Of a DNA stretch of 64,000 bases, positions 1-64,000 are shown piece after piece. Made by a program: the position numbers and the translations under genes. The DNA comes from Sacculina carcini (taxonomy: Eukaryota > Arthropoda > Thecostraca > Sacculinidae), in NCBI GenBank assembly GCA_916048095.2, contig OU696596.1, positions 5,583,195 through 5,647,194 of the forward strand, read 5' to 3'. The first letter of the stretch is position 1, and every line of letters starts with the position of its first letter. The notes under the pieces are model-generated. The model made no database searches. It worked only from the letters and a program-made list of their open reading frames with translations, and was not told the DNA's origin.

Positions 1-392
1 GTGTGTGTTTGTGTGTGTGTACAGTGACCAAATAGTGCTAAATTTACACAAACATACACACATTCATACAACGATCATGTTGCACGAGCTTCACTGCCCG
101 CAGCCATGTACGTTCACTCGCACACACCAACATACAGACACACTCACACGATGCTAACGCCACGCAGGGCTTGCGTACACTCATGAATCGCGCACGTGCA
201 AACGTCATAGGCGTGCTCACACTACATACACACTGGCGGATGAAGCAGTTTCAATACTGGTATTTCTCTGTTTCCATAGTTTTAAAGATCGTGGGATCCA
301 CGATGTATTCTTTTCCCCAACTTTCATATCAGTTTCCCTCATTTAGCACATCCACATCCGTAGCACGTTCATTACCCCCAAAAATGTGTAAT
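1..392. other. AC/GT-rich non-coding DNA
   Basis: The window opens in a GT-rich microsatellite and continues through degenerate CA-rich sequence to about 170. The short open frame from 171 to 410 has no recognisable motif and I do not call it a gene. Confidence 0.5.
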
Positions 393-410
393 TTACCCCA
401 ATTGGGGTAA
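393..410. repeat. Perfect 18-bp palindrome
   Basis: TTACCCCAATTGGGGTAA reads the same on both strands. The next bases (TTACCCC) restart one arm, so it may be the terminus of a decayed inverted-repeat element. I see no partner end nearby. Confidence 0.5.
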
Positions 411-2858
411 TTTACCCCTGTTCCCCGACCACTGGTCTAGATACACAACAATGGCAAGTGGCCTTACACTCTGTTCTTCTGCCCACCAACTGGCTGACCC
501 TCAACAAAGATATAATATTTTCAGAGTACAGTCCGAATGCGGGCGATCTCAATAAATCCTCAACAGTGTACACGGGCAAGTATTAAATATGTGAAGTTTT
601 TTCAAATAAATTGCGAAAAATTACATGCAAATGTTCAAAACTGTTCAAACAAGTAAATATGTATTTACCAAATAGGTTGGGTACAATTGTACTTTTTCTT
701 CGGAATGCTTTGTTTAAAGTAATTACTAGCTCGAAGGATTTAGAATAAGAACCCAATAAATAAATATTAATTGCAGATTTTTCATATATATCAACAGTTT
801 CGATCTTCACCAATAAAGTTTTAGGGGAACAATACTGTTGTAATATACAAATCTGGTGTTAAGCTTTAGTTTGTTTGAGCACACCATAAACATCAACCAA
901 ATGGCCATTTATACTCACTTTGGATACTGAACAGCTGCAAACAATTATTTGATATAGCGTAAAGTAAAGCAGAAACGTATAAACTGGTAGTAATATATAA
1001 TATTAATTCATCATAGAAGAAAATAAGAGCCAGCAAAAATGACACTGATGATACTAAAACAATAAAAACTAGCGTGTATAACACAACAATAAATAACATC
1101 TTATATAATCAGTTGCATACTCAGAAATTAATATAAAAACATGTAAACATACTTGCAGAATTTTTCGAAAAAGAGATACGAACCGATGATATTGTTCTAT
1201 GCTCTATTAGGAAACTATTGACTTGTTTCACTCTACATCCAGCTACCGTTTGTCATATTCAAACTTGCCACAGCGATATCATTTCCACAACGGTAATAGA
1301 TTCTGTTATACACATATATTAGTTCAGGCTATGATACCGATTATGACAGCGATATTGAGGCTAGGATACCGTTTAAACACATTAGAGTTTAGACAGAAAG
1401 TTCAGACATTAGACAGAAAATGAATAGTTTGTTGTTTGAAATTAATACACAAGTATGAAATAGAAACAAATTAAAAAATAAATTATTAGTTTTACCATGA
1501 CCTATATACAGGTGCAACCAAGTATTTCACAAATATATATATTTTCATCACAAGTATTAGCACGGTGTATCAATTGGTATAAGACCAAGCCACCGACGAA
1601 AAAATAGTCGACCTCAAAGCAGTTATATTATTTTTTCCAAAAACACTAGAAAGCGTCAATCCCATTGTGTCACACTTTTTTCACTATTGAAAGATAACAT
1701 GTCGATAACGCCTTATCTGTAAACTTTTTCTGACATTTCCAACACGTACAGTCAAAATATTAGTTCAACTATTAATGTACATTAAAAAAAAAAAACACAC
1801 ACACACATATATATGACGAACGATGAACACACATCTTTTTACACTAACTTCCAACTGACCATCACGAGGAGACGATCAATGATTCGACTAATTCCTGATG
1901 CGTCTCGATGACGCCAGTGCACACCAGTGTAAAAAACTTGTTAAGTTTTACCTTTAGTGACATAATTTATTCAAGCTTCAAATACCGACATGCAAGTCAT
2001 ACCTCTTGTGAATATATCCAGTGGCGGTGTTAGGTAGAGGTCTTTTGGTAAAGTATCGCCCTGGAATCAACTTGGTATAACAATATACTATTGTATGACA
2101 GCGAATATTTCCAAGTTGAAATTAATAAGTATTTGAGAAGGGCAGTGATATAAGAACGCCTAGTGTTTTAACCCTATGAACTTACCGACAAAAACCGGGC
2201 CTTACGCTTACATAAACAAATCTCACATTTGTATACACTAGACTGTGATTCAGACGTCAAAATCTGGCGTGTGTGACAGTACAGCTCTCTTTGTGCAAGG
2301 GTATCCACGATTCTGTTTTGTGTCTATTCTGCTATCGACAATCAACTTTTTAAACTATGATCATACTTGTAGACTGTGAAGGATACCTGCATAAGGATGA
2401 CCGTAAAGAAATTGGACGAGTAGTGTTTATGATAATTGTCCTATATCCACTCCAAGCGAAAATTCAACACCGAGAGACAAGAACATTCTCTCTAGTTCTG
2501 ACGCCGACACTTCACGATTTAAACTTACATCACGTGCTGGCAATATGCACGGCGCAACTACCTGATCCATAGCCGGGCATCCGACAACGTCTACGTCAAC
2601 CTATTGTGTACAGGTATGAACACTACATGGCACACGTTACTTGATCCAAAGCCTGGCGTCTAACGGTATCTACGCTGTCTCGACAATGTCTTTCGACTTT
2701 CCAAATCTACTCAACAACAATCTGATTCATATTGTCCACACTCAAATATTGAAAACATCTCGTTCGCCTATTTGTCTATGAACATACGCGCGACAAATAC
2801 ATGTGATGGCTACAAACTGTTTTTGTACATTGACATGATTTAGTTCAAGTTTATGCAA

Positions 2859-2862
<4 letters not shown>
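411..2862. other. AT-rich DNA without recognisable genes
   Basis: No open frame here has a family motif. There is an A-run with (CA)n near 1784-1810, and an imperfect ~70-bp tandem duplication around 2560-2700 (two versions of a TGATCCA...GGC...TCTACG block). A CAGTGGCGG-like string near 2021 recalls a hAT-type terminus but has no partner. Otherwise I see nothing. Confidence 0.5.

Positions 2863-2897
<35 letters not shown>
2863..2897. repeat. (TA)n microsatellite
   Basis: About 35 bp of uninterrupted AT dinucleotides. Confidence 0.95.
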
Positions 2898-2899
<2 letters not shown>

Positions 2900-3240
2900 T
2901 TGTAACAAGCTGAAAGTTTGCATGCAATGGTCAAACTCATAAAGTACTGAATAAAAAAAAGTGAGCTCATAATACAATATAATAAATTTGTTATACAAAT
3001 ACCACTTTTAAAAGATTTGAATATAATTGAAAATTCAGTTGAAATACAAACTTAAATATATACACCAATTTAGAACTTTCACACCTACCTCTAACAACAC
3101 CATGCATTTGATTTAGCGAACATAACAGCAGTGGTGCGATTCAAAAAGAACAAAAATATATCAGACCACAAAAAAAAAAAAAACTACACGTCGACGCAAT
3201 ATGAGACAACCGCAGAGCGCAATAAAATAATTATTAGAAT

Positions 3241-3279
<39 letters not shown>

Positions 3280-3280
3280 C
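3241..3280. repeat. (AC)n(AT)n microsatellite
   Basis: A compound dinucleotide run. It creates spurious open frames on both strands that read as Thr-His or Cys-Val repeats. Confidence 0.95.
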
Positions 3281-3402
3281 AATCAGTACAAAGATAACCA
3301 GGTAGATATAGAAAAACTGATTACAGTGCACAAAAATACCTGAGAACAAAAACAAGTAAAAGATGAGTGTGCACATTGAGCGGCTAAATTTTATCATAGG
3401 GT

Positions 3403-3560
3403 TTAAGACAATGTGGGATTTAAATATTTAGAGAACAAGTATGTGTACAGATATGAAGTGAAAGCGAAGAAAGATGGAGATAGAAGGATATGAGATGGAA
3501 GTGAATTATAGAAACGTGGGACAACAAATGACCAGGGATTTTCACACACTTTTCTGAGAT
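3403..3560 (-). pseudogene. L2/CR1-type LINE, C-terminal RT scrap
   Basis: On the minus strand the last ~50 residues of an 81-codon frame read NPWSFVVPRFYNSLPSHI and then a hydrophobic tail ending at a stop. This matches in style the C-terminus of the CR1/L2-type LINE at 42.1-46.7 kb (ESPWSSKSFFFSAPRLYNSIP), the conserved tail after the RT thumb in that superfamily. The rest of the ORF is absent, so it is a fragment. The family call rests on this short motif only. Confidence 0.55.
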
Positions 3561-3639
3561 ATTGCAGATGATGCGAAATACGGACGTAGGGATTGGAGAC
3601 TTGATATATTAAACGTACGATATATTTAGACTGATCTTC

Positions 3640-3905
3640 ACCGGACATACTTCACCTGTACATCAACCGGTATGACACCTCGCGATATCAATGTATCAAA
3701 TCAACACGTGATGAAAACACTAACCAAAAAGTAATGTGCGAATGTTTATACCGAAAACTATGTTTGAAAATGGATATCGACAGACATTTAGCAACGAAAC
3801 GTTCAAAATTTCTTCCATATACAAACGTCGATCAATTCCCATGTATAAGCTGAGTGATGATGATGGAAATTTGATTACCGGGACATTTTACTATCAAGAC
3901 CTTCA
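3640..3905 (+). pseudogene. Polinton/Maverick integrase C-terminal relic
   Basis: One frame reads TGMTPRDINVSNQHV. After a frame change near 3725 a second frame carries FENGYRQTFSNETFKI and MYKLSDDDGNLITGTFYYQ before a stop near 3904. This matches the C-terminal part of Polinton/Maverick (adintovirus-like) retroviral-type integrases as I know them: a GMTP loop, a (V/I)RI...F-(E/D)-x-GY...W/F-TxExF segment, then YKL-D-x-x-G-x-x-I-x-GTFY-x-x-(E/D)LQ. The catalytic core is not visible upstream, so this is a short decayed piece of a virus-like DNA element. The frame change and stop show it is dead. No other Polinton gene (polymerase B, capsid) is visible nearby. Confidence 0.55.
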
Positions 3906-4243
3906 ACGTGTTTGAATACAACATGAATATTGGAACATTGTCTTTGTTACTGGCAAATGTTTTAATCGTATACCTGTGTATTAGGTAAATATATTCATCC
4001 TCGGCTTGACGCCAATGAATTCATCTGGCATTTTAATCCTTACCGCAGTATTTGACATAAACCAGACACTTTATATAAACTTGGCGAGTGATTCATCGTC
4101 ATATTGGAACATTGTCTTTGCGACCGATTTAGTCAAACCGTTTTTTATATATATTTCAAGTATGATTGAAAATTATTATATTCACGTCTCTACCAAACAT
4201 CGACTTGGCGATCCCGATATAATGAGTATCGTGACATAAAATA
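3906..4243 (+). other. Unassigned sequence after the integrase relic
   Basis: A 77-codon frame (4006-4239) has no motif I can assign. A phrase encoding YWNIVF occurs twice (near 3931 and 4099), suggesting a local duplication. It may be further Polinton debris, but I cannot show it. Confidence 0.3.
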
Positions 4244-4690
4244 GAAATAAAGGAAAAAAATAAAACTTGGGCATAGAATAAAGAATAAATATAATAAGAA
4301 AGGAAGAATAGGAAATAAAAAATAAAAGTTGGGCATAGAATAAAGAATAAATATAATAAGAAAGGAAGAATAAGAAATGAAAATAAAAGTTGGATTGGGT
4401 CGGGCTGGGTATAGAATGAAGAAAAAAAGTTAGGTTGAGCATAGAATAAAGAATAAATATAATAAGAAAGGAAGAATAAGAAAGAAAACTAAAAGTTGGG
4501 CATAGAATAAAGAGTAAATATAATAAGAAAGGAAGAATAAGAAATAAAACTAAAAGTTGGGTTGGGTCGGGTTAGGAATAGAATAAAGAAAAAAAAGTTA
4601 GGTTAGGCATATAATAAAGAAAAAAGTTAGGTTGGGCATAGAATAAAGAATAAATATAATAAGAAAGGAAGAATAAGAAAGAAAAAAAGT
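4244..4690. repeat. ~60-bp minisatellite grading into TTAGG
   Basis: A purine-rich unit of roughly 60 bp (GTTGGGCATAGAATAAAGAA, then TAAATATAATAAGAAAGGAA) repeats at about 4266, 4328, 4437, 4495 and 4633. It is interleaved with GTTGGGTCGGG and GTTAGGTT stretches. The GTTGGG/GTTAGG part of each unit looks like the seed from which the adjacent TTAGG run grew. Confidence 0.8.
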
Positions 4691-4985
4691 TAGGTTAGGT
4701 TAAAAAAAAAGTTAGGTTAGGTTAAAAAAAAAAAAGTTAGGTTAGGTATACACAAAAAAGTTAGGTTAGGTTAAAAAACTAAAAAAAGTTAGGTTAGGTT
4801 AAAAAAACTAAAAAAAGTTAGGTTAGGTTAAAAAAAACTAAAAAAAAGTTAGGTTAGGTTAAAAAAAAACTAAAAAAAGTTAGGTTAGGTTAGGTTAGGT
4901 TAAAAAAAAACTAAAAAAAGTTAGGTTAGGTTAGGTTAGGTTAGGTTAGGTTAGGTTAGGTATACACAAAAAAGTTAGGTTAAAA
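4683..4985 (+). repeat. Interstitial (TTAGG)n telomere-like tract
   Basis: Blocks of two to eight TTAGG pentamers are separated by A-rich spacers (AAAAAAACTAAAAAA) and TATACACAAAAAAG. The longest pure run (about 4920-4962) holds eight pentamers. The G-rich strand points toward higher coordinates. TTAGG is the ancestral telomere unit of arthropods. Here it lies inside transposon-rich DNA, so it is an interstitial tract, not a chromosome end. Confidence 0.75.
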
Positions 4986-5742
4986 TGTCACAAAGTGTTG
5001 AACTCTTCTACTAGTACGCATTTACTTGAACAGGAATTAACACGTGATTTTCAGGGCGTGATATAGCGCCATTTTCCAACGTTTGACATTTATAAGACAG
5101 TGAGCACAGGCTGCTACATATGCTTGTAGTGTTTAGGCTCACACTAAAATGCAAGCTGTAGTACGTTCTATTTGATAACAAGTTTCATTGAAAGAATATA
5201 AAGAACATTATTGCGACCATTACTAAAAATAATTACATTAGCAAGTAGTGTATTTTGCATTTGTATTAGCTTTCCACTTTAAATTGCATTTTGATGGTTA
5301 TGCTCCTTCTTGCGATGTTAGCCGAATAATATTAAGAGAATTTTGGTGGTTTGTTGTAAAAATGGTACCAGATCGGAGAGAGGATAGAAAAATAGTACCA
5401 ACTCGGAAAGAGGATAGAAAAGAAGGACTGGTGTATTTTCTTCCTTCAGAACTGCAAACAGAAGTTGACCTTTTTTGAAGGTTATTTTTACGAAGGTTAG
5501 GTTATTTTAGGTTACTTTTTATAGGTTATTAGGTTACTTTTTATGTTCACAAACAAACAACAAACAAACCGTGTATTTGATATAGCGCACTAATCAGCAA
5601 AGGCGTGATAAACATGTGATAAAGCGATGCAAAAGTAATAATAACATTACAACTCATAGGTTATTTTAGGTTTCTTTTTTAGGTTACTTTTTCTCGAAAA
5701 TAAAGTTACTTTTTTCTGGTTTTTAGGTTACTTTTTTGACAG
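4986..5742. other. Non-coding DNA with AGGTTA repeats and a LINE 3' end
   Basis: No convincing gene. A 30-bp tandem duplication lies in the frame at 5368-5425. From 5478 to 5742 the sequence repeats AGGTTA(C/T)TTTT. At about 5555-5600 (CAAACAACAAACAAACCGTG then TATTTGATATAGCGCAC) it resembles, on the minus strand, the extreme 3' end of the CR1/L2-type LINE at 42133, so a short LINE tail is probably embedded here. Confidence 0.5.
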
Positions 5743-6600
5743 CCCTAGTCATAACCAATTCCAAACAGTTTCCCGCTTGGTGTGTGGAACCGGACACCAT
5801 TTGAAAGCAACCAGAAATGTTGCAGAAATCATATGCTGCTCTACCATGAGCGTCTGTAGGAGATGTCGACAAGAGCCACTCACGGTGATGGGCGTTCATG
5901 TCTCCCACAAATACAAATGCTGACTTGGTATCCTTCTCCTGAATTGTTGACATGGCTGACAAGAGACATTCGTAGATAGAGTCGTTACTGTCTGGATTTC
6001 GGTAGGCTCCAAAGATGTAAAAATTCATCAAGGTGGTGTTGACACGCAGCAGCATAACTTCATGACAAGTGCAGTCGTGCGCTGTAATTCTCGTAGCTGA
6101 AAAACCTTTGCGTACGTGCACTGCCATGCCACGCCGCCTGTTTTTTGAGTCACGTTTGATTAGCAATGGCTTACTGAAACCTGGCATCAAGAGCTCAGAT
6201 TGGTCCCGATAATCGGACACAAGCGTTTCGGCACAGATAACGATGTCCTTGGAGCGACTGGCTGCTGTCAAATCTCTGATGTTCTTATACAAGCCTCTGA
6301 TGTTGGCGAAGAGGATATTTGAAAATAGTTTTTGTGGTCGAGCAGGACCGGGATTCATTTCGACATCGCCACACATCATCAGCAGAAATGATAAGTCCAC
6401 GGTGTGAGAAGGCACACACACAACGCAAAGCAAACATACAAATAAACACATAATGCATGACGCAAGCGAGCACAAAAACACAACACATAACACATGCATA
6501 CGAAATGTCACAGCAAAAAACAAGCATACAACACACACAATACAAAGCAAACATACACACAAATACACACACAACAAGAAAAACACTAGAAAACACATGT
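5743..6600 (-). pseudogene. Ingi/I-like LINE 5' fragment: hydrophobic leader, 2A, endonuclease
   Basis: Read on the minus strand, a Cys/Val/Leu-rich hydrophobic leader (about 6600-6375) is followed by CGDVEMNPGP and then an apurinic-type endonuclease. Visible endonuclease blocks are ILFANIRGLYKN, the DIVICAETLV motif with the catalytic Glu, FGAYRNP, FVGDMNAHHREW with the catalytic Asp/Asn pair, and a DAHGRAAYDF...NCLELVMT block typical of Ingi/I-group LINEs. The endonuclease stops abruptly at 5743, where the frame runs into an AGGTTACTTTTTT repeat, so the SDH motif, RT and RNase H are lost. The open frame continues upstream through (TG)n and cannot mark the true start; a Met near 6600 is the best candidate. 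The RT/RNase H fragment at 7.4-9.4 kb could be from the same family but is a separate copy, because it lies upstream in the minus direction. Confidence 0.75.
6344..6373 (-). other. 2A ribosome-skipping peptide
   Basis: The codons read CGDVEMNPGP, an exact fit to the 2A consensus D-(V/I)-E-x-N-P-G-P. Known 2A peptides stop the Gly-Pro bond forming while translation continues. Here the final Pro would be residue 1 of the endonuclease protein, separating it from the hydrophobic leader. 2A motifs are known in several LINE clades (trypanosome Ingi/L1Tc, and sea urchin elements). Confidence 0.85.
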
Positions 6601-6869
6601 GAGAACAATTTATTGAGAGCTCATTGTTAAACACATATCGCAAAGCGAAATGTCCAATGGGCGACAACAAAGACAGAGTATGAGAGCAACACAGATTTAG
6701 TTGGCACCTCAGTGCGAGGAAAGAGCTGGGCGCTGACGGAAAACGGGAAAACCAAGAAAGAAAGTTGAAGAAGAAAGAAAGAAAGAAAGACAAGAAAATT
6801 TCCAACGTGATGGTATAAATTGTTGGCGGGTACAAAATGATAAAAAATGGACCAAGGAGGGTGGGACAA

Positions 6870-6901
6870 AAACACAGACACACACACACACACACAGAGG
6901 A

Positions 6902-6953
<52 letters not shown>

Positions 6954-6958
6954 CTAGC
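6870..6958. repeat. (AC)n plus (TA)n in the fixed junction of the modular repeat
   Basis: The order is GGACCAAGGAGGGTGGGAC, (AC)n, AGAGGATCT, (AT)n, ACTAGCATTAAACCCGCCC. The same flanks recur at 9.5, 18.2, 18.5, 19.95 and 23.9 kb, so the microsatellite is part of the repeat family and not a random expansion. Confidence 0.85.
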
Positions 6959-7400
6959 ATTAAACCCGCCCGTTGTGCGGAGCAATTCATAACATGAAAT
7001 TCATATTATATTCATAAAAAAATTCAAATTAAAAAAGATTATAGTAAAACCATATAAATTCTAATCTAATGAAAATTCTAAATTTCATTTTTCATGTTTA
7101 TTTGGACAAAATATTATCTCTCAAACCGCGTCATAATCAAACCCGCCCGTCGTGCGGAATAATCCAGAAATCGAACGCGATCCGTTCTGGATCTTGATGT
7201 CAAATCGATTAGTTTTGTGTATGAACTCGTTTTACACGGTGAAATTGAACGTTGTACTGTCTTTAGTTACTGCCCGCGGGGAATTTTTATTTCATAAACA
7301 TGATCCATCTCTTCGTTTACGTTTGAAGCCCCTGATATAGACTATTGAGCCCGCGCAATTATGTCACCTCGTTCGTTATTTGTGTTTATGGGGTGCACCG
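6959..7400 (+). repeat. Modular repeat family, A-B unit plus distal segment
   Basis: It starts TAGCATTAAACCCGCCCGTT (A motif, followed by CAATTCATA). The B motif is at ~7140 (CCCGCCCGTCGTGCGGAATAA, followed by TCCAGAA). A segment with CTGCCCGCGGGGAATTTTTA and TTGCGCGGG-type sequence comes next, and it ends against the 3' end of the neighbouring LINE near 7400. Confidence 0.8.
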
Positions 7401-7571
7401 GCTTCTGGGACCATACGGCACCCCCCAGTCTATTCACAGCCCAAACACCCTAAAATGATGGACATGAGGAATGGAATGATGAAATAAATAAGTGTGATAG
7501 TGAACAAAATGAATGTGAAAGTCAAGAAATAAAACTCAATAAATAATTCTAAAAGGCAAAAGCCGTAAAAA

Positions 7572-8330
7572 CTAAAAAATGCGGCCCTCAATGACCGCCG
7601 ATTGCTCCTGTCCGAGAACATCGTGAATAGTCCGAACGGATCCAAGAAAACGTTGACGCGCCTCTGAGAATGATGGGCATTCCACCATGATGTGCTGCAC
7701 GGAGAGACGTGCATTACATGCGCTGCACGTGGGTTCAGGTTGTCCGAGTAGAAGATGGCGATGCGTATCGTACGTGTGACTCACACGCAGACGACAGAGC
7801 GCCACTTCCTCGGACCTCTTCCGGCGACAAGAGCACATCCAATGTCCGATTTCGGGCTTCACAGCTTTTAATATGTTAGAACCACATTCGTCCCAGGAGA
7901 GCTGCCAGCGAGAACGGATAAAACGATGTATAATAGGATAAAAGTGCGAATATGGAATGGGAAAGGTAAAATAAAATGAATAAAAGTCTCATTCAGCAGC
8001 TCTTTTTGCGGCTCTGTCAGCTCGCTCGTTGCCCAAAATACCAATATGGGCCGGAATCCAGCAGAACTTTACACGCTTGCCCTGGTGGTGGATGATGTCA
8101 AGAGAGATAAAAATCCTCTGTGTAAGAGGATGTAAGGAGAAAGACGATAATGAAGTTTAAGCACTAAGGGAGTCAGATAAAACTAAAAACAATGAAAAAG
8201 AAGATGAGCAAATAAAAACCAGGGCCAGCAGGATAGCGTGAAGTTCAGCCGTGTAAATGGAGGCGCTCGGTGGCAGCGTGCTCGAGCGGCACGTACCTCC
8301 ACTTACAAACGCACAACCCACACCACTGGC
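7572..8330 (-). pseudogene. LINE RNase H and C-terminal CCHC-type finger
   Basis: Continuing the RT frame after the TAG, the minus strand reads SIYTAELHAILLAL (catalytic Glu), SDSLSA (catalytic Asp) with a TAA just after it near 8160, then CWIPAHIGILGNERADRAAK (last RNase H block) and a TGA near 7988. A further frame (about 7925-7572) reads RWQLSWDECG, then CSACNARLSVQHIMVEC, the Cys-x2-Cys...His...Cys finger that ends I/Ingi-type ORF2 proteins. All four RNase H acidic positions are present. Three stops interrupt the region, so it is a relic. Confidence 0.75.
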
Positions 8331-9440
8331 CTACTTAGATCCATCAGTGTACACGGCAGTATACCGTCCGTAAGAATGTATTCGCTCCAGTGTGTTTGAG
8401 CGAAGCACACTGGGCACTGTACGGTGTTTCGGCAGAGCTGCTAGCGAGACGTCAACCTCGGGTGTGACCGATTCCCAGGGTGACTCCGCCGTGTATTCTT
8501 GTCTGAGGACGTCGTTAGCACCCATCCCGCATGACGTCAGCAGTGCCTTCATTTTGCTGCAAAACAGCAGAGGACACTGAGGTTCTGGAAGGTGCTGCTG
8601 CTTAGGCACATGCTGGGAAAATACCACGTCATACGCGGGTTTTTCATGGGTGCTTGCCAGCTTGCAAGAATAACGCATGACCAGCTCTTGACGACGGAGC
8701 GCCAGCGGATCCTCATCAGCCTCAACAAGGAGGCTGACGATTGGCGACGTGCGAAACGCGCCGGTGGCAATGCGTATCCCTGCGTGGTGTACGACATTCA
8801 AACGGCTTTTTGCTGACTCCGAAGCCAGATCATATACAATGCTTGCGTAATCGAGACGCGACCTGACTAACGAGCGGTACAGAAGGAGAAGGGACTGTCG
8901 ATCTGCTCCATACCGCATGCGGGAAACAGTCTTCAGCACATTCAGTGCCTTTAGACATGTGGTTCTCAGCTGTGAAATATGGTCGGTGTAGGTCAAGCGC
9001 GAGTCCAACGTGACCCCTAAGAACCGAACCGTGCGTTGGAATGAGACAGCACTGCCGTACAATTCCACTTCCATGTCAGGGCAGGCACCTCGACGGCGGC
9101 AGAAGTGTACACCGACCGTTTTGGACGTCGAGAAGCGGAAGCCGTTACGCGTTCCCCAAGTCTCTATATTATTCACCGCCAGCTGCAGTTGACGCTGGAC
9201 AGCAACAGAGCTGCGGGAAGAACACCATACGGCAAAATCGTCCACAAATAGAGACCGTCCAATCGAGGGAGGCAAATGATTGTCAATGTCGTTGATCATT
9301 ATGGCAAAAAGGGCCACGCTGAGCACACTACCCTGTGGAACGCCTTCTGCCTGATCGAACGGACGAGACAAGGAGTTCCCCACACGCACACAGAATGTGC
9401 GGTGCAAAAGGAAATTGTGTTGATCATTCATATTCAACAC
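8331..9440 (-). pseudogene. LINE reverse transcriptase (palm to thumb) and start of RNase H
   Basis: The 369-codon frame begins inside RT. Residues 33-50 read GVPQGSVLSVALFAIMIN, and FVDD at about 65-68 is the catalytic box (F-x-DD). FLGVTLDSRLTYTDHI near 145 is the usual thumb-side motif. The frame ends YTDGSK, the first catalytic Asp block of RNase H, followed immediately by TAG (8331-8333). RT fingers and endonuclease are absent. The element is dead through truncation and stops. Confidence 0.8.
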
Positions 9441-9555
9441 AATTTGTGATCATTCATATTCCTTTTCTCTTATGAATTGAATACAAATTTAATAGTATGA
9501 ATTGTTCCGCACAACGGGCGGGTTATAATGCTAGTCTATATATATAAAAGAGATC

Positions 9556-9592
<37 letters not shown>
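9441..9592 (-). repeat. Modular repeat junction, reversed, with (TG)n
   Basis: On the minus strand this reads (CA)n, AGAGGATCTCTTTTATATATATAG, ACTAGCATTATAACCCGCCCG (A motif), then TTCATACTATTAAATTTG. The plus-oriented LINE ORF1 frame at 9562 emerges directly from the (TG)n tract. Confidence 0.85.
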
Positions 9593-9593
<1 letters not shown>

Positions 9594-10305
9594 GTCTGAC
9601 GAATCCCCTGTCGATTCCAAGCGAGTCTCTGAGGCTCTCAAAACTGTACCGGTGCTGAGAGTGTCCACCACCAAAAAAGGCGCTGTCAAGGTGGAACTCC
9701 CCGACAGCAAGACCGTTGGCCACGCCCTGAAGGCTATGAAAGATGTTTACCACCTCAAGACGTCTTGTCCTGGAAAAATTCTGCCGAAGCTGACAATAAC
9801 ATCTGTCAGCTCCGATATTGCCGACAAGAACATCGTCGAGTTTTTAACCAGGAAGAACAGCGAAGTCAGAGCCGCCATCAAGCGTGCCTCGGACATCAAA
9901 GTGCTGTTCTCCAAAAAATCGTCGGAGCACACAAAAACTGTTGTCGTGGCTGTGTCTCCTGTCATCCGTGACATTGTCATCAAGTCCGGATTTGTCTATT
10001 TGGGTGACCAAAGGTGCCTGGTGTATGACCGCTTTTGGGTCACTCGGTGTGTCAAATGCCAGCGTCATGGTCACATGGACAACAAATGTCGAGCCCAAGA
10101 GGCCACTTGTGGGTGGTGTGCTGGAAAACACACCACCAAGTTGTGCTCGAGGAAGAATGCCCGCAAGTGCATCAACTGTGTACGTGCGGGTCGTGACAAC
10201 GTCTGCCATGCAGCGTTTGATTCTGCATGCCCCTGCTTTCTGTCATCGAGAACCCGCGTGATCAACCGGACTCAGACCGTCGAGGATCTCAATTCGGGAA
10301 ACTAG
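9592..10305 (+). CDS. LINE ORF1 protein, 5'-truncated, three zinc knuckles
   Basis: This is the nucleic-acid-binding partner of a LINE reverse transcriptase. The frame enters from the (TG)n tract, so the true start is lost; coherent protein starts around VSDESPVDSKRV. A central region (VKVELPDS, LPKLTITSVSSD) is the RRM/ESO-like portion usual in CR1/L2 ORF1. The tail begins CLVYDRFWVTRCVKCQ and holds three knuckles: CVKCQRHGHMDNKC, CGWCAGKHTTKLC and CINCVRAG...C. The same wording (VYDRFWVTRC) occurs in ORF1 of the LINE at 45.4-46.5 kb, so the two are sister families. It ends at TAG 10303-10305, immediately after GGGAAAC. Confidence 0.8.
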
Positions 10306-13300
10306 ACTGGACCACCGGCCTGACTGATTGTGTTCAACATTCTAACTCTGAATTGGACGCTGATTCTTCAGTACTGCTTCCTTCAACCAGCTCATCATCC
10401 GCTGATAAGTGTCCTTATTCTATCTCTGATTCGTTTTCTATTATTTCTTGTTCTAAGTCTAACAATGAAATTGGTCTATTGAAATGTGCTTTCTTGAATT
10501 TTAGGTCTATTAGGTCTAAAATATCACTTTTTACGTCCATTCTTCCTAAGTATGATATTTTTCTGGTCATTGAATCGTGGCTCTCTGTTGCTGAAACATC
10601 TTCCTTTGGTCGCTCTCTTCCTGCTGGCTACTCAGCTTTTCATTATTGTCGCCCTTTGAACGTCTCTAATTCTACTAAATGCTCTGGTGGTGGTGTTTCT
10701 TTTGTATTCAATTCGAACATTATTAATGCCTATCTATGTAGTGTAGATATCACTTTTAAGTCATTTGAACATTTATGTTGTAAGGTTATAGGTAAAACTA
10801 CTCTTCCTGTATGTATTGTCATCATTTATCGTCTTAATTATTTTTCCTCCTCGATTTTTCTTGATGAGTTTTCTTCTCTTGTTGACGCACTTCTTCCAAT
10901 TTTTTCTTCTAGAATATTAATTTGTGGTGACTTCAATCTTTGGGTTGATGCGCCTCATCTTAAGTCTTGTTCTTCTACATTTTTACAATTAATTGACTCA
11001 TTTGGTCTTTGTAATCATATCTGCTGCCCTACTCATGTTCACGGCCACACACTTGATCTCCTCCTTTCTTTTACTGATTCTTCTGTTCTGATTAAAGATA
11101 TCACTGTTTTCCCTATTGATTCCTCCATATCTGATCATTCATTAATTGAATTTTCTGCCCGCCTGCCTATCACTTGCAAATCTCCTAGAACTATCAGTTT
11201 CTCGGATTATCGAAATGCTGACTTAGATTCTCTTTATATCAATATGCACTTGTGTTTTGCTATTGAATATTTCGTTCATATACCGCCTGCTTCTCTCTTA
11301 GGGTATTTCAACACATCCCTTGATTCTCTTAAGTCCACCTTTATTCCTGTTAAAGTCTTCCGTTCATCTAATACTCGCTGTCCTTGGTTTAACTCTGATA
11401 TTAAAAACTCTAAAATCTCCCTTCGTCGTCTTGAGCGTCAATGGCGCCGTCTCAAGACTGACTCTTCTTGGCAAACTTTCTGTTCTGCTCGTCGGCATCA
11501 TCACCTTCTCTGTGATTCCGCCAAAAAATCTTACTATAATTCTAAAATCTCTTCCTGTCTCAATTCTAAGAAACTTTGGAAGCTTTTTGACAGTCTCTTA
11601 GGTAATTCCCGTAGTCTCATCCTTCCTGATTTGGCATCTAACCAATTACCTTCTTTATTTATGAAATTTTTTCAATCCAAAATTGATAAGATTCGTTGCT
11701 TGTTCCCTTCTGTTCTACCATTATCCTCTCCGTGCTCAACCTCATCTGTTTTTAACTCTTTTGCTTTAGTAACCATCTCTGACTGTAGAGCTATTTTAAG
11801 GCATGTTAAAATTCATTCTTCATCTCTCGACCCCATTGATCTTTCCAGGATTCCTCACTCTATTGAGCTGCTTCTTCCTTTCTTAACAAACTTCATCAAT
11901 GCTTCTTTCACTCATGGGCAATTTCTGGCATGTAAAACTGCCAGTATTCTCCCTATACTTAAGAAATCTGATCTGGATGCTAACACGCTTTCTAACTATA
12001 GACCTATCTCTAGAATTCCTTGGCTGTCCAAAGTTCTTGAAATGGCTGCCTACATACAGATATCTGAATATCTTGAATCTAACAATTTGTTTCTTCCTGA
12101 GCAGTTTGGTTTCCGTCACTTTCACTCTACTGAAACTTCTCTATTTTTTCTCTATGATTCTATTATCAAATCAACTCTCTCTGGTTATGATGTTCTACTT
12201 ATACAACTAGACTTCTCTGCTGCATTTGACACTGTTAATCATCTGCTTCTTATTGATACCTTGTTAGACTTAGGCATCAGCGACACAGCTCTCTCTTTCT
12301 TTCGCTCTTATCTTTCTGATAGACTTCAGTTTGTTTCTACCTCTGCTGATTCCTGTAGTGAGGCTTGCCCACTAACTTGTGGTGTACCTCAAGGCTCTGT
12401 CTTAGGTCCTCTCCTCTTCAATATGTATCTTACCTCTGTAGGGAAAGTTCTTCGTCGTCACGATGTGTCCTTCCAAATATTCGCTGACGACATTCAAATC
12501 CTTCTCTCGTCTGAGTCTATTTCTCACTCTTCAGTAAGTTCTATTATATCTGATATAGAAAGATGGGCGTTCACTCGTCATCTCAAACTTAATCCTGATA
12601 AGACTAAGTATATTCTCTTTCCATCTTCTAATGGTACTACTTCTCTTAGTATACCTCTATCCTGCTCTGTACGTAGTCTTGGTATCATTCTCGATAGCTC
12701 TCTTTCTTTTGATTCACACATCTCTGACATTATCAGGTGCTGTAACTATCAACTTAGGCGTATCTATTCCATTCGTAGATATATAACTACCTCTGCTGCC
12801 TTTAAGTTAGCTAATTCATTCATCTTTAGTAAAACTCAGTATTGCTGTTCTCTTCTACTATCGCTCAACCACCGCCAGCTTAGGAAACTTCAATCTATTA
12901 TTAATAAGGCCTGTCGTATGATATTTAATCTTCCTTCGGGCTCTCATGTCTCTTCTTCTCTACAAAAACTTAAGTTACTTCCCATTAAGGCTTTCGTTGA
13001 GTATCGTATTTGTTTAATTATTCATTCAGCTCTTCATCTTTGTAAGCCTGCGTATCTGTTTGACCTCCTCTCTTATAAAACCTCATCTCTTTCTCTTAGG
13101 TCTTCTAACGATCCTTTTCTACTAGTTGAACCTTCCTTTCCTTCTAGGCATTCTCACTACAATCGTTGTTTCTCTATCTTAGGACCTCGTATCTACAATA
13201 GGCTATCTCCCTCAATACGCTCAATCAAATCTCTAACTCTTTTCAAAAAACATACTAAAAATTTCTTTCTCACTAAGTCTTACTACTGTCTTAATAATAT

Positions 13301-13331
13301 TGTATATATTAGTACTGAATATAAGGTCTGA
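10227..13331 (+). CDS. LINE ORF2: endonuclease and reverse transcriptase
   Basis: This protein nicks target DNA and primes reverse transcription. Counting from the ATG at 10227, the endonuclease starts near residue 86 with CAFLNFRSIRSK. The catalytic Glu is in LVIESWLS (116), then VIIYRLNY, GDFNLW (235-239) and SDH (302-304). RT has NYRPIS (~590), LDFSAAFDTV, GVPQGSVLGPLLFNMYL (~718) and FADDIQIL (752-755). A C-terminal thumb and the tail KKHTKNFF close the protein. There is no RNase H, as expected for CR1/L2. It overlaps ORF1 by 79 nt in the -1 frame. Because residues 1-85 are low-complexity and a slip site sits at the ORF1 stop, expression as an ORF1-ORF2 fusion is likelier than initiation at 10227. 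No nonsense codon is visible. Confidence 0.85.
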   Translation: MPLLSVIENPRDQPDSDRRGSQFGKLDWTTGLTDCVQHSNSELDADSSVLLPSTSSSSADKCPYSISDSFSIISCSKSNNEIGLLKCAFLNFRSIRSKISLFTSILPKYDIFLVIESWLSVAETSSFGRSLPAGYSAFHYCRPLNVSNSTKCSGGGVSFVFNSNIINAYLCSVDITFKSFEHLCCKVIGKTTLPVCIVIIYRLNYFSSSIFLDEFSSLVDALLPIFSSRILICGDFNLWVDAPHLKSCSSTFLQLIDSFGLCNHICCPTHVHGHTLDLLLSFTDSSVLIKDITVFPIDSSISDHSLIEFSARLPITCKSPRTISFSDYRNADLDSLYINMHLCFAIEYFVHIPPASLLGYFNTSLDSLKSTFIPVKVFRSSNTRCPWFNSDIKNSKISLRRLERQWRRLKTDSSWQTFCSARRHHHLLCDSAKKSYYNSKISSCLNSKKLWKLFDSLLGNSRSLILPDLASNQLPSLFMKFFQSKIDKIRCLFPSVLPLSSPCSTSSVFNSFALVTISDCRAILRHVKIHSSSLDPIDLSRIPHSIELLLPFLTNFINASFTHGQFLACKTASILPILKKSDLDANTLSNYRPISRIPWLSKVLEMAAYIQISEYLESNNLFLPEQFGFRHFHSTETSLFFLYDSIIKSTLSGYDVLLIQLDFSAAFDTVNHLLLIDTLLDLGISDTALSFFRSYLSDRLQFVSTSADSCSEACPLTCGVPQGSVLGPLLFNMYLTSVGKVLRRHDVSFQIFADDIQILLSSESISHSSVSSIISDIERWAFTRHLKLNPDKTKYILFPSSNGTTSLSIPLSCSVRSLGIILDSSLSFDSHISDIIRCCNYQLRRIYSIRRYITTSAAFKLANSFIFSKTQYCCSLLLSLNHRQLRKLQSIINKACRMIFNLPSGSHVSSSLQKLKLLPIKAFVEYRICLIIHSALHLCKPAYLFDLLSYKTSSLSLRSSNDPFLLVEPSFPSRHSHYNRCFSILGPRIYNRLSPSIRSIKSLTLFKKHTKNFFLTKSYYCLNNIVYISTEYKV
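10296..10302 (+). promoter_or_regulatory. -1 frameshift heptamer GGGAAAC at the ORF1 stop
   Basis: In the ORF1 frame the codons are TCG GGA AAC TAG, so G GGA AAC has the exact X XXY YYZ phase. Slipping back one base gives GGG AAA CTA GAC TGG, which is the ORF2 frame. A possible hairpin follows within 2-5 nt (CTGG-ACCA-CCGG, extendable with one mismatch). GGGAAAC is a known retroviral -1 site (simian retrovirus gag-pro). Confidence 0.7.
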
Positions 13332-13655
13332 TTGTTTCCTAATTCTGTCTTCTTTGTGTATGTGCTTCATGCGTGTGTTTTCCGTTCTTGTGTATGTATG
13401 TTTCTCTATTGTATGCTCTCTGTGTGTTGTTGTGTTGAGCTCTGTTATCTGTGTTTGTGTGTCTGTTGAGTTGTGTTCTCTGTCTATGTGTTTCAGTGTA
13501 TGTCATTGTATGTCTGTTATGTTGTGTTTTCTGGTTTGTATTTGTGTGTCTATTGTGTTGTGATCTGTCAATCTGAGTGTATGTCGTTGTATGCCTGCTG
13601 TGTTGTATTTTGTGTTGTATCCTGTTCTCTATGTCTGCTGTGCTATCTTATTCAA
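13332..13655 (+). other. LINE 3' UTR, T/G-rich
   Basis: About 320 bp of TGTGT/GTTG-rich sequence with no coding signal runs from the ORF2 stop to the repeat boundary TCAATACTAGCATTAAAACC. Confidence 0.65.
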
Positions 13656-14580
13656 TACTAGCATTAAAACCCGCCCGTTGTGCGGAAGAATTAATAAAAA
13701 TATTGCAAATTAAAAATAAATAAGGCAAACTCATAAAAACCTTAATCAATTAAAAAGTCTAAATTTCATTATTTTTAATTTACATTTTGACAAAATATTT
13801 TCACTCAGCCCGCCTCATATTTAAACCCGGCCGACGTGCGGAATAGTTCAGAACTCGAACACCATCCGTTCTGGTTCTTGAAGTCAAATCCATTAGTTTT
13901 GTATATGAATTCATTCTACACGGTGAAATTGAACGTTTTATGGCTGCCCGCGGGACATTTTTATTTCATAAAAATGAGCCATCGCTTCGTTTGCGTTTGA
14001 AGCCCCTGATCATTGAACCAGCGAACCATGAACCAGTGCAATTATGTCACCTCATATTCAAGCATACATACACAGACAGACAGATAATTTCTTCTTTATG
14101 TATATATATAGCATTAAAACCGCATTAAAACCCGCCCGTTGTGCGGAACAATTCATAAAAATATTGCAAATTAAAAATAAATAAGGCAAACTCATGAAGA
14201 CCTTAATCAATTAAAAAGTCTAAATTTCATTATTTTTAATTTTATTTTGACAAAATATTTTCACTCAACCCGCCTCATATTTAAACCCGCCCGACGTGAG
14301 GAAAAATTCAAAACTCGAACACCATCCGTTCTGGTTCTTGAAGTCAAATCCATTAGTTTTGTATATGAATTCATTCTATACGGTGAAATTGAACGTTTTA
14401 TTGCTGCCCGCGGGACATTTTTATTTCATAAAAATGAGCCATCGCTTCGTTTGCGTTTGAAGGCCCTGATAATTGAACCAGCGAACCATGAGCCAGCGCA
14501 ATTATGTCACCTCATATTCAAGCATACATACACAGACAGACAGATAATTTCTTCTTTATGTATATATATAGCATTAAAAC
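13656..14580 (+). repeat. Two tandem ~450-bp units of the modular repeat
   Basis: Each unit contains the A motif (13669, 14130), the B motif (13826 as CCCGGCCGACGTGCGG, 14284), a CTGCCCGCGGGACATTTTTA box, a TTTGCGTTTGAAG stretch, CAGACAGACAGATAATTTC and TATATATATAGCATTAAAAC. A shared short duplication at the join (GCATTAAAACCGCATTAAAA) is also present in the copy at 33.05 kb. The 121-codon open frame (14247-14612) lies within the second unit. Confidence 0.85.
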
Positions 14581-16330
14581 CCGCCAGTTGTGCGGAGCAA
14601 TTCATAACATGAAATTCATATTCAATTCATAAAAAATATGGAAAAATAAAAAATGAAATAGGGTACACTCATAAAAATATTAATCAATTGAAAATTATAA
14701 GTTTAATTATTTTTATTTCGACACAATATTTCCCCTCAGTCCGCCTGAGTCATTTTTAAACCCGCCCGTCGTGCTGAATAATTCAGAACTCGAACACGAT
14801 CCGTTCTGCATCTTGAAGTCAAATCCATTGGTTTTGTGTATGGATTAATTCTACAGGGTAAATTGAACGTTCTATTGTCTATAGTTGCTGCCCGCGGAAC
14901 ATTTTTATTTTAAAAAAAAAAACCTTTTTTTAAATGAACCATTTGAAAAAATGATCTAAAAACACTTTTTTAAACCCACCCGTCGTGCGGAACAATTCAT
15001 ACAATAAAATTCATATCAAATCCATAAAATATAATGAATACAAATTGAAAAGCAAAAAATGTAACCTATAAATATCTTAACCAATAGAAAAGTCTAAATG
15101 TGAATATTTTTGTTCTTATTTTGACAAATATTATCCCTCAACCCGCCTGATATATAAATCTGCCCGTCGTGTGGTATAATTCAGAACACAAACACGAAAC
15201 AAACAATGAAAGATGATGAAATCTTTTCATCAGACTGTTTCCAAACTATATTTATTACTTAACATCATTCCCCAATATCATTTGCTTAAGTACTATTTCA
15301 CTTTTACCGCTATAATATTTATTGTTAAAATTTATATATTTTCCGCTATCATTAAAACCCAATATAACCTGAGTCAAACCTACCCAACCCAACCCAACCA
15401 TTCAATCTTGACCGCTCTCAGCCTAGTCTGAGGTGATTTAACTTATTAGTTTGTGATCACAAAATATACTGATGCGATCATAATTTGTAATCAGAAGACT
15501 GAGATTATCTACCCCAGGGGTCCCAAACACGCGGCCCACCAATACTTTTCTCTCAACCCGCCAATATAGTATCGGGACCAAACTGTAAGGTAGCTAAATT
15601 CACATTTGTTGCATAATGCGATATAATTTTACACCATTATCATATTATCTCATAATTCCCGGTTAATGCTTCCACTAATGCATCATATTCATACAGTTGT
15701 TATTTTTTGGATTACATCGATAATGCAGCCCTTGATATTACAGCCGATATTATATTATGCAATCTATATTCTGCTACGTATTATTCCTAATACATATATC
15801 ATCAGATCCCAAAATATATTCAAAGGTTCACATCATTCTCCAAAATCATTTGCTCAAGAGCTATTCTACTTTTATCGCTAGAATATTTACTGCTAGCAAA
15901 ATATCATATACCTCGCTATCATTTAAACCCACTCTTTATAGATACATTTAATTCGCCCGTCGTGCGGAACAGTTCATAAAATATAATTAATATTCAATTC
16001 ATAAAAAAATTAGTGCAAATTGAAAAAGAAAAACAAACCCACAGGAAAGTTATAGCTAATCTAAAAGTCTAAATGTGAAATTTATGTTTCAATTTAGAAA
16101 ACATGTTTTTCCACAACACTATCAAAACAATGCAACCTTCTGTCATCTCTATAATTCCAGGTTAATGCTTCCGCTAAAACAGCATAAGTTGGCATTACAT
16201 GATATTGCAACCCATATCCTTATGCAACTTATGCTTATGCAACTTGAAATTAAACCAATTAAATTACACAGTTAAATTCAGTAGTTTACTTTGTTCCCAA
16301 TAGCATTTTACCCGCCCGTCGTGCGGAACG
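14581..16330 (+). repeat. Modular repeat: diverged A/B units and spacer
   Basis: A motifs at ~14581, 14974 and 15952 alternate with B motifs at ~14760 and 15160. A segment at 15510-15530 (CCCCAGGGGTCCCAAACACG then CGGCCC) resembles a hAT left terminus. A C motif (CCCGCCCGTCGTGCGGAACG) at ~16311 begins the next section. Near-identical sequence lies at 33.5-35.27 kb. Confidence 0.8.
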
Positions 16331-18205
16331 TTATTGAGGACAATAAAGCCTTTATATTCAGTAGAGTGTAGCATTAATTAAACTGTACGCAATAAAACCA
16401 CACCATCCATGCTTGGAGATAATATGATGCATTCTTAATTGTGATTGGGCTTCAGTGAAATTTAATCGGTGTATATTCCTGTGTAATCGCAAGTGCGCAT
16501 AATAGCTGTCAAATTGGCAATATGTCCTCTTGACTTTACACCGCCGTAACTTCCTTCAGATACCCTTTGGAAAATTACAAATTATACCGTATTGTAGAAG
16601 AAAAGATTTCTAGAACGATGGTATAATTTATTTTTATGTGTAACAAATAGTTACTGAGAAATAGTAGAAAAATGAATTAATTTTAGTCGCCCGGTGTTCA
16701 AGTGTAATTTTGGATGTATTTGAGAATTTTGCCAATTTTACACGTTTTTTGTATCATTTGTGGGTATAAATTATAGCTTATCTTGTAGAACACAAAATTC
16801 TCTACACAGTAGTATATTCCTGTGTAATCGCAAGTGCGTAAATTGTGATTGGACTTCAGTGAAATTTAATCAGTGTATATTCATGTGTAATCGCAAGTAC
16901 GCATAATAGCTGTCAAATTGGCAACATGACATTTTGACTTTACACCGGCGTAACTTCCTTCAGATACACTTTGGAAAATTAAAAATTATACCGTACTGTA
17001 GGAAACAAAATTTCTAGCACGATGGTATAATTAATTTTAATGTATGACAAATAGTTCCTGAGAAATGGGTATAAAAATGAATAAATTGTAGTCACCCGGT
17101 GTTCAAGTGTAATTTTGGATGTATTTGAGAATTTTGCCAATTTTACACGTTTTTTGTATCATTTGTGGGTATAAATTACACCTTTTCTTGTAGAACACAA
17201 AATTCTCTACACAGTAGTATATTCCTGTGTAATCGCAAGTGCGCATAATAGCTGTCAAATTGGCAATATGTCCTTTTGACTTTACACCGCTATCACTTCC
17301 TTCAGATACACTTTGGAAAATTAAGAATTATACCGCATTTTAAAAAATACAATTTCCAGCACGATGATATAATTTATTTTAATGTGTGACAAATAGTTCC
17401 TGAGAAATAGGTAGAAAAATGAATTAATTCAGGCGCCCGGTGATCAAGTGTAATTTTGGATGTATTTGACAATTTTGCCAATTTTACACATTTTTTGTAT
17501 CATTTGTGGGTATAAATTATAACTTTTCTTGTAGAACACAAAATTATCTACACAATAGTATAATTTTTATAGCTGTACCATTGCTGGTTTATGAGGAATA
17601 GATAGGAGAATATTTACCAAAACATTCACGGTTTCCAGTGCTAATTTTGCATTTTTGACTTTGTCATTTTGACTTCACACCGCCGTAACTTTTTTTTAAT
17701 ACACTTTGGAAAATTAAAAATTATACCGTGTTGTAGCAAACAAAATTCCCAGCATGATGGTATTATTTATTTAGTTGTGTGATAATTAGTTTTTGATACA
17801 TAGAGAAGAAAGTATAGAAAATCGGACGCGTGGAGTATAAATATAATTTTGAATATAGATTGAAATTTTGTCATGTTTACATCTTTTATGTTCTATTTTT
17901 GGATATGAATTATAACCTATCTTGTAGAACAGAAAATTCTCTACACAGTGGTATAATCTGTTTGGCTGTACCATTTCTGGTTTATGAGGAGTAGATGGCA
18001 GAGCATTGACCACAATTTTCGCATTTTTCAGGGTTCATTTTGTCTTTTCACCGCTATAACTTTTTTTTATTTCATTTTTGAAATTTAAAATTTAATCTAA
18101 AGTGTAGACAAGAAAATTTCCAACGTGATGGTATAAATTGTTAGCGGGTAGGCTGAGTGGTGGCCGAATAATAGCTGATAGAAAATGGACCAAGGAGGGT
18201 CGAAC
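16331..18205 (+). repeat. C segment and ~190-bp palindromic modules (tandemly amplified)
   Basis: After GAGGACAATAAAGCC and CACCATCCATGCTTGGAG the block TGTGTAATCGCAAGTGCGC and its downstream modules are present three times (starting ~16477, ~16810-16880 and ~17220). The 35.4-kb copy has one. Each module holds ATTATA...TGTAGAA...TTCTA...GGTATAAT. The block ends GATAGAAAATGGACCAAGG then AGGGTCG and (AC)n. Confidence 0.85.
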
Positions 18206-18262
18206 ACACACACACACACACACACACAGACAGACACACAGAGGATCTCTTTTATATATATA
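18206..18262. repeat. (AC)n and AGAGGATCTC junction
   Basis: The fixed microsatellite junction in plus orientation, ending TTTTATATATATAGATG. The usual ACTAGCATTAAAA continuation is missing because a LINE tail follows. Confidence 0.85.
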
Positions 18263-18496
18263 GATGTATGTGCGTGTGTATTTCTGCCTTTTTGAGTATG
18301 TAAACGTGAGTGTGTCTGTGTTTGTGCGTATATGTACTTGTTTGTTTTGTGTGTGTGTGTGTATGTAGGTGATTGTGTATGTTCGTGATTGTGTATGTGT
18401 ATGACTCTTGTGCTTGAGTGTGTGTGTGTGTGTGAGCGCTTTTGAGACCCTCGGGTGAAAAGCGCGATATAAATGTCTTAATGTAATGTAATGTAA

Positions 18497-18497
<1 letters not shown>
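18263..18497 (+). mobile_element. L2/CR1-type LINE 3' end, 5'-truncated
   Basis: T/G-rich 3' UTR-like sequence leads into GAGCGCTTTTGAGACCCTCG and GGTGAAAAGCGCGATATAAA, then (TGTAA)n. The GCGCT...AAAGCGC hairpin followed by ATATAAAT and a short tandem tail is the hallmark 3' end of L2-like elements. Only ~230 bp remains; it sits inside the (AC)n/(TG)n junction. Confidence 0.7.
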
Positions 18498-18550
<53 letters not shown>

Positions 18551-18560
18551 TGTGTGTGTG
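18498..18560. repeat. (TG)n microsatellite
   Basis: About 60 bp of TG repeats; the reverse-oriented fixed flank CCCACCCTCCTTGGTCC follows. Confidence 0.95.
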
Positions 18561-19645
18561 TCCCACCCTCCTTGGTCCATTTTCTATGAGCTGCTTCTTG
18601 GCCATCACTTGGCGTAGCCGCTATAAAATTATACCATCATGTTGGAAATTTTCTTGTCTACACGATATGTTAAATTTAAAATTTTAAAAACTAAACCAAA
18701 AAAAGTTATAGCGGTGAAAAGACAAAATGAACACTGAAAACTGCGAAAATTTTGGTCAATTTTCTGTAGACTACTCCTCCTAAACCAGCAATGGTACAAC
18801 TATTCAAATTTTACCAATGTGTAGAAAATTTTCCGTTCTACTCAACAAATTTTAATTCATACCCGAAAATTGAATATAAAACATGTAAAATGCAAAATAA
18901 AATAAAAATATATTCAAAAAAAATTTTAAACTCCACGCGTCCGATTTTCTATACTTTTTTCTCTATTTCTCAAAAACTAATTATCACACATCTAAATAAA
19001 TAATACCATCATGCTGGGAATTTTGTTTTCTACAACACGGTATAATTTTTTATTTTCCTAAATTCTATTAAAAAAGTTACGGCGGTGTGAAGTGTAAATG
19101 ACAAAGTCAAACAGGGAAAATTAGCACAAGAAACGTGAATATTTTGGTCAATATTCCGCTATCTATTCCTCATAAACCAGCAATGATACCGCTATAAAAA
19201 TTATACTATTGTGTAGATAATTTTGTGTTCTACAAGAAAAGTCATAATTTATACCCACAAATGATACAAAAAAGTGTAAAATTGGCAAAATTTTCAAATA
19301 CATCCAAAATTACACTTGAACACCGGGCGACCAAAATTAATTAATTTTTCTACTATTTCTCAGTAACTATGTGTTACACATAAAAATAATTTATACCATC
19401 GTACTAGAAATGTTGTTTTCTACAATACGGTATAATTTGTAATTTTCCAAAGTGTATCTGAAGGAAGTTACGGCGGTGTAAAGTCAAAAGGACATATTGT
19501 CAATTTGACAGCTATTATGCGCACTTGCGATTACACATGAATATACACTGATTTAATTTCACTGAAGCCCAATCGCAATTCAGAATGCATCATATTAGCT
19601 CCAAGCATGGATGGTGTGGTTTTATTGCGTACAGCTTAATTAATG
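18561..19645 (-). repeat. 190-bp palindromic modules and C segment, minus orientation
   Basis: Read on the minus strand this is the usual order: C segment (CACCATCCATGCTTGGAGC) and TGTAATCGCAAGTGCGC, four or five modules, GGACCAAGGAGGGTGGGAC, then (AC)n. It lies tail to tail with the plus-oriented block ending at 18.2 kb. Confidence 0.85.
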
Positions 19646-20040
19646 CTATGCTGGGTATGAATTATAGTTTGTTGAGTAGAACCAAAAATTTTCTACACTT
19701 TGGTATAATTTGAATAGTGGTACCATTGCTGGTTTAGGAGGAGTAGTCTACAGAAAATTGACCAAAATTTTCGCATTTTTCAGGGTTCATTTTGTCTTTT
19801 CACCGCTATAACTTTTTTTGGTTTAATTTTTAAAATTTGAAATTTACCATATCGTGTCGACAAGAAAATTTCCAACATGATGGTATACTTTTTTAGCGGG
19901 TACGCCAAGTGATGGCCAAGTAGCAGCTCATAGAAAATGGACCAAGGAGGGTGGGACACACACACAGACACACACACACACACACACACACACAGAGGAT
20001 CTCTTTTATATATATATATATATAGACTAGCATTAAAACC
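19646..20040 (+). repeat. Truncated module block, plus orientation, with (AC)n
   Basis: The last one and a half modules, then CCAAGGAGGGTGGGAC, (AC)n (19955-19994), AGAGGATCTC and TATATATAGACTAGC. It joins head to head with the preceding minus-strand block at ~19646. Confidence 0.85.
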
Positions 20041-22782
20041 CGCCCGTTGTGCGGAACAATGTATAAAAATATTGCAAATTAAAAAATAAATAAGGCAAAC
20101 TTATGAAAACCTTAATCAATTGAAAAGTCTAAATTTCAAAATTATAATGTTATTTTGACAAAATATTTTCACTCAGCCCGCCTCATATTTAAACCCGCCC
20201 GACGTGCGGATTAATTCAGAACTCGAACACCATCCGTTCTGGATCTTGAAGTCAAATCCATTGGTGTTGTGTATGGATGAAATCTACAGGAGACGTTCTA
20301 TTGTCTATAGTTGCTGCCCGCGGAGCATTTTTATTTAAAAAAAACTTTTTTCAAATGAACCATTTGAAAAAATGAACTAAAAAACACTTTTTTAAACCCA
20401 ACCGTCGTGCGGAACAATTCATGCAATAAAATTCATATAAAATCCATAAAATATAATTAATACAAATTGAAAAGCAAAAATTAACCTATAAATATCTTAA
20501 CCAATATAAAAGTCAAAATGTGAATATTTTTGTATTTATTTTGACAAATATTATCCCTCAACCCGCCTGATATATAATTCTGCCCGTCGTGTGGTATAAT
20601 TCAGAACACAAACACGAAACAAACAATGAAAGATGATGAAATCTTTTCATCAGAATGCTTCCAAACTATATTTATTACTTAACATCATTCCCCAACATCA
20701 TTTGCTTAAGTACTATTTTACTTTTTACTTTCTAGCGTTAAAACCCGCCCGTTGTGCGGAGGAATTCATAAAATGGAATTAATACTCATAAAAATTCATA
20801 TTCATAAAAAATATTCCAAATTAAAAAAGAAAATAAAAACTCATAAGTGTCTTACTCAATAGAAAAGTCCAAGTGTGAATATTTATATTTTTATTTTTAA
20901 ATAATATTTTCCCTCAACCCGCCTCATATATAAACCCACCCATTGTGCGGAATAATTCAGAACACAAACACGTAACAAACAATGAAAGTTTTAGCATGTA
21001 AACCCGCCCGTCGTGCGAAACAGTTCATACTATTAAATTTGTATTCAATTCATAAGAGAAAAGGAAAATGAATTAAAAAAGAGTGGAGTAAACCCATAAA
21101 AAGTCTAAAATTTTATATTTTCATATTTATTTTCACAAAATATTTCGCCTAAACCGCCACATATTTATACATGCCCGTCGTGCTGAATAATTCAGAACTC
21201 AGACACGAAACAATGAAAAATGACTACACTTTTTCATCATAATGTTTCCAAAATATTTATATAAATTGACATCACCGTCTAGCATTGTAACCCGCCAGTT
21301 GTGCGGAGCAATTCATATTTGAAATTCATTATGAAATTCATATTTAATTCATAAACATATTGCAAATTAAACCCATAAAAAACCCATAAAAAAGTCTAAA
21401 TTTCTATATTTTCACCTTTATTTTCACAAAATAGTTTGCCTAAACCGCCCATATTTATACATGCCCGTCGTGCTGAATAATTGAGAACTCAGACACCAAA
21501 CAATGAAAAATGACTTCACTTTTTCTTCATAATGTTTCCAAAATATATTTATAACTTAACATCACCGTCTAGCATTGAAACCCGCCAGTTGTGCGGAGCA
21601 ATTCATAAAATGAAATTCATATTTAATTCATGAACATATTGCAAATTAAAAAAGAAAACAGATGTACTCAATTGAAAAGTCTAAATTTAATTATCTTTTT
21701 TTTATTTTGACAACCTATTTTCCTTTACCCCGCCTCATATTGGAACCCGCCCGTGCTCAACAATTCATAAAATAAAATGCATATTCAATCCATAGAATAA
21801 ACTGTATAAAAATTAAAAAGCAAAAAATTTAACCTGTAATTACGTTCACCAATAAAAACTCTAAATGTGAATATTTTAATTATAAATTTGACAAAATATT
21901 ATCCCTTAATCCACCTCATATTTAAACCTACCCGTCGTGCGGAATAATTCAGAACACTAGCACGTACAAAACAATGAAAATTCTAGCAGGTAAACCCGCC
22001 CGTCGTGCGAAACAGTTCATACTATTAAATTTGTATTCAATTCATAAGAGAAAATAATTATGAATTAATAAAGAGAAGAGTAAACCCAAAAAAATCCTAT
22101 TTAAACCTGCCCGTCGTGCTGAATAATTCAGAACTCTGACACAAAACAATGAAAAATGACTAATATTTTTATTATAATTTTTTCAAAATATATTTATAAC
22201 TCAACATCACCATCTAGCATTAAAACCCGCCCTTTGTGCAGAACAATAAATAAAGTAAAATGAATATTGAATTAATAAAAAATGATTAGAAATTAAAAAA
22301 GAAAAAGTAAACCCATAAAAAGTCTTAACCAACAGAAAAGTCTAAATGTGAATGTTTTTATTTTAGATGTGGCAAAATATTTTCTCTCGAACTGCCTCGT
22401 ATTCAAACCCGCCCGTCGTGCGGAACTATAAATAGAATATAATGAATCAAAAAGCAAAAAGTTTATCCAATAGAAAAATATAAATTTGTTAATTCTTGTT
22501 TTAATTATTGACGAAGTTTTTTTCCTCAACACTTCTCAAGTTCACACCCATCCTTCGTGTGTAGTAATTCAGAAGTGTAACACTATCAAAACAATGAAAC
22601 CTCCTGTCATCTCTATAATTCCAGATTTATGCGTCCGCTAAAACAGCATATTCATATAGTTGACATTGCATGATATTACAACCCATATCATTATGCAACT
22701 TAAGCTTATGCAACTTTAAATTAAACCAATCAAATTATACAGTAAAATTCAGTAGTTAACTTTGTTCCCAGTAGTATTTTAC
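20041..22782 (+). repeat. Alternating A/B array (GC-rich 18-mers in AT-rich DNA)
   Basis: About twenty copies of CCCGCCCGT(C/T)GTGCGGAA occur at spacings of roughly 65-200 bp. A sites are followed by (C/A)AATTCATA, B sites by TAATTCAGAAC then an A/C-rich stretch. Clear positions include A 20041, 20398, 20744, 21001, 21290, 21581, 21995 and B 20196, 20581, 20935, 21172, 21462, 21930, 22108. Spacers decay while the GC core stays. A close inverted copy lies at 40.15-42.13 kb. Confidence 0.85.
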
Positions 22783-23934
22783 CCGCCCGTCGGGCGAAAC
22801 AATTAATGTGTAAATATTGAGGACAATAAAGCTTTTCTATTCAGTATGATTAATTAATTAAGCTGTACCCAATAAAACCACACCATCCATGCTTGGAGCT
22901 AATATGATGCATTCTTAATTGTGATTGGGCTTCAGTGAAATTTAATCGGTGAAATATTCCTGTGTAATCGCAAGTGCGCATAATAGCAGTCAGATTGATA
23001 ATATGTGCTTTTGACTTTACACCGCCGTAACTTCCTTCAGATACACTTTGGAAAATTAAAAATTATACCGTATTGTAGAAAAAAAATTTCTAGCACGATG
23101 GTATAATTTATTTTTATGTGTAACACATAGTTACTGAGAAATAGTAGAAAAATATATTAATTTTAGTCGTCCGGTGTTCAAGTGTAATTTTGGATGTATT
23201 TGAGAATTTCGCCACTTTTTCACGTTTTATGTATCATTTGTGGGTATAAATTATAACCTATCTTGTAGAACACACAATTATCTACACAATAGTATAATTT
23301 TTATAGCTGTACCATTTTTGGTTTATGAGAAATAGATAGCGGAATATTGACCAAAATATTCACGTTTTTGTGTGCTAATTTTGCCTTTTTGACTTTGTCA
23401 TTTACACTTCACACCACCGTAACTGTTTTTAATACACATTGGAAAATTGAAAATTATACCGTGTTGTAGCAAACAAAATTCCCAGCATGATGGTATTATG
23501 TATTTAGATGTGTGATAATTAGTTTTTGAGAAATAAATAAAAAAATATAGAAAATCGGACGCGTGGAGTTTAAATATAATTTTGAATGTAGATTGAATTT
23601 TTTTCCATTTTACATGTTTTTTATTTAATTTTTGGGTATAAATTATAATTCGTTGAGTAGAACAGAAAACTTTCTACACAGTGGTATAATTTGTATAGTT
23701 GTACCATTGCTGGTTTAGGAGAAGTAGTTTTCAGAAAATTGACCAAAATTTTCGAATTTTTCAGGGTTCATTTTGTCTTTTCACCGCTATAACTTTTTTT
23801 GATTTCATTTATTAAATTTGAAATATAATTTTAAGTGTATACAAGAAAATTTCCAACATGATGGTATAAATTTTTAGCGAGTACGCCAAGTGATGGCCGA
23901 GTAGCAGCTGATAGCAAATGGACCAAGGAGGGTG
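22783..23934 (+). repeat. C segment and five ~190-bp palindromic modules
   Basis: After the C motif (CCCGCCCGTCGGGCGAAAC) come modules whose palindromes start at ~23062, 23250, 23453, 23642 and 23825, a spacing of 183-203 bp. For example, ATTATACC at 23062-23069 pairs with GGTATAAT at 23100-23107, and TGTAGA at 23264 pairs with TCTACA at 23281. Confidence 0.85.
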
Positions 23935-23947
23935 GGACACACACAAA

Positions 23948-24028
<81 letters not shown>

Positions 24029-24050
24029 GATCTCTTTTATATATATAGAC
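23935..24050. repeat. Long (AC)n in fixed flanks
   Basis: About 85 bp of AC lies between GGACCAAGGAGGGTGGGAC and AGAGGATCTCTTTTATATAT, then AGACTAGCATT. Confidence 0.95.
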
Positions 24051-26080
24051 TAGCATTAAAACCCGCCCGTTGTGCGGAAGAATTCATACTATTAAATTTG
24101 TATTAAATTCATAAGAGAAAAGGAATATGAATTTAAAAAGAGTGGAGTAAACCCATAACAAAGTCTAAATTTCTTTATATTAATATTTATTTTTATACTA
24201 GTTTGCCTAAACCGCCTCATATTTAAACCTGCCCGTCGTGCTGAATAATCCAGAACTCAGACACGGAAAAATGAAAAATGACTACACTCTTTCATCATAA
24301 TGTTTCCAAAATATATTGATAACTTAACATCACCGTCTAGCATTGAAACCCGCCCGTCGTGCTGAGCAATTCATGGAACAAAATTAATATTGAATTAATA
24401 ATAGAAGAGATACAAATTATAAAGAAAAAAGTAACCCCATTAAAAGTCTGATCTAATAGAAAAGTATAAAGGTGAATATTTTTATTTATATTTGGACAAA
24501 ATATTTCCCTCAAGTAGCATCATATTTAAGCCTGCCCGTCGTACGGAAATATTCAGAACTCAAACACGACATAAATAAAAATGATGAAAAATGAAACATT
24601 TTCATCAGAATGTTTGCAAAATATATTTATAACTTAACATAATTCCCCAACATCATTTGCACATGTACTATTATACTTTTACCAGTATAATATTAACTGC
24701 CAAAAATGCATATGCATACATTCATATACATTTATATACATACATTATATTCCGCATTCATATTAAACCCAATATAACCTGACGCAATCCTACCAAACCC
24801 AACCCAACCATCCCATCTTATCTTATATCATCTCATCCCCTCTTAGTATCAATCACGCGGCCAATAATGTTCTCGCAGCCCGCCAATATAATATAGAAAC
24901 CAAACTGTAATACAGATTAATTCACATTTATTGTATAATGCGATTTAATTATATATTATTTAATTTAAGTTCTCATATAGCATTAAAATCCGCCCGTTGT
25001 GCGGAGGAATTCATAAAATGAAATTCATATTTATAAAAATTGATATTGATAAAAATATTACAAATTAAAGAAGAAAAAAATGTAAACTCATAAGTGTCTT
25101 ACTCAATAGAAAAGTCCAAATGTGAATCTTTTTATATAAATTTTGACAAAATATTCCCCCTCCACCCGCCTCATATTTAAACCTGCCCGTCGTAAGGAAT
25201 AATTCAGAGCACAAACACGTAACAAACAAAAAAATTCTAGCATGTAAACCCGCCCATCGTGCGAAACAATTAATGCTATTAAATTTGCACTCAATTCATA
25301 AGAGAAAAAGAATATGAATTAAAAATGAATAGAGTAAACCCATAAAAAGTTTAAATTTCTATATTTGTATATTTATTTTAACGAAATAGTTTGACAAACC
25401 ATCTCATGTTTAAATTTATTTAAACCTGCCCGTCGTGCTGAATAATTCAGAACTTAAACACGAAACAATGAAAAATGACTAAACTTTTTTATCATAATGT
25501 TTCCAAAATATATTTATACCTTAACATCACCATCTAGCATTGAAACCCGCCCATTGTGCCGAACAATTAATATAGTAAAATAAATATTGAATTCATAAAG
25601 GAAAACGAATACGAATATATAAAAAATAAATAAATAAAAAGTATTAATCAATAGAAAAGTCTAAATATGAATGTGTTATTTTACACGTGGCAACATATTT
25701 TCTATCGATCATCCTCGTATTCCCTCCAGCCACCCGCCCGCCGTGCGCAACGATTAATAAAATATAATAAATATAAAGGCAAAAAGCTTAACCAATAAAA
25801 AAATATAAGTTTGTAAATTCCTATTTTAATTGTTTCTCTTCAACACCTCAAATTCAAAGCCGTCCTTCGTATGTAGCACTATCAACACAATGAAACTTTC
25901 TGTCATCTCTATAATTCCAGGTGAATGCTTCCGCTAAAACAGCATATGCATATAGTTGGCATTGCATGATATTGCAGCCCATATCCTTGTGCAGCTTAAG
26001 CTTATGCAGCTTGAAATTAAGCCAATTAAATTAGACAGTAAAATTCAGTAGTTTACTTTGTTCCCTGTAGCATTTTACCC
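24051..26080 (+). repeat. Second alternating A/B array
   Basis: It has the same grammar as 20.0-22.8 kb: A-type sites near 24061, 24990, 25248 and 25545, B-type sites near 24230, 24533, 25182 and 25428, and a C motif at ~26077 (CCCGCCCGTCGTGCGGAACC). A short AAACCCAACCCAACC run lies at ~24795. Confidence 0.8.
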
Positions 26081-26586
26081 GCCCGTCGTGCGGAACCATT
26101 CGTGTGTAAATATTGAGGACAATATAGCCTTTCTATTCAGTAGAGTGTAGCATTAATTAACTGTACGCAATAAAACCACACTATCAATGCTTGGAGCTAA
26201 TATGATGCATTGTAAATTGTGATTGGGCTTCATTGAAATTAAATCCTTGTATATTCATGTGTAATCGCAAGTGCGCATAATAGCTGTCAAATTGGCAACA
26301 TGACATTTTGATTTTACACCGCCGTTTCTTCCTTCAGATACGCTTTGGAAAATTACAAATTATACCGTATTGTAGAAAACATGATTTCTAGCACGATGGT
26401 ATAATTAATTTTAACGTGTGACAAATAGTTACTGAGAAATAGGTAGAAAAATGAATAAACTTTAGTCGCCCGGTGTTAAAGTGTAATTTTGGATGTAGTT
26501 GAGAATTCGGCCAATTTTACACGTTTTTTGTATCATTTGTGGGTATAACTTATAGCTTATCTTGTAGAACACAACATTATCTACAC
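26081..26586 (+). repeat. C segment and truncated module, cut by the hAT element
   Basis: It follows the family order to AACATTATCTACAC and then stops at the hAT terminus. The expected continuation AATAGTATAATTTTTATAGC is absent here. Confidence 0.85.
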
Positions 26587-29462
26587 CAGGGGTGGGCAAC
26601 CTCCGGCCCGCGGGCCACATCCGGCCCACGAAGGCTTAGCATCCGGCGCGCCACCCTGCTATGCTTTATCATTGCAATCCGGCCCGCAGACTTCCCACTA
26701 AAAGTAGAAAAGAAATTCCAATAAATCTCAAGATTTCCGAAAAAAACATTGTTGAACTACTTTACATTTCATTATTATTGTTATTGTCTGTAGTTTCACA
26801 AATTAAATGCGCGTTTGTTTCTTGTCACTGCTGGAGCAGGGTTGGCTTGATGTTGGTGTTCGATGTGATGTGCTTCTGGCAGAATGGAGCGATTTGATTG
26901 GCTGAGAGATCGTTCGATTATGACGTGTGTGCATATGCATGTCTGTGTGCGGCATTGTGACAAGAGTCTGATTAGCATTTACCGGCATTGTCGTGAGCTG
27001 ATTAGTGGAGTTGTTTGCTTTGTGGGCTTGCAGAGTTGTGGCGTTTTGATTGGTGTATTGAATTTTGTACTTAATTACTTGTTCTGTACTGTTATCGTTA
27101 GCACTCATTTATTATTTTTGATGTGAGTCTGTTGTTTATAGGAGTACCTTATACCTATCAATAGAAATCTATGTTAACGAATAAATCAGTAGTTCGTTGG
27201 TAGGGTATTGAATAGCGAAATCTATTGTTGAGATGAATCGCATTGGTAAATTAGTTTCCCATCCACAAAAGCCACCGTCATAGTTTTTTACATTTATGTA
27301 GAGTGGAAAATATCAGTCTTTGGTGTTTTGTGGTGTTCATTGCTCAGCAGTTATTTGCGTGTTGATGAAATATAGATATGGTAGTGTATTTGGCTATTTT
27401 GTCTCACTTTTTTTGTAACGTGAAATGATGTTTTTGTGTATGCTTAATTCTCTTTCTTTTTAGCTCATCATGTCAGCGACCCAGTGCGTTAAGAAGAGGA
27501 AAGTTGACCTCGAGCGTCGGATTTTCAACCCTGAGTGGGAGAAGTATTTTTTCATCGAGCGCTTTGGACAGGCCCAGTGCCTCATATGCTTGAAGACTTT
27601 GGCTGTCCTAAAAGAGTACAACGTGCGTCGCCACTGGGAGGCAGAGCACCGCTCGTCAAACTTCGCATCGATGTCTGTCACCGAAAGGAAGGACGCCATC
27701 GTTAGACTACCAGGCAACTTGGAGAAACAATCATCGCTCTGCCGCAAACAGAATGCTGAAGCTGAAAAGGTGACCCGCGCCAGTTATGAAGTCTCCCGCA
27801 TCCTTGCTCGCCGAATGAAGCCATTCACAGATGGGGATTTCATCAAGGAATGCCTCCTCGCTGTAGTGGACTCTGTCTGTCCAGAGCAGCGTTCCGTCTT
27901 TGATAACGTGAGCCTTTCGTCCCGCACCGCTCGTCGCCGCATCGAGGATATGTCGGACAACGTGCACGACTCACTCAAAACACGCAGCTCGAATTTCGTC
28001 GCCTTTTCTCTCGCTCTGGATGAGAGCACCGACACAAAGGACACGGCCCAGCTGTCCATTTTCATTCGCGGCGTCACTGCTGACCTTCAAGTATGTGAGG
28101 AATTCCTGCAGCTTGTCCCGCTACGCAACACCACCACTGGGCAAGACATCTGCGAAGCCGTGCTTTTGTGTGTTGATCAGCACTCTTTGGACCTCTCCCG
28201 TCTTGTATGTGTGACGACCGACGGTGCCCCGGCGATGGTTGGTGAGAAGAAGGGCGCTGCTTCGCTGCTAGTGCGTCACTGTGAAGCTGCCGGATACACT
28301 CAGCCCATTAACAAGATGCACTGCATCATCCACCAAGAGTCCCTGTGCGCTAAGTCTGCCAACCTCGTTGGTGTCATGTCTGTTGTGGTGAAAGTCGTCA
28401 ACTCCATCCTCTCCCGCAGCCTTAACCATCGTCAGTTCCAGGCACTGATAGACGAGGTGAATACGCACTACAACGACCTGCTCTACTTCTGTGAGGTACG
28501 CTGGCTGAGTCGTGGGGCCATGCTGTCTCGGGTGTGCGACCTTCAGCAGGAGATTGCCATATTTTTACGCCAGAAGAACCTTCCCCACGCTGATCAATTC
28601 TCTGATCCGCGGTGACTAGCTCGCCTGGCCCTGCTCACTGACATCACGGCGCACCTGAACACCCTCAACATGAAGCTGCAAGGCAAAGATATTCTCGTGA
28701 CAGACATGTACGCGCACATTACTGCCTTTGAGGTTAAACTGCGCTTGTGGGAGGCTGAATTGGCTTCTGGTCAGTTCGTGCACTTTCCTCGCCTTGCTGC
28801 ATGTGCCGCTGACGATGTGGACCTGAACACATGCGTTAGTGTCGTCAGCACTCTACGTGACGAATTCGCTTCCCGTTTTACAGGAGTCAGGGTGCTGGCT
28901 GCCGACTTCAAGCTTTTCACTGCTCCATTCGACTTTCCCGTGGAAGACGCCCCTGCCTCCCTGCAGATGGAGTTGGTGGAGCTACAATGCAATGATGAAA
29001 TGAAGGCGAAATTCCGCATTTCTTCTCCGCTGCCTTTCTTCCGTGACATTGTTCTCCCTACTAAAATTTTTCAAAAATACATTGCGCATGTCCACCGCAT
29101 TGTGGCCATTTTTGGCAGCACCTATTACTGTGAACAGCTCTTCTCAAAAATGACGTACACAAAGTCTCGCCTTCGCTCCCAACTCTCAGACCGCCATCTC
29201 AATGACATTCTTTTGTTGTCAACCTCAACCATCGAGCCAGACATGGAAATGCTTCTTCATGGCAAACAACACCAGCAATCTCATTGATTGTGTGTTTTGA
29301 TTGTGTTTGAGAAGTGTTTGAAACAACTTTTGTATAATTTATTCATATAATCAATGCATTATACAAAATATATTAATTCTTAGATTTTGTTTTCATTCCG
29401 GCCCGCGACTTCCTTCCAAGTGTCTTATCTGGCCCTCACTCTGAAAAGGTTGCCTGCCCCTG
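26587..29462 (+). mobile_element. hAT DNA transposon (Charlie/Buster-like), 2,876 bp
   Basis: The termini are CAGGGGTGGGCAACC (26587) and GGTTGCCTGCCCCTG (to 29462), 13 of 15 matching as inverted repeats. Subterminal CCGGCCCGC occurs near both ends. The transposase lies between. The flanking 8-mers, ATCTACAC (26579-26586) and ATTTAGAG (29463-29470), differ, yet each fits the hAT target preference nTnnnnAn. The left flank is modular repeat and the right flank is a LINE. Confidence 0.9.
27470..29287 (+). pseudogene. hAT transposase with one in-frame nonsense codon
   Basis: This is a cut-and-paste transposase of the group that gave rise to vertebrate GTF2IRD2/ZBED-like proteins. Residues 37-60 form a BED-type finger (Cys37, Cys40, His55, His60). 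ALDESTD at 182-188 carries the first catalytic Asp (184), VTTDGAPAM the second (251), followed by the hAT Cys/His motif MHCIIHQESL (284-293) and CEVRWLSRG. The C-terminal part (from 28670) ends in the hATC dimerisation motif YCEQLFSKMTYTKSRLRS. The two parts are one frame split by TGA at 28613-28615, after SDPR, where a Trp would be expected; no frameshift is seen. The total is ~605 codons, a usual length. Apart from this codon the copy looks intact, so it is young or the stop is a base error. Confidence 0.85.
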
Positions 29463-30672
29463 ATTTAGAGGATTGAATTACGGCGTTCAGTTCGGTTGTG
29501 GTGAAGGGTTGACTTATGCAGTAAAGAGCAGAGGGACTTATATAGTATCGGATGGTTATTGTACTCCTGTGCTGTTGTGTGCGCCATTGCACGGTGCCAG
29601 GTGTAGTTTTGGTGATGTTAGATATGTGGCTGCCCATGATGTCCACAATCTGTATCTGGTCGGTGCAAATCGAGTCATTTATTAATAAGGAGGGGTAACG
29701 GGGGGCGGGGTTTATCCTCTTCAAGTTTCGGACTAGGTACCACAATTTAATTATCGGGGTGCTTAAGCTGATGCTTGTGAGGAGATATCCCCAGTTGTCC
29801 CTTTTCGCTTGGCGAATGACTGCGGGCTGCTGCTTTTGCCTTTTTGTAATTTACAAAGTTAACAGTAGTGCGATTGTTTTGGAATTTGCGAAGGGTCTGT
29901 TTTCTTTTGCTTATAACAGCTTGGCATGATGTGTTCCACCAAGGGCAGCGTCGTGCGCGGGTTAATCCGCCTGTTGTGTGCGGTATAGAGTGCTGTGCAG
30001 CTGTGTTCATATGGTTCGTGATTTATGTGCAGATTATTGGAACATGGTCACTTCCATAAAAGTCCATCAGACATTTCCAGTAGAGAAAAGGAGTAAGGAA
30101 GGGCGAGCAAAGAGCGAGATCTAGGCGGCTCATTGATCCATCGTATTCGTTTATATGTATGGGAGAGTCGTCGTTTAGCGAATGGAGGTTGTAGTCCGTG
30201 ATAACTTTTTTTATGACCCTACCCCTTCGGTCAGTGTAAGGGTAGCTCCATTTAATATTTTTTCCGTTAAAATCCCCACAAAGGATGAAAGGGTGAGTGA
30301 AATTTGTTAAGACTGAGTCAAGTTCTATTGTATTGATATATTCGGATGGCGGGAGATAAATATTGCATATGATGAGTGTTTGATGATTTATTGTTAGCTG
30401 AAGTGCCTTACATTGAAGGTTTTGATTTATTTTCAATTCGCTGTGAGGGATAGTGTTCTTAATTAATATGCTGGTACCCCCCTTTCTTAGGGTGTCAGAA
30501 CCGAACTGGGAGTAGCTACTGTATAAGGAAGGATAATGTTTTGAGAAGTCTGTTGGAAGGAGATGAGTTTATTGAAGACATAGGATATGTGGGTAAAATT
30601 TTGCTATCATGTCGTGGAGTTCGCACCATTTATGGTGCAGCCCGAGACAGTTCCATTGAAGGATCAGGTTTT
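29463..30672 (-). pseudogene. Left-arm LINE ORF2: endonuclease, truncated
   Basis: ATG overlaps the ORF1 stop as ATGA. The frame soon hits TAA (30569-30571) at the position of the catalytic Glu (LCLQ-stop-THLL in place of QET). Downstream frames show CNIYLPPSEYINT, LCGDFNGKNIKWSY, DRRGRVI and YGSDHVPIICT (the SDH-equivalent DHVP). The pre-RT linker WWNTSCQAVISKRKQ follows, and the copy ends at the hAT junction before RT. The TAA is shared with the right arm. Confidence 0.8.
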
Positions 30673-31685
30673 GATTGATCATGACGGTGAGAGAAGGATT
30701 GTGACGATGTGGAAGAGGATGTTGGTGAGTTTTTCTGAGAATGTAGGCGGTGTTTTTTCCTTTTTTGGGAGTCTCTTGCTGTAAGGGGTTTTACTATCGT
30801 TTGATTGCTTGTGGGAGCTTGTGGTCGGTGTGGTCCCGTTGTTGTTTTTGTAGACCGATGACGTTTAATGAGTGGAAGAGCTGTTGGATTTTTCCTCATG
30901 CTGTTGATTATCAGCTAGTGATAGCTCAGAGTTGTCACTAGTGTTGTGCCATGTGAGCTCTTCTTCATAGAGGTTTCAACTGACGGCCATGTTGTGCCCG
31001 TCTTGGTGACTTGGTTGGCGACAACGTTCTTGACCAGGATGGTGAGGTCGGTCATCATTTCGGTGAGTGCGTGAACTTGTTTGGTGAAGGCGTCGATGGT
31101 GAACGGTTGCGGTTGTTGTGCAACCGTCTCAGCCATGGTGGGTATCTGCTTGTCATTGTCATTGTTGGTTCTCATGACTTCTTGTCGAGCTTCAGCATAC
31201 GAAATTTGGTTGCTGGTCTTCATCACAAGGATATTTTCTTCAGTGACGTATGCTGGACATGACCGGTCTGAGGCAGGGTGGTCGCCACCGCAGTTGGTGC
31301 AGTGAGGATCACACCTTCTTTCATGTTGCCTGCTGCCATAATTGATGCAGAGTCGGTCATTTTGGCAGACGTTTTCCGAGTGCCGGAGGCTGCCACATTT
31401 GCCGCAAGATGTTGGTTTGGGCACGTATTGATTGACAGGGTACTTGACGTACTGGTAATTCAGTGAACTTGGACAGATCGGTGTGCATAACGTGAGGAAC
31501 AGCAAGGGTGTTGATTTGCCGTTCTTCACGAACCGCTTCACCGATGTCACCCTGTGCTTTTCGAGCCAGGACAGTACTTCCTCCTCGGTCAGGTCTACCA
31601 TGTCTGGCGCATAGATGGAGCTCCTCGTTTGGTTGAGTCTTTCATGGAGATAGACTTTCTGAGGGACCGCGCCAAACTTTGTCAT
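30670..31685 (-). pseudogene. Left-arm LINE ORF1 (gag-like), frameshifted
   Basis: It starts MTKFGAVPQKVYLHERL and carries three knuckles, CGKCGSLRHSENVC, CINYGSRQHERRC and CTNCGGDHPASDRSC. The second has Tyr where the second Cys should be, exactly as in the right-arm copy. After ~240 codons the frame is lost near 30960 (ends LVTTLSYH at 30915), whereas the right-arm copy stays open to 336 codons. The protein would bind LINE RNA. The two copies are roughly 95% identical in protein by eye. Confidence 0.8.
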
Positions 31686-31745
31686 AGATAGAAGGTGTTT
31701 GGTTTGTTCTTCTGATACGGTGCGTATCAGGAGAGTTTCGTCCTG

Positions 31746-32511
31746 GATTATTTCCCCTCAGTCCGCCTTAGTAATTTTTACATCCGCCCGTCGTGCTGAA
31801 TAATTCAGAACTCGAACACGATCCGTTCTGGATCTTGAAGTCAAATCCATTGGTGTTGTGTATGGATGAATTCTACAGGAGACGTTCTATTGTCTATAGT
31901 TGCTGCCCGCGGAGCATTTTTATTTAAAAAAAAACTTTTTTCAAATGAACCATTTGAAAAAATGAACTAAAAACACTTTTTTTAAACCCAACCGTCGTGC
32001 GGAACAATTCTTGCAATAAAATTCATATAAAATTCATATAATATAATGAATACAAATTGAAAAGCAAAAATGTAACCTTAAATATCTTAACCAATATAAA
32101 AATCAAAATGTGAATATTTTTGTATTTATTTTGACAAATATTATCCCTCAACCCGCCTGATATATAAATCTGCCCGTCGTGTGGTATAATTCAGAACACA
32201 AACACGAAACAAACAATGAAAGATGATGAAATATTTTCATCAGAATGTTTCCAAACTATATTTATTACTTAACATCATTCCCCAACATCATTTGCTTAAG
32301 TACTATTTTACTTTTTACTTTCTAGCATTAAAACCTGCCCGTTGTGCGGAGGAATTCATAAAATGGAATTAATATTCATAAAAATTCATATTCATAAAAA
32401 ATATTCCAAATTAAAAAAGAAAATGAAAACTCATAAGTGTCTTACTCAATAGAAAAGTCCAAGTGTGAATATTTATATTTTTATTTTCAAATAATATTTT
32501 CCCTCAACCCG

Positions 32512-32513
<2 letters not shown>
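31746..32513 (+). repeat. Modular repeat, left arm of the large inverted repeat
   Basis: A/B units start with CCCCTCAGTCCGCC and TTTACATCCGCCCGTCGTGC, pass through CTGCCCGCGGAGCATTTT and AAACCCAACCGTCGTGCGG, and reach TTCTAGCATTAAAACCTGCC. The mirror copy is 47246-46691 continued at 42130-42000. A third, direct copy is at 20.2-20.9 kb. Confidence 0.85.

Positions 32514-32590
<77 letters not shown>
32514..32590. repeat. (TA)n microsatellite, ~77 bp
   Basis: A pure AT run joins the arm sequence (CCTCAACCCGCC) to ACTAGCATTAAAACCC and marks a copy boundary. Confidence 0.95.
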
Positions 32591-32592
<2 letters not shown>

Positions 32593-35500
32593 TAGCATTA
32601 AAACCCGCCCGTTGTGCGGAAGAATTCATAAAAATATTGCAAATTAAAAATAAATAAGGCAAACTCATAAAAACCTTAATCAATTAAAAAGTCTAAATTT
32701 CATTATTTTTAATTTACATTTTGACAAAATATTTTCACTCAGCCCGCCTCATATTTAAACCCGGCCGACGTGCGGAATAATTCAGAACTCGAACACCATC
32801 CGTTCTGGTTCTTGAAGTCAAATCCATTAGTTTTGTATATGAATTCATTCTACACGGTGAAATTGAACGTTTTATTGCTGCCCGCGGGACATTTTTATTT
32901 CATAAAAATGAGCCATCGCTTCGTTTGCGTTTGAAGCCCCTGATCATTGAACCAGCGAACCATGAACCAGCGCAATTATGTCACCTCATATTCAAGCATA
33001 CATACACAGACAGACAGATAATTTCTTCTTTATGTATATATATAGCATTAAAACCGCATTAAAACCCGCCCGTTGTGCGGAACAATTCATAAAAATATTG
33101 CAAATTAAAAATAAATAAGGCAAACTCATGAAGACCTTAATCAATTAAAAAGTCTAAATTTCATTATTTTTAATTTTATTTTGACAAAATATTTTCACTC
33201 AACCCGCCTCATATTTAAACCCGCCCGACGTGAGGAAAAATTCAGAACTCGAACACCATCCGTTCTGGTTCTTGAAGTCAAATCCATTAGTTTTGTATAT
33301 GACTCCATTCTATACGGTGAAATTGAACGTTTTATTGCTGCCCGCGGGACATTTTTATTTCATAAAAATGAGCCATCGCTTCGTTTGCGTTTGAAGCCCC
33401 TGATAATTGAACCAGCGAACCATGAGCCAGCGCAATTATGTCACCTCATATTCAAGCACACATACACAGACAGACAGATAATTTCTTCTTTATGTATATA
33501 TATAGCATTAAAACCCGCCCGTTGTGCGGAGCAATTCATAACATGAAATTCATATTCAATTCATAAAAAATATGGAAAAATAAAAATGAATTAGGGTACA
33601 CTCATAAAAATATTAATCAATTGAAAATTATAAGTTTAATTATTTTTATTTCGACACAATATTTCCCCTCAGTCCGCCTGAGTCATTTTTAAACCCGCCC
33701 GTCGTGCTGAATAATTCAGAACTCGAACACGATCCGTTCTGCATCTTGAAGTCAAATCCATTGGTTTTGTGTATGGATTAATTCTACAGGGTAAATTGAA
33801 CGTTCTATTGTCTATAGTTGCTGCCCGCGGAACATTTTTATTTAAAAAAAAGAAAAACCTTTTTTTAAATGAACCATTTGAAAAAATGATCTGAAAACAC
33901 TTTTTTAAACCCACCCGTCGTGCGGAACAATTCATACAATAAAATTCATATCAAATCCATAAAATATAATGAATACAAATTGAAAAGCAAAAAATGTAAC
34001 CTATAAATATCTTAACCAATAGAAAAGTCTAAATGTGAATATTTTTGTTCATATTTTGACAAATATTATCCCTCAACCCGCCTGATATATAAATCTGCCC
34101 GTCGTGTGGTATAATTCAGAACACAAACACGAAACAAACAATGAAAGATGATGAAATCTTTTCATCAGACTGTTTCCAAACTATATTTATTACTTAACAT
34201 CATTCCCCAATATCATTTGCTTAAGTACTATTTCACTTTTACCGCTATAATATTTATTGTTAAAATTTATATATTTTCCGCTATCATTAAAACCCAATAT
34301 AACCTGAGTCAAACCTACCCAACCCAACCCAACCATTCAATCTTGACCGCTCTCAGCCTAGTCTGAGGTGATTTAACTTATTAGTTTGTGATCACAAAAT
34401 ATACTGATGCGATCATAATTTGTAATCAGAAGACTGAGATTATCTACCCCAGGGGTCCCAAACACGCGGCCCACCAATACTTTTCTCTCAACCCGCCAAT
34501 ATAGTATCGGGACCAAACTGTAAGGTAGCTAAATTCACATTTGTTGCATAATGCGATATAATTTTACACCATTATCATATTATGTCATAATTCCCGGTTA
34601 ATGCTTCCACTAATGCATCATATTCATACAGTTGTTATTTTTTGGATTACATCGATAATGCAGCCCTTGATATTACAGCCGATATTATATTATGCAATCT
34701 ATATTCTGCTACGTATTATTCCTAATACATATATCATCAGATCGCAAAATATATTTAAAGGTTCACATCATTCTCCAAAATCATTTGCTTAAGAGCTATT
34801 CTACTTTTATCGCTAGAATATTTACTGCTAGCAAAATATCATATACCTCGCTATCATTTAAACCCACTCTTTATAGATACATTTAATTCGCCCGTCGTGC
34901 GGAACAGTTCATAAAATATAATTAATATTCAATTCATAAAAAAATTAGTGCAAATTGAAAAAGAAAAACAAACCCACAGGAAAGTTATAGCTAATCTAAA
35001 AGTCTAAATGTGAAATTTATGTTTCAATTTAGAAAACATGTTTTTCCACAACACTATCAAAACAATGCAACCTTCTGTCATCTCTATAATTCCAGGTTAA
35101 TGCTTCCGCTAAAACAGCATAAGTTGGCATTACATGATATTGCAACCCATATCCTTATGCAACTTATGCTTATGCAACTTGAAATTAAACCAATTAAATT
35201 ACACAGTTAAATTCAGTAGTTTACTTTGTTCCCAATAGCATTTTACCCGCCCGTCGTGCGGAACGTTATTGAGGACAATAAAGCCTTTATATTCAGTAGA
35301 GTGTAGCATTAATTAAACTGTACGCAATAAAACCACACCATCCATGCTTGGAGATAATATGATGCATTCTTAATTGTGATTGGGCTTCAGTGAAATTTAA
35401 TCGGTGTATATTCCTGTGTAATCGCAAGTGCGCATAATAGCTGTCCAATTGGCAATATGTCCTTTTGACTTTACACCGCCGTAACTTCCTTCAGATACCC

Positions 35501-36378
35501 TTTGGAAAATTACAAATTATACCGTATTGTAGAAGAAAAGATTTCTAGAACGATGGTATAATTTATTTTTATGTGTAACAAATAGTTACTGAGAAATAGT
35601 AGAAAAATGAATTAATTTTAGTCGCCCGGTGTTCAAGTGAAATTTTGGATGTATTTGAGAATTTTGCCAATTTTACACGTTTTTTGTATCATTTGTGGGT
35701 ATAAATTATAACTTTTCTTGTAGAACACAAAATTATCTACACAATAGTATAATTTTTATAGCTGTACCATTGCTGGTTTATGAGGAATAGATAGGGGAAT
35801 ATTTACCAAAACATTCACGGTTTCCAGTGCTAATTTTGCATTTTTGACTTTGTCATTTTGACTTCACACCGCCGTAACTTTTTTTTAATACACTGTGGAA
35901 AATTAAAAATTATACCGTGTTGTAGCAAACAAAATTCCCAGCATGATGGTATTATTTATTTAGATTTGTGATAATTAGTTTTTGGGACATAGAGAAAAAA
36001 GTATAGAAAATCGGACGCGTGGAGTATAAATATAATTTTGAATATAGATTGAAATTTTGTCATGTTTACATCTTTTATGTTCTATTTTCGGATATGAATT
36101 ATATCCTATCTTGTAGAACAGAAAATTCTCTACACAGTGGTATAATCTGTTTGGCTGTACCATTTCTGGTTTATGAGGAGTAGATGGCAGAGCATTGACC
36201 ACAATTTTCGCATTTTTCAGGGTTCATTTTGTCTTTTCACCGCTATAACTTTTTTTGATTTCATTTTTGAAATTTAAAATTTAATCTAAAGTGTAGACAA
36301 GAAAATTTCCAACGTGATGGTATAAATTGTTAGCGGGTAGGCTGAGTGGTGGCCGAATAATAGCTGATAGAAAATGTT
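32591..36378 (+). repeat. Direct duplicate of the 13.66-18.18 kb block
   Basis: Unit by unit it repeats 13663-18179: the two tandem 450-bp units, the GCATTAAAACCGCATTAAAA join, the spacer with CCCCAGGGGTCCCAAACACG, the C motif (35247) and the palindromic modules, ending GATAGAAAATG. It has only one copy of the TGTAATCGCAAGTGCGC block where the first has three, accounting for most of the length difference. Confidence 0.9.
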
Positions 36379-37430
36379 GAATAAATGTCAATGAATGTTG
36401 ATATTTTAATTTTAATTTTGACAAAATAGTATTCCCCAACCCGCCTCATATTTTAGCCTACCCTTCGTGCGGGATAATTCAGAACACAAACACTTAACAA
36501 ACAATGAAAATTCTAGCATATAAACCCGCCCGTCGTGCGGAACAATTCATACTTTGAAATGTGTGTATAATTCATAAGAGAAAAAGAATATGAATTAAAA
36601 AAAGTAAACCAATAAAAAAGTCTAAATTTCTATATTTTTATATTTATTTTGGCAAAATAGTTGTGCTAAACCGCTTCATATTTAAACCTGCCCGTCGTGC
36701 TTAATACACAATGAAAAATGACTAAGCTTTTTCATCATAATGTTTCCAAAATATATTTATAAATTAACATCATCTAGCACTGAAACCCTCCCGTTTCGCG
36801 GAACAATTAATCAAGTAAAATAAATATTGTTTTCAAAAAATATAACGAGTACAAATTTATAAAGAAAAAAGTAAAAAAATAAAAAGTCTAAATAAAAATG
36901 TGTTTATTTTAGCTTTGGCAAAATACTTTCCCTCGAACAGCCTCGTATTTAGACCCGCCCGTCGTGCGGAACGATTAATAAAATATAATGAATCAAAAAG
37001 CAAAAAGCTTATCCAATATAAAAATATAAATTTGTAAATTCTTGTTTTAATTAAGAATGCATCATATTAGCTCCAAGCATGGATGGTGTGAATAGAAGGG
37101 CTTTATTGTCCGAAATATGTATACGATTTGAACATAAAAACAACCCTCAAAGCGAAGTTTATGTCTGTCTGAGCTTATTGTTATTGTATCTATGCTTGAA
37201 TATGAGGTGACATAATTGCGCGGGCTCAATGGTATAAATCAGGGGTTTCAAACCCAAACGAAGCGATTGATCATTTTTATGAAATATATATGTCCCGGGG
37301 GCATCAACTATCGACAATATAAAGTTGAATTTCACAGAGTATAATGAGCTCATATACAAAACGCACGGACTTGACTTCAAGATCCAATATTACTCATAAA
37401 ATGTTAAATAAATAATGCATAGTTAACCCG
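36379..37430. repeat. A/B array and distal segment, inner left arm
   Basis: Sites include B at ~36460 (CCTACCCTTCGTGCGGGATAA), A at ~36526, B at ~36690 and A at ~36955. From 37060 the orientation flips (AAGAATGCATCATATTAGCT, then a minus-strand distal segment to ~37400). 36440-37230 is mirrored at 40140-39365. Confidence 0.8.
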
Positions 37431-38060
37431 TATTATGCAATAAATATGAATATAACCGACTTACAGTTTGGTGTCTATACTATATTAGCGGGTTGTGAGA
37501 AAATTATTGATGGATATATCGAACTATGATTGATCATTTTCTCGCAGCCAGCCAATATAATGTAGAAACAAAACGTGAAGACAGATATATTTACATTTAT
37601 TGCATAATGCGCGCTTCGCTTCTAGCCATCGAGCCGGTCGTACTCACTAAAATTGTGCAAGAGTCCCACAAAGGGCGCGCGAGAGGCAGCGTACCACGCG
37701 AGTGTTTGGGGCCTGCACCCGGACGTATCTGCTGCTCCCGCGCGCGACACAAACACCACAGGAGAGGGCGGACCCATGGCGGGGAGCACGAAATAGCGCG
37801 CAAGGAAAAGAACGTGGTGGCCCCGTGCTGTGCAACACCAGCGTAAACCAACACCTACTGACCGCATAGATGGAGATGTTCCGGCGATCACAAATTTAAT
37901 TTCATTTCATATTTATTGACCACAGCAACACCAAATGTTCCAACAAAGGACAACATCGCCCACTAAGCAAAAATACGTATACAAATATACAAATACCACA
38001 AGGAGACAATATCATCTTGAACACTATAACAAAATACCCATGTGATCAACACAATCATTC
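37431..38060. other. Inverted-repeat spacer with an unassigned GC-rich segment
   Basis: 37431-37600 contains decayed repeat-family spacer (CTCGCAGCC...CCAATATAATGTAGAAAC, compare 24.88 kb). 37610-37890 is markedly GC-rich (GGGCGCGCGAGAGGCAGCG, CGCGCGCGAC). Several overlapping short frames exist on both strands, none with a motif I recognise. It is compositionally foreign to its surroundings. Confidence 0.4.
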
Positions 38061-38149
38061 TACACCCATACACACACATGTGTACACACGCACACACACA
38101 CACACACACATGTGTACCCACGCACACACACACGCACTTGCACACAGAC
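38061..38149. repeat. CA/TG-rich microsatellite
   Basis: Interrupted CACACA with ACATGTGTAC palindromic interruptions. Confidence 0.9.
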
Positions 38150-38304
38150 CACCGGCGTGATGGGGCGCCCTTGGACGACTTCTTAAAGCTCCTGGGCGGA
38201 AGAATTAGTGGGAGCGTTCAGGGGAGCCGCGAGAGACGGCCTGGCTTTTGGCAGCGAATAAGCCTGGCCGTCATTCGTGGCAACGCCGCCTCCATTTCAT
38301 TGTA
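38150..38304 (+). pseudogene. Possible retroelement C-terminal scrap
   Basis: The frame reads DGAPLDDFLKLLGG and then PGFWQRISLAVIRGNAASI before a stop. The F-x-QRISxAxxRGNAAS wording recalls C-terminal regions of retroelement polyproteins in invertebrates, but I cannot name the family. GC-richer than its surroundings. Confidence 0.3.
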
Positions 38305-39195
38305 GTGTTGTTAATATGTGTTACGCGTTTGTAACTATAATTTTTTGTGTGTCAAAAAAACTTGCACACACACAAACACACACACACGTACACCTAGTGA
38401 GCTAAATGAAGCGAGTGTGAATAACACATATATGAGCACATACAATACACACTGTTAGTTATACTAAATGCGACACTCACACTCACACACACGCTCTCTC
38501 GCTCACAATACACACTAACATATCAGTTACTCGTTCATCGAAAACATTTTCCGTGTTGAGTCCAGTATGTAGATGATTGAAAAATATATGCTAGCCATTT
38601 ATATTTGCTGAATTGTTTTTATGCTTTTTAAAGTGTAAGTGAATAATTTAACAAATATCTGTCGTTTTGGCGCTCGTTGAAAGTGCGTTTTGATCCAGTG
38701 CTCAACTGTCCGGTTAAACGAAAATGTTTGAAAACCACTGATATAGCCGATTCCTTTGGATGTCTGACACAAATTGATATAACGGGTTTCTTGGTGAATA
38801 GTTGGCATGCTTGATGGTAGGCATATACTGGATGAGGCGGATGTTGCACAACAATTTCCCGGATGTGACCAAATGAGCTTCGTTAAACTGGATTCCTAGG
38901 TAAAAATAGACTCGGCACCAACTGGTAGTATCCTGCAGTTGTAAGCGTGTGCGTGCGTGTCAAATTTTGTCGATGAGAAACACTGCAAACCAGCACAGGA
39001 TGTGATATTTGTCGTTTTCATGATAAAATCATGGGAAATACAAGTATCAGGGGAAATGTGAACCGATAAACCAAGGTGGACATTGTGTATATTCCAGTAC
39101 ATGCTACTTTGTAAAATAAAAACTAATTATCCTCCGAATCAGACCAGAAACCGTTATGCGGTGCAGCCCAATTTCGTGTTGTGCATGCTGTATAT
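38305..39195. other. AC-rich then AT-rich DNA without genes
   Basis: CA-rich tracts lie at 38365-38390 and 38475-38520. The remainder has short frames without motifs. Confidence 0.4.
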
Positions 39196-39361
39196 CCAGT
39201 TTTGTGCTTATGAGCTATGAGACCCCTGGTGTAGATAACACAGGTTCATTGAGAGTTTTGCCGTGCATCAGTGCAGGAGTGGTAGCGCTCATAGCCAATG
39301 TCAACAGTCGCCTGTGATGACCTGAGGGGATCATACATTCAGCTCATAAGCACAAAACTGG
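39196..39361. repeat. 166-bp segment bounded by a perfect 21-bp inverted repeat
   Basis: 39196-39216 (starts CCAGTTTTGTGCTTATG) is the exact reverse complement of 39341-39361. A hAT-like end lies just inside the left arm (GACCCCTGGTGTAGATAAC, minus strand GTTATCTACACCAGGGGTC). I see no clear target duplication outside. It could be a foldback or MITE-like element. Confidence 0.6.
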
Positions 39362-39364
39362 TGT

Positions 39365-42130
39365 GCTCATGAGCCGGCGCAATTATGTCACCTCATATTC
39401 AAGCATAGATACAATAACAATAAGCTCAGACAGACACAAACTTCGCTTTTAGGGCTGTTTTTATGTTCAAATCGTACACATATTTCGGACAATAAAGCCC
39501 TTCTATTCACACCATCCATGCTTGGAGCTAATATGATGCATTCTTAATGAAAACAAGCATTTACAAATTTATGTTTTTCTATTGGATAAGCTTTTTGCTT
39601 TTTGATTAATTATATTTTATTAATAGTTCCGCACTACGGGCGGGTTTAAATACGAGGTTTTTCGAAGAAAAATATTTTGCCAAAGCTAAAATAACACATT
39701 TATATTTAGACTTTTTATTTATTTACTTTTTTCTTTTTAAATTTGTACTCATTTTATTTTATGAATCCAATATTTATTTTACTTGATTATTTGTTCCGCT
39801 AAACGGGAGGGCTTCAGTGCTAGATGATGTTAATTTATAAATATATTTTGGAAACATTATGATGAAAAAGTATAGTCATTTTTCATTGTGTATTAAGCAC
39901 GACGGGCAGGTTTAAATATGAGGCGGTTTAGCACAACTATTTTGCCAAAATAAATATAAAAATATAGAAATTTAGACTTTTTTATTGGTATACTTTTTTT
40001 AATTCATATCCCTTTCCTCTCTTTCTCATATACACAAATTTAAAAGTATGAATTGTTCCGCACGACGAGCGGGTTTATATGCTAGAATTTTCATTTTTTG
40101 TTACGTGTTTGTATTCTGAATTATTCCGCACGAAGGGTAGGCTTAAATAAAAGCACATATTATCAATCTGACAGCTATTATGCGCACTTGCGATTACACA
40201 GGAATATTTCACCGATTAAATTTCACTGAAGCCCAATCACAATTAGGAATGCATCATATTAGCTCCAAGCATGGATGGTGTGGTTTTATTGGGTACAGCT
40301 TAATTAATTAATCATACTGAATAGAAAAGCTTTATTGTCCTCAATATTTACACATGAATTGTTTCGCCCGACGGGCGGGTAAAATACTACTGGGAACAAA
40401 GTTAACTACTGAATTTTACTGTATAATTTGATTGGTTTAATTTAACGTTGCATAAGCTCAAGTTGCATAAGGATATGGGTTGTAATATCATGCAATGTCA
40501 ACTATATGAATATGCTGTTTTAGTGGACGCATAAATCTGGAATTATAGAGATGACAGAAGGTTTCATTGTTTTGATAGTGTTACACTTCTGAATTACTAC
40601 ACACGAAGGATGGGTGTGAACTTGAGCAATGTTGAGGAAAAAACTTCGTCAATAATTATAACAAGAATTTACAAATTTATATTTTTATATTGGATAAGCT
40701 TTTTGCGTTTTGATTCATTATATTCTATTTATAGTTCCGCACGACGGGCGGGTTTGAATACGAGACAGTTCGAGGGAAAATATTTTGCCACATCTAAAAT
40801 AAAAACATTCACAGTTAGACTTTTCTGTTGGTTAAGACTTTTTATGGGCTTACTTTTTCTTTTTTAATTTCTAATCATTTTTTATTAATTCAATATTCAT
40901 TTAACTTTATTTATTGTTCTGCACAAAGGGCGGGTTTTAATGCTAGATGGTGATGTTGAGTTATAAATATATTTTGAAAACATTATAATAAAAATATTAG
41001 TCATTGTTCTGAGTTCTGAATTATTCAGCACGACGGGCAGGTTTAAGTGGGATTTTTTTTGGGTTTACTCTTTTCTTTATTAATTCATAATTATTTTCTC
41101 TTATGAATTAAATACAAATTTAATAGTATGAACTGTTTCGCACGACGGGCGGGTTTACCTGCTAGAATTTTCATTGTTTTGTACGTGTTAGTGTTCTGAA
41201 TTATTCCGCACGACGGGTAGGTTTAAATATGAGGTGGATTAAGGGATAATATTTTGTCAAATTTATAATTAAAATATTCACATTTAGAGTTTTTATTGGT
41301 GAACGTAATTACAGGTTAAATTTTTTGCTTTTTAATTTTTATACAGTTTATTCTATGGATTGAATATGCATTTTATTTTATGAATTGTTGAGCACGACGG
41401 GCGGGTTTCAATATGAGGCGGGGTAAAGGAAAATAGGTTGTCAAAATAAAAATAAAGATAATTAAATTAAGACTTTTCAATTGAGTACATCTGTTTTCGT
41501 TTTTAATTTGCAATATGTTTATGAATTAAATATGAATTTCATTTTATGAATTGCTCCGCACAACTGGCGGGTTTCAATGCTAGACGGTGATGTTAAGTTA
41601 TAAAAATATTTTGGAAACATTATGAAGAAAAAGTGAAGTCATTTTTCATTGTTTCGTGTCTGAGTTCTGAACTATTCAGCACGACGGGCATGTATAAATA
41701 TGAGGCGGTTTAGACAAACTATTTTGTGAAAATAAATATGAAAATATAAAAATTTAGACTTTTTATGGGTTTACTCCACTGTTTTTTAATTCATTTTCCT
41801 TTTCTCTTATGAATTGAATACAAATTTAATAGTATGAACTGTTTCGCACGACGGGCGGGTTTACATGCTAGAACTTTCATTGTTTGTTACGTGTTTGTGT
41901 TCTGAATTATTCCGCACAATGGGTGGGTTTATATATGAGGCGGGTTGAGGGAAAATATTATTTGAAAATAAAAATATAAATATTCACACTTGGACTTTTC
42001 TATTGAGTAAGACACTTATGAGTTTTCATTTTCTTTTTTAATTTGGAATATTTTTTATGAATATGAATTTTTATGAATATTAATTCCATTTTATGAATTC
42101 CTCCGCACAACGGGCGGGTTTTAATGCTAG
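39365..42130 (-). repeat. A/B array, minus orientation (right arm)
   Basis: Read on the minus strand: A/B sites throughout, ending at the C segment (near 40.36 kb) and the distal segment (39.37 kb). 42130-40150 mirrors 20.74-22.93 kb; 40140-39365 mirrors 36.44-37.23 kb. The array is interrupted at 42130 by a LINE and resumes at 46.69 kb. Confidence 0.85.
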
Positions 42131-42459
42131 AACAACAACAACAACAACATGTATTTGTTATAGCGCACCGAAGGGCTCGGGCGCGACACGATTATAACAG
42201 TTGGGAACACGGAATACAAATAACAGGACAGATGCAAAAGAAGTGAACTACAAATATGCAATAAATGACAATAAATATAGAGACAAAATATGGGCAAAAC
42301 ATACAAAGCAGACGGACATGACGGACAAGACAACACGACTGAAACATAATGACAACACAACACAGCAAACACAACTCGGGAGAATATAGTCATAGCGTAG
42401 ATATAGTAAGCATGCAAATGAGAGAAGGAATACGAGTAAGAACATGCTAAAGTAACATG

Positions 42460-45411
42460 TTATAGTGATGCAAAAGGTGTGAGAGTGTGGGAGACTGGGT
42501 CAAAAGAGAGGTCAAAAAAGTGTTTGGAGAGCTTAGAGCGGAAAGAATTGTAGGAAAGAGAAGAAGTAATGTGAACTGGGATGGAATTGTAAAGGCGAGG
42601 GGCGGAAAAAAAGAATGATTTGGAGGACCAAGGAGATTCATTTACAGCACGAGGGCATACAAGGGGAAGAGGAATTCGGGAAGGAGTGAGGCAAGGAGTG
42701 AGGAGAAGGCGGAGATAGGATGGCTGATGAGGATCGTGGAGAAGCTTATATATCAGACAGCACAGGCGAAAGTGAATACGTGGAATAATAGGGAGCCAGC
42801 GAAATTGAAAAAGAAATCGAGAAGTGTGACGACAAGGAACAGGATGAAGGACAAAACGACAAGATTGATTAATGACGCGTTGTAGGATTTTAAGAGAACG
42901 ACGAGGAGCATGGATGTACAAAGAATTACAATAGTCAAGTCTAGAGAATACATGAGAGTGAATAAGTTTGATTGCGGAAGGTCTGTCGAGATATGAGCGT
43001 ATAGGATAGAGGGATCTCAAGATAAGACGACAAGTGCGGGCGACAGAGAGGATGTTGTCGGAGGAAGAGAGAGATGAGTCAAAAATAACTCCGAGATTGC
43101 GAACTGTCGATGATAGGATAAGAGGTAAGCGAGGAGGAAGAATACGAGGAGGATGAAGAGCCAGAAACTCAGACTTGGACGGGTTGAGGAGGAGGTGACG
43201 GGACGACGCCCAAGAAGAGATGGTGGATAGGATGTCAGAGAGAAAAGACGGAGAAGGAAAAGGAAGAGGGATATATAACTGAATGTCATCAGCGTAGATA
43301 TGAAATGAGATGGAATACTTACGAAGGATAGGACAGAGGGAGGACATGTAAAGGTTAAAGAGTATCGGACCAAGAATAGATCCCTGAGGGACACCTGATG
43401 AAAGATGGATAGGATCAGATACAGAGGAATTGAAGTTGACAGAGTAGGTCCTTCCCGAAAGGTACGATTTAAGGAGAGAGAGGGCAGAAGACGAGATACC
43501 AAGATGAGAGAAGTCATGAATTAGGATAGAGTGATTAACAAGGTCGAAGGCGGAGGACATATCGAGAAGAACGAGAAGAACAGAGCGACGGTACGAGAAG
43601 TGCGAGAGGATGCCATTGGAGATAGAAAGAAGAACTGATTCGGTAGAATGAGAAGGGCGAAACCCGGATTGGAAGGGATCAAGAGACTGGCAGATGAAAG
43701 GGGAAAGTTGCGCAGAGATAGCGGACTCGAGAAGTTTAGAAGCAAAGCTCAGAAGAGATATAGGACGATAGTTACTAAGTATAGAAGAGTCAAGGTTCTG
43801 TTTCTTAAGAATTGGACGGACAATTGCATGTTTGTCAGCGAGAAACTGGCCGTGAAGAAAAGAGGAGTTGATAAGATGCAGGAGATAAGGAACCAGGGAA
43901 GGAAGGGATTTGGATATAGCAGGGAAGTTGATTGGATCAGCTGGTGAGAAGGATAGCTTGGAAGAGGAAACGAGGGAAAGGATATCATGAAGATCAATGT
44001 GAGAGAAGGACGTGAACCGGTGATGAGTGGAAGTGTGAGTGAGGGCAGCACAATTGGTGGGAATACTCGATTGTGTGAGTTTTACTTTTTCAGAGAAAAA
44101 TGTTGAGAACTCGGGAGCCGTTAAAGGAGAGGAAAAAGCAGGAGAGTTAAGACCGCAGAGAGAGTTCAGAGTGGACCACAATGACTTGGAGGAACGAGAA
44201 AGGGACGAGAGTTTGGAGCTATAGTAGCTACTTTTAGCAGCAGAAAGAGCAGAAGTGAAAGATGAGCGAGCGGAGCAAAACAAAAGCCAATCGGAAGAAG
44301 ATCGTGAACGCCTCCAAGTACGCTCAAGACGTCGTTGAAGAGACTTGAGTACTCGAAGCTGAGGAGATGACCAAGGAGGAGAGCGAGAGGAAGATGAGCG
44401 AGTGATGATTGGGAACATACAATTATTTATATGGGAGAGTGCGGAAGATAAATATGGATAGATGTCATGGGGAGGAAGATAATACAGAGCAGAGATAGGG
44501 AGACAGGAGGATAATAGTGAGTGAAATTGAATGGAATTAAAACATTTGTAGTTACGATAGCTGGACGGAGTATGAGAAGGGGGACAAGTGAGCGGCAGAG
44601 TAGATAAAAGTAGGCTGTGGTCAGAGACGGAGGAATCAGGAGGAAATACAAAGATATCGGAAGGGACAGGATCAGTCGAGAGAAATGGGGAGGGAAACAG
44701 GATTAGATCAAGTGTATGGCCAGATATGTGTGTAGGAGAGAGAGAAGAATAAGAGAGACCATGGGAAGTAAGTAATGAGATAAAATTCAAGCAGTAAGGA
44801 TTGGCCGAGGGTGAATCAAGCCAGAAGTTAAAGTCGCCGAGTATGATAAAATGGCTGGAGAAAATAGACGAGACTGCTTCAATGAGAGGAGGAAACTCTT
44901 GAAAAAACATCGCGGAAGTGCCGGGGTGATTGGGACGGTAAATGATAAGGATGCAAAACTTGTTAAAAGAGGGGAGCGAGAGGGTGAGAGCTAGGAATTC
45001 GAATGAGGTGGGAGAAGAAACCAGATTGGAAAGGGACGAAATGGAGAGACCTTTGGAGAATAGACAACCTACCCCGCCACCCGAAGACTTAGAACTGTCG
45101 CGCGATTTGTGTAGGAATGAAGAACAGGAAGGTAAGTTAGCAGAGAATGAGGAAATATCAGAATCAAGGAGCCAGGTTTCGGCAAGACAGAGAATAGACA
45201 TATTATGTGAGGCAAAGAGGTGGGATATGTGAGTCGTTTTATTTCGAGCCGATCTGATGTTGAGAAATCCAATTGAAAGATACTTAGAGTTAAAATGTGG
45301 ACTAGGTTGAGGTGAGAGAAGTGAGGAACAGTAGAGGGAAGAGATGGAAGAGCGGCAGGGAAATTGCGCTGAAATAGAAAGAGGAAGGGAAGAATCGCTA
45401 GAAGGCGATAG
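42460..45411 (-). CDS. LINE ORF2: endonuclease and reverse transcriptase
   Basis: The frame opens directly after the ORF1 TGA. About 45 codons in, it reads SIGFLNIRSARNK, the first endonuclease block, then LCLAETWLLDSD (catalytic Glu), LIIYRPNHPG, ILGDFNFWLDS and VSDHSLLLSTLPL, completing the endonuclease. RT blocks are LSNYRPISLLSFASKLLE, LLDMSSAFDLVNH, SGVPQGSILGPILFNLYM and YADDIQLYI (catalytic Asp pair). APRLYNSIPVHI ends the protein. There is no RNase H, as in CR1/L2. It is ~983 codons from the TGA. The first ATG (45201) would omit the NIRS block, so ORF2 most likely arises by readthrough as an ORF1 fusion or from a non-AUG start. It looks coding-competent. Confidence 0.85.
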   Translation of the reverse strand, partial: LSPSSDSSLPLSISAQFPCRSSISSLYCSSLLSPQPSPHFNSKYLSIGFLNIRSARNKTTHISHLFASHNMSILCLAETWLLDSDISSFSANLPSCSSFLHKSRDSSKSSGGGVGCLFSKGLSISSLSNLVSSPTSFEFLALTLSLPSFNKFCILIIYRPNHPGTSAMFFQEFPPLIEAVSSIFSSHFIILGDFNFWLDSPSANPYCLNFISLLTSHGLSYSSLSPTHISGHTLDLILFPSPFLSTDPVPSDIFVFPPDSSVSDHSLLLSTLPLTCPPSHTPSSYRNYKCFNSIQFHSLLSSCLPISALYYLPPHDIYPYLSSALSHINNCMFPIITRSSSSRSPPWSSPQLRVLKSLQRRLERTWRRSRSSSDWLLFCSARSSFTSALSAAKSSYYSSKLSSLSRSSKSLWSTLNSLCGLNSPAFSSPLTAPEFSTFFSEKVKLTQSSIPTNCAALTHTSTHHRFTSFSHIDLHDILSLVSSSKLSFSPADPINFPAISKSLPSLVPYLLHLINSSFLHGQFLADKHAIVRPILKKQNLDSSILSNYRPISLLSFASKLLESAISAQLSPFICQSLDPFQSGFRPSHSTESVLLSISNGILSHFSYRRSVLLVLLDMSSAFDLVNHSILIHDFSHLGISSSALSLLKSYLSGRTYSVNFNSSVSDPIHLSSGVPQGSILGPILFNLYMSSLCPILRKYSISFHIYADDIQLYIPLPFPSPSFLSDILSTISSWASSRHLLLNPSKSEFLALHPPRILPPRLPLILSSTVRNLGVIFDSSLSSSDNILSVARTCRLILRSLYPIRSYLDRPSAIKLIHSHVFSRLDYCNSLYIHAPRRSLKILQRVINQSCRFVLHPVPCRHTSRFLFQFRWLPIIPRIHFRLCCLIYKLLHDPHQPSYLRLLLTPCLTPSRIPLPLVCPRAVNESPWSSKSFFFSAPRLYNSIPVHITSSLSYNSFRSKLSKHFFDLSFDPVSHTLTPFASL

Positions 45412-45414
45412 TCA
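45409..45414 (-). promoter_or_regulatory. UGA-CUA stop between in-frame ORF1 and ORF2
   Basis: The codons are ATG CTA AAT TGA CTA TCG. UGA followed by CUA is the best-documented readthrough context in eukaryotes and alphaviruses. The frame stays open from here to 42460, and the first ATG (45201) lies after the first endonuclease motif. Confidence 0.65.
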
Positions 45415-46545
45415 ATTTAGCATTGGCGAGGGATGACGAGGGATGACGGTCGGGGGTGAGGGGGTGGGAGCTAAGAGAGTGCGGGCACGGATAGAATTGC
45501 GGACAGCCAAGAAGGAAGAACACTGCGGAGAAAAAACAGAATGGTTAGAAGCGTGGCCGTGATTAGTACAGTTGACACATTTCAGTGTGCTGCGATCAGG
45601 ACAGGCGGAGGAGGGGTGGGGACCAGCACAATAGCCACAGACGGGTACTTTTGTGGGGCAACGCTCAAACTTGTGACCAAGTCCACAGCAGCAAGAGCAG
45701 CGAGTCACCCAAAACCTGTCATAAACGCGACAACAGCGTAGGTGGACGAAGAGGCGATCACCTCCCTCACGAATTTTTTGCCGAACTCCCGGTGAGACTC
45801 CCAGCACGGCATGAGAGCGACCTTGTTTAGGCGGAGTGATGAAGAATAACTTGAGGTCGGCTTCTGGGACATCAGTGAGAAAGCTGTTCTTGGCACGCAG
45901 GGAGGCCAGCAGACTATCAGGGGACGAGGGTGGCACATCCACGAGGGTGATTTTCGGCAGAATTGTTTGCTGCTTATTCAGCACTGCTACTTGCACTCCG
46001 TCGATGTTGTCGGCAAGCGACTTGGCTGCCTGGGCAGCGGCGTCTTCGGTGGAGCAGCGCAAAACAAAACCACCAGATGATGTAGGACGGGCCGTTTTCA
46101 CTTGTACCGTTTGCAGATGTTGTTGCAAGTTATCAGCTCGTACAGGCTCTTTACTTTTGTTTTTCACCACAAGAGCAATTGTACGGGCTGGCACGTTGTG
46201 GTGGGAAGCGGTATTTTCATCAGCGTTGGCAGAGGCGCAGCGAGAGGGGTGAAAGTCACGCAGATCATCAAGCAGTTCGGTTCGCAGCTTGGTGAAGCGG
46301 GACTCCATCACCGATGTCACTTTCTCGACAGTCAGTGGATTACGCTTGACTAGTACGAAGTCAGTTTTGCACAAAGCACAAACCCAAAACAGTTTATGCT
46401 TCTTGACAGCATTGTATGCCGGTGTAGAAAGCGCCGCGCATGAGGGGTGAAATACGGCGGAGCATCCTTCGCACACAATGTGCGCGACGGCGGAAACGGA
46501 CTCACCGCAACAACACAATCGATCAATGTCAGAACGGTTGGGCAT
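45412..46545 (-). CDS. LINE ORF1: PHD finger plus zinc knuckles
   Basis: This is the RNA-binding partner of the RT. I choose the ATG at 46543-46545 (MPNRSD); the open frame extends upstream without another ATG. Residues 11-59 form a PHD-like finger (CCCGE, CEGC, FHPSC, WVCALC). A middle region (VKTARPTSSGGFVLRCSTED, PKITLVDVPPS) resembles tandem RRM-like folds seen in CR1/L2 ORF1. The tail has VYDRFWVTRC, CSCCCGLGHKFERC, CGYCAGPHPSSAC and CVNCTNHG. ORF1 is 377 codons and ends TGA (45414-45412), in the same frame as ORF2 and followed by CTA. PHD-bearing ORF1 is known in CR1-group LINEs. Confidence 0.85.
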   Translation of the reverse strand: MPNRSDIDRLCCCGESVSAVAHIVCEGCSAVFHPSCAALSTPAYNAVKKHKLFWVCALCKTDFVLVKRNPLTVEKVTSVMESRFTKLRTELLDDLRDFHPSRCASANADENTASHHNVPARTIALVVKNKSKEPVRADNLQQHLQTVQVKTARPTSSGGFVLRCSTEDAAAQAAKSLADNIDGVQVAVLNKQQTILPKITLVDVPPSSPDSLLASLRAKNSFLTDVPEADLKLFFITPPKQGRSHAVLGVSPGVRQKIREGGDRLFVHLRCCRVYDRFWVTRCSCCCGLGHKFERCPTKVPVCGYCAGPHPSSACPDRSTLKCVNCTNHGHASNHSVFSPQCSSFLAVRNSIRARTLLAPTPSPPTVIPRHPSPMLN

Positions 46546-46690
46546 TGCGGTCACAACACTCGCGCACAGAAAAAGACAGAGCAAATAAGGAAGACACGGA
46601 GCTCACAGAAACAGCACCACTCGCGACGGCTACTCGACGACGACTGAAAGTAAAAAGTAAAAAGAAAGTAGAAAGTAAAAAGTAAAATAG

Positions 46691-47246
46691 TACTTAAGCA
46701 AATGATGTTGGGGAATGATGTTAAGTAATAAATATAGTTTGGAAACATTCTGATGAAAAGATTTCATCATCTTTCATTGTTTGTTTCGTGTTTATGTTCT
46801 GAATTATACCACACGACGGGCAGATTTATATATCAGGCGGGTTGAGGGATAATATTTGTCAAAATAAATACAAAAATATTCACATTTTGACTTTTATATT
46901 GGTTAAGATATTTATAGGTTACATTTTTGCTTTTCAATTTGTATTCATTATATTATATGAATTTTATATGAATTTTATTGCATGAATTGTTCCGCACGAC
47001 GGTTGGGTTTTAAAAAAGTGTTTTTAGTTCATTTTTTCAAATGGTTCATTTGAAAAAAGTTTGTTTTAAATAAAAATGCTCCGCGGGCAGCAACTATAGA
47101 CAATAGAACGTCTCCTGTAGAATTCATCCATACACAACACCAATGGATTTGACTTCAAGATCCAGAACGGATCGTGTTCGAGTTCTGAATTATTCAGCAC
47201 GACGGGCGGATGTAAAAATTACTAAGGCGGACTGAGGGGAAATAAT
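46691..47246 (-). repeat. Modular repeat, minus orientation (right arm, outer part)
   Basis: This resumes the array interrupted at 42130 and mirrors 31746-32310: TTTCATCAGAATG, CTGCCCGTCGTGTGG, CAACCGTCGTGCGGAACAA, CCGCGGAGCATTTTTA, CCGCCCGTCGTGCTGAATAA. It ends GACTGAGGGGAAATA at the LINE 5' end. Confidence 0.85.
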
Positions 47247-47307
47247 CCAGGACGAAACTCTCCTGATACGCACCGTATCAGAAGAACAAACCAAACACCT
47301 TCTATCT

Positions 47308-48318
47308 ATGACAAACTTTGGCGCGGTCCCTCAGAAAGTCTATCTGCATGAAAGACTCAACCAAACTAGGAGCTCCATCTATGCGCCAGACATGGTGGAC
47401 CTGACCGAGGAGGAATTGCTGTCCTGGCTCGAAAAGCACAGGGTGACATCGGTGAAGCGGTTCGTGAAGAACGGCAAATCAACACCCCTGCTGTTCCTCA
47501 CATTCTGCACACCGACCTGTCCAAGCTCACTGAATTACCAGTACGTCAAGTACCCTGTGAAGCAATATGTGCCGAAACCAACATCTTGCGGCAAATGTGG
47601 CAGCCTCCGGCACTCGGAAAACGTCTGCCAAAATGACCGACTCTGCATCAATTATGGCAGCAGGCAACATGAAGGAAGGTGTGATCCTCACTGCACCAAC
47701 TGCGGTGGCGACCACCCTGCCTCAGACCGGTCATGTCCAGCATACGTCACTGAAGAAAATATCCTTCTGATGAAGACCAGCAGCCAAATTTCGTATGCTG
47801 AAGCTCGACAAGAAGTCATGAGAAACAACAATGACAATGACAAGCAGATACCCACCATGGCTGAGACGGTTGCACAACAACCGCAACCGTTCACCATCGA
47901 CGCCTTCACCAAACAAGTTCACGCACTCACCGAAATGATGACCGACCTCACCATCCTGGTCAAGAACGTTGTCGCCAACCAAGTCACCAAGACGGGCACA
48001 ACATGGCCGTCAGCTGAAACATCTGACTATGAAGAAGAGCTAACATCACACAACACTAGTGACAACTCTGAACCAGCACTAGCTGAAACTCAACAGCATG
48101 AAGAAAAATCCAACAACTTTTCCACTCATTCAACGACATCGGTCTACAAAAACAACAACGAGACCACACCGACCACAAACTCCCACAAGCAATCCAACGA
48201 TGGTAAAACCCCTCACAACAAGAGACTCCAAAAAAGGGGAAAAACACCGCCTACATTCTCAGAAAAACTCACCAGTGACATTTTCCACATCGTCACATTA
48301 CTTCTCTCCCCGTCATGA
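47308..48318 (+). CDS. LINE ORF1 (gag-like), three zinc knuckles, open
   Basis: The 336-codon protein begins MTNFGAVPQKVYLHERL. An N-terminal domain (1-90) precedes knuckles at Cys94-Cys107 (CGKCGSLRHSENVC), Cys113-Cys125 (CINYGSRQHEGRC, second Cys replaced by Tyr116) and Cys129-Cys143 (CTNCGGDHPASDRSC). A Thr/Ser/Asn-rich tail follows. The stop TGA (48316-48318) overlaps the ORF2 ATG (48315-48317) as ATGA, as in LINEs that translate ORF2 by termination-reinitiation. The altered knuckle is shared with the left-arm copy, so both descend from one insertion. Confidence 0.85.
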   Translation: MTNFGAVPQKVYLHERLNQTRSSIYAPDMVDLTEEELLSWLEKHRVTSVKRFVKNGKSTPLLFLTFCTPTCPSSLNYQYVKYPVKQYVPKPTSCGKCGSLRHSENVCQNDRLCINYGSRQHEGRCDPHCTNCGGDHPASDRSCPAYVTEENILLMKTSSQISYAEARQEVMRNNNDNDKQIPTMAETVAQQPQPFTIDAFTKQVHALTEMMTDLTILVKNVVANQVTKTGTTWPSAETSDYEEELTSHNTSDNSEPALAETQQHEEKSNNFSTHSTTSVYKNNNETTPTTNSHKQSNDGKTPHNKRLQKRGKTPPTFSEKLTSDIFHIVTLLLSPS

Positions 48319-51300
48319 TCAATCAAAACCTGATCCTTCAATGGAACTGTCTCGGGCTGCACCATAAATGGTGTGAACTCCATGACATGATAGCAAAATT
48401 TTACCCACATATCCTATGTCTTCAATAAACTCATCTCCTTCCAACAGACTTCTCAAAACATTATCCTTCCTTATACAGTAGCTACTCCTAGCTCGGTTCT
48501 GACACCCTCAGAAAGGGGGGTACCACCATATTAATTAAGAACACTATCCCTCACAGCGAATTGAAAATAAATCAAAACCTTCAATGTAAGGCACTTCAGC
48601 TAACAATAAATCATCAAACACTCATCATATGCAATATTTATCTACCGCCATCCGAATATATCAATACAAAAGAACTTGACTCAGTCTTAACAAATTTCAC
48701 TCACCCTTTCATCCTTTGTGGGGATTTTAACGGAAAAAATATTAAATGGAGCTACCCTTACACTGACCGAAGGGGTAGGGTCATAAAAAGTTATCACGGA
48801 CTACAACCTCCATTCGCTAAACGACGACTCTCCCACACATATATACGAATACGATGGATCAATGAGCCGCCTAGATCTCACTCTTTGCTCGCCCTTCCTT
48901 ACTCCTTTTCTCTACTGGAAATGTCTGATGGACTTTTATGGAAGTGACCATGTTCCAATAATCTGCACATAAATCACGAACCATATAAACACAGCTGCAC
49001 AGCACTCTATACCGCACACAACAGGCGGATTAACCCGCGCACGACGCTGCCCTTGGTGGAACACATCATGCCAAGCTGTTATAAGCAAAAGAAAACAGAC
49101 ACTTCGCAAATTCCAAAACAATCGCACTACTGGTAACTTTGTAAGTTACAAAAAGGCAAAAGCAGCAGCCCGCAGTCATTCGCCAAGCGAAAAGGGAAAA
49201 CTGGGGACATCTCCTCACAAGCATCAGCTTAAGCACCCCGATAACTAAATTGTGGTACCTAGTCCGAAACTTGAAGAGGATAAACCCCGCCCCCCGTTAC
49301 CCCTCCTTATTAATAAATGACTCGATTTACACCGACCAGATACAGATTGTGGACATCATGGGCAGCCACATATCTAACATCACCAAAACTACACCTTGCA
49401 CCGTGCAATGGCGCACACAACAGCACAGGAGTACAATAACCATCCGATACTATATAAGTCCCTCTGCTCTTGACTGCATAAGTCAACACTTCACCACAGC
49501 CGAACTGAACGCCGCAATTCAATCCTCTAAATCAATGACCACCGGACCAGACCTCATACACTACTACTTTTTCCTACACATGAACACGACAAACCGAAAC
49601 ATGATTATCCGAGCACTCAATAAAATCTGGACGGAAAACACATTCCCAGAAAACTGGAAAAACTCGTATATAATTTTTACCGTTACTAAAGCGTGGCAAG
49701 GACCCAAACGCCATTAAATACTACAGACCCATTAAACTCATTTCCGGTTTTTGTAAAATTTTCGAGAGAATGACCCTGTCTCGTCTTAACATGTTTGTAA
49801 AGTCTGCCAATCTAATCTCAAAACACCAAACCGCTTTCCGAAAATCTAGAAGTAACCTTCACAACATCAATCTTTTTGTTTCCAATGTACGTCAGGGCTT
49901 TGCCAGGGACCAACACACAATAGCAGTATTCATAGATATGTCATCAGCGTTCAACTACATATCTACCGATGCACTCATCTCTATTCTATACAATGCAGGC
50001 TTGCGTGGGCACTTATTTCAGTTATTTCACTTATTTCACTTATTTCTATAAAGTCATACCTCACAAAAATAACTTTCCAAATTCGCACAAGCCTCATTTC
50101 GAAAATGTTTCCACAACTCAGCGGAGTGGTACAGGGCGGTGTCCTCTCACCCACCCTCTTCAACATCGCCGTGGACCGTCTGTTTTTGGCCATTGACCCA
50201 TCCGTAAACTATTCAACTTATGCGGACGATATCCTTATCTGGGCCACGGAGTCAGATATTTCCTTACCCAAAAACTACAATCCTCTCTTGAACAAGTCAG
50301 AAAACAATGTGAAAAACTGGGGCTGGAAATTTTCACCCAATAACAAAATCAATGCTGTTCTCCAAAATGTCGCCTCACAAGCTGCCCAGCCCTCGTCTCA
50401 ACATAGGTACTACTCAAATAACCTACACCAAAGAAATTATATATCTAGGGATGGTACTGGATCCAAAACTAAAAATTAAGTATCATACAGTATACAAAAA
50501 ACAGAGCATTACAAAGAATCAGTGTATTAAAATGTCTGTCGCACCATTCATACGGCACCGATCGCGTAGTCCTCACACGTCTCTACTATCTCCTCATTCG
50601 GCCTATACTAGAGTACAGTTCCACAAGATTCGCACACCTTCCCCCAACATCACTCTCGTCGCTAGACATAATTCAAAACAAATATATTCGCATCACATCA
50701 GGCGCAATGAAGACAACAGCAATAAACACCCTTCACAGAGAACTCGGCATCGACACACTACACAACCGCAGACACATGAAAACCATGAAATACTGTCTCA
50801 AAGTCGCAGAAGATCCAAAACATCCCTGTTATCCACTCCTCTTCACGCTCACTTCCTTAGATAACGCAAATTTGACGGCAATAAATAGACTCTGTGGTTT
50901 TTCTTTCGGTGTCAGCTATCGAAAAAGCTGCAAATATTATCAATTTAAGCCCACCAAAAACCTATGCGCCATCTTCTATACCCTTTTATATCACATCTCC
51001 CTCTACAACACTTTTGCAAAACACACGTCAAACTCCTACGCCGATCATCACACAGCTTTCCTGGAACACAGACACGACCACCCACAATACACATATATCT
51101 ACATGGACGGATCTGCCCAGAACATCCATCTCGGGTGTGCTATGGTCTGTGCCACCCAAAATTCGGAGCTGCTCTATAGACTTCCCCCGCCAACAAACAT
51201 CTTCATAGCGGAACTATTTGCATTATTTGAGGCCCTAAAATACATTAAATCTAAAAAACTTAAGCATGCGGTCGTTGTCACGGAATCAAAATCAAGTCTC

Positions 51301-51357
51301 CAATCAATATACCAGAAACACCAAAAGCATAATTACATCATCAATATTCAACATTAA
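48315..51357 (+). pseudogene. LINE ORF2: endonuclease, RT, RNase H, multiply broken
   Basis: It starts with QWNCLGLHHKWCELHDMI. Codon 38 is TAA (48426-48428) where the catalytic Glu of LCLQET belongs. CNIYLPPSEYIN and LCGDFNGKNIKWSY follow, with a frameshift near 48785. RT pieces in different frames are YYRPIKLISGFCKIFE, AVFIDMSSAFNYISTDAL (a short ACTTATTTC-type triplication near 50020 follows), LSGVVQGGVLSPTLFNIAV and YADDILIWA. RNase H appears as YIYMDGSAQ, FIAELFALFEAL and TESKSSL before the frame ends at 51357. The element cannot make a working protein. Confidence 0.85.
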
Positions 51358-51440
51358 TCATTATCTGACACATTCTGGGGTTTAGCCACTCGGCTACAAG
51401 GAGGACAAATACAAGATATGCTTCATGTAAATACATTTAT

Positions 51441-51468
51441 ATAATATTTCTTTTTATATAAAAATTTT
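51441..51468. other. AT-rich junction
   Basis: A short AT-rich bridge (TATAATATTTCTTTTTATAT) between the end of the jockey/I-like LINE and a reversed LINE tail. Confidence 0.4.
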
Positions 51469-51560
51469 ACAACAACAACAACATATATTTGTTATAGCGC
51501 ACATGTTTACACACAGGCGCGAAAAAAACTGATAGGAAGGCCACAGCGAGCAGAGAGTAG
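51469..51560 (-). mobile_element. CR1/L2-type LINE 3' end fragment
   Basis: On the minus strand it ends GTGCGCTATAACAAATATAT and (GTT)n, matching the 3' end of the LINE at 42133. It is 5'-truncated after about 90 bp; its 5' limit is uncertain. Confidence 0.65.
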
Positions 51561-52239
51561 GCATGAATAGAAAAAAGAAAACACGTTTGCAAAACTGGAG
51601 CATGCTAGATGGCCGTTGGCTATCAGATAGCTCATCCGCCCTTGGAACATGTTTTATTTTATTCCTGTCGGGTGTCTAGCCACCCTCCTCACTGCAGAAC
51701 AGTGGGGAGCCGGTTTAGTCGCCGACGACTCGACCATGAATCTGGTTGTACTGGAATTACACGATTACCAGTAGCAGGGCGAAGTCTGACCAGACAACGA
51801 CGAATGCAAGAGATGCAAAAACGGGACGCAGCAACGAAAGCAGAAAAATCACAGTGATTAAAAAGACAAATATCAAGAAATAACAACGAGAGTACAACAC
51901 AGGACGATCGGCACGAACATCTCACATATAACCAAGGACCAATCATACATTCAATCAACAAGAGAACGAGTGAGTTACCATTTAACGAGCTGAAAATTCC
52001 TCAAATGGGCGTTATTGTGTAGACAAGATTGGACAATTTAATCGTGTTTGATAAAGTTTTCAGCTAAATTCGCAGTTGATTATCGATTTGCTTGCAATTC
52101 AGCAGTGAATTATTGTAAAAGTTCTTTTCGGCACATTTTCAGTCCTGAAGACCCGTATCACTTTTGCTGCCAGCTGTATAAGATGTCTAAAATATGTCTA
52201 TATAATGATCCACATACACACCTGCTTTGACTCCTCGTT
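51561..52239. other. No recognisable gene
   Basis: Short frames without motifs on both strands. The base composition is more balanced than the repeat fields. I see nothing I can name. Confidence 0.4.
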
Positions 52240-52420
52240 GTAACATTTGGAGTTATAAGGTCTAAATGACAGCTGCTACACGGGAAGCTCGCTGCCACCG
52301 CAGAACCGACCCTCTCCACGTTATGACGCCACAAGAACGAAATACGTATTAGAGAGGGCCACCTCCCCAGAATGCATGACACCACACATGACTGATATCT
52401 GGTACCCATTTACTGCTGGG

Positions 52421-54033
52421 TAGAGATGCAAACACAAAGTTTTTTTGGATGCGGTTTTTTGTTTAACATGTTTTTGTTCAATATGTTTTTTATAGTTTTT
52501 TCTGCTTTTTATGTTTTTTTAGAATTAGCCTCAATTGTCATCGGATGTTGGATTTTAGTACATAAAAATGAGTTCAATTGATGGTTTGTACATCTTCACG
52601 TGTCTTATTTCAAAGATAATTTGATAATTATAGATAAAACAAAAATGTTTATCAATAAATATCCCAGGATACTGCTTGAAAGTGCATTCGGGTCCGGTGG
52701 CTTAGATTTTTGTCATTGAGAAAACCATGATTTATTAAAGAAGGTTTTAATGATGTGGATATTTGAAATAATTTGTCAGCAGAACAAAACAAATTCATAG
52801 AGAAATAAGGTGTTTTTTTTAAAGAAACCATGTTTTTTATGAAAGAATGCAATGATGTTTTTAAAAATCGTTTTAAATTCGTTTTAATAATGTACAGATT
52901 CAGAAAACGTTGACAGCAGAACAAGACAAGATAATTGGTTGGTCAATTGTTTTTTTTGACAAACGTTTATTTAAACTAACGCTTTTTTAATGAAACAATG
53001 CTTTCTAGAACAGTCTCTATGGAAGATAGATTTGATATATTTACGTTCAAATACATTTTGTATATGAATAGCCTGTTGGTATAAGCGGCTGGTTAAATCA
53101 CTTGATTTAAACTGTTTTTTAAACCATGCATTTTTTTAAAAAACGATTGTTTTAAAGACGGTTTTCGTAGATGTAGAGATTTTGAAAAAGTTTGCGGCAG
53201 ATCAAGGAGAGTTGAGCCAAATTAATTGGTTTATAACATTTAAAACTATTTGTATTAATAACCTGTTTTTAGAACTGGTTTTATGGATGATGGCTTCTTT
53301 GATGTAGTTAGTTGTGCTCAAATAACTTTTTTGTACATTAAATATATTTCCTCAGTCGTTTTTTTCCAACACGAAAACATTGCCCGTTTTTCTGGTCAGG
53401 ATTGCCACTCTGAATAATGCGACCCGCTTTTATTCGTAGTCTCATTAGGGACACTGAGTTTGTGTGTATATTTGTAGTCTTTGTGTGTATTTGCAGTGCT
53501 TGTACTTTTATATTTGCAAAAAATTGATCTGTTGAATGAAATGATGAAAGTTATTATAATCAACGTAGTTCATTTCTGGGATGAAAAAGGTAATGTGTGA
53601 AAAAATAATAAAAGTTATGCCACATGTTTTTGTTTTTTAAAACAGTTCAAGGTTTTTAACAGAAAAAGCGGTTCTTAAACCCTGCTTTCCTACACAATAA
53701 TTAACTCAATAATTGAATGCAAAGCTGTACTGTACATAGAATTGCCGCACAGTACAGTGCAAACAATGATATTAGGCCTTTCAGACACATTATAACAATT
53801 ATATTGTGCATATTTAATGATAATTCAATTTGATAGGGCCACAAATAGCATAAATATCTTATATGTTGAAAAAAATAATTCATTTAGCATCCCAAATATA
53901 TCGTTTCCATAATTTCAATTCTTTGCATGACCCTTCACAAAAAACCCCAAAAAGAACGTGTTTTTTTGGTAGAGTTTTTTTTGCCAAAAAAAGTTCTTTG
54001 TTTAAGAACATCGATTTTTAGGTCGCATCTCTA
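52421..54033. mobile_element. Non-autonomous hAT element, 1,613 bp, 8-bp target duplication
   Basis: The ends are TAGAGATGC (52421) and GCATCTCTA (54025-54033), inverted repeats of hAT type. It is flanked on both sides by CTGCTGGG (52413-52420 and 54034-54041), a perfect 8-bp target duplication. The inside is T-rich (GTTTTTT and AAACGG(T)TTTT motifs) with no transposase, so it needs a hAT source elsewhere. Confidence 0.85.
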
Positions 54034-54082
54034 CTGCTGGGTGGACAGGGCCCGATGGATTATAGAATTCGCCCAAGAAATT

Positions 54083-54146
54083 CTCCTCCGCCGAGATTCG
54101 ATCCACGCTTGTGAAGCAGGTGTGCTACCACTACACCACGGAGTAC
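54083..54146 (-). pseudogene. tRNA-Val(CAC)-like SINE head
   Basis: The minus strand carries CCGTGGTGTAGTGGTAGCAC (A box) and GGATCGAATCT (B box). The loop TTCACAA between CCTGC and GCGTGG gives anticodon CAC, as in tRNA-Val. It is ~64 nt, lacks the variable loop and part of the T arm, and the acceptor stem pairs 5 of 7, so it is not a working tRNA gene but could still recruit RNA polymerase III. Confidence 0.65.
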
Positions 54147-54149
54147 GCC

Positions 54150-55149
54150 AATTCCGGATGCGCCATAGTACTGGTGGTTTCTCGAGTATATTTGTGATTG
54201 CGTGATTGATAATGCCTGCTGGCGTGCAGCAATTGTGTTCAAGGCCAGCAACGGCACCGGTAGAACGGCAGTGTGACTGCAACAGTCTCTCGAGTCGCTT
54301 GCATCCAGCCATGATTTCATTCAGTAAATTTTCCACAAGTGACTTGGTTATTTTGGTGAGATATTGCAGCCGCAACACATTTAACCAAACACACATCGTT
54401 TTCAATATTAATTTATATCACATTCATTCTCTCTCAGCAGTATTTTGTCTGCTTTACTTTGTATATTACTTTGTGCTTTACTTTATTTCTTGACTCTTCT
54501 CAATTTTACTCCTGCTTTTATTATGTGTTGTTTTTGATCGTCTCCTTACTTATGAGGGCTTATTGTGTCAATGTTAATGCATGTACACGCACACATGCAT
54601 ATGTATATAGCAATGGATAGTATGAAATATAGTATACAAATTATTAATATAAAATTAATATGATATAGTATAATATATGATAAAATAATATAATATCATA
54701 TTTAAAAATATTTAAAATTTGTGTTAAAAATTTGTATATACAAGTTTTTACCATATTTTGAAAAAAGCAGTTTTATATGTGTTGTCCAAAAACTAGTGTC
54801 TTACATAAATGTTTGAGGTTATGTGCAACTTGGTGTCTATGTGTAAAGTCTGTAGGCTTGAAAAGTTGATGAATATCATTCAATATTATTTAATTTAGAT
54901 TATCATTTATGATTAATTTGATTAGACGTTTAAGATTGGAAAAGCAGACATGTCTCGAACGGCTTTGGAAAAATATGACCAAGTACTAGGTCTTTTACGT
55001 TTAATTTCGGTTAATTACTCATAATTTATTGATTAAATTAATATAGTTCAATCTGACACAATATGTATTAACTTATCAACATAATCAATATTATTTGATT
55101 GTGTGTGTGTGTATCAATGTATACAAATTAATAATTTTTTCTCTTTGTG
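54150..55149. other. Unassigned, then AT-rich DNA
   Basis: 54150-54420 is mixed-composition DNA with no recognised motif. 54580-55100 is strongly AT-rich (TATAATAT and TTAAAATTTG strings) with a short GTGTGT run at ~55100. No genes seen. Confidence 0.4.
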
Positions 55150-55287
55150 ATGCCACAGGGCGTTGTTGTGGCAGTTGTCCTTCTTGTACAGATCGTGATC
55201 GTTTGCTTATACCAATATGGTGATTCGTATTTTGAAAATGACAAGCCAGCACTCAACAATAATGACGACACGACGCCAGCCAATTAA
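55150..55287 (+). CDS. Candidate terminal exon or micro-ORF: membrane span plus acidic tail
   Basis: A pyrimidine tract (TTTTTTCTCTTTGTGATGCC) ends in CACAG at 55158, a good 3' splice site. From 55159 the phase-0 frame reads GVVVAVVLLVQIVIVCLYQY, a 20-residue hydrophobic span, then DSYFENDKP and an Asn/Asp/Thr-rich tail ending AN at TAA 55285-55287 (42 codons). An ATG at 55150 would instead give a free-standing 45-residue protein. One membrane span followed by a short polar tail is what the last coding exon of a membrane receptor or tetraspanin-like gene looks like, but I cannot name the gene. A possible polyadenylation signal AATAAA lies at ~55513. It could also be chance. Confidence 0.4.
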   Translation: MPQGVVVAVVLLVQIVIVCLYQYGDSYFENDKPALNNNDDTTPAN

Positions 55288-56600
55288 CACTACGGCTGCG
55301 TGAAGTCCTAACACGTGAGTGTTCACTTGATTATTGCGGCCATCTATATGCATCTCTCATGCTCGAGCCTAGAGAGAGGTAAGCTCTGGGGCTATGCTAC
55401 CCTCTTTCCTGACTGCAAATCGAAAAATGCAGCCAAGAAAATGCAAGATTTAATCAAATGTACTTTCTGTGGAAATTTCTGGATCTGCCCTGCGGTGCGA
55501 AATCAAACAAAAAATAAACTTTCAATTTCAAAGCTTGTGTGTTGTGTATTTTCTACAGATTTCTTGTTTTGAGGGTTAAATGATGATCAATGATTGAAAA
55601 TTAAAATAATCTACAAAGTGAGTGTAATGCAGCTACTCAAATAGATATGAATAAATACTCCGATTGTGTAGATTATTTCAAGTTCCTGTATGAACTATGT
55701 CAAACATTCCTGTTTTACAACAAATATGCCTCATTTTCCTTTATTAAATGGCGGAAACCGACCTCACAAACCAGCACCCGCAGACATTGTAGTGTTATCT
55801 ACGCTTTCATTGCATATTTCCTCCTTGCATCGTGGCATATCCTGTTGCAACACCCGCTTAGTATAATTGCCAACAACTGGCACAAAGCATGGCTTGCCAA
55901 TCAAAATTTCAAACAAATCAGTTATGGAAGTATTGTTCTTTTTTGGCATCACAGGCTTTGTGTGTGTTTTCCAGACTCGTTGTTTCTGTATTGTTCTAAA
56001 TGTTGAATAAAGCCTGAGCTAAGACTTCTGTTGAATCATTTCAGTAGTCAGCGTTCGAGTGTAGTTCTTCATACTTCGCCAAGTCCCCTCAACGTTTTCC
56101 TTAGCCCCCTCCTTGGAAGAATCCTGGCGCCGCCACTGTATTCTAGCGTTCAGCTCATATTTAAGACAAATCCTAGCGTTAACAGCATCAGACATCACCT
56201 CAGGAATGATTGTTACTAAAATAAATAGCAGAATTCGAGTGTTTCAACTGTTAAGAGGCCGTCCATGTAACAAATCAAAACAGATTGTAATGATAGCAAA
56301 AATTGCTCAAACTGTGTTTACAGATAAGCGCGCGTAGGCATCACTACAACATGTACGCTTACAAGACGTCACGACAAGACCATGCCTCAAATACGACTCT
56401 CTCAGCACGCATCAACACTTACACCGTCATATACTAACTCACGCCCAGCTCAAACACTGTCCGCCGATTTTTGTTGAAATGAGGATTTCACCGCCAATAC
56501 CATGCAATGTCAAAGAAATGTCACTTTAGGTCTGAATATAATTGCAATAGTTTGTGTCGCGGCAAATACACAACCTAAACAAACACCTGGAACGACCTAT
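55288..56600. other. Possible 3' UTR, then unassigned DNA
   Basis: If the preceding exon is real, its 3' UTR runs to about 55540. A 119-codon frame at 55647-56006 has no recognised domain. Near 56085-56140 the minus strand reads ACAGTGGCGGCGCCAGGATT then CTTCCAAGGAGGGGGCTAA, like the terminus of a class of hAT elements; I see no partner end. Confidence 0.35.
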
Positions 56601-56606
56601 CTGCAC

Positions 56607-57772
56607 ACAATTCATTCCAAACGGCTGAACCAACGACACAAAAACACAAGGTCCGCTACACCAACCGCGTGTCTGTCGAACTCAAACATACGCACGACAC
56701 ACAATATATAAATTATAAGGCTGCCAATCAATAACAATGTAAATGAAATAAACAATGGAAAAAGGAGCGACAGTCTCCCCGCCGTGTAAGGCTCCACCTT
56801 ACGCAGCACATTATTGATGAACACAAACGCAAAACGATGCACAGCACAATAGACACATAAACATCAATATCACACATATGAAGCACGGACGACAGAGAAC
56901 TCACTCCGGAATTAGTCTCGGAAACGACCGGGACACTTGATAACGCGCCCACTGCGCGTACACTGGGGAGTATCCGACTTCTTATACGCCATCGAACAAC
57001 TCTCTACGCCCAATTCCGCATTGGACGCAGAAAAACGGGATTCACCTGGCTGAGAACTATGTCCGGAATAAGCATCAACACTCGATAATTCCAATCTATG
57101 CAGACGCTGAATTGGGCGGGTGAACAATCCACTCTGCATTTTCAAATCAACAGATCGTACAAGACCGTCATTTCTCGTGTGCAGTTTGACGACAACAGCA
57201 ATGGGCTATTTCAGGCGTGGGACATTGTCCTCATGAACTAGGACGACAGACCCAACATATAACCTACTCGCAGAAGCACGCACAGAAGATTTCGAATACG
57301 GTAAGTTACGAACATATTCAGAATGCCAGACACGGCAAAATCGATTCATCATTTGAGCTTGAAAGCGTTCTCTGCTGACAAAGTCATGAGCATCGGCTAA
57401 ATTCTTCTCTAAGATCCCACTCTCGCTAGGCGGTGACAGATGATTACTGCGGCCTACAAGAAAGTGGTTGGGCGTGTGAGACTCTGCAGAAATATCGGCA
57501 CCTACAAACGTTAATGGTCTGGAGTTTATGCAAGCCTTTACTTCGACCAATAAAGTATCCAGCTCATTACGATACAGGTGAGAATTGCCAACTCTTATAA
57601 CAATTTTATTCCAAACGACTGAGCCAACGACACAAAAACACAAGTTCCGCTACACCAACCGCGTGTCTGTCGAACTCAAACATACGCACGACACACAATA
57701 TATAAATTATAAGGCTGCCAATCAACAACAATGTAAATGAAATAAACAATGGAAAAAGGAGCGACAGTTTGC
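56607..57772 (-). mobile_element. BEL/Pao LTR retrotransposon, internally deleted
   Basis: Two direct copies of a ~175-bp LTR segment (56607-56782 and 57600-57772, both with CGTGTGTCTGTCGAACTCAA and ending GGAGCGACAGT) flank the last part of a BEL/Pao pol read on the minus strand. Gag, protease, RT and most of integrase are gone; the upstream LTR piece is fused directly to the integrase tail. Confidence 0.75.
56912..57600 (-). pseudogene. BEL/Pao pol: integrase C-terminal region
   Basis: The minus strand reads LLVEVKACINSRPLTFVG, TPNHFLVGRSNHLSPP, MNRFCRVWHSEYV and VGSVVLVHEDNVPRLK, then TAG (57206-57208) where Trp is usual. In the same frame it continues AVVVKLHTRNDGLVRSVDLK and FTRPIQRLHRLEL, and ends at 56912. 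INSRPLT...TPNHFL...EYV...VLVHEDN-x-PR-x-x-W is the signature of the BEL/Pao integrase tail (DUF5641-type). The first ~19 codons of the open frame upstream (to 57643) come from LTR sequence through the deletion junction. The catalytic DDE core is absent. Confidence 0.8.
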
Positions 57773-58771
57773 ATGCTTGATACTCGAAGTGAAGTGATGA
57801 TTTTGAGCTGATTGGCTCATGATTTCTTAATTTCTCTCAAATCGGCCGCATAAAGTGAATAATTAATAAAATTAATTAAATTGTTCCGAATAAATTCAAA
57901 ACTGTAAATGTCGCTCCATTCCGCAGCCAGAGAAGCCAGTAATGAAGCAATAACGTATATATATTGAATAACAATGGAATCAATACTGCACAAGGAAGAC
58001 ACTGTCCACAAAATACACTCTCAACCCAGAAAGTAGAACACAACTCCGATATATGCCACACGATCAAATCCCGCCACGCACACCGCGCCCTTCGCACTAC
58101 ACAACTGTCCTTGCGCCGGTCAAGGTTACACAGAACACAAGCAAACGCACACGCACATACACTCATACACTATACGCGCTCATAGGTAGATCGAGACCCA
58201 GTTATTTACGGGGCAACTCAACGTACAATACATGCAAATTCACATCACAGTAAAATTGATTTTCAAACATTTCTGTGGCAATAATTGTAAAAACGAAAAT
58301 CATCTCATATTCTGGAGTGTGTATGAACGTTAACAAATGAATATGTTTTATAGACAAAACCATGATATGACTATGGTATCGCAAACAATAAACCAACTAA
58401 GCCTCCAGTTTTAAATTACTGAATTCGCCACTACACCGGCTCCTGGTACTGCATTTGTTTTGCTTGCGCAATTGATACTGTTATCTAGCGTGGGTTAATT
58501 GGTGTTCAAGCAAAAAGCAGACTGTACAACATCAATTTGGCTTCAAAACCACTCGTATTAAGAGAAATGCATGTATCACTGGGTATGATCGTTGAGTCCC
58601 TAATTTGGCATTTCAAACACAAAATCAACAGTAACCAATTTATGCAAGCAAATTACACACAAATTACAGCAAGCTTCAACACAGTTGGTTGTTGTTGTTT
58701 TTGTACATTTTCCATGTACATGTACATTTCCATTTGTACATTTCCATGTTTTTGTACAATGACCAAAAGGA
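57773..58771. other. Unassigned DNA between BEL and Gypsy elements
   Basis: Short frames without motifs. 58050-58170 is CA-rich. 58690-58760 repeats TTTCCATGT and TTGTACA. No gene seen. Confidence 0.4.
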
Positions 58772-58775
58772 AAAC

Positions 58776-59209
58776 TGTGGCGTATTGTGTATTATATACT
58801 CATTACTTTTTCACTTGGTATCTCATTTACTCTATTTCACTTGTCAGTGTCACCGCCTAGTCAACTGTATGCATGTATGTCTGTATGTCTATGAGTGTGA
58901 ATGTGTGCCAAGTCTAAGCGTACCTGGTTTGTATGCTCGTCTGTAGCCTCCAGACGGGAATGTGGTTGATCGTGTGAAGGGTGTATGTTTATTGTGTGTT
59001 ACACATATGTGTATGCGTGTTTGTATGTGCGACTAGTTTGATGTCGGGTCATGTGACCAAGATTATATAAATGCCCAACGCGGTGATCAAACAGTCAGTT
59101 GGGTCTGGTGTGTGTCTGTTCTCCAGCAAGATCCGCGTCTCGTCGTCTTCCGCCGCTGTAATATATTGTGATTGAATCCAAGTTTTATTGTGTGGACCAA
59201 TTAGCCACA
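58776..59209 (+). repeat. Gypsy 5' LTR
   Basis: It is 434 bp, starting TGTGGCGTATTGTG and ending GACCAATTAGCCACA. It carries a 34-bp segment (near 58958-58991, GACGGGAATGTGG...) that the 3' LTR lacks. By eye I count about nine other differences between the LTRs, or roughly 2%. Confidence 0.85.
59064..59100 (+). promoter_or_regulatory. LTR core promoter: TATA box and initiator
   Basis: TATATAA at 59064-59070 and TCAGTT at 59095-59100 are spaced so that the initiator A falls ~33 nt after the TATA start. TCAGT(T/C) is the arthropod-type initiator. The 3' LTR has the same pair at ~63720 and 63751. Confidence 0.6.
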
Positions 59210-59212
59210 TAT

Positions 59213-59224
59213 TGGTGCCCCGAG
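59213..59224 (+). other. Primer-binding site
   Basis: TGGTGCCCCGAG starts three bases after the 5' LTR, the expected place for the tRNA 3'-CCA complement. I do not assign the tRNA. The gag ATG (59225) abuts it with no leader. Confidence 0.75.
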
Positions 59225-60015
59225 ATGACTCAGTCAAAAGAAGATTCAGAGACAGCCGTGAATCCGTTCCTGTCAGCTGCACTGGTGGCGGTAAAACCCC
59301 CACAGTTCAGCCCAGATTCGGTGCAAGGATGGATTGCCAATATGAATGCACAATTCCATCTGGCGAGAATTACGGCTGAGGACACGAGGTATTTCCATGC
59401 TGTTGCAGCACTGCCGCCGCATGTGACCGCACGGCTGAGCCCACAAATCATGGAGCAACACAGCTACTCGAAGCTGAAAGAAGCCTTGCATAGTATGTTC
59501 TCCAAGACCAAGTCTGAGCTTTTCGAAGATCTGCTCGCCAAAGTGACACTAACAGGCCGACCATCAGCGGCACTTTCAGAGATTCGGCGAACTGCAGTCA
59601 GTGTCGGCGCCGGCGATGAGCTGGTTCCGCACTAATTTTTGAAGTCGCTGCCACCTGCTATCATATCGGCTCTTGCAGCACAGCAAGGTTTGTCGCTGGA
59701 CCAGATTGGGTCGCTGGCAGATGAATTGGTTCCTCTCGTGAATTCACCTTTTTGTCGGTGAATTCCAGCCAACGAACACCGGTAGCTCATCTTCAAGAAC
59801 AACGCCGAGACCACAACAACAGCCGCAAGGCTCTGCCAATGGCTCAGGCCGCAGACTTGTCGTGCGCATATATATTTCGGCGAGTCGGCCAGCACATGCA
59901 AACCATGGTGTCGGTGGCCGGCCAAACAGCCTAGATTCAAAATGCAACCGTCATCTCGAGCAGACTCCCCAACACGGCCGTCGGAAAACTAGAGAGGCAG
60001 GTCTCGGTCCAAGCG
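59225..60015 (+). pseudogene. Gypsy gag, broken
   Basis: It starts MTQSKEDSETAVNPFL. Capsid-like motifs are KPPQFSPDSVQGWIANMNAQ, TAEDTRYFHAVAALPP and LFEDLLAKVTLTGRPSAAL. TAA at 59633-59635 interrupts the frame, which resumes FLKSLPPAIISALAAQQGLS and then hits TGA near 59758. A later stretch in the gag frame shows IYFGESASTCKPWCRWPA, the Cys-rich block that ends gag in Mag-like elements in place of a classic CCHC knuckle. At least two stops and probably two frame changes make it non-functional. The start is fixed by the primer-binding site and the usual N-terminus. Confidence 0.75.
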
Positions 60016-60018
60016 ACA

Positions 60019-60340
60019 CCGGGCCTGCCACTCCTCAAAGTCGCAGCCAAGGTGGGTCGTGACACAGTTGTTTTTGTTGTGGACACAGGAGCTGGCTTGT
60101 CAATTTTACCACCACGGGTAATTAACTGGGGATTGCAGCCCACCACAGTTACGCTGTCATCGGCCAGCGGTGCAGCCATTACTGTACATGGTGAGGTCCG
60201 CATTGAAATTGTGACAAAAAGCCTCAGACGCAGCTACCCATGGACATTTGACATTGCCGATGTAACCGAGCCACTGCTGGGTAATGATTTTATGTGCTAC
60301 TTCAAGCTGGTTGTTGACTGTGGTGCAAAATGCATAAGGG
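60019..60340 (+). pseudogene. Gypsy aspartic protease
   Basis: The frame reads VFVVDTGAGLSILPPRVI, with the catalytic D-T-G near 60082, and LLGNDFMCYFKLVVDC, the usual closing block. This domain itself is open, in the frame that runs on to 60690. It is joined to RT and would be part of a Gag-Pol polyprotein if the frames were intact. Confidence 0.8.
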
Positions 60341-61869
60341 ATTCAACAACACTCATGCGTGCACCAGCCCAAATAAGCTCCTCTTCCTCTTCTTGCCTCG
60401 TCATAAACGACACAAAAGGGGTAGCAGAGCCTGTTCGTCGCCTAATCGATGAGTTTTCAGAGCTGACTGCACCCAAACAGAGTAGCGCTGGTGGCAACGA
60501 TTCAGTTGTGCATAACATCGACGCCGGTAGCGCACATCCAGTGAAGGCTGCACGCAGACGATTTTCGCCAGAAAAGCAGACGGCGATCAAAGCCCAAATC
60601 GATTCTCTGCTCAAGACCGTCGGACTCTGCGTGGTCGTCACCAGTGCACGTGGTAGCCAAGCGATCCGGCGGCTGGCGGTTAACAGGTGATTACAGAACA
60701 CTTAACGCAATTTCAAAAAGAGATAACTACCCCATACCGCACATTCATGTCTGTGCAATAAAATTGAGTGGCAGTATTCTCAAAGTTGGATTTACTGAGA
60801 GCATATCATCAAGTGCCTGTAGCGCAGCAAGATATTGCAAAAACCGCCGTTATGACACCGGTGGGGCTATACGAATATTTGTATATGCCGTTTGGTCTGC
60901 GCAATGCTCCATCAACTTTTCAACGTCTTATGGATGCCATTTTTAGGAAAATTGACTGTGTTTTTGTATATATTGATGACATATTGATTTTTTTCTGAGA
61001 ACATGGATGAGCACATGCAGCATCTCCGTCATGTGTTTGATAGTCTGCAAAGAAACTCACTGCGGATCAAGCTAGAGAAGTGCGTCTTTGCAGCAAGCCA
61101 CGTGGATTTTTTGGGCTACAGTATCTCGGCAGGAGGCATCGCCCCAGCGACTAGCAAAGTCCGCGCATTGGTGGATCAGCCGCCTCCATCTTCATCTGCT
61201 GACCTGCGACGATTTTTGGGAGCCACTGGCTTCTATAGGAGAATGGTGAAAAACCACGCTACTGTAGTTCACCCGCTGACGGAGCGTATTCGAATTGAGC
61301 CAAACAGCAAGAATATCAAGCTGAACGAGGAAGAACTGGCAGCTGTAACAAAATGCAAAGACGAACTGCAGTCTTCAACAGTGCTCAGTCACCCATTGCC
61401 GTCATGCACAACGTATCAGCTCGTGACCGACAGCTCACAAGTAGCCATCAGTGCAGCACTTCACCAAATGGTGAACGGCGAGCCGGTGCTAGTAGAGCTG
61501 TACTCGAAGAAACTCACAGAAGTACAAAAAAGATACTCTACATTTGACAGGGAGCTGCTTGGTGCATTTTTGTCTGTGATACATTTCAAACACCTGATCG
61601 AAGGCCAAAATGTCGTGTTGTTTACCGACCATCGTCCGTTAGTTGGTGCGTTCTACAGCACGAAAATCGCCACGTTGGACAGACAGCAGCGCCATTTATC
61701 TGTTCTGACAGAGTATGTGTCGGATGTGAAGTACATTCGAGGAGCAGAAAATGTTGTGGCAGACTGCCTGTCTCGACCAGTAGGTGGCGTCACGATCGAC
61801 GTGTGGGATTTGCTTTCAATTGCGGCAGCTCAAGCTGAAGATGACGAGCTCAAACAACTATTGTACTAA
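60341..61869 (+). pseudogene. Gypsy reverse transcriptase and RNase H, frameshifted
   Basis: RT enters in the protease frame (RRFSPEKQTAIKAQIDSLLK), moves to a second frame by ~60645 (VVAKRSGGWRLTGDYRTLNA) and a third by ~60768 (FSKLDLLRAYHQVPVA, MPFGLRNAPSTFQRLMD, YIDDILIF), then returns to the first at the seven-T run 60988-60994. The catalytic YIDD is intact. KCVFAASHVDFLGYSIS, FLGATGFYRRMV and, for RNase H, YQLVTDSSQVAISAAL, STFDRELLGAFLSV and FTDHRPL follow. The region ends at TAA 61867-61869 in the integrase frame. Three small indels between 60620 and 60994 cancel out. Confidence 0.85.
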
Positions 61870-63129
61870 CTGACGCCGTATAAGATCAGCGGCGAATTTG
61901 AGCTGTACTGTGAGACATCCAGGGTGCATCCACGGCCGTTTGTACCATTCAAGTTTCGAGGGAGTATTGTCGCCAACCTACACAATATTTCACACCCAGG
62001 TCTTCAGAGGACCGTGAAATTGGTCAAAGAAAGATACTTCTGGACAACACTTGAGCGTGACATAAAAGACTGGGCGAAGACGTGTGTGGCTTGCCAGCAA
62101 GCCAAAGTCAGTCGGCACACCAAGCCGCCTATTACCCCGTTCACTGCTGCATCATGTCGATTTGAGACGGTGCACATGGACATCATCGGCCCATTGCCAC
62201 CTCAGCGTATGCCCGAACACCCGTTTGCGAATCCGTTGCGGTACGTGTTAACATGCATTGACAGAGCCACCAGATGGATCGAAGCTGCACCTCTGAGCGA
62301 AATAACCGCAGAATCCGTCGCTCGTGCATTCATGAATACGTGGGTGTCTCGCTTTGGTGTGCCCGTGTATGTCATCACAGACAGAGGGAAACAGTTTGAG
62401 GCCGATCTTTTTAACATTCTTGCCGAATCCATCGGCTTTCACCGATTGCGTACAGCAGCATATCGGCCATGCTGCAACGGGTTCATCGAGCGCAGACACC
62501 GGGTGATCAAATCATCAATAATGGCGCGAAGGGAAGAATGGTTGCAAGCACTACCGGTGGTACTTCTCGGAGTCCGCATGCTTCCGTCGGAAGCTGGAAT
62601 CACGCCGTTCAGCGCTGTCATTGGCAGTGAGATAATGTTTCCGCGCGTCGCCGTCGATCGGGACAGCAGCAGCAGCGAGCAGCACCAGTTCGTTCGCGAG
62701 CTGGCACAACACATGACCGAAATTGACTTTCGCGTGCTAGCGGAGGGCTCGGCTCACTGCAGACCCACAACATATATACCTGCTGATCTCAACCAGTGCT
62801 CTCATGTGTGGGTTCGCGTTGATCGAGTGCGAAAGTCACTCCAAGCGCCCTACAATGGACCGTTCCGAGTACTGCGGCGCAGCCCAAATGTGTTCACAAT
62901 TGAGCTGCCATCTGGAGCGACTGAAAACGTCTCCGTTGCCCGGTTGAAGCCGGCCTTCTTACTTTTCCAGTCGACTACTACGCCGCAGCAGAACAGCAAA
63001 CAGTCAGTGCCTGTACAGTGTCCCTGCGCAGACGATCCTCCAGAAGAAAAGTCAAAAGTGAGTAAAACACACGTGAAAACGCGCGCAGGACGAACTGTGC
63101 GGTTTAAGCAAAAACCAGATTACATTTAA
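61870..63129 (+). CDS. Gypsy integrase (open frame)
   Basis: This inserts the retrotransposon cDNA. It lies in the same frame as RNase H after the single TAA; the first ATG-like start of the open part is near 61924, but it would naturally be the end of Pol. The HHCC finger is visible (LHNISHPG...CVACQQ). The DDE core has VHMDIIGPLPP (first Asp ~62178), ITDRGKQFEADLF (second Asp ~62386) and CCNGFIERRHRVIKSS (Glu ~62484), with R-P-C-C where H-P-Q-S/A is typical. A C-terminal GPY-like stretch (APYNGPFRVLRRSPNVFTI) is followed by a basic tail. There is no internal stop over 401 codons. Confidence 0.85.
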   Translation: MTPYKISGEFELYCETSRVHPRPFVPFKFRGSIVANLHNISHPGLQRTVKLVKERYFWTTLERDIKDWAKTCVACQQAKVSRHTKPPITPFTAASCRFETVHMDIIGPLPPQRMPEHPFANPLRYVLTCIDRATRWIEAAPLSEITAESVARAFMNTWVSRFGVPVYVITDRGKQFEADLFNILAESIGFHRLRTAAYRPCCNGFIERRHRVIKSSIMARREEWLQALPVVLLGVRMLPSEAGITPFSAVIGSEIMFPRVAVDRDSSSSEQHQFVRELAQHMTEIDFRVLAEGSAHCRPTTYIPADLNQCSHVWVRVDRVRKSLQAPYNGPFRVLRRSPNVFTIELPSGATENVSVARLKPAFLLFQSTTTPQQNSKQSVPVQCPCADDPPEEKSKVSKTHVKTRAGRTVRFKQKPDYI

Positions 63130-63465
63130 TTTTGAAAATACGTGCAATTGTTTACGAGCAAATAGGTGTATTGCATTATGTTGTATATTTTATTTTTGCG
63201 TGTGTTTGCCCTCCAGTTGAGGTGATATTGTACATGTCTCTGTAACAATTTACGGGGGTAAACTGGTGTGTATTGTGTTGTATATATCCGGTATTTCATG
63301 CGCAGTTTGTTGTCGTAGGGCTGCGATAGATCGTCTTCATATTCATGTATACAGGCCCTTACTACTGCAAGTGTCAAGGTCAATGTTACACACTGACAGT
63401 GATGACCAGTGCGCAAAGCCCCATATAGCGCACCTGTGTAGCTCCGCTATCCGCAGGGGAGTGAC
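63130..63465 (+). other. Gypsy internal 3' region
   Basis: AT- and TG-rich sequence between the integrase stop and the 3' LTR. A polypurine tract is expected just before 63466; CCGCAGGGGAGTGAC is the only purine-rich candidate and is weak. Confidence 0.5.
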
Positions 63466-63865
63466 TGTGCGTATCGTGTATTGTATACTCATTACTTTTT
63501 CACTTGGTATCTCATTTACTCTATTTCACTTGTCAGTGTCACCGCCTAGTCAACTGTATGCATGTATGTCTGTATGCCTATGAGTGTGAATGTGTGCCAA
63601 GTCTAAGTGTACCTGGTTTGTATGCTCGTCTGTAGCCTCCATGTTTATTGTGTGCTACACATATGTGTATGCGTGTTTGTATGTGCGACTAGTTTGATGT
63701 CGGGTCATTTGACCAAGATTATATAAATGCCCAACGCGGTGATCAAACAGTCAGTTGGGTCTGGTGTGTGTCTGTTGTCGAGCAAGATCCGCGTCTCGTC
63801 GTCTTCCGCCGCTGTAATATATTGTGATTGAATCCAAGTTTTATTGTGTGGACCAATTAGCCACA
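63466..63865 (+). repeat. Gypsy 3' LTR
   Basis: It is 400 bp, starting TGTGCGTATCGTGTATTG and ending GACCAATTAGCCACA; colinear with the 5' LTR except for the 34-bp segment. Confidence 0.85.
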
Positions 63866-63869
63866 AAAC

Positions 63870-64000
63870 ATTACTGAAAAAGGAATATCAAGTACTTTGT
63901 CATAAAAGTGCAGCTGGAAATATTAGACTGGGTGTTGCATGAAACGATAGTAGATCTTCACAGTGTATAAGTTATGCACAGAAGATTTGCACTAAAGAAG
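63870..64000. other. Flank to window end
   Basis: 131 bp beyond the Gypsy target duplication; no feature seen. Confidence 0.5.

Follow-up and report, generated by a model that had tools for sequence, protein, structure and literature searches.

In retroviruses and LTR retrotransposons gag-pol −1 frameshifting takes place at heptamers of the form X_XXY_YYZ, G_GGA_AAC and A_AAA_AAC among them, and readthrough of UGA-CUA stop codons is known in viruses and in some cellular genes. According to the available part of one review, non-LTR elements, unlike LTR elements, use termination-reinitiation (PMC5902531), and this mechanism has been reported for example for SART1 and L1 (PMC5972666 and PMC5902531, in the parts available), which are two-ORF LINEs with ORF2 after ORF1, as is the element described here. 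A third route to two proteins in related LINEs, 2A/StopGo, is known from trypanosomes and sea urchin (PMC5972666, same part) and is also represented in the DNA described here. Frameshifting within a non-LTR element has been reported for Gag expression in HeT-A of Drosophila (PMC5009743, available part), where it serves Gag and there is no reverse transcriptase, whereas in the LINE described here the shift would give an endonuclease-reverse transcriptase. Type IC ORF1 proteins (PHD, RRM, three CCHC) have been tabulated for CR1 and L2 subgroups, the available part of that study not describing how the ORF1/ORF2 junction is decoded (PMC4120745). Expression of a LINE ORF2 by frameshifting or readthrough was not reported in the titles and abstract beginnings among the matches listed from the open-licence PMC literature, to which the literature search extended, and a prior mention of LINE ORF2 recoding is possible.

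The window analysed here is a stretch of 64,000 nt of the Sacculina carcini genome. It carries a LINE (family A, Table 1) that is by its architecture a CR1/L2-like non-LTR retrotransposon. Its ORF2 encodes an AP-type endonuclease and a reverse transcriptase (both recognized by Pfam), as in LINEs of the CR1/L2 lineage, and zinc-knuckle-like cysteine motifs were seen by eye close to the ORF1 C-terminus; PHD-like and zinc-knuckle-like cysteines may relate ORF1 to the type IC of CR1/L2 elements (by eye, with a weak Pfam PHD match in the second family treated below, B), while Pfam returned no match for the ORF1 frame in the window or for the 409-aa family-A ORF1. The preliminary description had placed a GGGAAAC slip site exactly on the ORF1 stop with ORF2 as the target frame, and both points hold. 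The ORF1 frame ends AAT TCG GGA AAC TAG, with the heptamer in ORF1 phase and the stop directly after it, and the −1 frame reads GGG AAA CTA GAC, is open over the whole interval given in Table 1 and contains both enzymatic domains (ORF2 has 1034 codons counted from the ATG in the overlap). The element had also been called nearly intact, which it is not: no start lies close to the 5′ end of ORF1, which breaks off at a (GT)n run. A GCATTAAAACCCGCCCGTTGTGCGGAA-like repeat pair in opposite orientations (9452–9598 and 13655–13800, by eye) brackets the LINE, and both of its flanks recur many times within the window.

Table 1. Positions of the features of the two LINEs discussed (window coordinates)
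Feature	Position	Strand	Remarks
Truncated ORF1 frame, family A	9535..10305	+	5′ part of the copy missing; frame ends TCG GGA AAC TAG
(GT)14 run	9560..9587	+	5′ truncation point of the family-A copy; 5′ junction
ORF2 frame, −1 relative to ORF1	10221..13331	+	fusion from 10296 onward in the favoured model
ORF2-frame ATG inside the overlap	10227..10229	+	occurs in 4/39 family-A places
Putative −1 slip heptamer G_GGA_AAC	10296..10302	+	in ORF1 phase, UAG adjoining
ORF1 stop UAG	10303..10305	+	read in ORF1 frame
Endonuclease (Exo_endo_phos)	10521..11138	+	Pfam, ORF2 residues 101–306
Reverse transcriptase (RVT_1)	11961..12641	+	Pfam, ORF2 residues 581–807
Family-B ORF2, in the frame of ORF1	42460..45411	−	first Met = residue 71
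UGA between in-frame ORF1 and ORF2, family B, then CUA	45412..45414	−	frames read
Family-B ORF1	45412..46602	−	396 codons stop to stop, 377 from first Met

The arrangement resembles gag-pol in the form of the heptamer, in the −1 direction and in that the site lies at the end of a gag-like ORF and ahead of the frame bearing the reverse transcriptase. It is unlike gag-pol in that the element is a non-LTR one with an AP-type endonuclease, in that Pfam finds neither protease nor integrase in the family-A LINE of the window, and in that hairpin folds detected no stimulator. From the sequence comparisons that follow we think it very probable that programmed −1 ribosomal frameshifting produces the family-A endonuclease-reverse transcriptase, as a minor product in which ORF1 and ORF2 are fused. 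The majority of ribosomes would decode GGA AAC and halt at the UAG, giving the ORF1 protein, and a minority would shift back by one base at G_GGA_AAC, pair anew with GGG AAA, bypass the stop and read on in ORF2, so that a low rate of slippage at the heptamer would yield a fusion of ORF1, endonuclease and reverse transcriptase; the slippage, its rate and the fusion as the working form of the enzyme are all inferred, and the stop adjoining the site may aid a pause.

Copies of family A were sought in the whole genome (264 Mb in 43 contigs). In a DNA search the best 40 of 330 first-look candidates were scored (94–100% identical), and 23 distinct copies were read from 38 loci, L056 being left out; in six of the 23 ORF1 has 417 codons between stops (409 when counted from its first Met). 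A pattern in which the seven bases of the heptamer were left free found GGGAAAC in 48 of 49 family-A places (GGGAGAC in the other), and with up to three mismatches allowed elsewhere it was present in 53 of 56 (the others being GGGTAAC, GGGAGAC and GGGAAAT). Taken within family A alone this conservation is weak evidence because the copies are young and some of them are segmental duplicates. The preliminary description had named loss of the heptamer with retention of the ATG at 10227 as a pattern that would count against its reading, and the opposite was found: the ATG occurs in just four of 39 places (CTG in 35), and it was accordingly rejected as the ORF2 start of the family. No other Met in the ORF2 frame of the overlap was found among the distinct copies with a complete overlap. 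Twenty of the 23 distinct copies (from loci L001–L008 and L039–L068) have a GT run of at least eight units in the stretch of up to 1.6 kb that precedes the site, and in several copies such a run is the truncation point, which suggests that family-A copies may insert into GT microsatellites.

More distant relatives were collected in two ways. A degenerate pattern for an ORF1 motif (at most one mismatch) gave 403 places, including A, B and C, and the C-terminal 90 residues of the family-D ORF1, used as a protein query, gave 1787 candidates, of which the best 150 were scored; from these, nine loci and 39 junction windows were picked by eye so as to cover diverse copies. Adding A, A′, C and D to the 39 windows makes 43 sequences, which at 75% identity across 150 nt fall into 13 clusters. 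A, A′ and C form one cluster, and two others are single degraded copies (L120 and L124). Twelve families were counted: A, C, D, D2–D9 and L129 (D5, that is L115, and L129 are single copies, and L129 is degraded). In all ten families beyond A and C, ORF2 lies in the −1 frame and a slip site stands in ORF1 phase. The site is A_AAA_AAC in D and D2–D8, A_AAA_AAG (a weaker site in eukaryotes) in D9 and G_GGA_AAC in L129 as in A; two D copies (L091 and L098) carry an additional U_UUA_AAA just before A_AAA_AAC. Families A and D have different versions of the site, and the pieces of their proteins that were aligned are just 35% identical. An in-phase slip heptamer and the frame offset, whose conservation the preliminary description expected among copies of the family, recur in these diverged relatives. 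The placing of the stop exactly on the slip site in that description is true of the window copy and is not a rule, the ORF1 stop lying 0 to 33 codons after the site across families.

The −1 overlap is open to the window end in 29 of the 39 junction windows, which carry A_AAA_AAC (24) or A_AAA_AAG (three) in phase, or neither (L104 and L117). The ten set aside from this count are L100, L103, L107, L112, L119, L120, L124, L129, L132 and L135; indels put the ORF2-like frame in +1 in L100, L103, L112, L119 and L135 and in 0 in L107. A count of canonical heptamers (those not ending in G) in all 39 windows gives 34 in ORF1 phase and six and four in the other two phases, and for sequence of this composition the chance per in-phase site is about 1 in 189, although the window counts are not independent because the families share ancestry and copies recur. 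In eight of the 12 families (D, D2, D3, D4, D5, D6, D8 and L129) the −1 frame closes one to five codons upstream of the site, and therefore ORF2 opens at that spot alone; it closes 25 codons upstream in A and is open to the window edge (17–18 codons) in D7 and D9.

The positions of substitutions give a second view of the junction. Four pairs were compared (A with A′, two of A with C, and A′ with C, given in this order throughout) over the 82 nt of the overlap. Substitutions in it fall at ORF1 third positions in 5/9, 13/22, 14/23 and 9/18 cases and at ORF2 third positions in 2, 4, 4 and 3, while in the endonuclease they fall at ORF2 third positions in 11/21, 28/47, 22/39 and 36/54. For A (L050) against C (L076) the 22 overlap substitutions are distributed 5, 4 and 13 over the three ORF1 positions and 13, 5 and 4 over those of ORF2, and in the endonuclease the ORF2 positions have 13, 6 and 28; the remaining three pairs point the same way. 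Between the site and the endonuclease, the linker of 180 nt has little bias (9, 15 and 15 by codon position) and is therefore under weak constraint. Since changes in the overlap follow the third positions of ORF1 and not those of ORF2, nothing indicates that the ORF2 frame upstream of the site is translated, as would fit a change of frame at the site.

These observations bear directly on termination-reinitiation, in which the ribosome would halt at the ORF1 UAG and begin anew on ORF2, using either the ATG of the overlap or a codon other than AUG, and which we regard as very unlikely here. It has the precedent of the non-LTR elements cited at the outset, the window copy does carry its ATG, and an AUG lies between site and endonuclease in the ORF2 of D4, D6 and D8 (also in the single copies L099 of D and L097, C-like), with D7 having one in the overlap (three of seven windows have it in the −1 frame, some 18 codons ahead of the site, and the other four begin just after that point). 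Against this stand the rarity of the ATG within family A, the constraint on the overlap, which is that of ORF1 and not of ORF2, the absence of an ORF2-frame AUG between site and endonuclease in nine of the 12 families (reference copies), and the phased slip heptamers, which reinitiation leaves unexplained. Compared with SART1 and L1 the family-A junction has neither a UAAUG (this stop-start is absent at the junction in the window) nor a conserved ORF2 AUG.

Even less likely, in our judgement, is slippage of a polymerase, in which RNA polymerase or reverse transcriptase would stutter on the A-run and transcripts with an indel would join the two frames for ribosomes that never shift. Six consecutive A do occur in eight families, and an altered A-run is indicated by the frames or context of L100, L103, L112, L119, L124 and L135; set against this, the run in family A is merely G3A3, two junctions from other records (L163 and L139, below) have T6 and G3T4, and canonical heptamers favour the ORF1 phase by the phase counts, in which run length is not separated. 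A separate ORF2 message, made by splicing, an internal promoter or an IRES with the heptamer incidental, is the least probable of the three, as it would lead one to expect neither that slip sites recur in phase at the junctions of so many families nor that the −1 frame closes just upstream of them in eight of the 12.

For programmed frameshifting the sister family C is the awkward case. It is abundant, with long open frames, and about 82% identical to A across the junction; its −1 frame is open for 211 nt in most copies. Its site is the non-canonical G_GAA_AAC in 55 of 56 places (one base left free; the other is GGTAAAC), and a canonical slip site was thus rejected for this family. The near-identical copies L086–L088 have GGAAGAC at the site, and in copy L069 the 240 nt upstream are free of canonical heptamers in phase. 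G_GA-type sites are listed for some viruses (PMC5009743, available part). Either G_GAA_AAC works as a slip site or family C uses another way.

The preliminary description had also seen a possible hairpin after the site and expected downstream pairing to be conserved, and hairpin folding gave neither of these points support. At the window junction the 45 nt starting 5 nt past the site have a folding energy of −4.9 kcal/mol, where shuffled sequences average −5.7 (z +0.46), and a 90-nt fold has z −0.77; a hairpin stimulator at this junction is not supported. Among 14 junctions folded with RNAfold, 13 have no hairpin beyond shuffles, and D8 is the exception (45 nt, z −2.8).

A second LINE in the window (family B, 42460–46602 on the minus strand) has two long ORFs in one frame, split by a single UGA that CUA follows. 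A PHD match in its ORF1 is weak (E 0.0014, below the Pfam cut-off). The best 40 of 75 candidates from a family-B search were scored and 30 loci read: TGA C is kept in 29 and lost in L027, and the first ORF2 Met is residue 71, inside the endonuclease, in 28 of 29 (residue 168 in L035). The same in-frame layout occurs in E (UGA CUU), F (UGA CAA, two copies), G (UGA CUA) and H (UGA CUA AUG, two copies), with other stops in L089, L090 and L094. H and F (an AUG about nine codons after the UGA in L093) are weak cases for readthrough because an AUG follows soon after the stop and could allow reinitiation. The combination of UGA C with an in-frame downstream ORF, as in the known UGA-CUA readthrough systems and here in LINEs, suggests that family B and its relatives may express ORF2 by readthrough of the UGA. 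UGA as a sense codon was rejected for the window copies, since the ORF2 of A and both ORFs of B have no in-frame TGA (Trp is TGG, Cys is TGC or TGT). Ten elements were placed in an unrooted tree, in which A, A′, C and D stand apart from B, E, F, G and H (local support 0.977); D2–D9 and L129 are outside the tree, their kinship resting on ORF1 similarity to D.

LINE relatives also turned up in other records. Prokaryote genome contigs scanned with the ORF2 alignment gave 35 loci (L137–L171), apparently eukaryotic contamination in bacterial and archaeal records to judge from their content, and the junctions of 15 of them were examined. In L142, L143, L155, L158 and L160, five contigs that are probably sponge DNA because they come from Poribacteria bins, ORF1 and ORF2 share a frame across a UGA, CU follows this stop, and the endonuclease begins within about a dozen residues, a layout that suggests readthrough here too. 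L163, from an archaeal bin, has a GDSL-esterase ORF1, U_UUU_UUA at 480–486, one codon before the stop, and ORF2 in −1, and in L139 G_GGU_UUU precedes the ORF1 stop by 20 codons, within a −1 overlap of 27 codons, a weak case because an AUG follows the site. NPGP (2A-like) precedes the endonuclease in L138, L141, L145, L147, L148, L157 and L161, and L137 has no clear junction. In the window a 2A/StopGo-like GDVEMNPGP lies just before the endonuclease of a third LINE (6344–6370, minus strand, in the ORF 5723–7000), and NPGP is absent from the A and B frames of the window and from the junction windows. A protein search gave 77 relatives without DNA, of which 12 entered an alignment; a pattern scan of viral contigs gave 21 stretches with no relative among them, and a PDB sequence search gave 13 reverse transcriptase chains, including L1 ORF2p, and nothing bearing on the junction.

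Taken more broadly, we lean towards the view that a broad CR1/L2-like group of LINEs makes its endonuclease-reverse transcriptase as a Gag-Pol-like fusion by ribosomal recoding rather than by reinitiation, with a −1 branch and a UGA-C branch and a switch of mode between them, the sister group appearing to reach the same end by UGA readthrough. If this is right, control of the ratio of structural to enzymatic protein in the manner of retroviruses would exist in LINEs too, and LINE recoding would span many families of one genome in two alternative modes, which would offer a natural system for studying the evolution of recoding signals. The way in which LINEs produce ORF2 protein would then also become testable with short reporter constructs.
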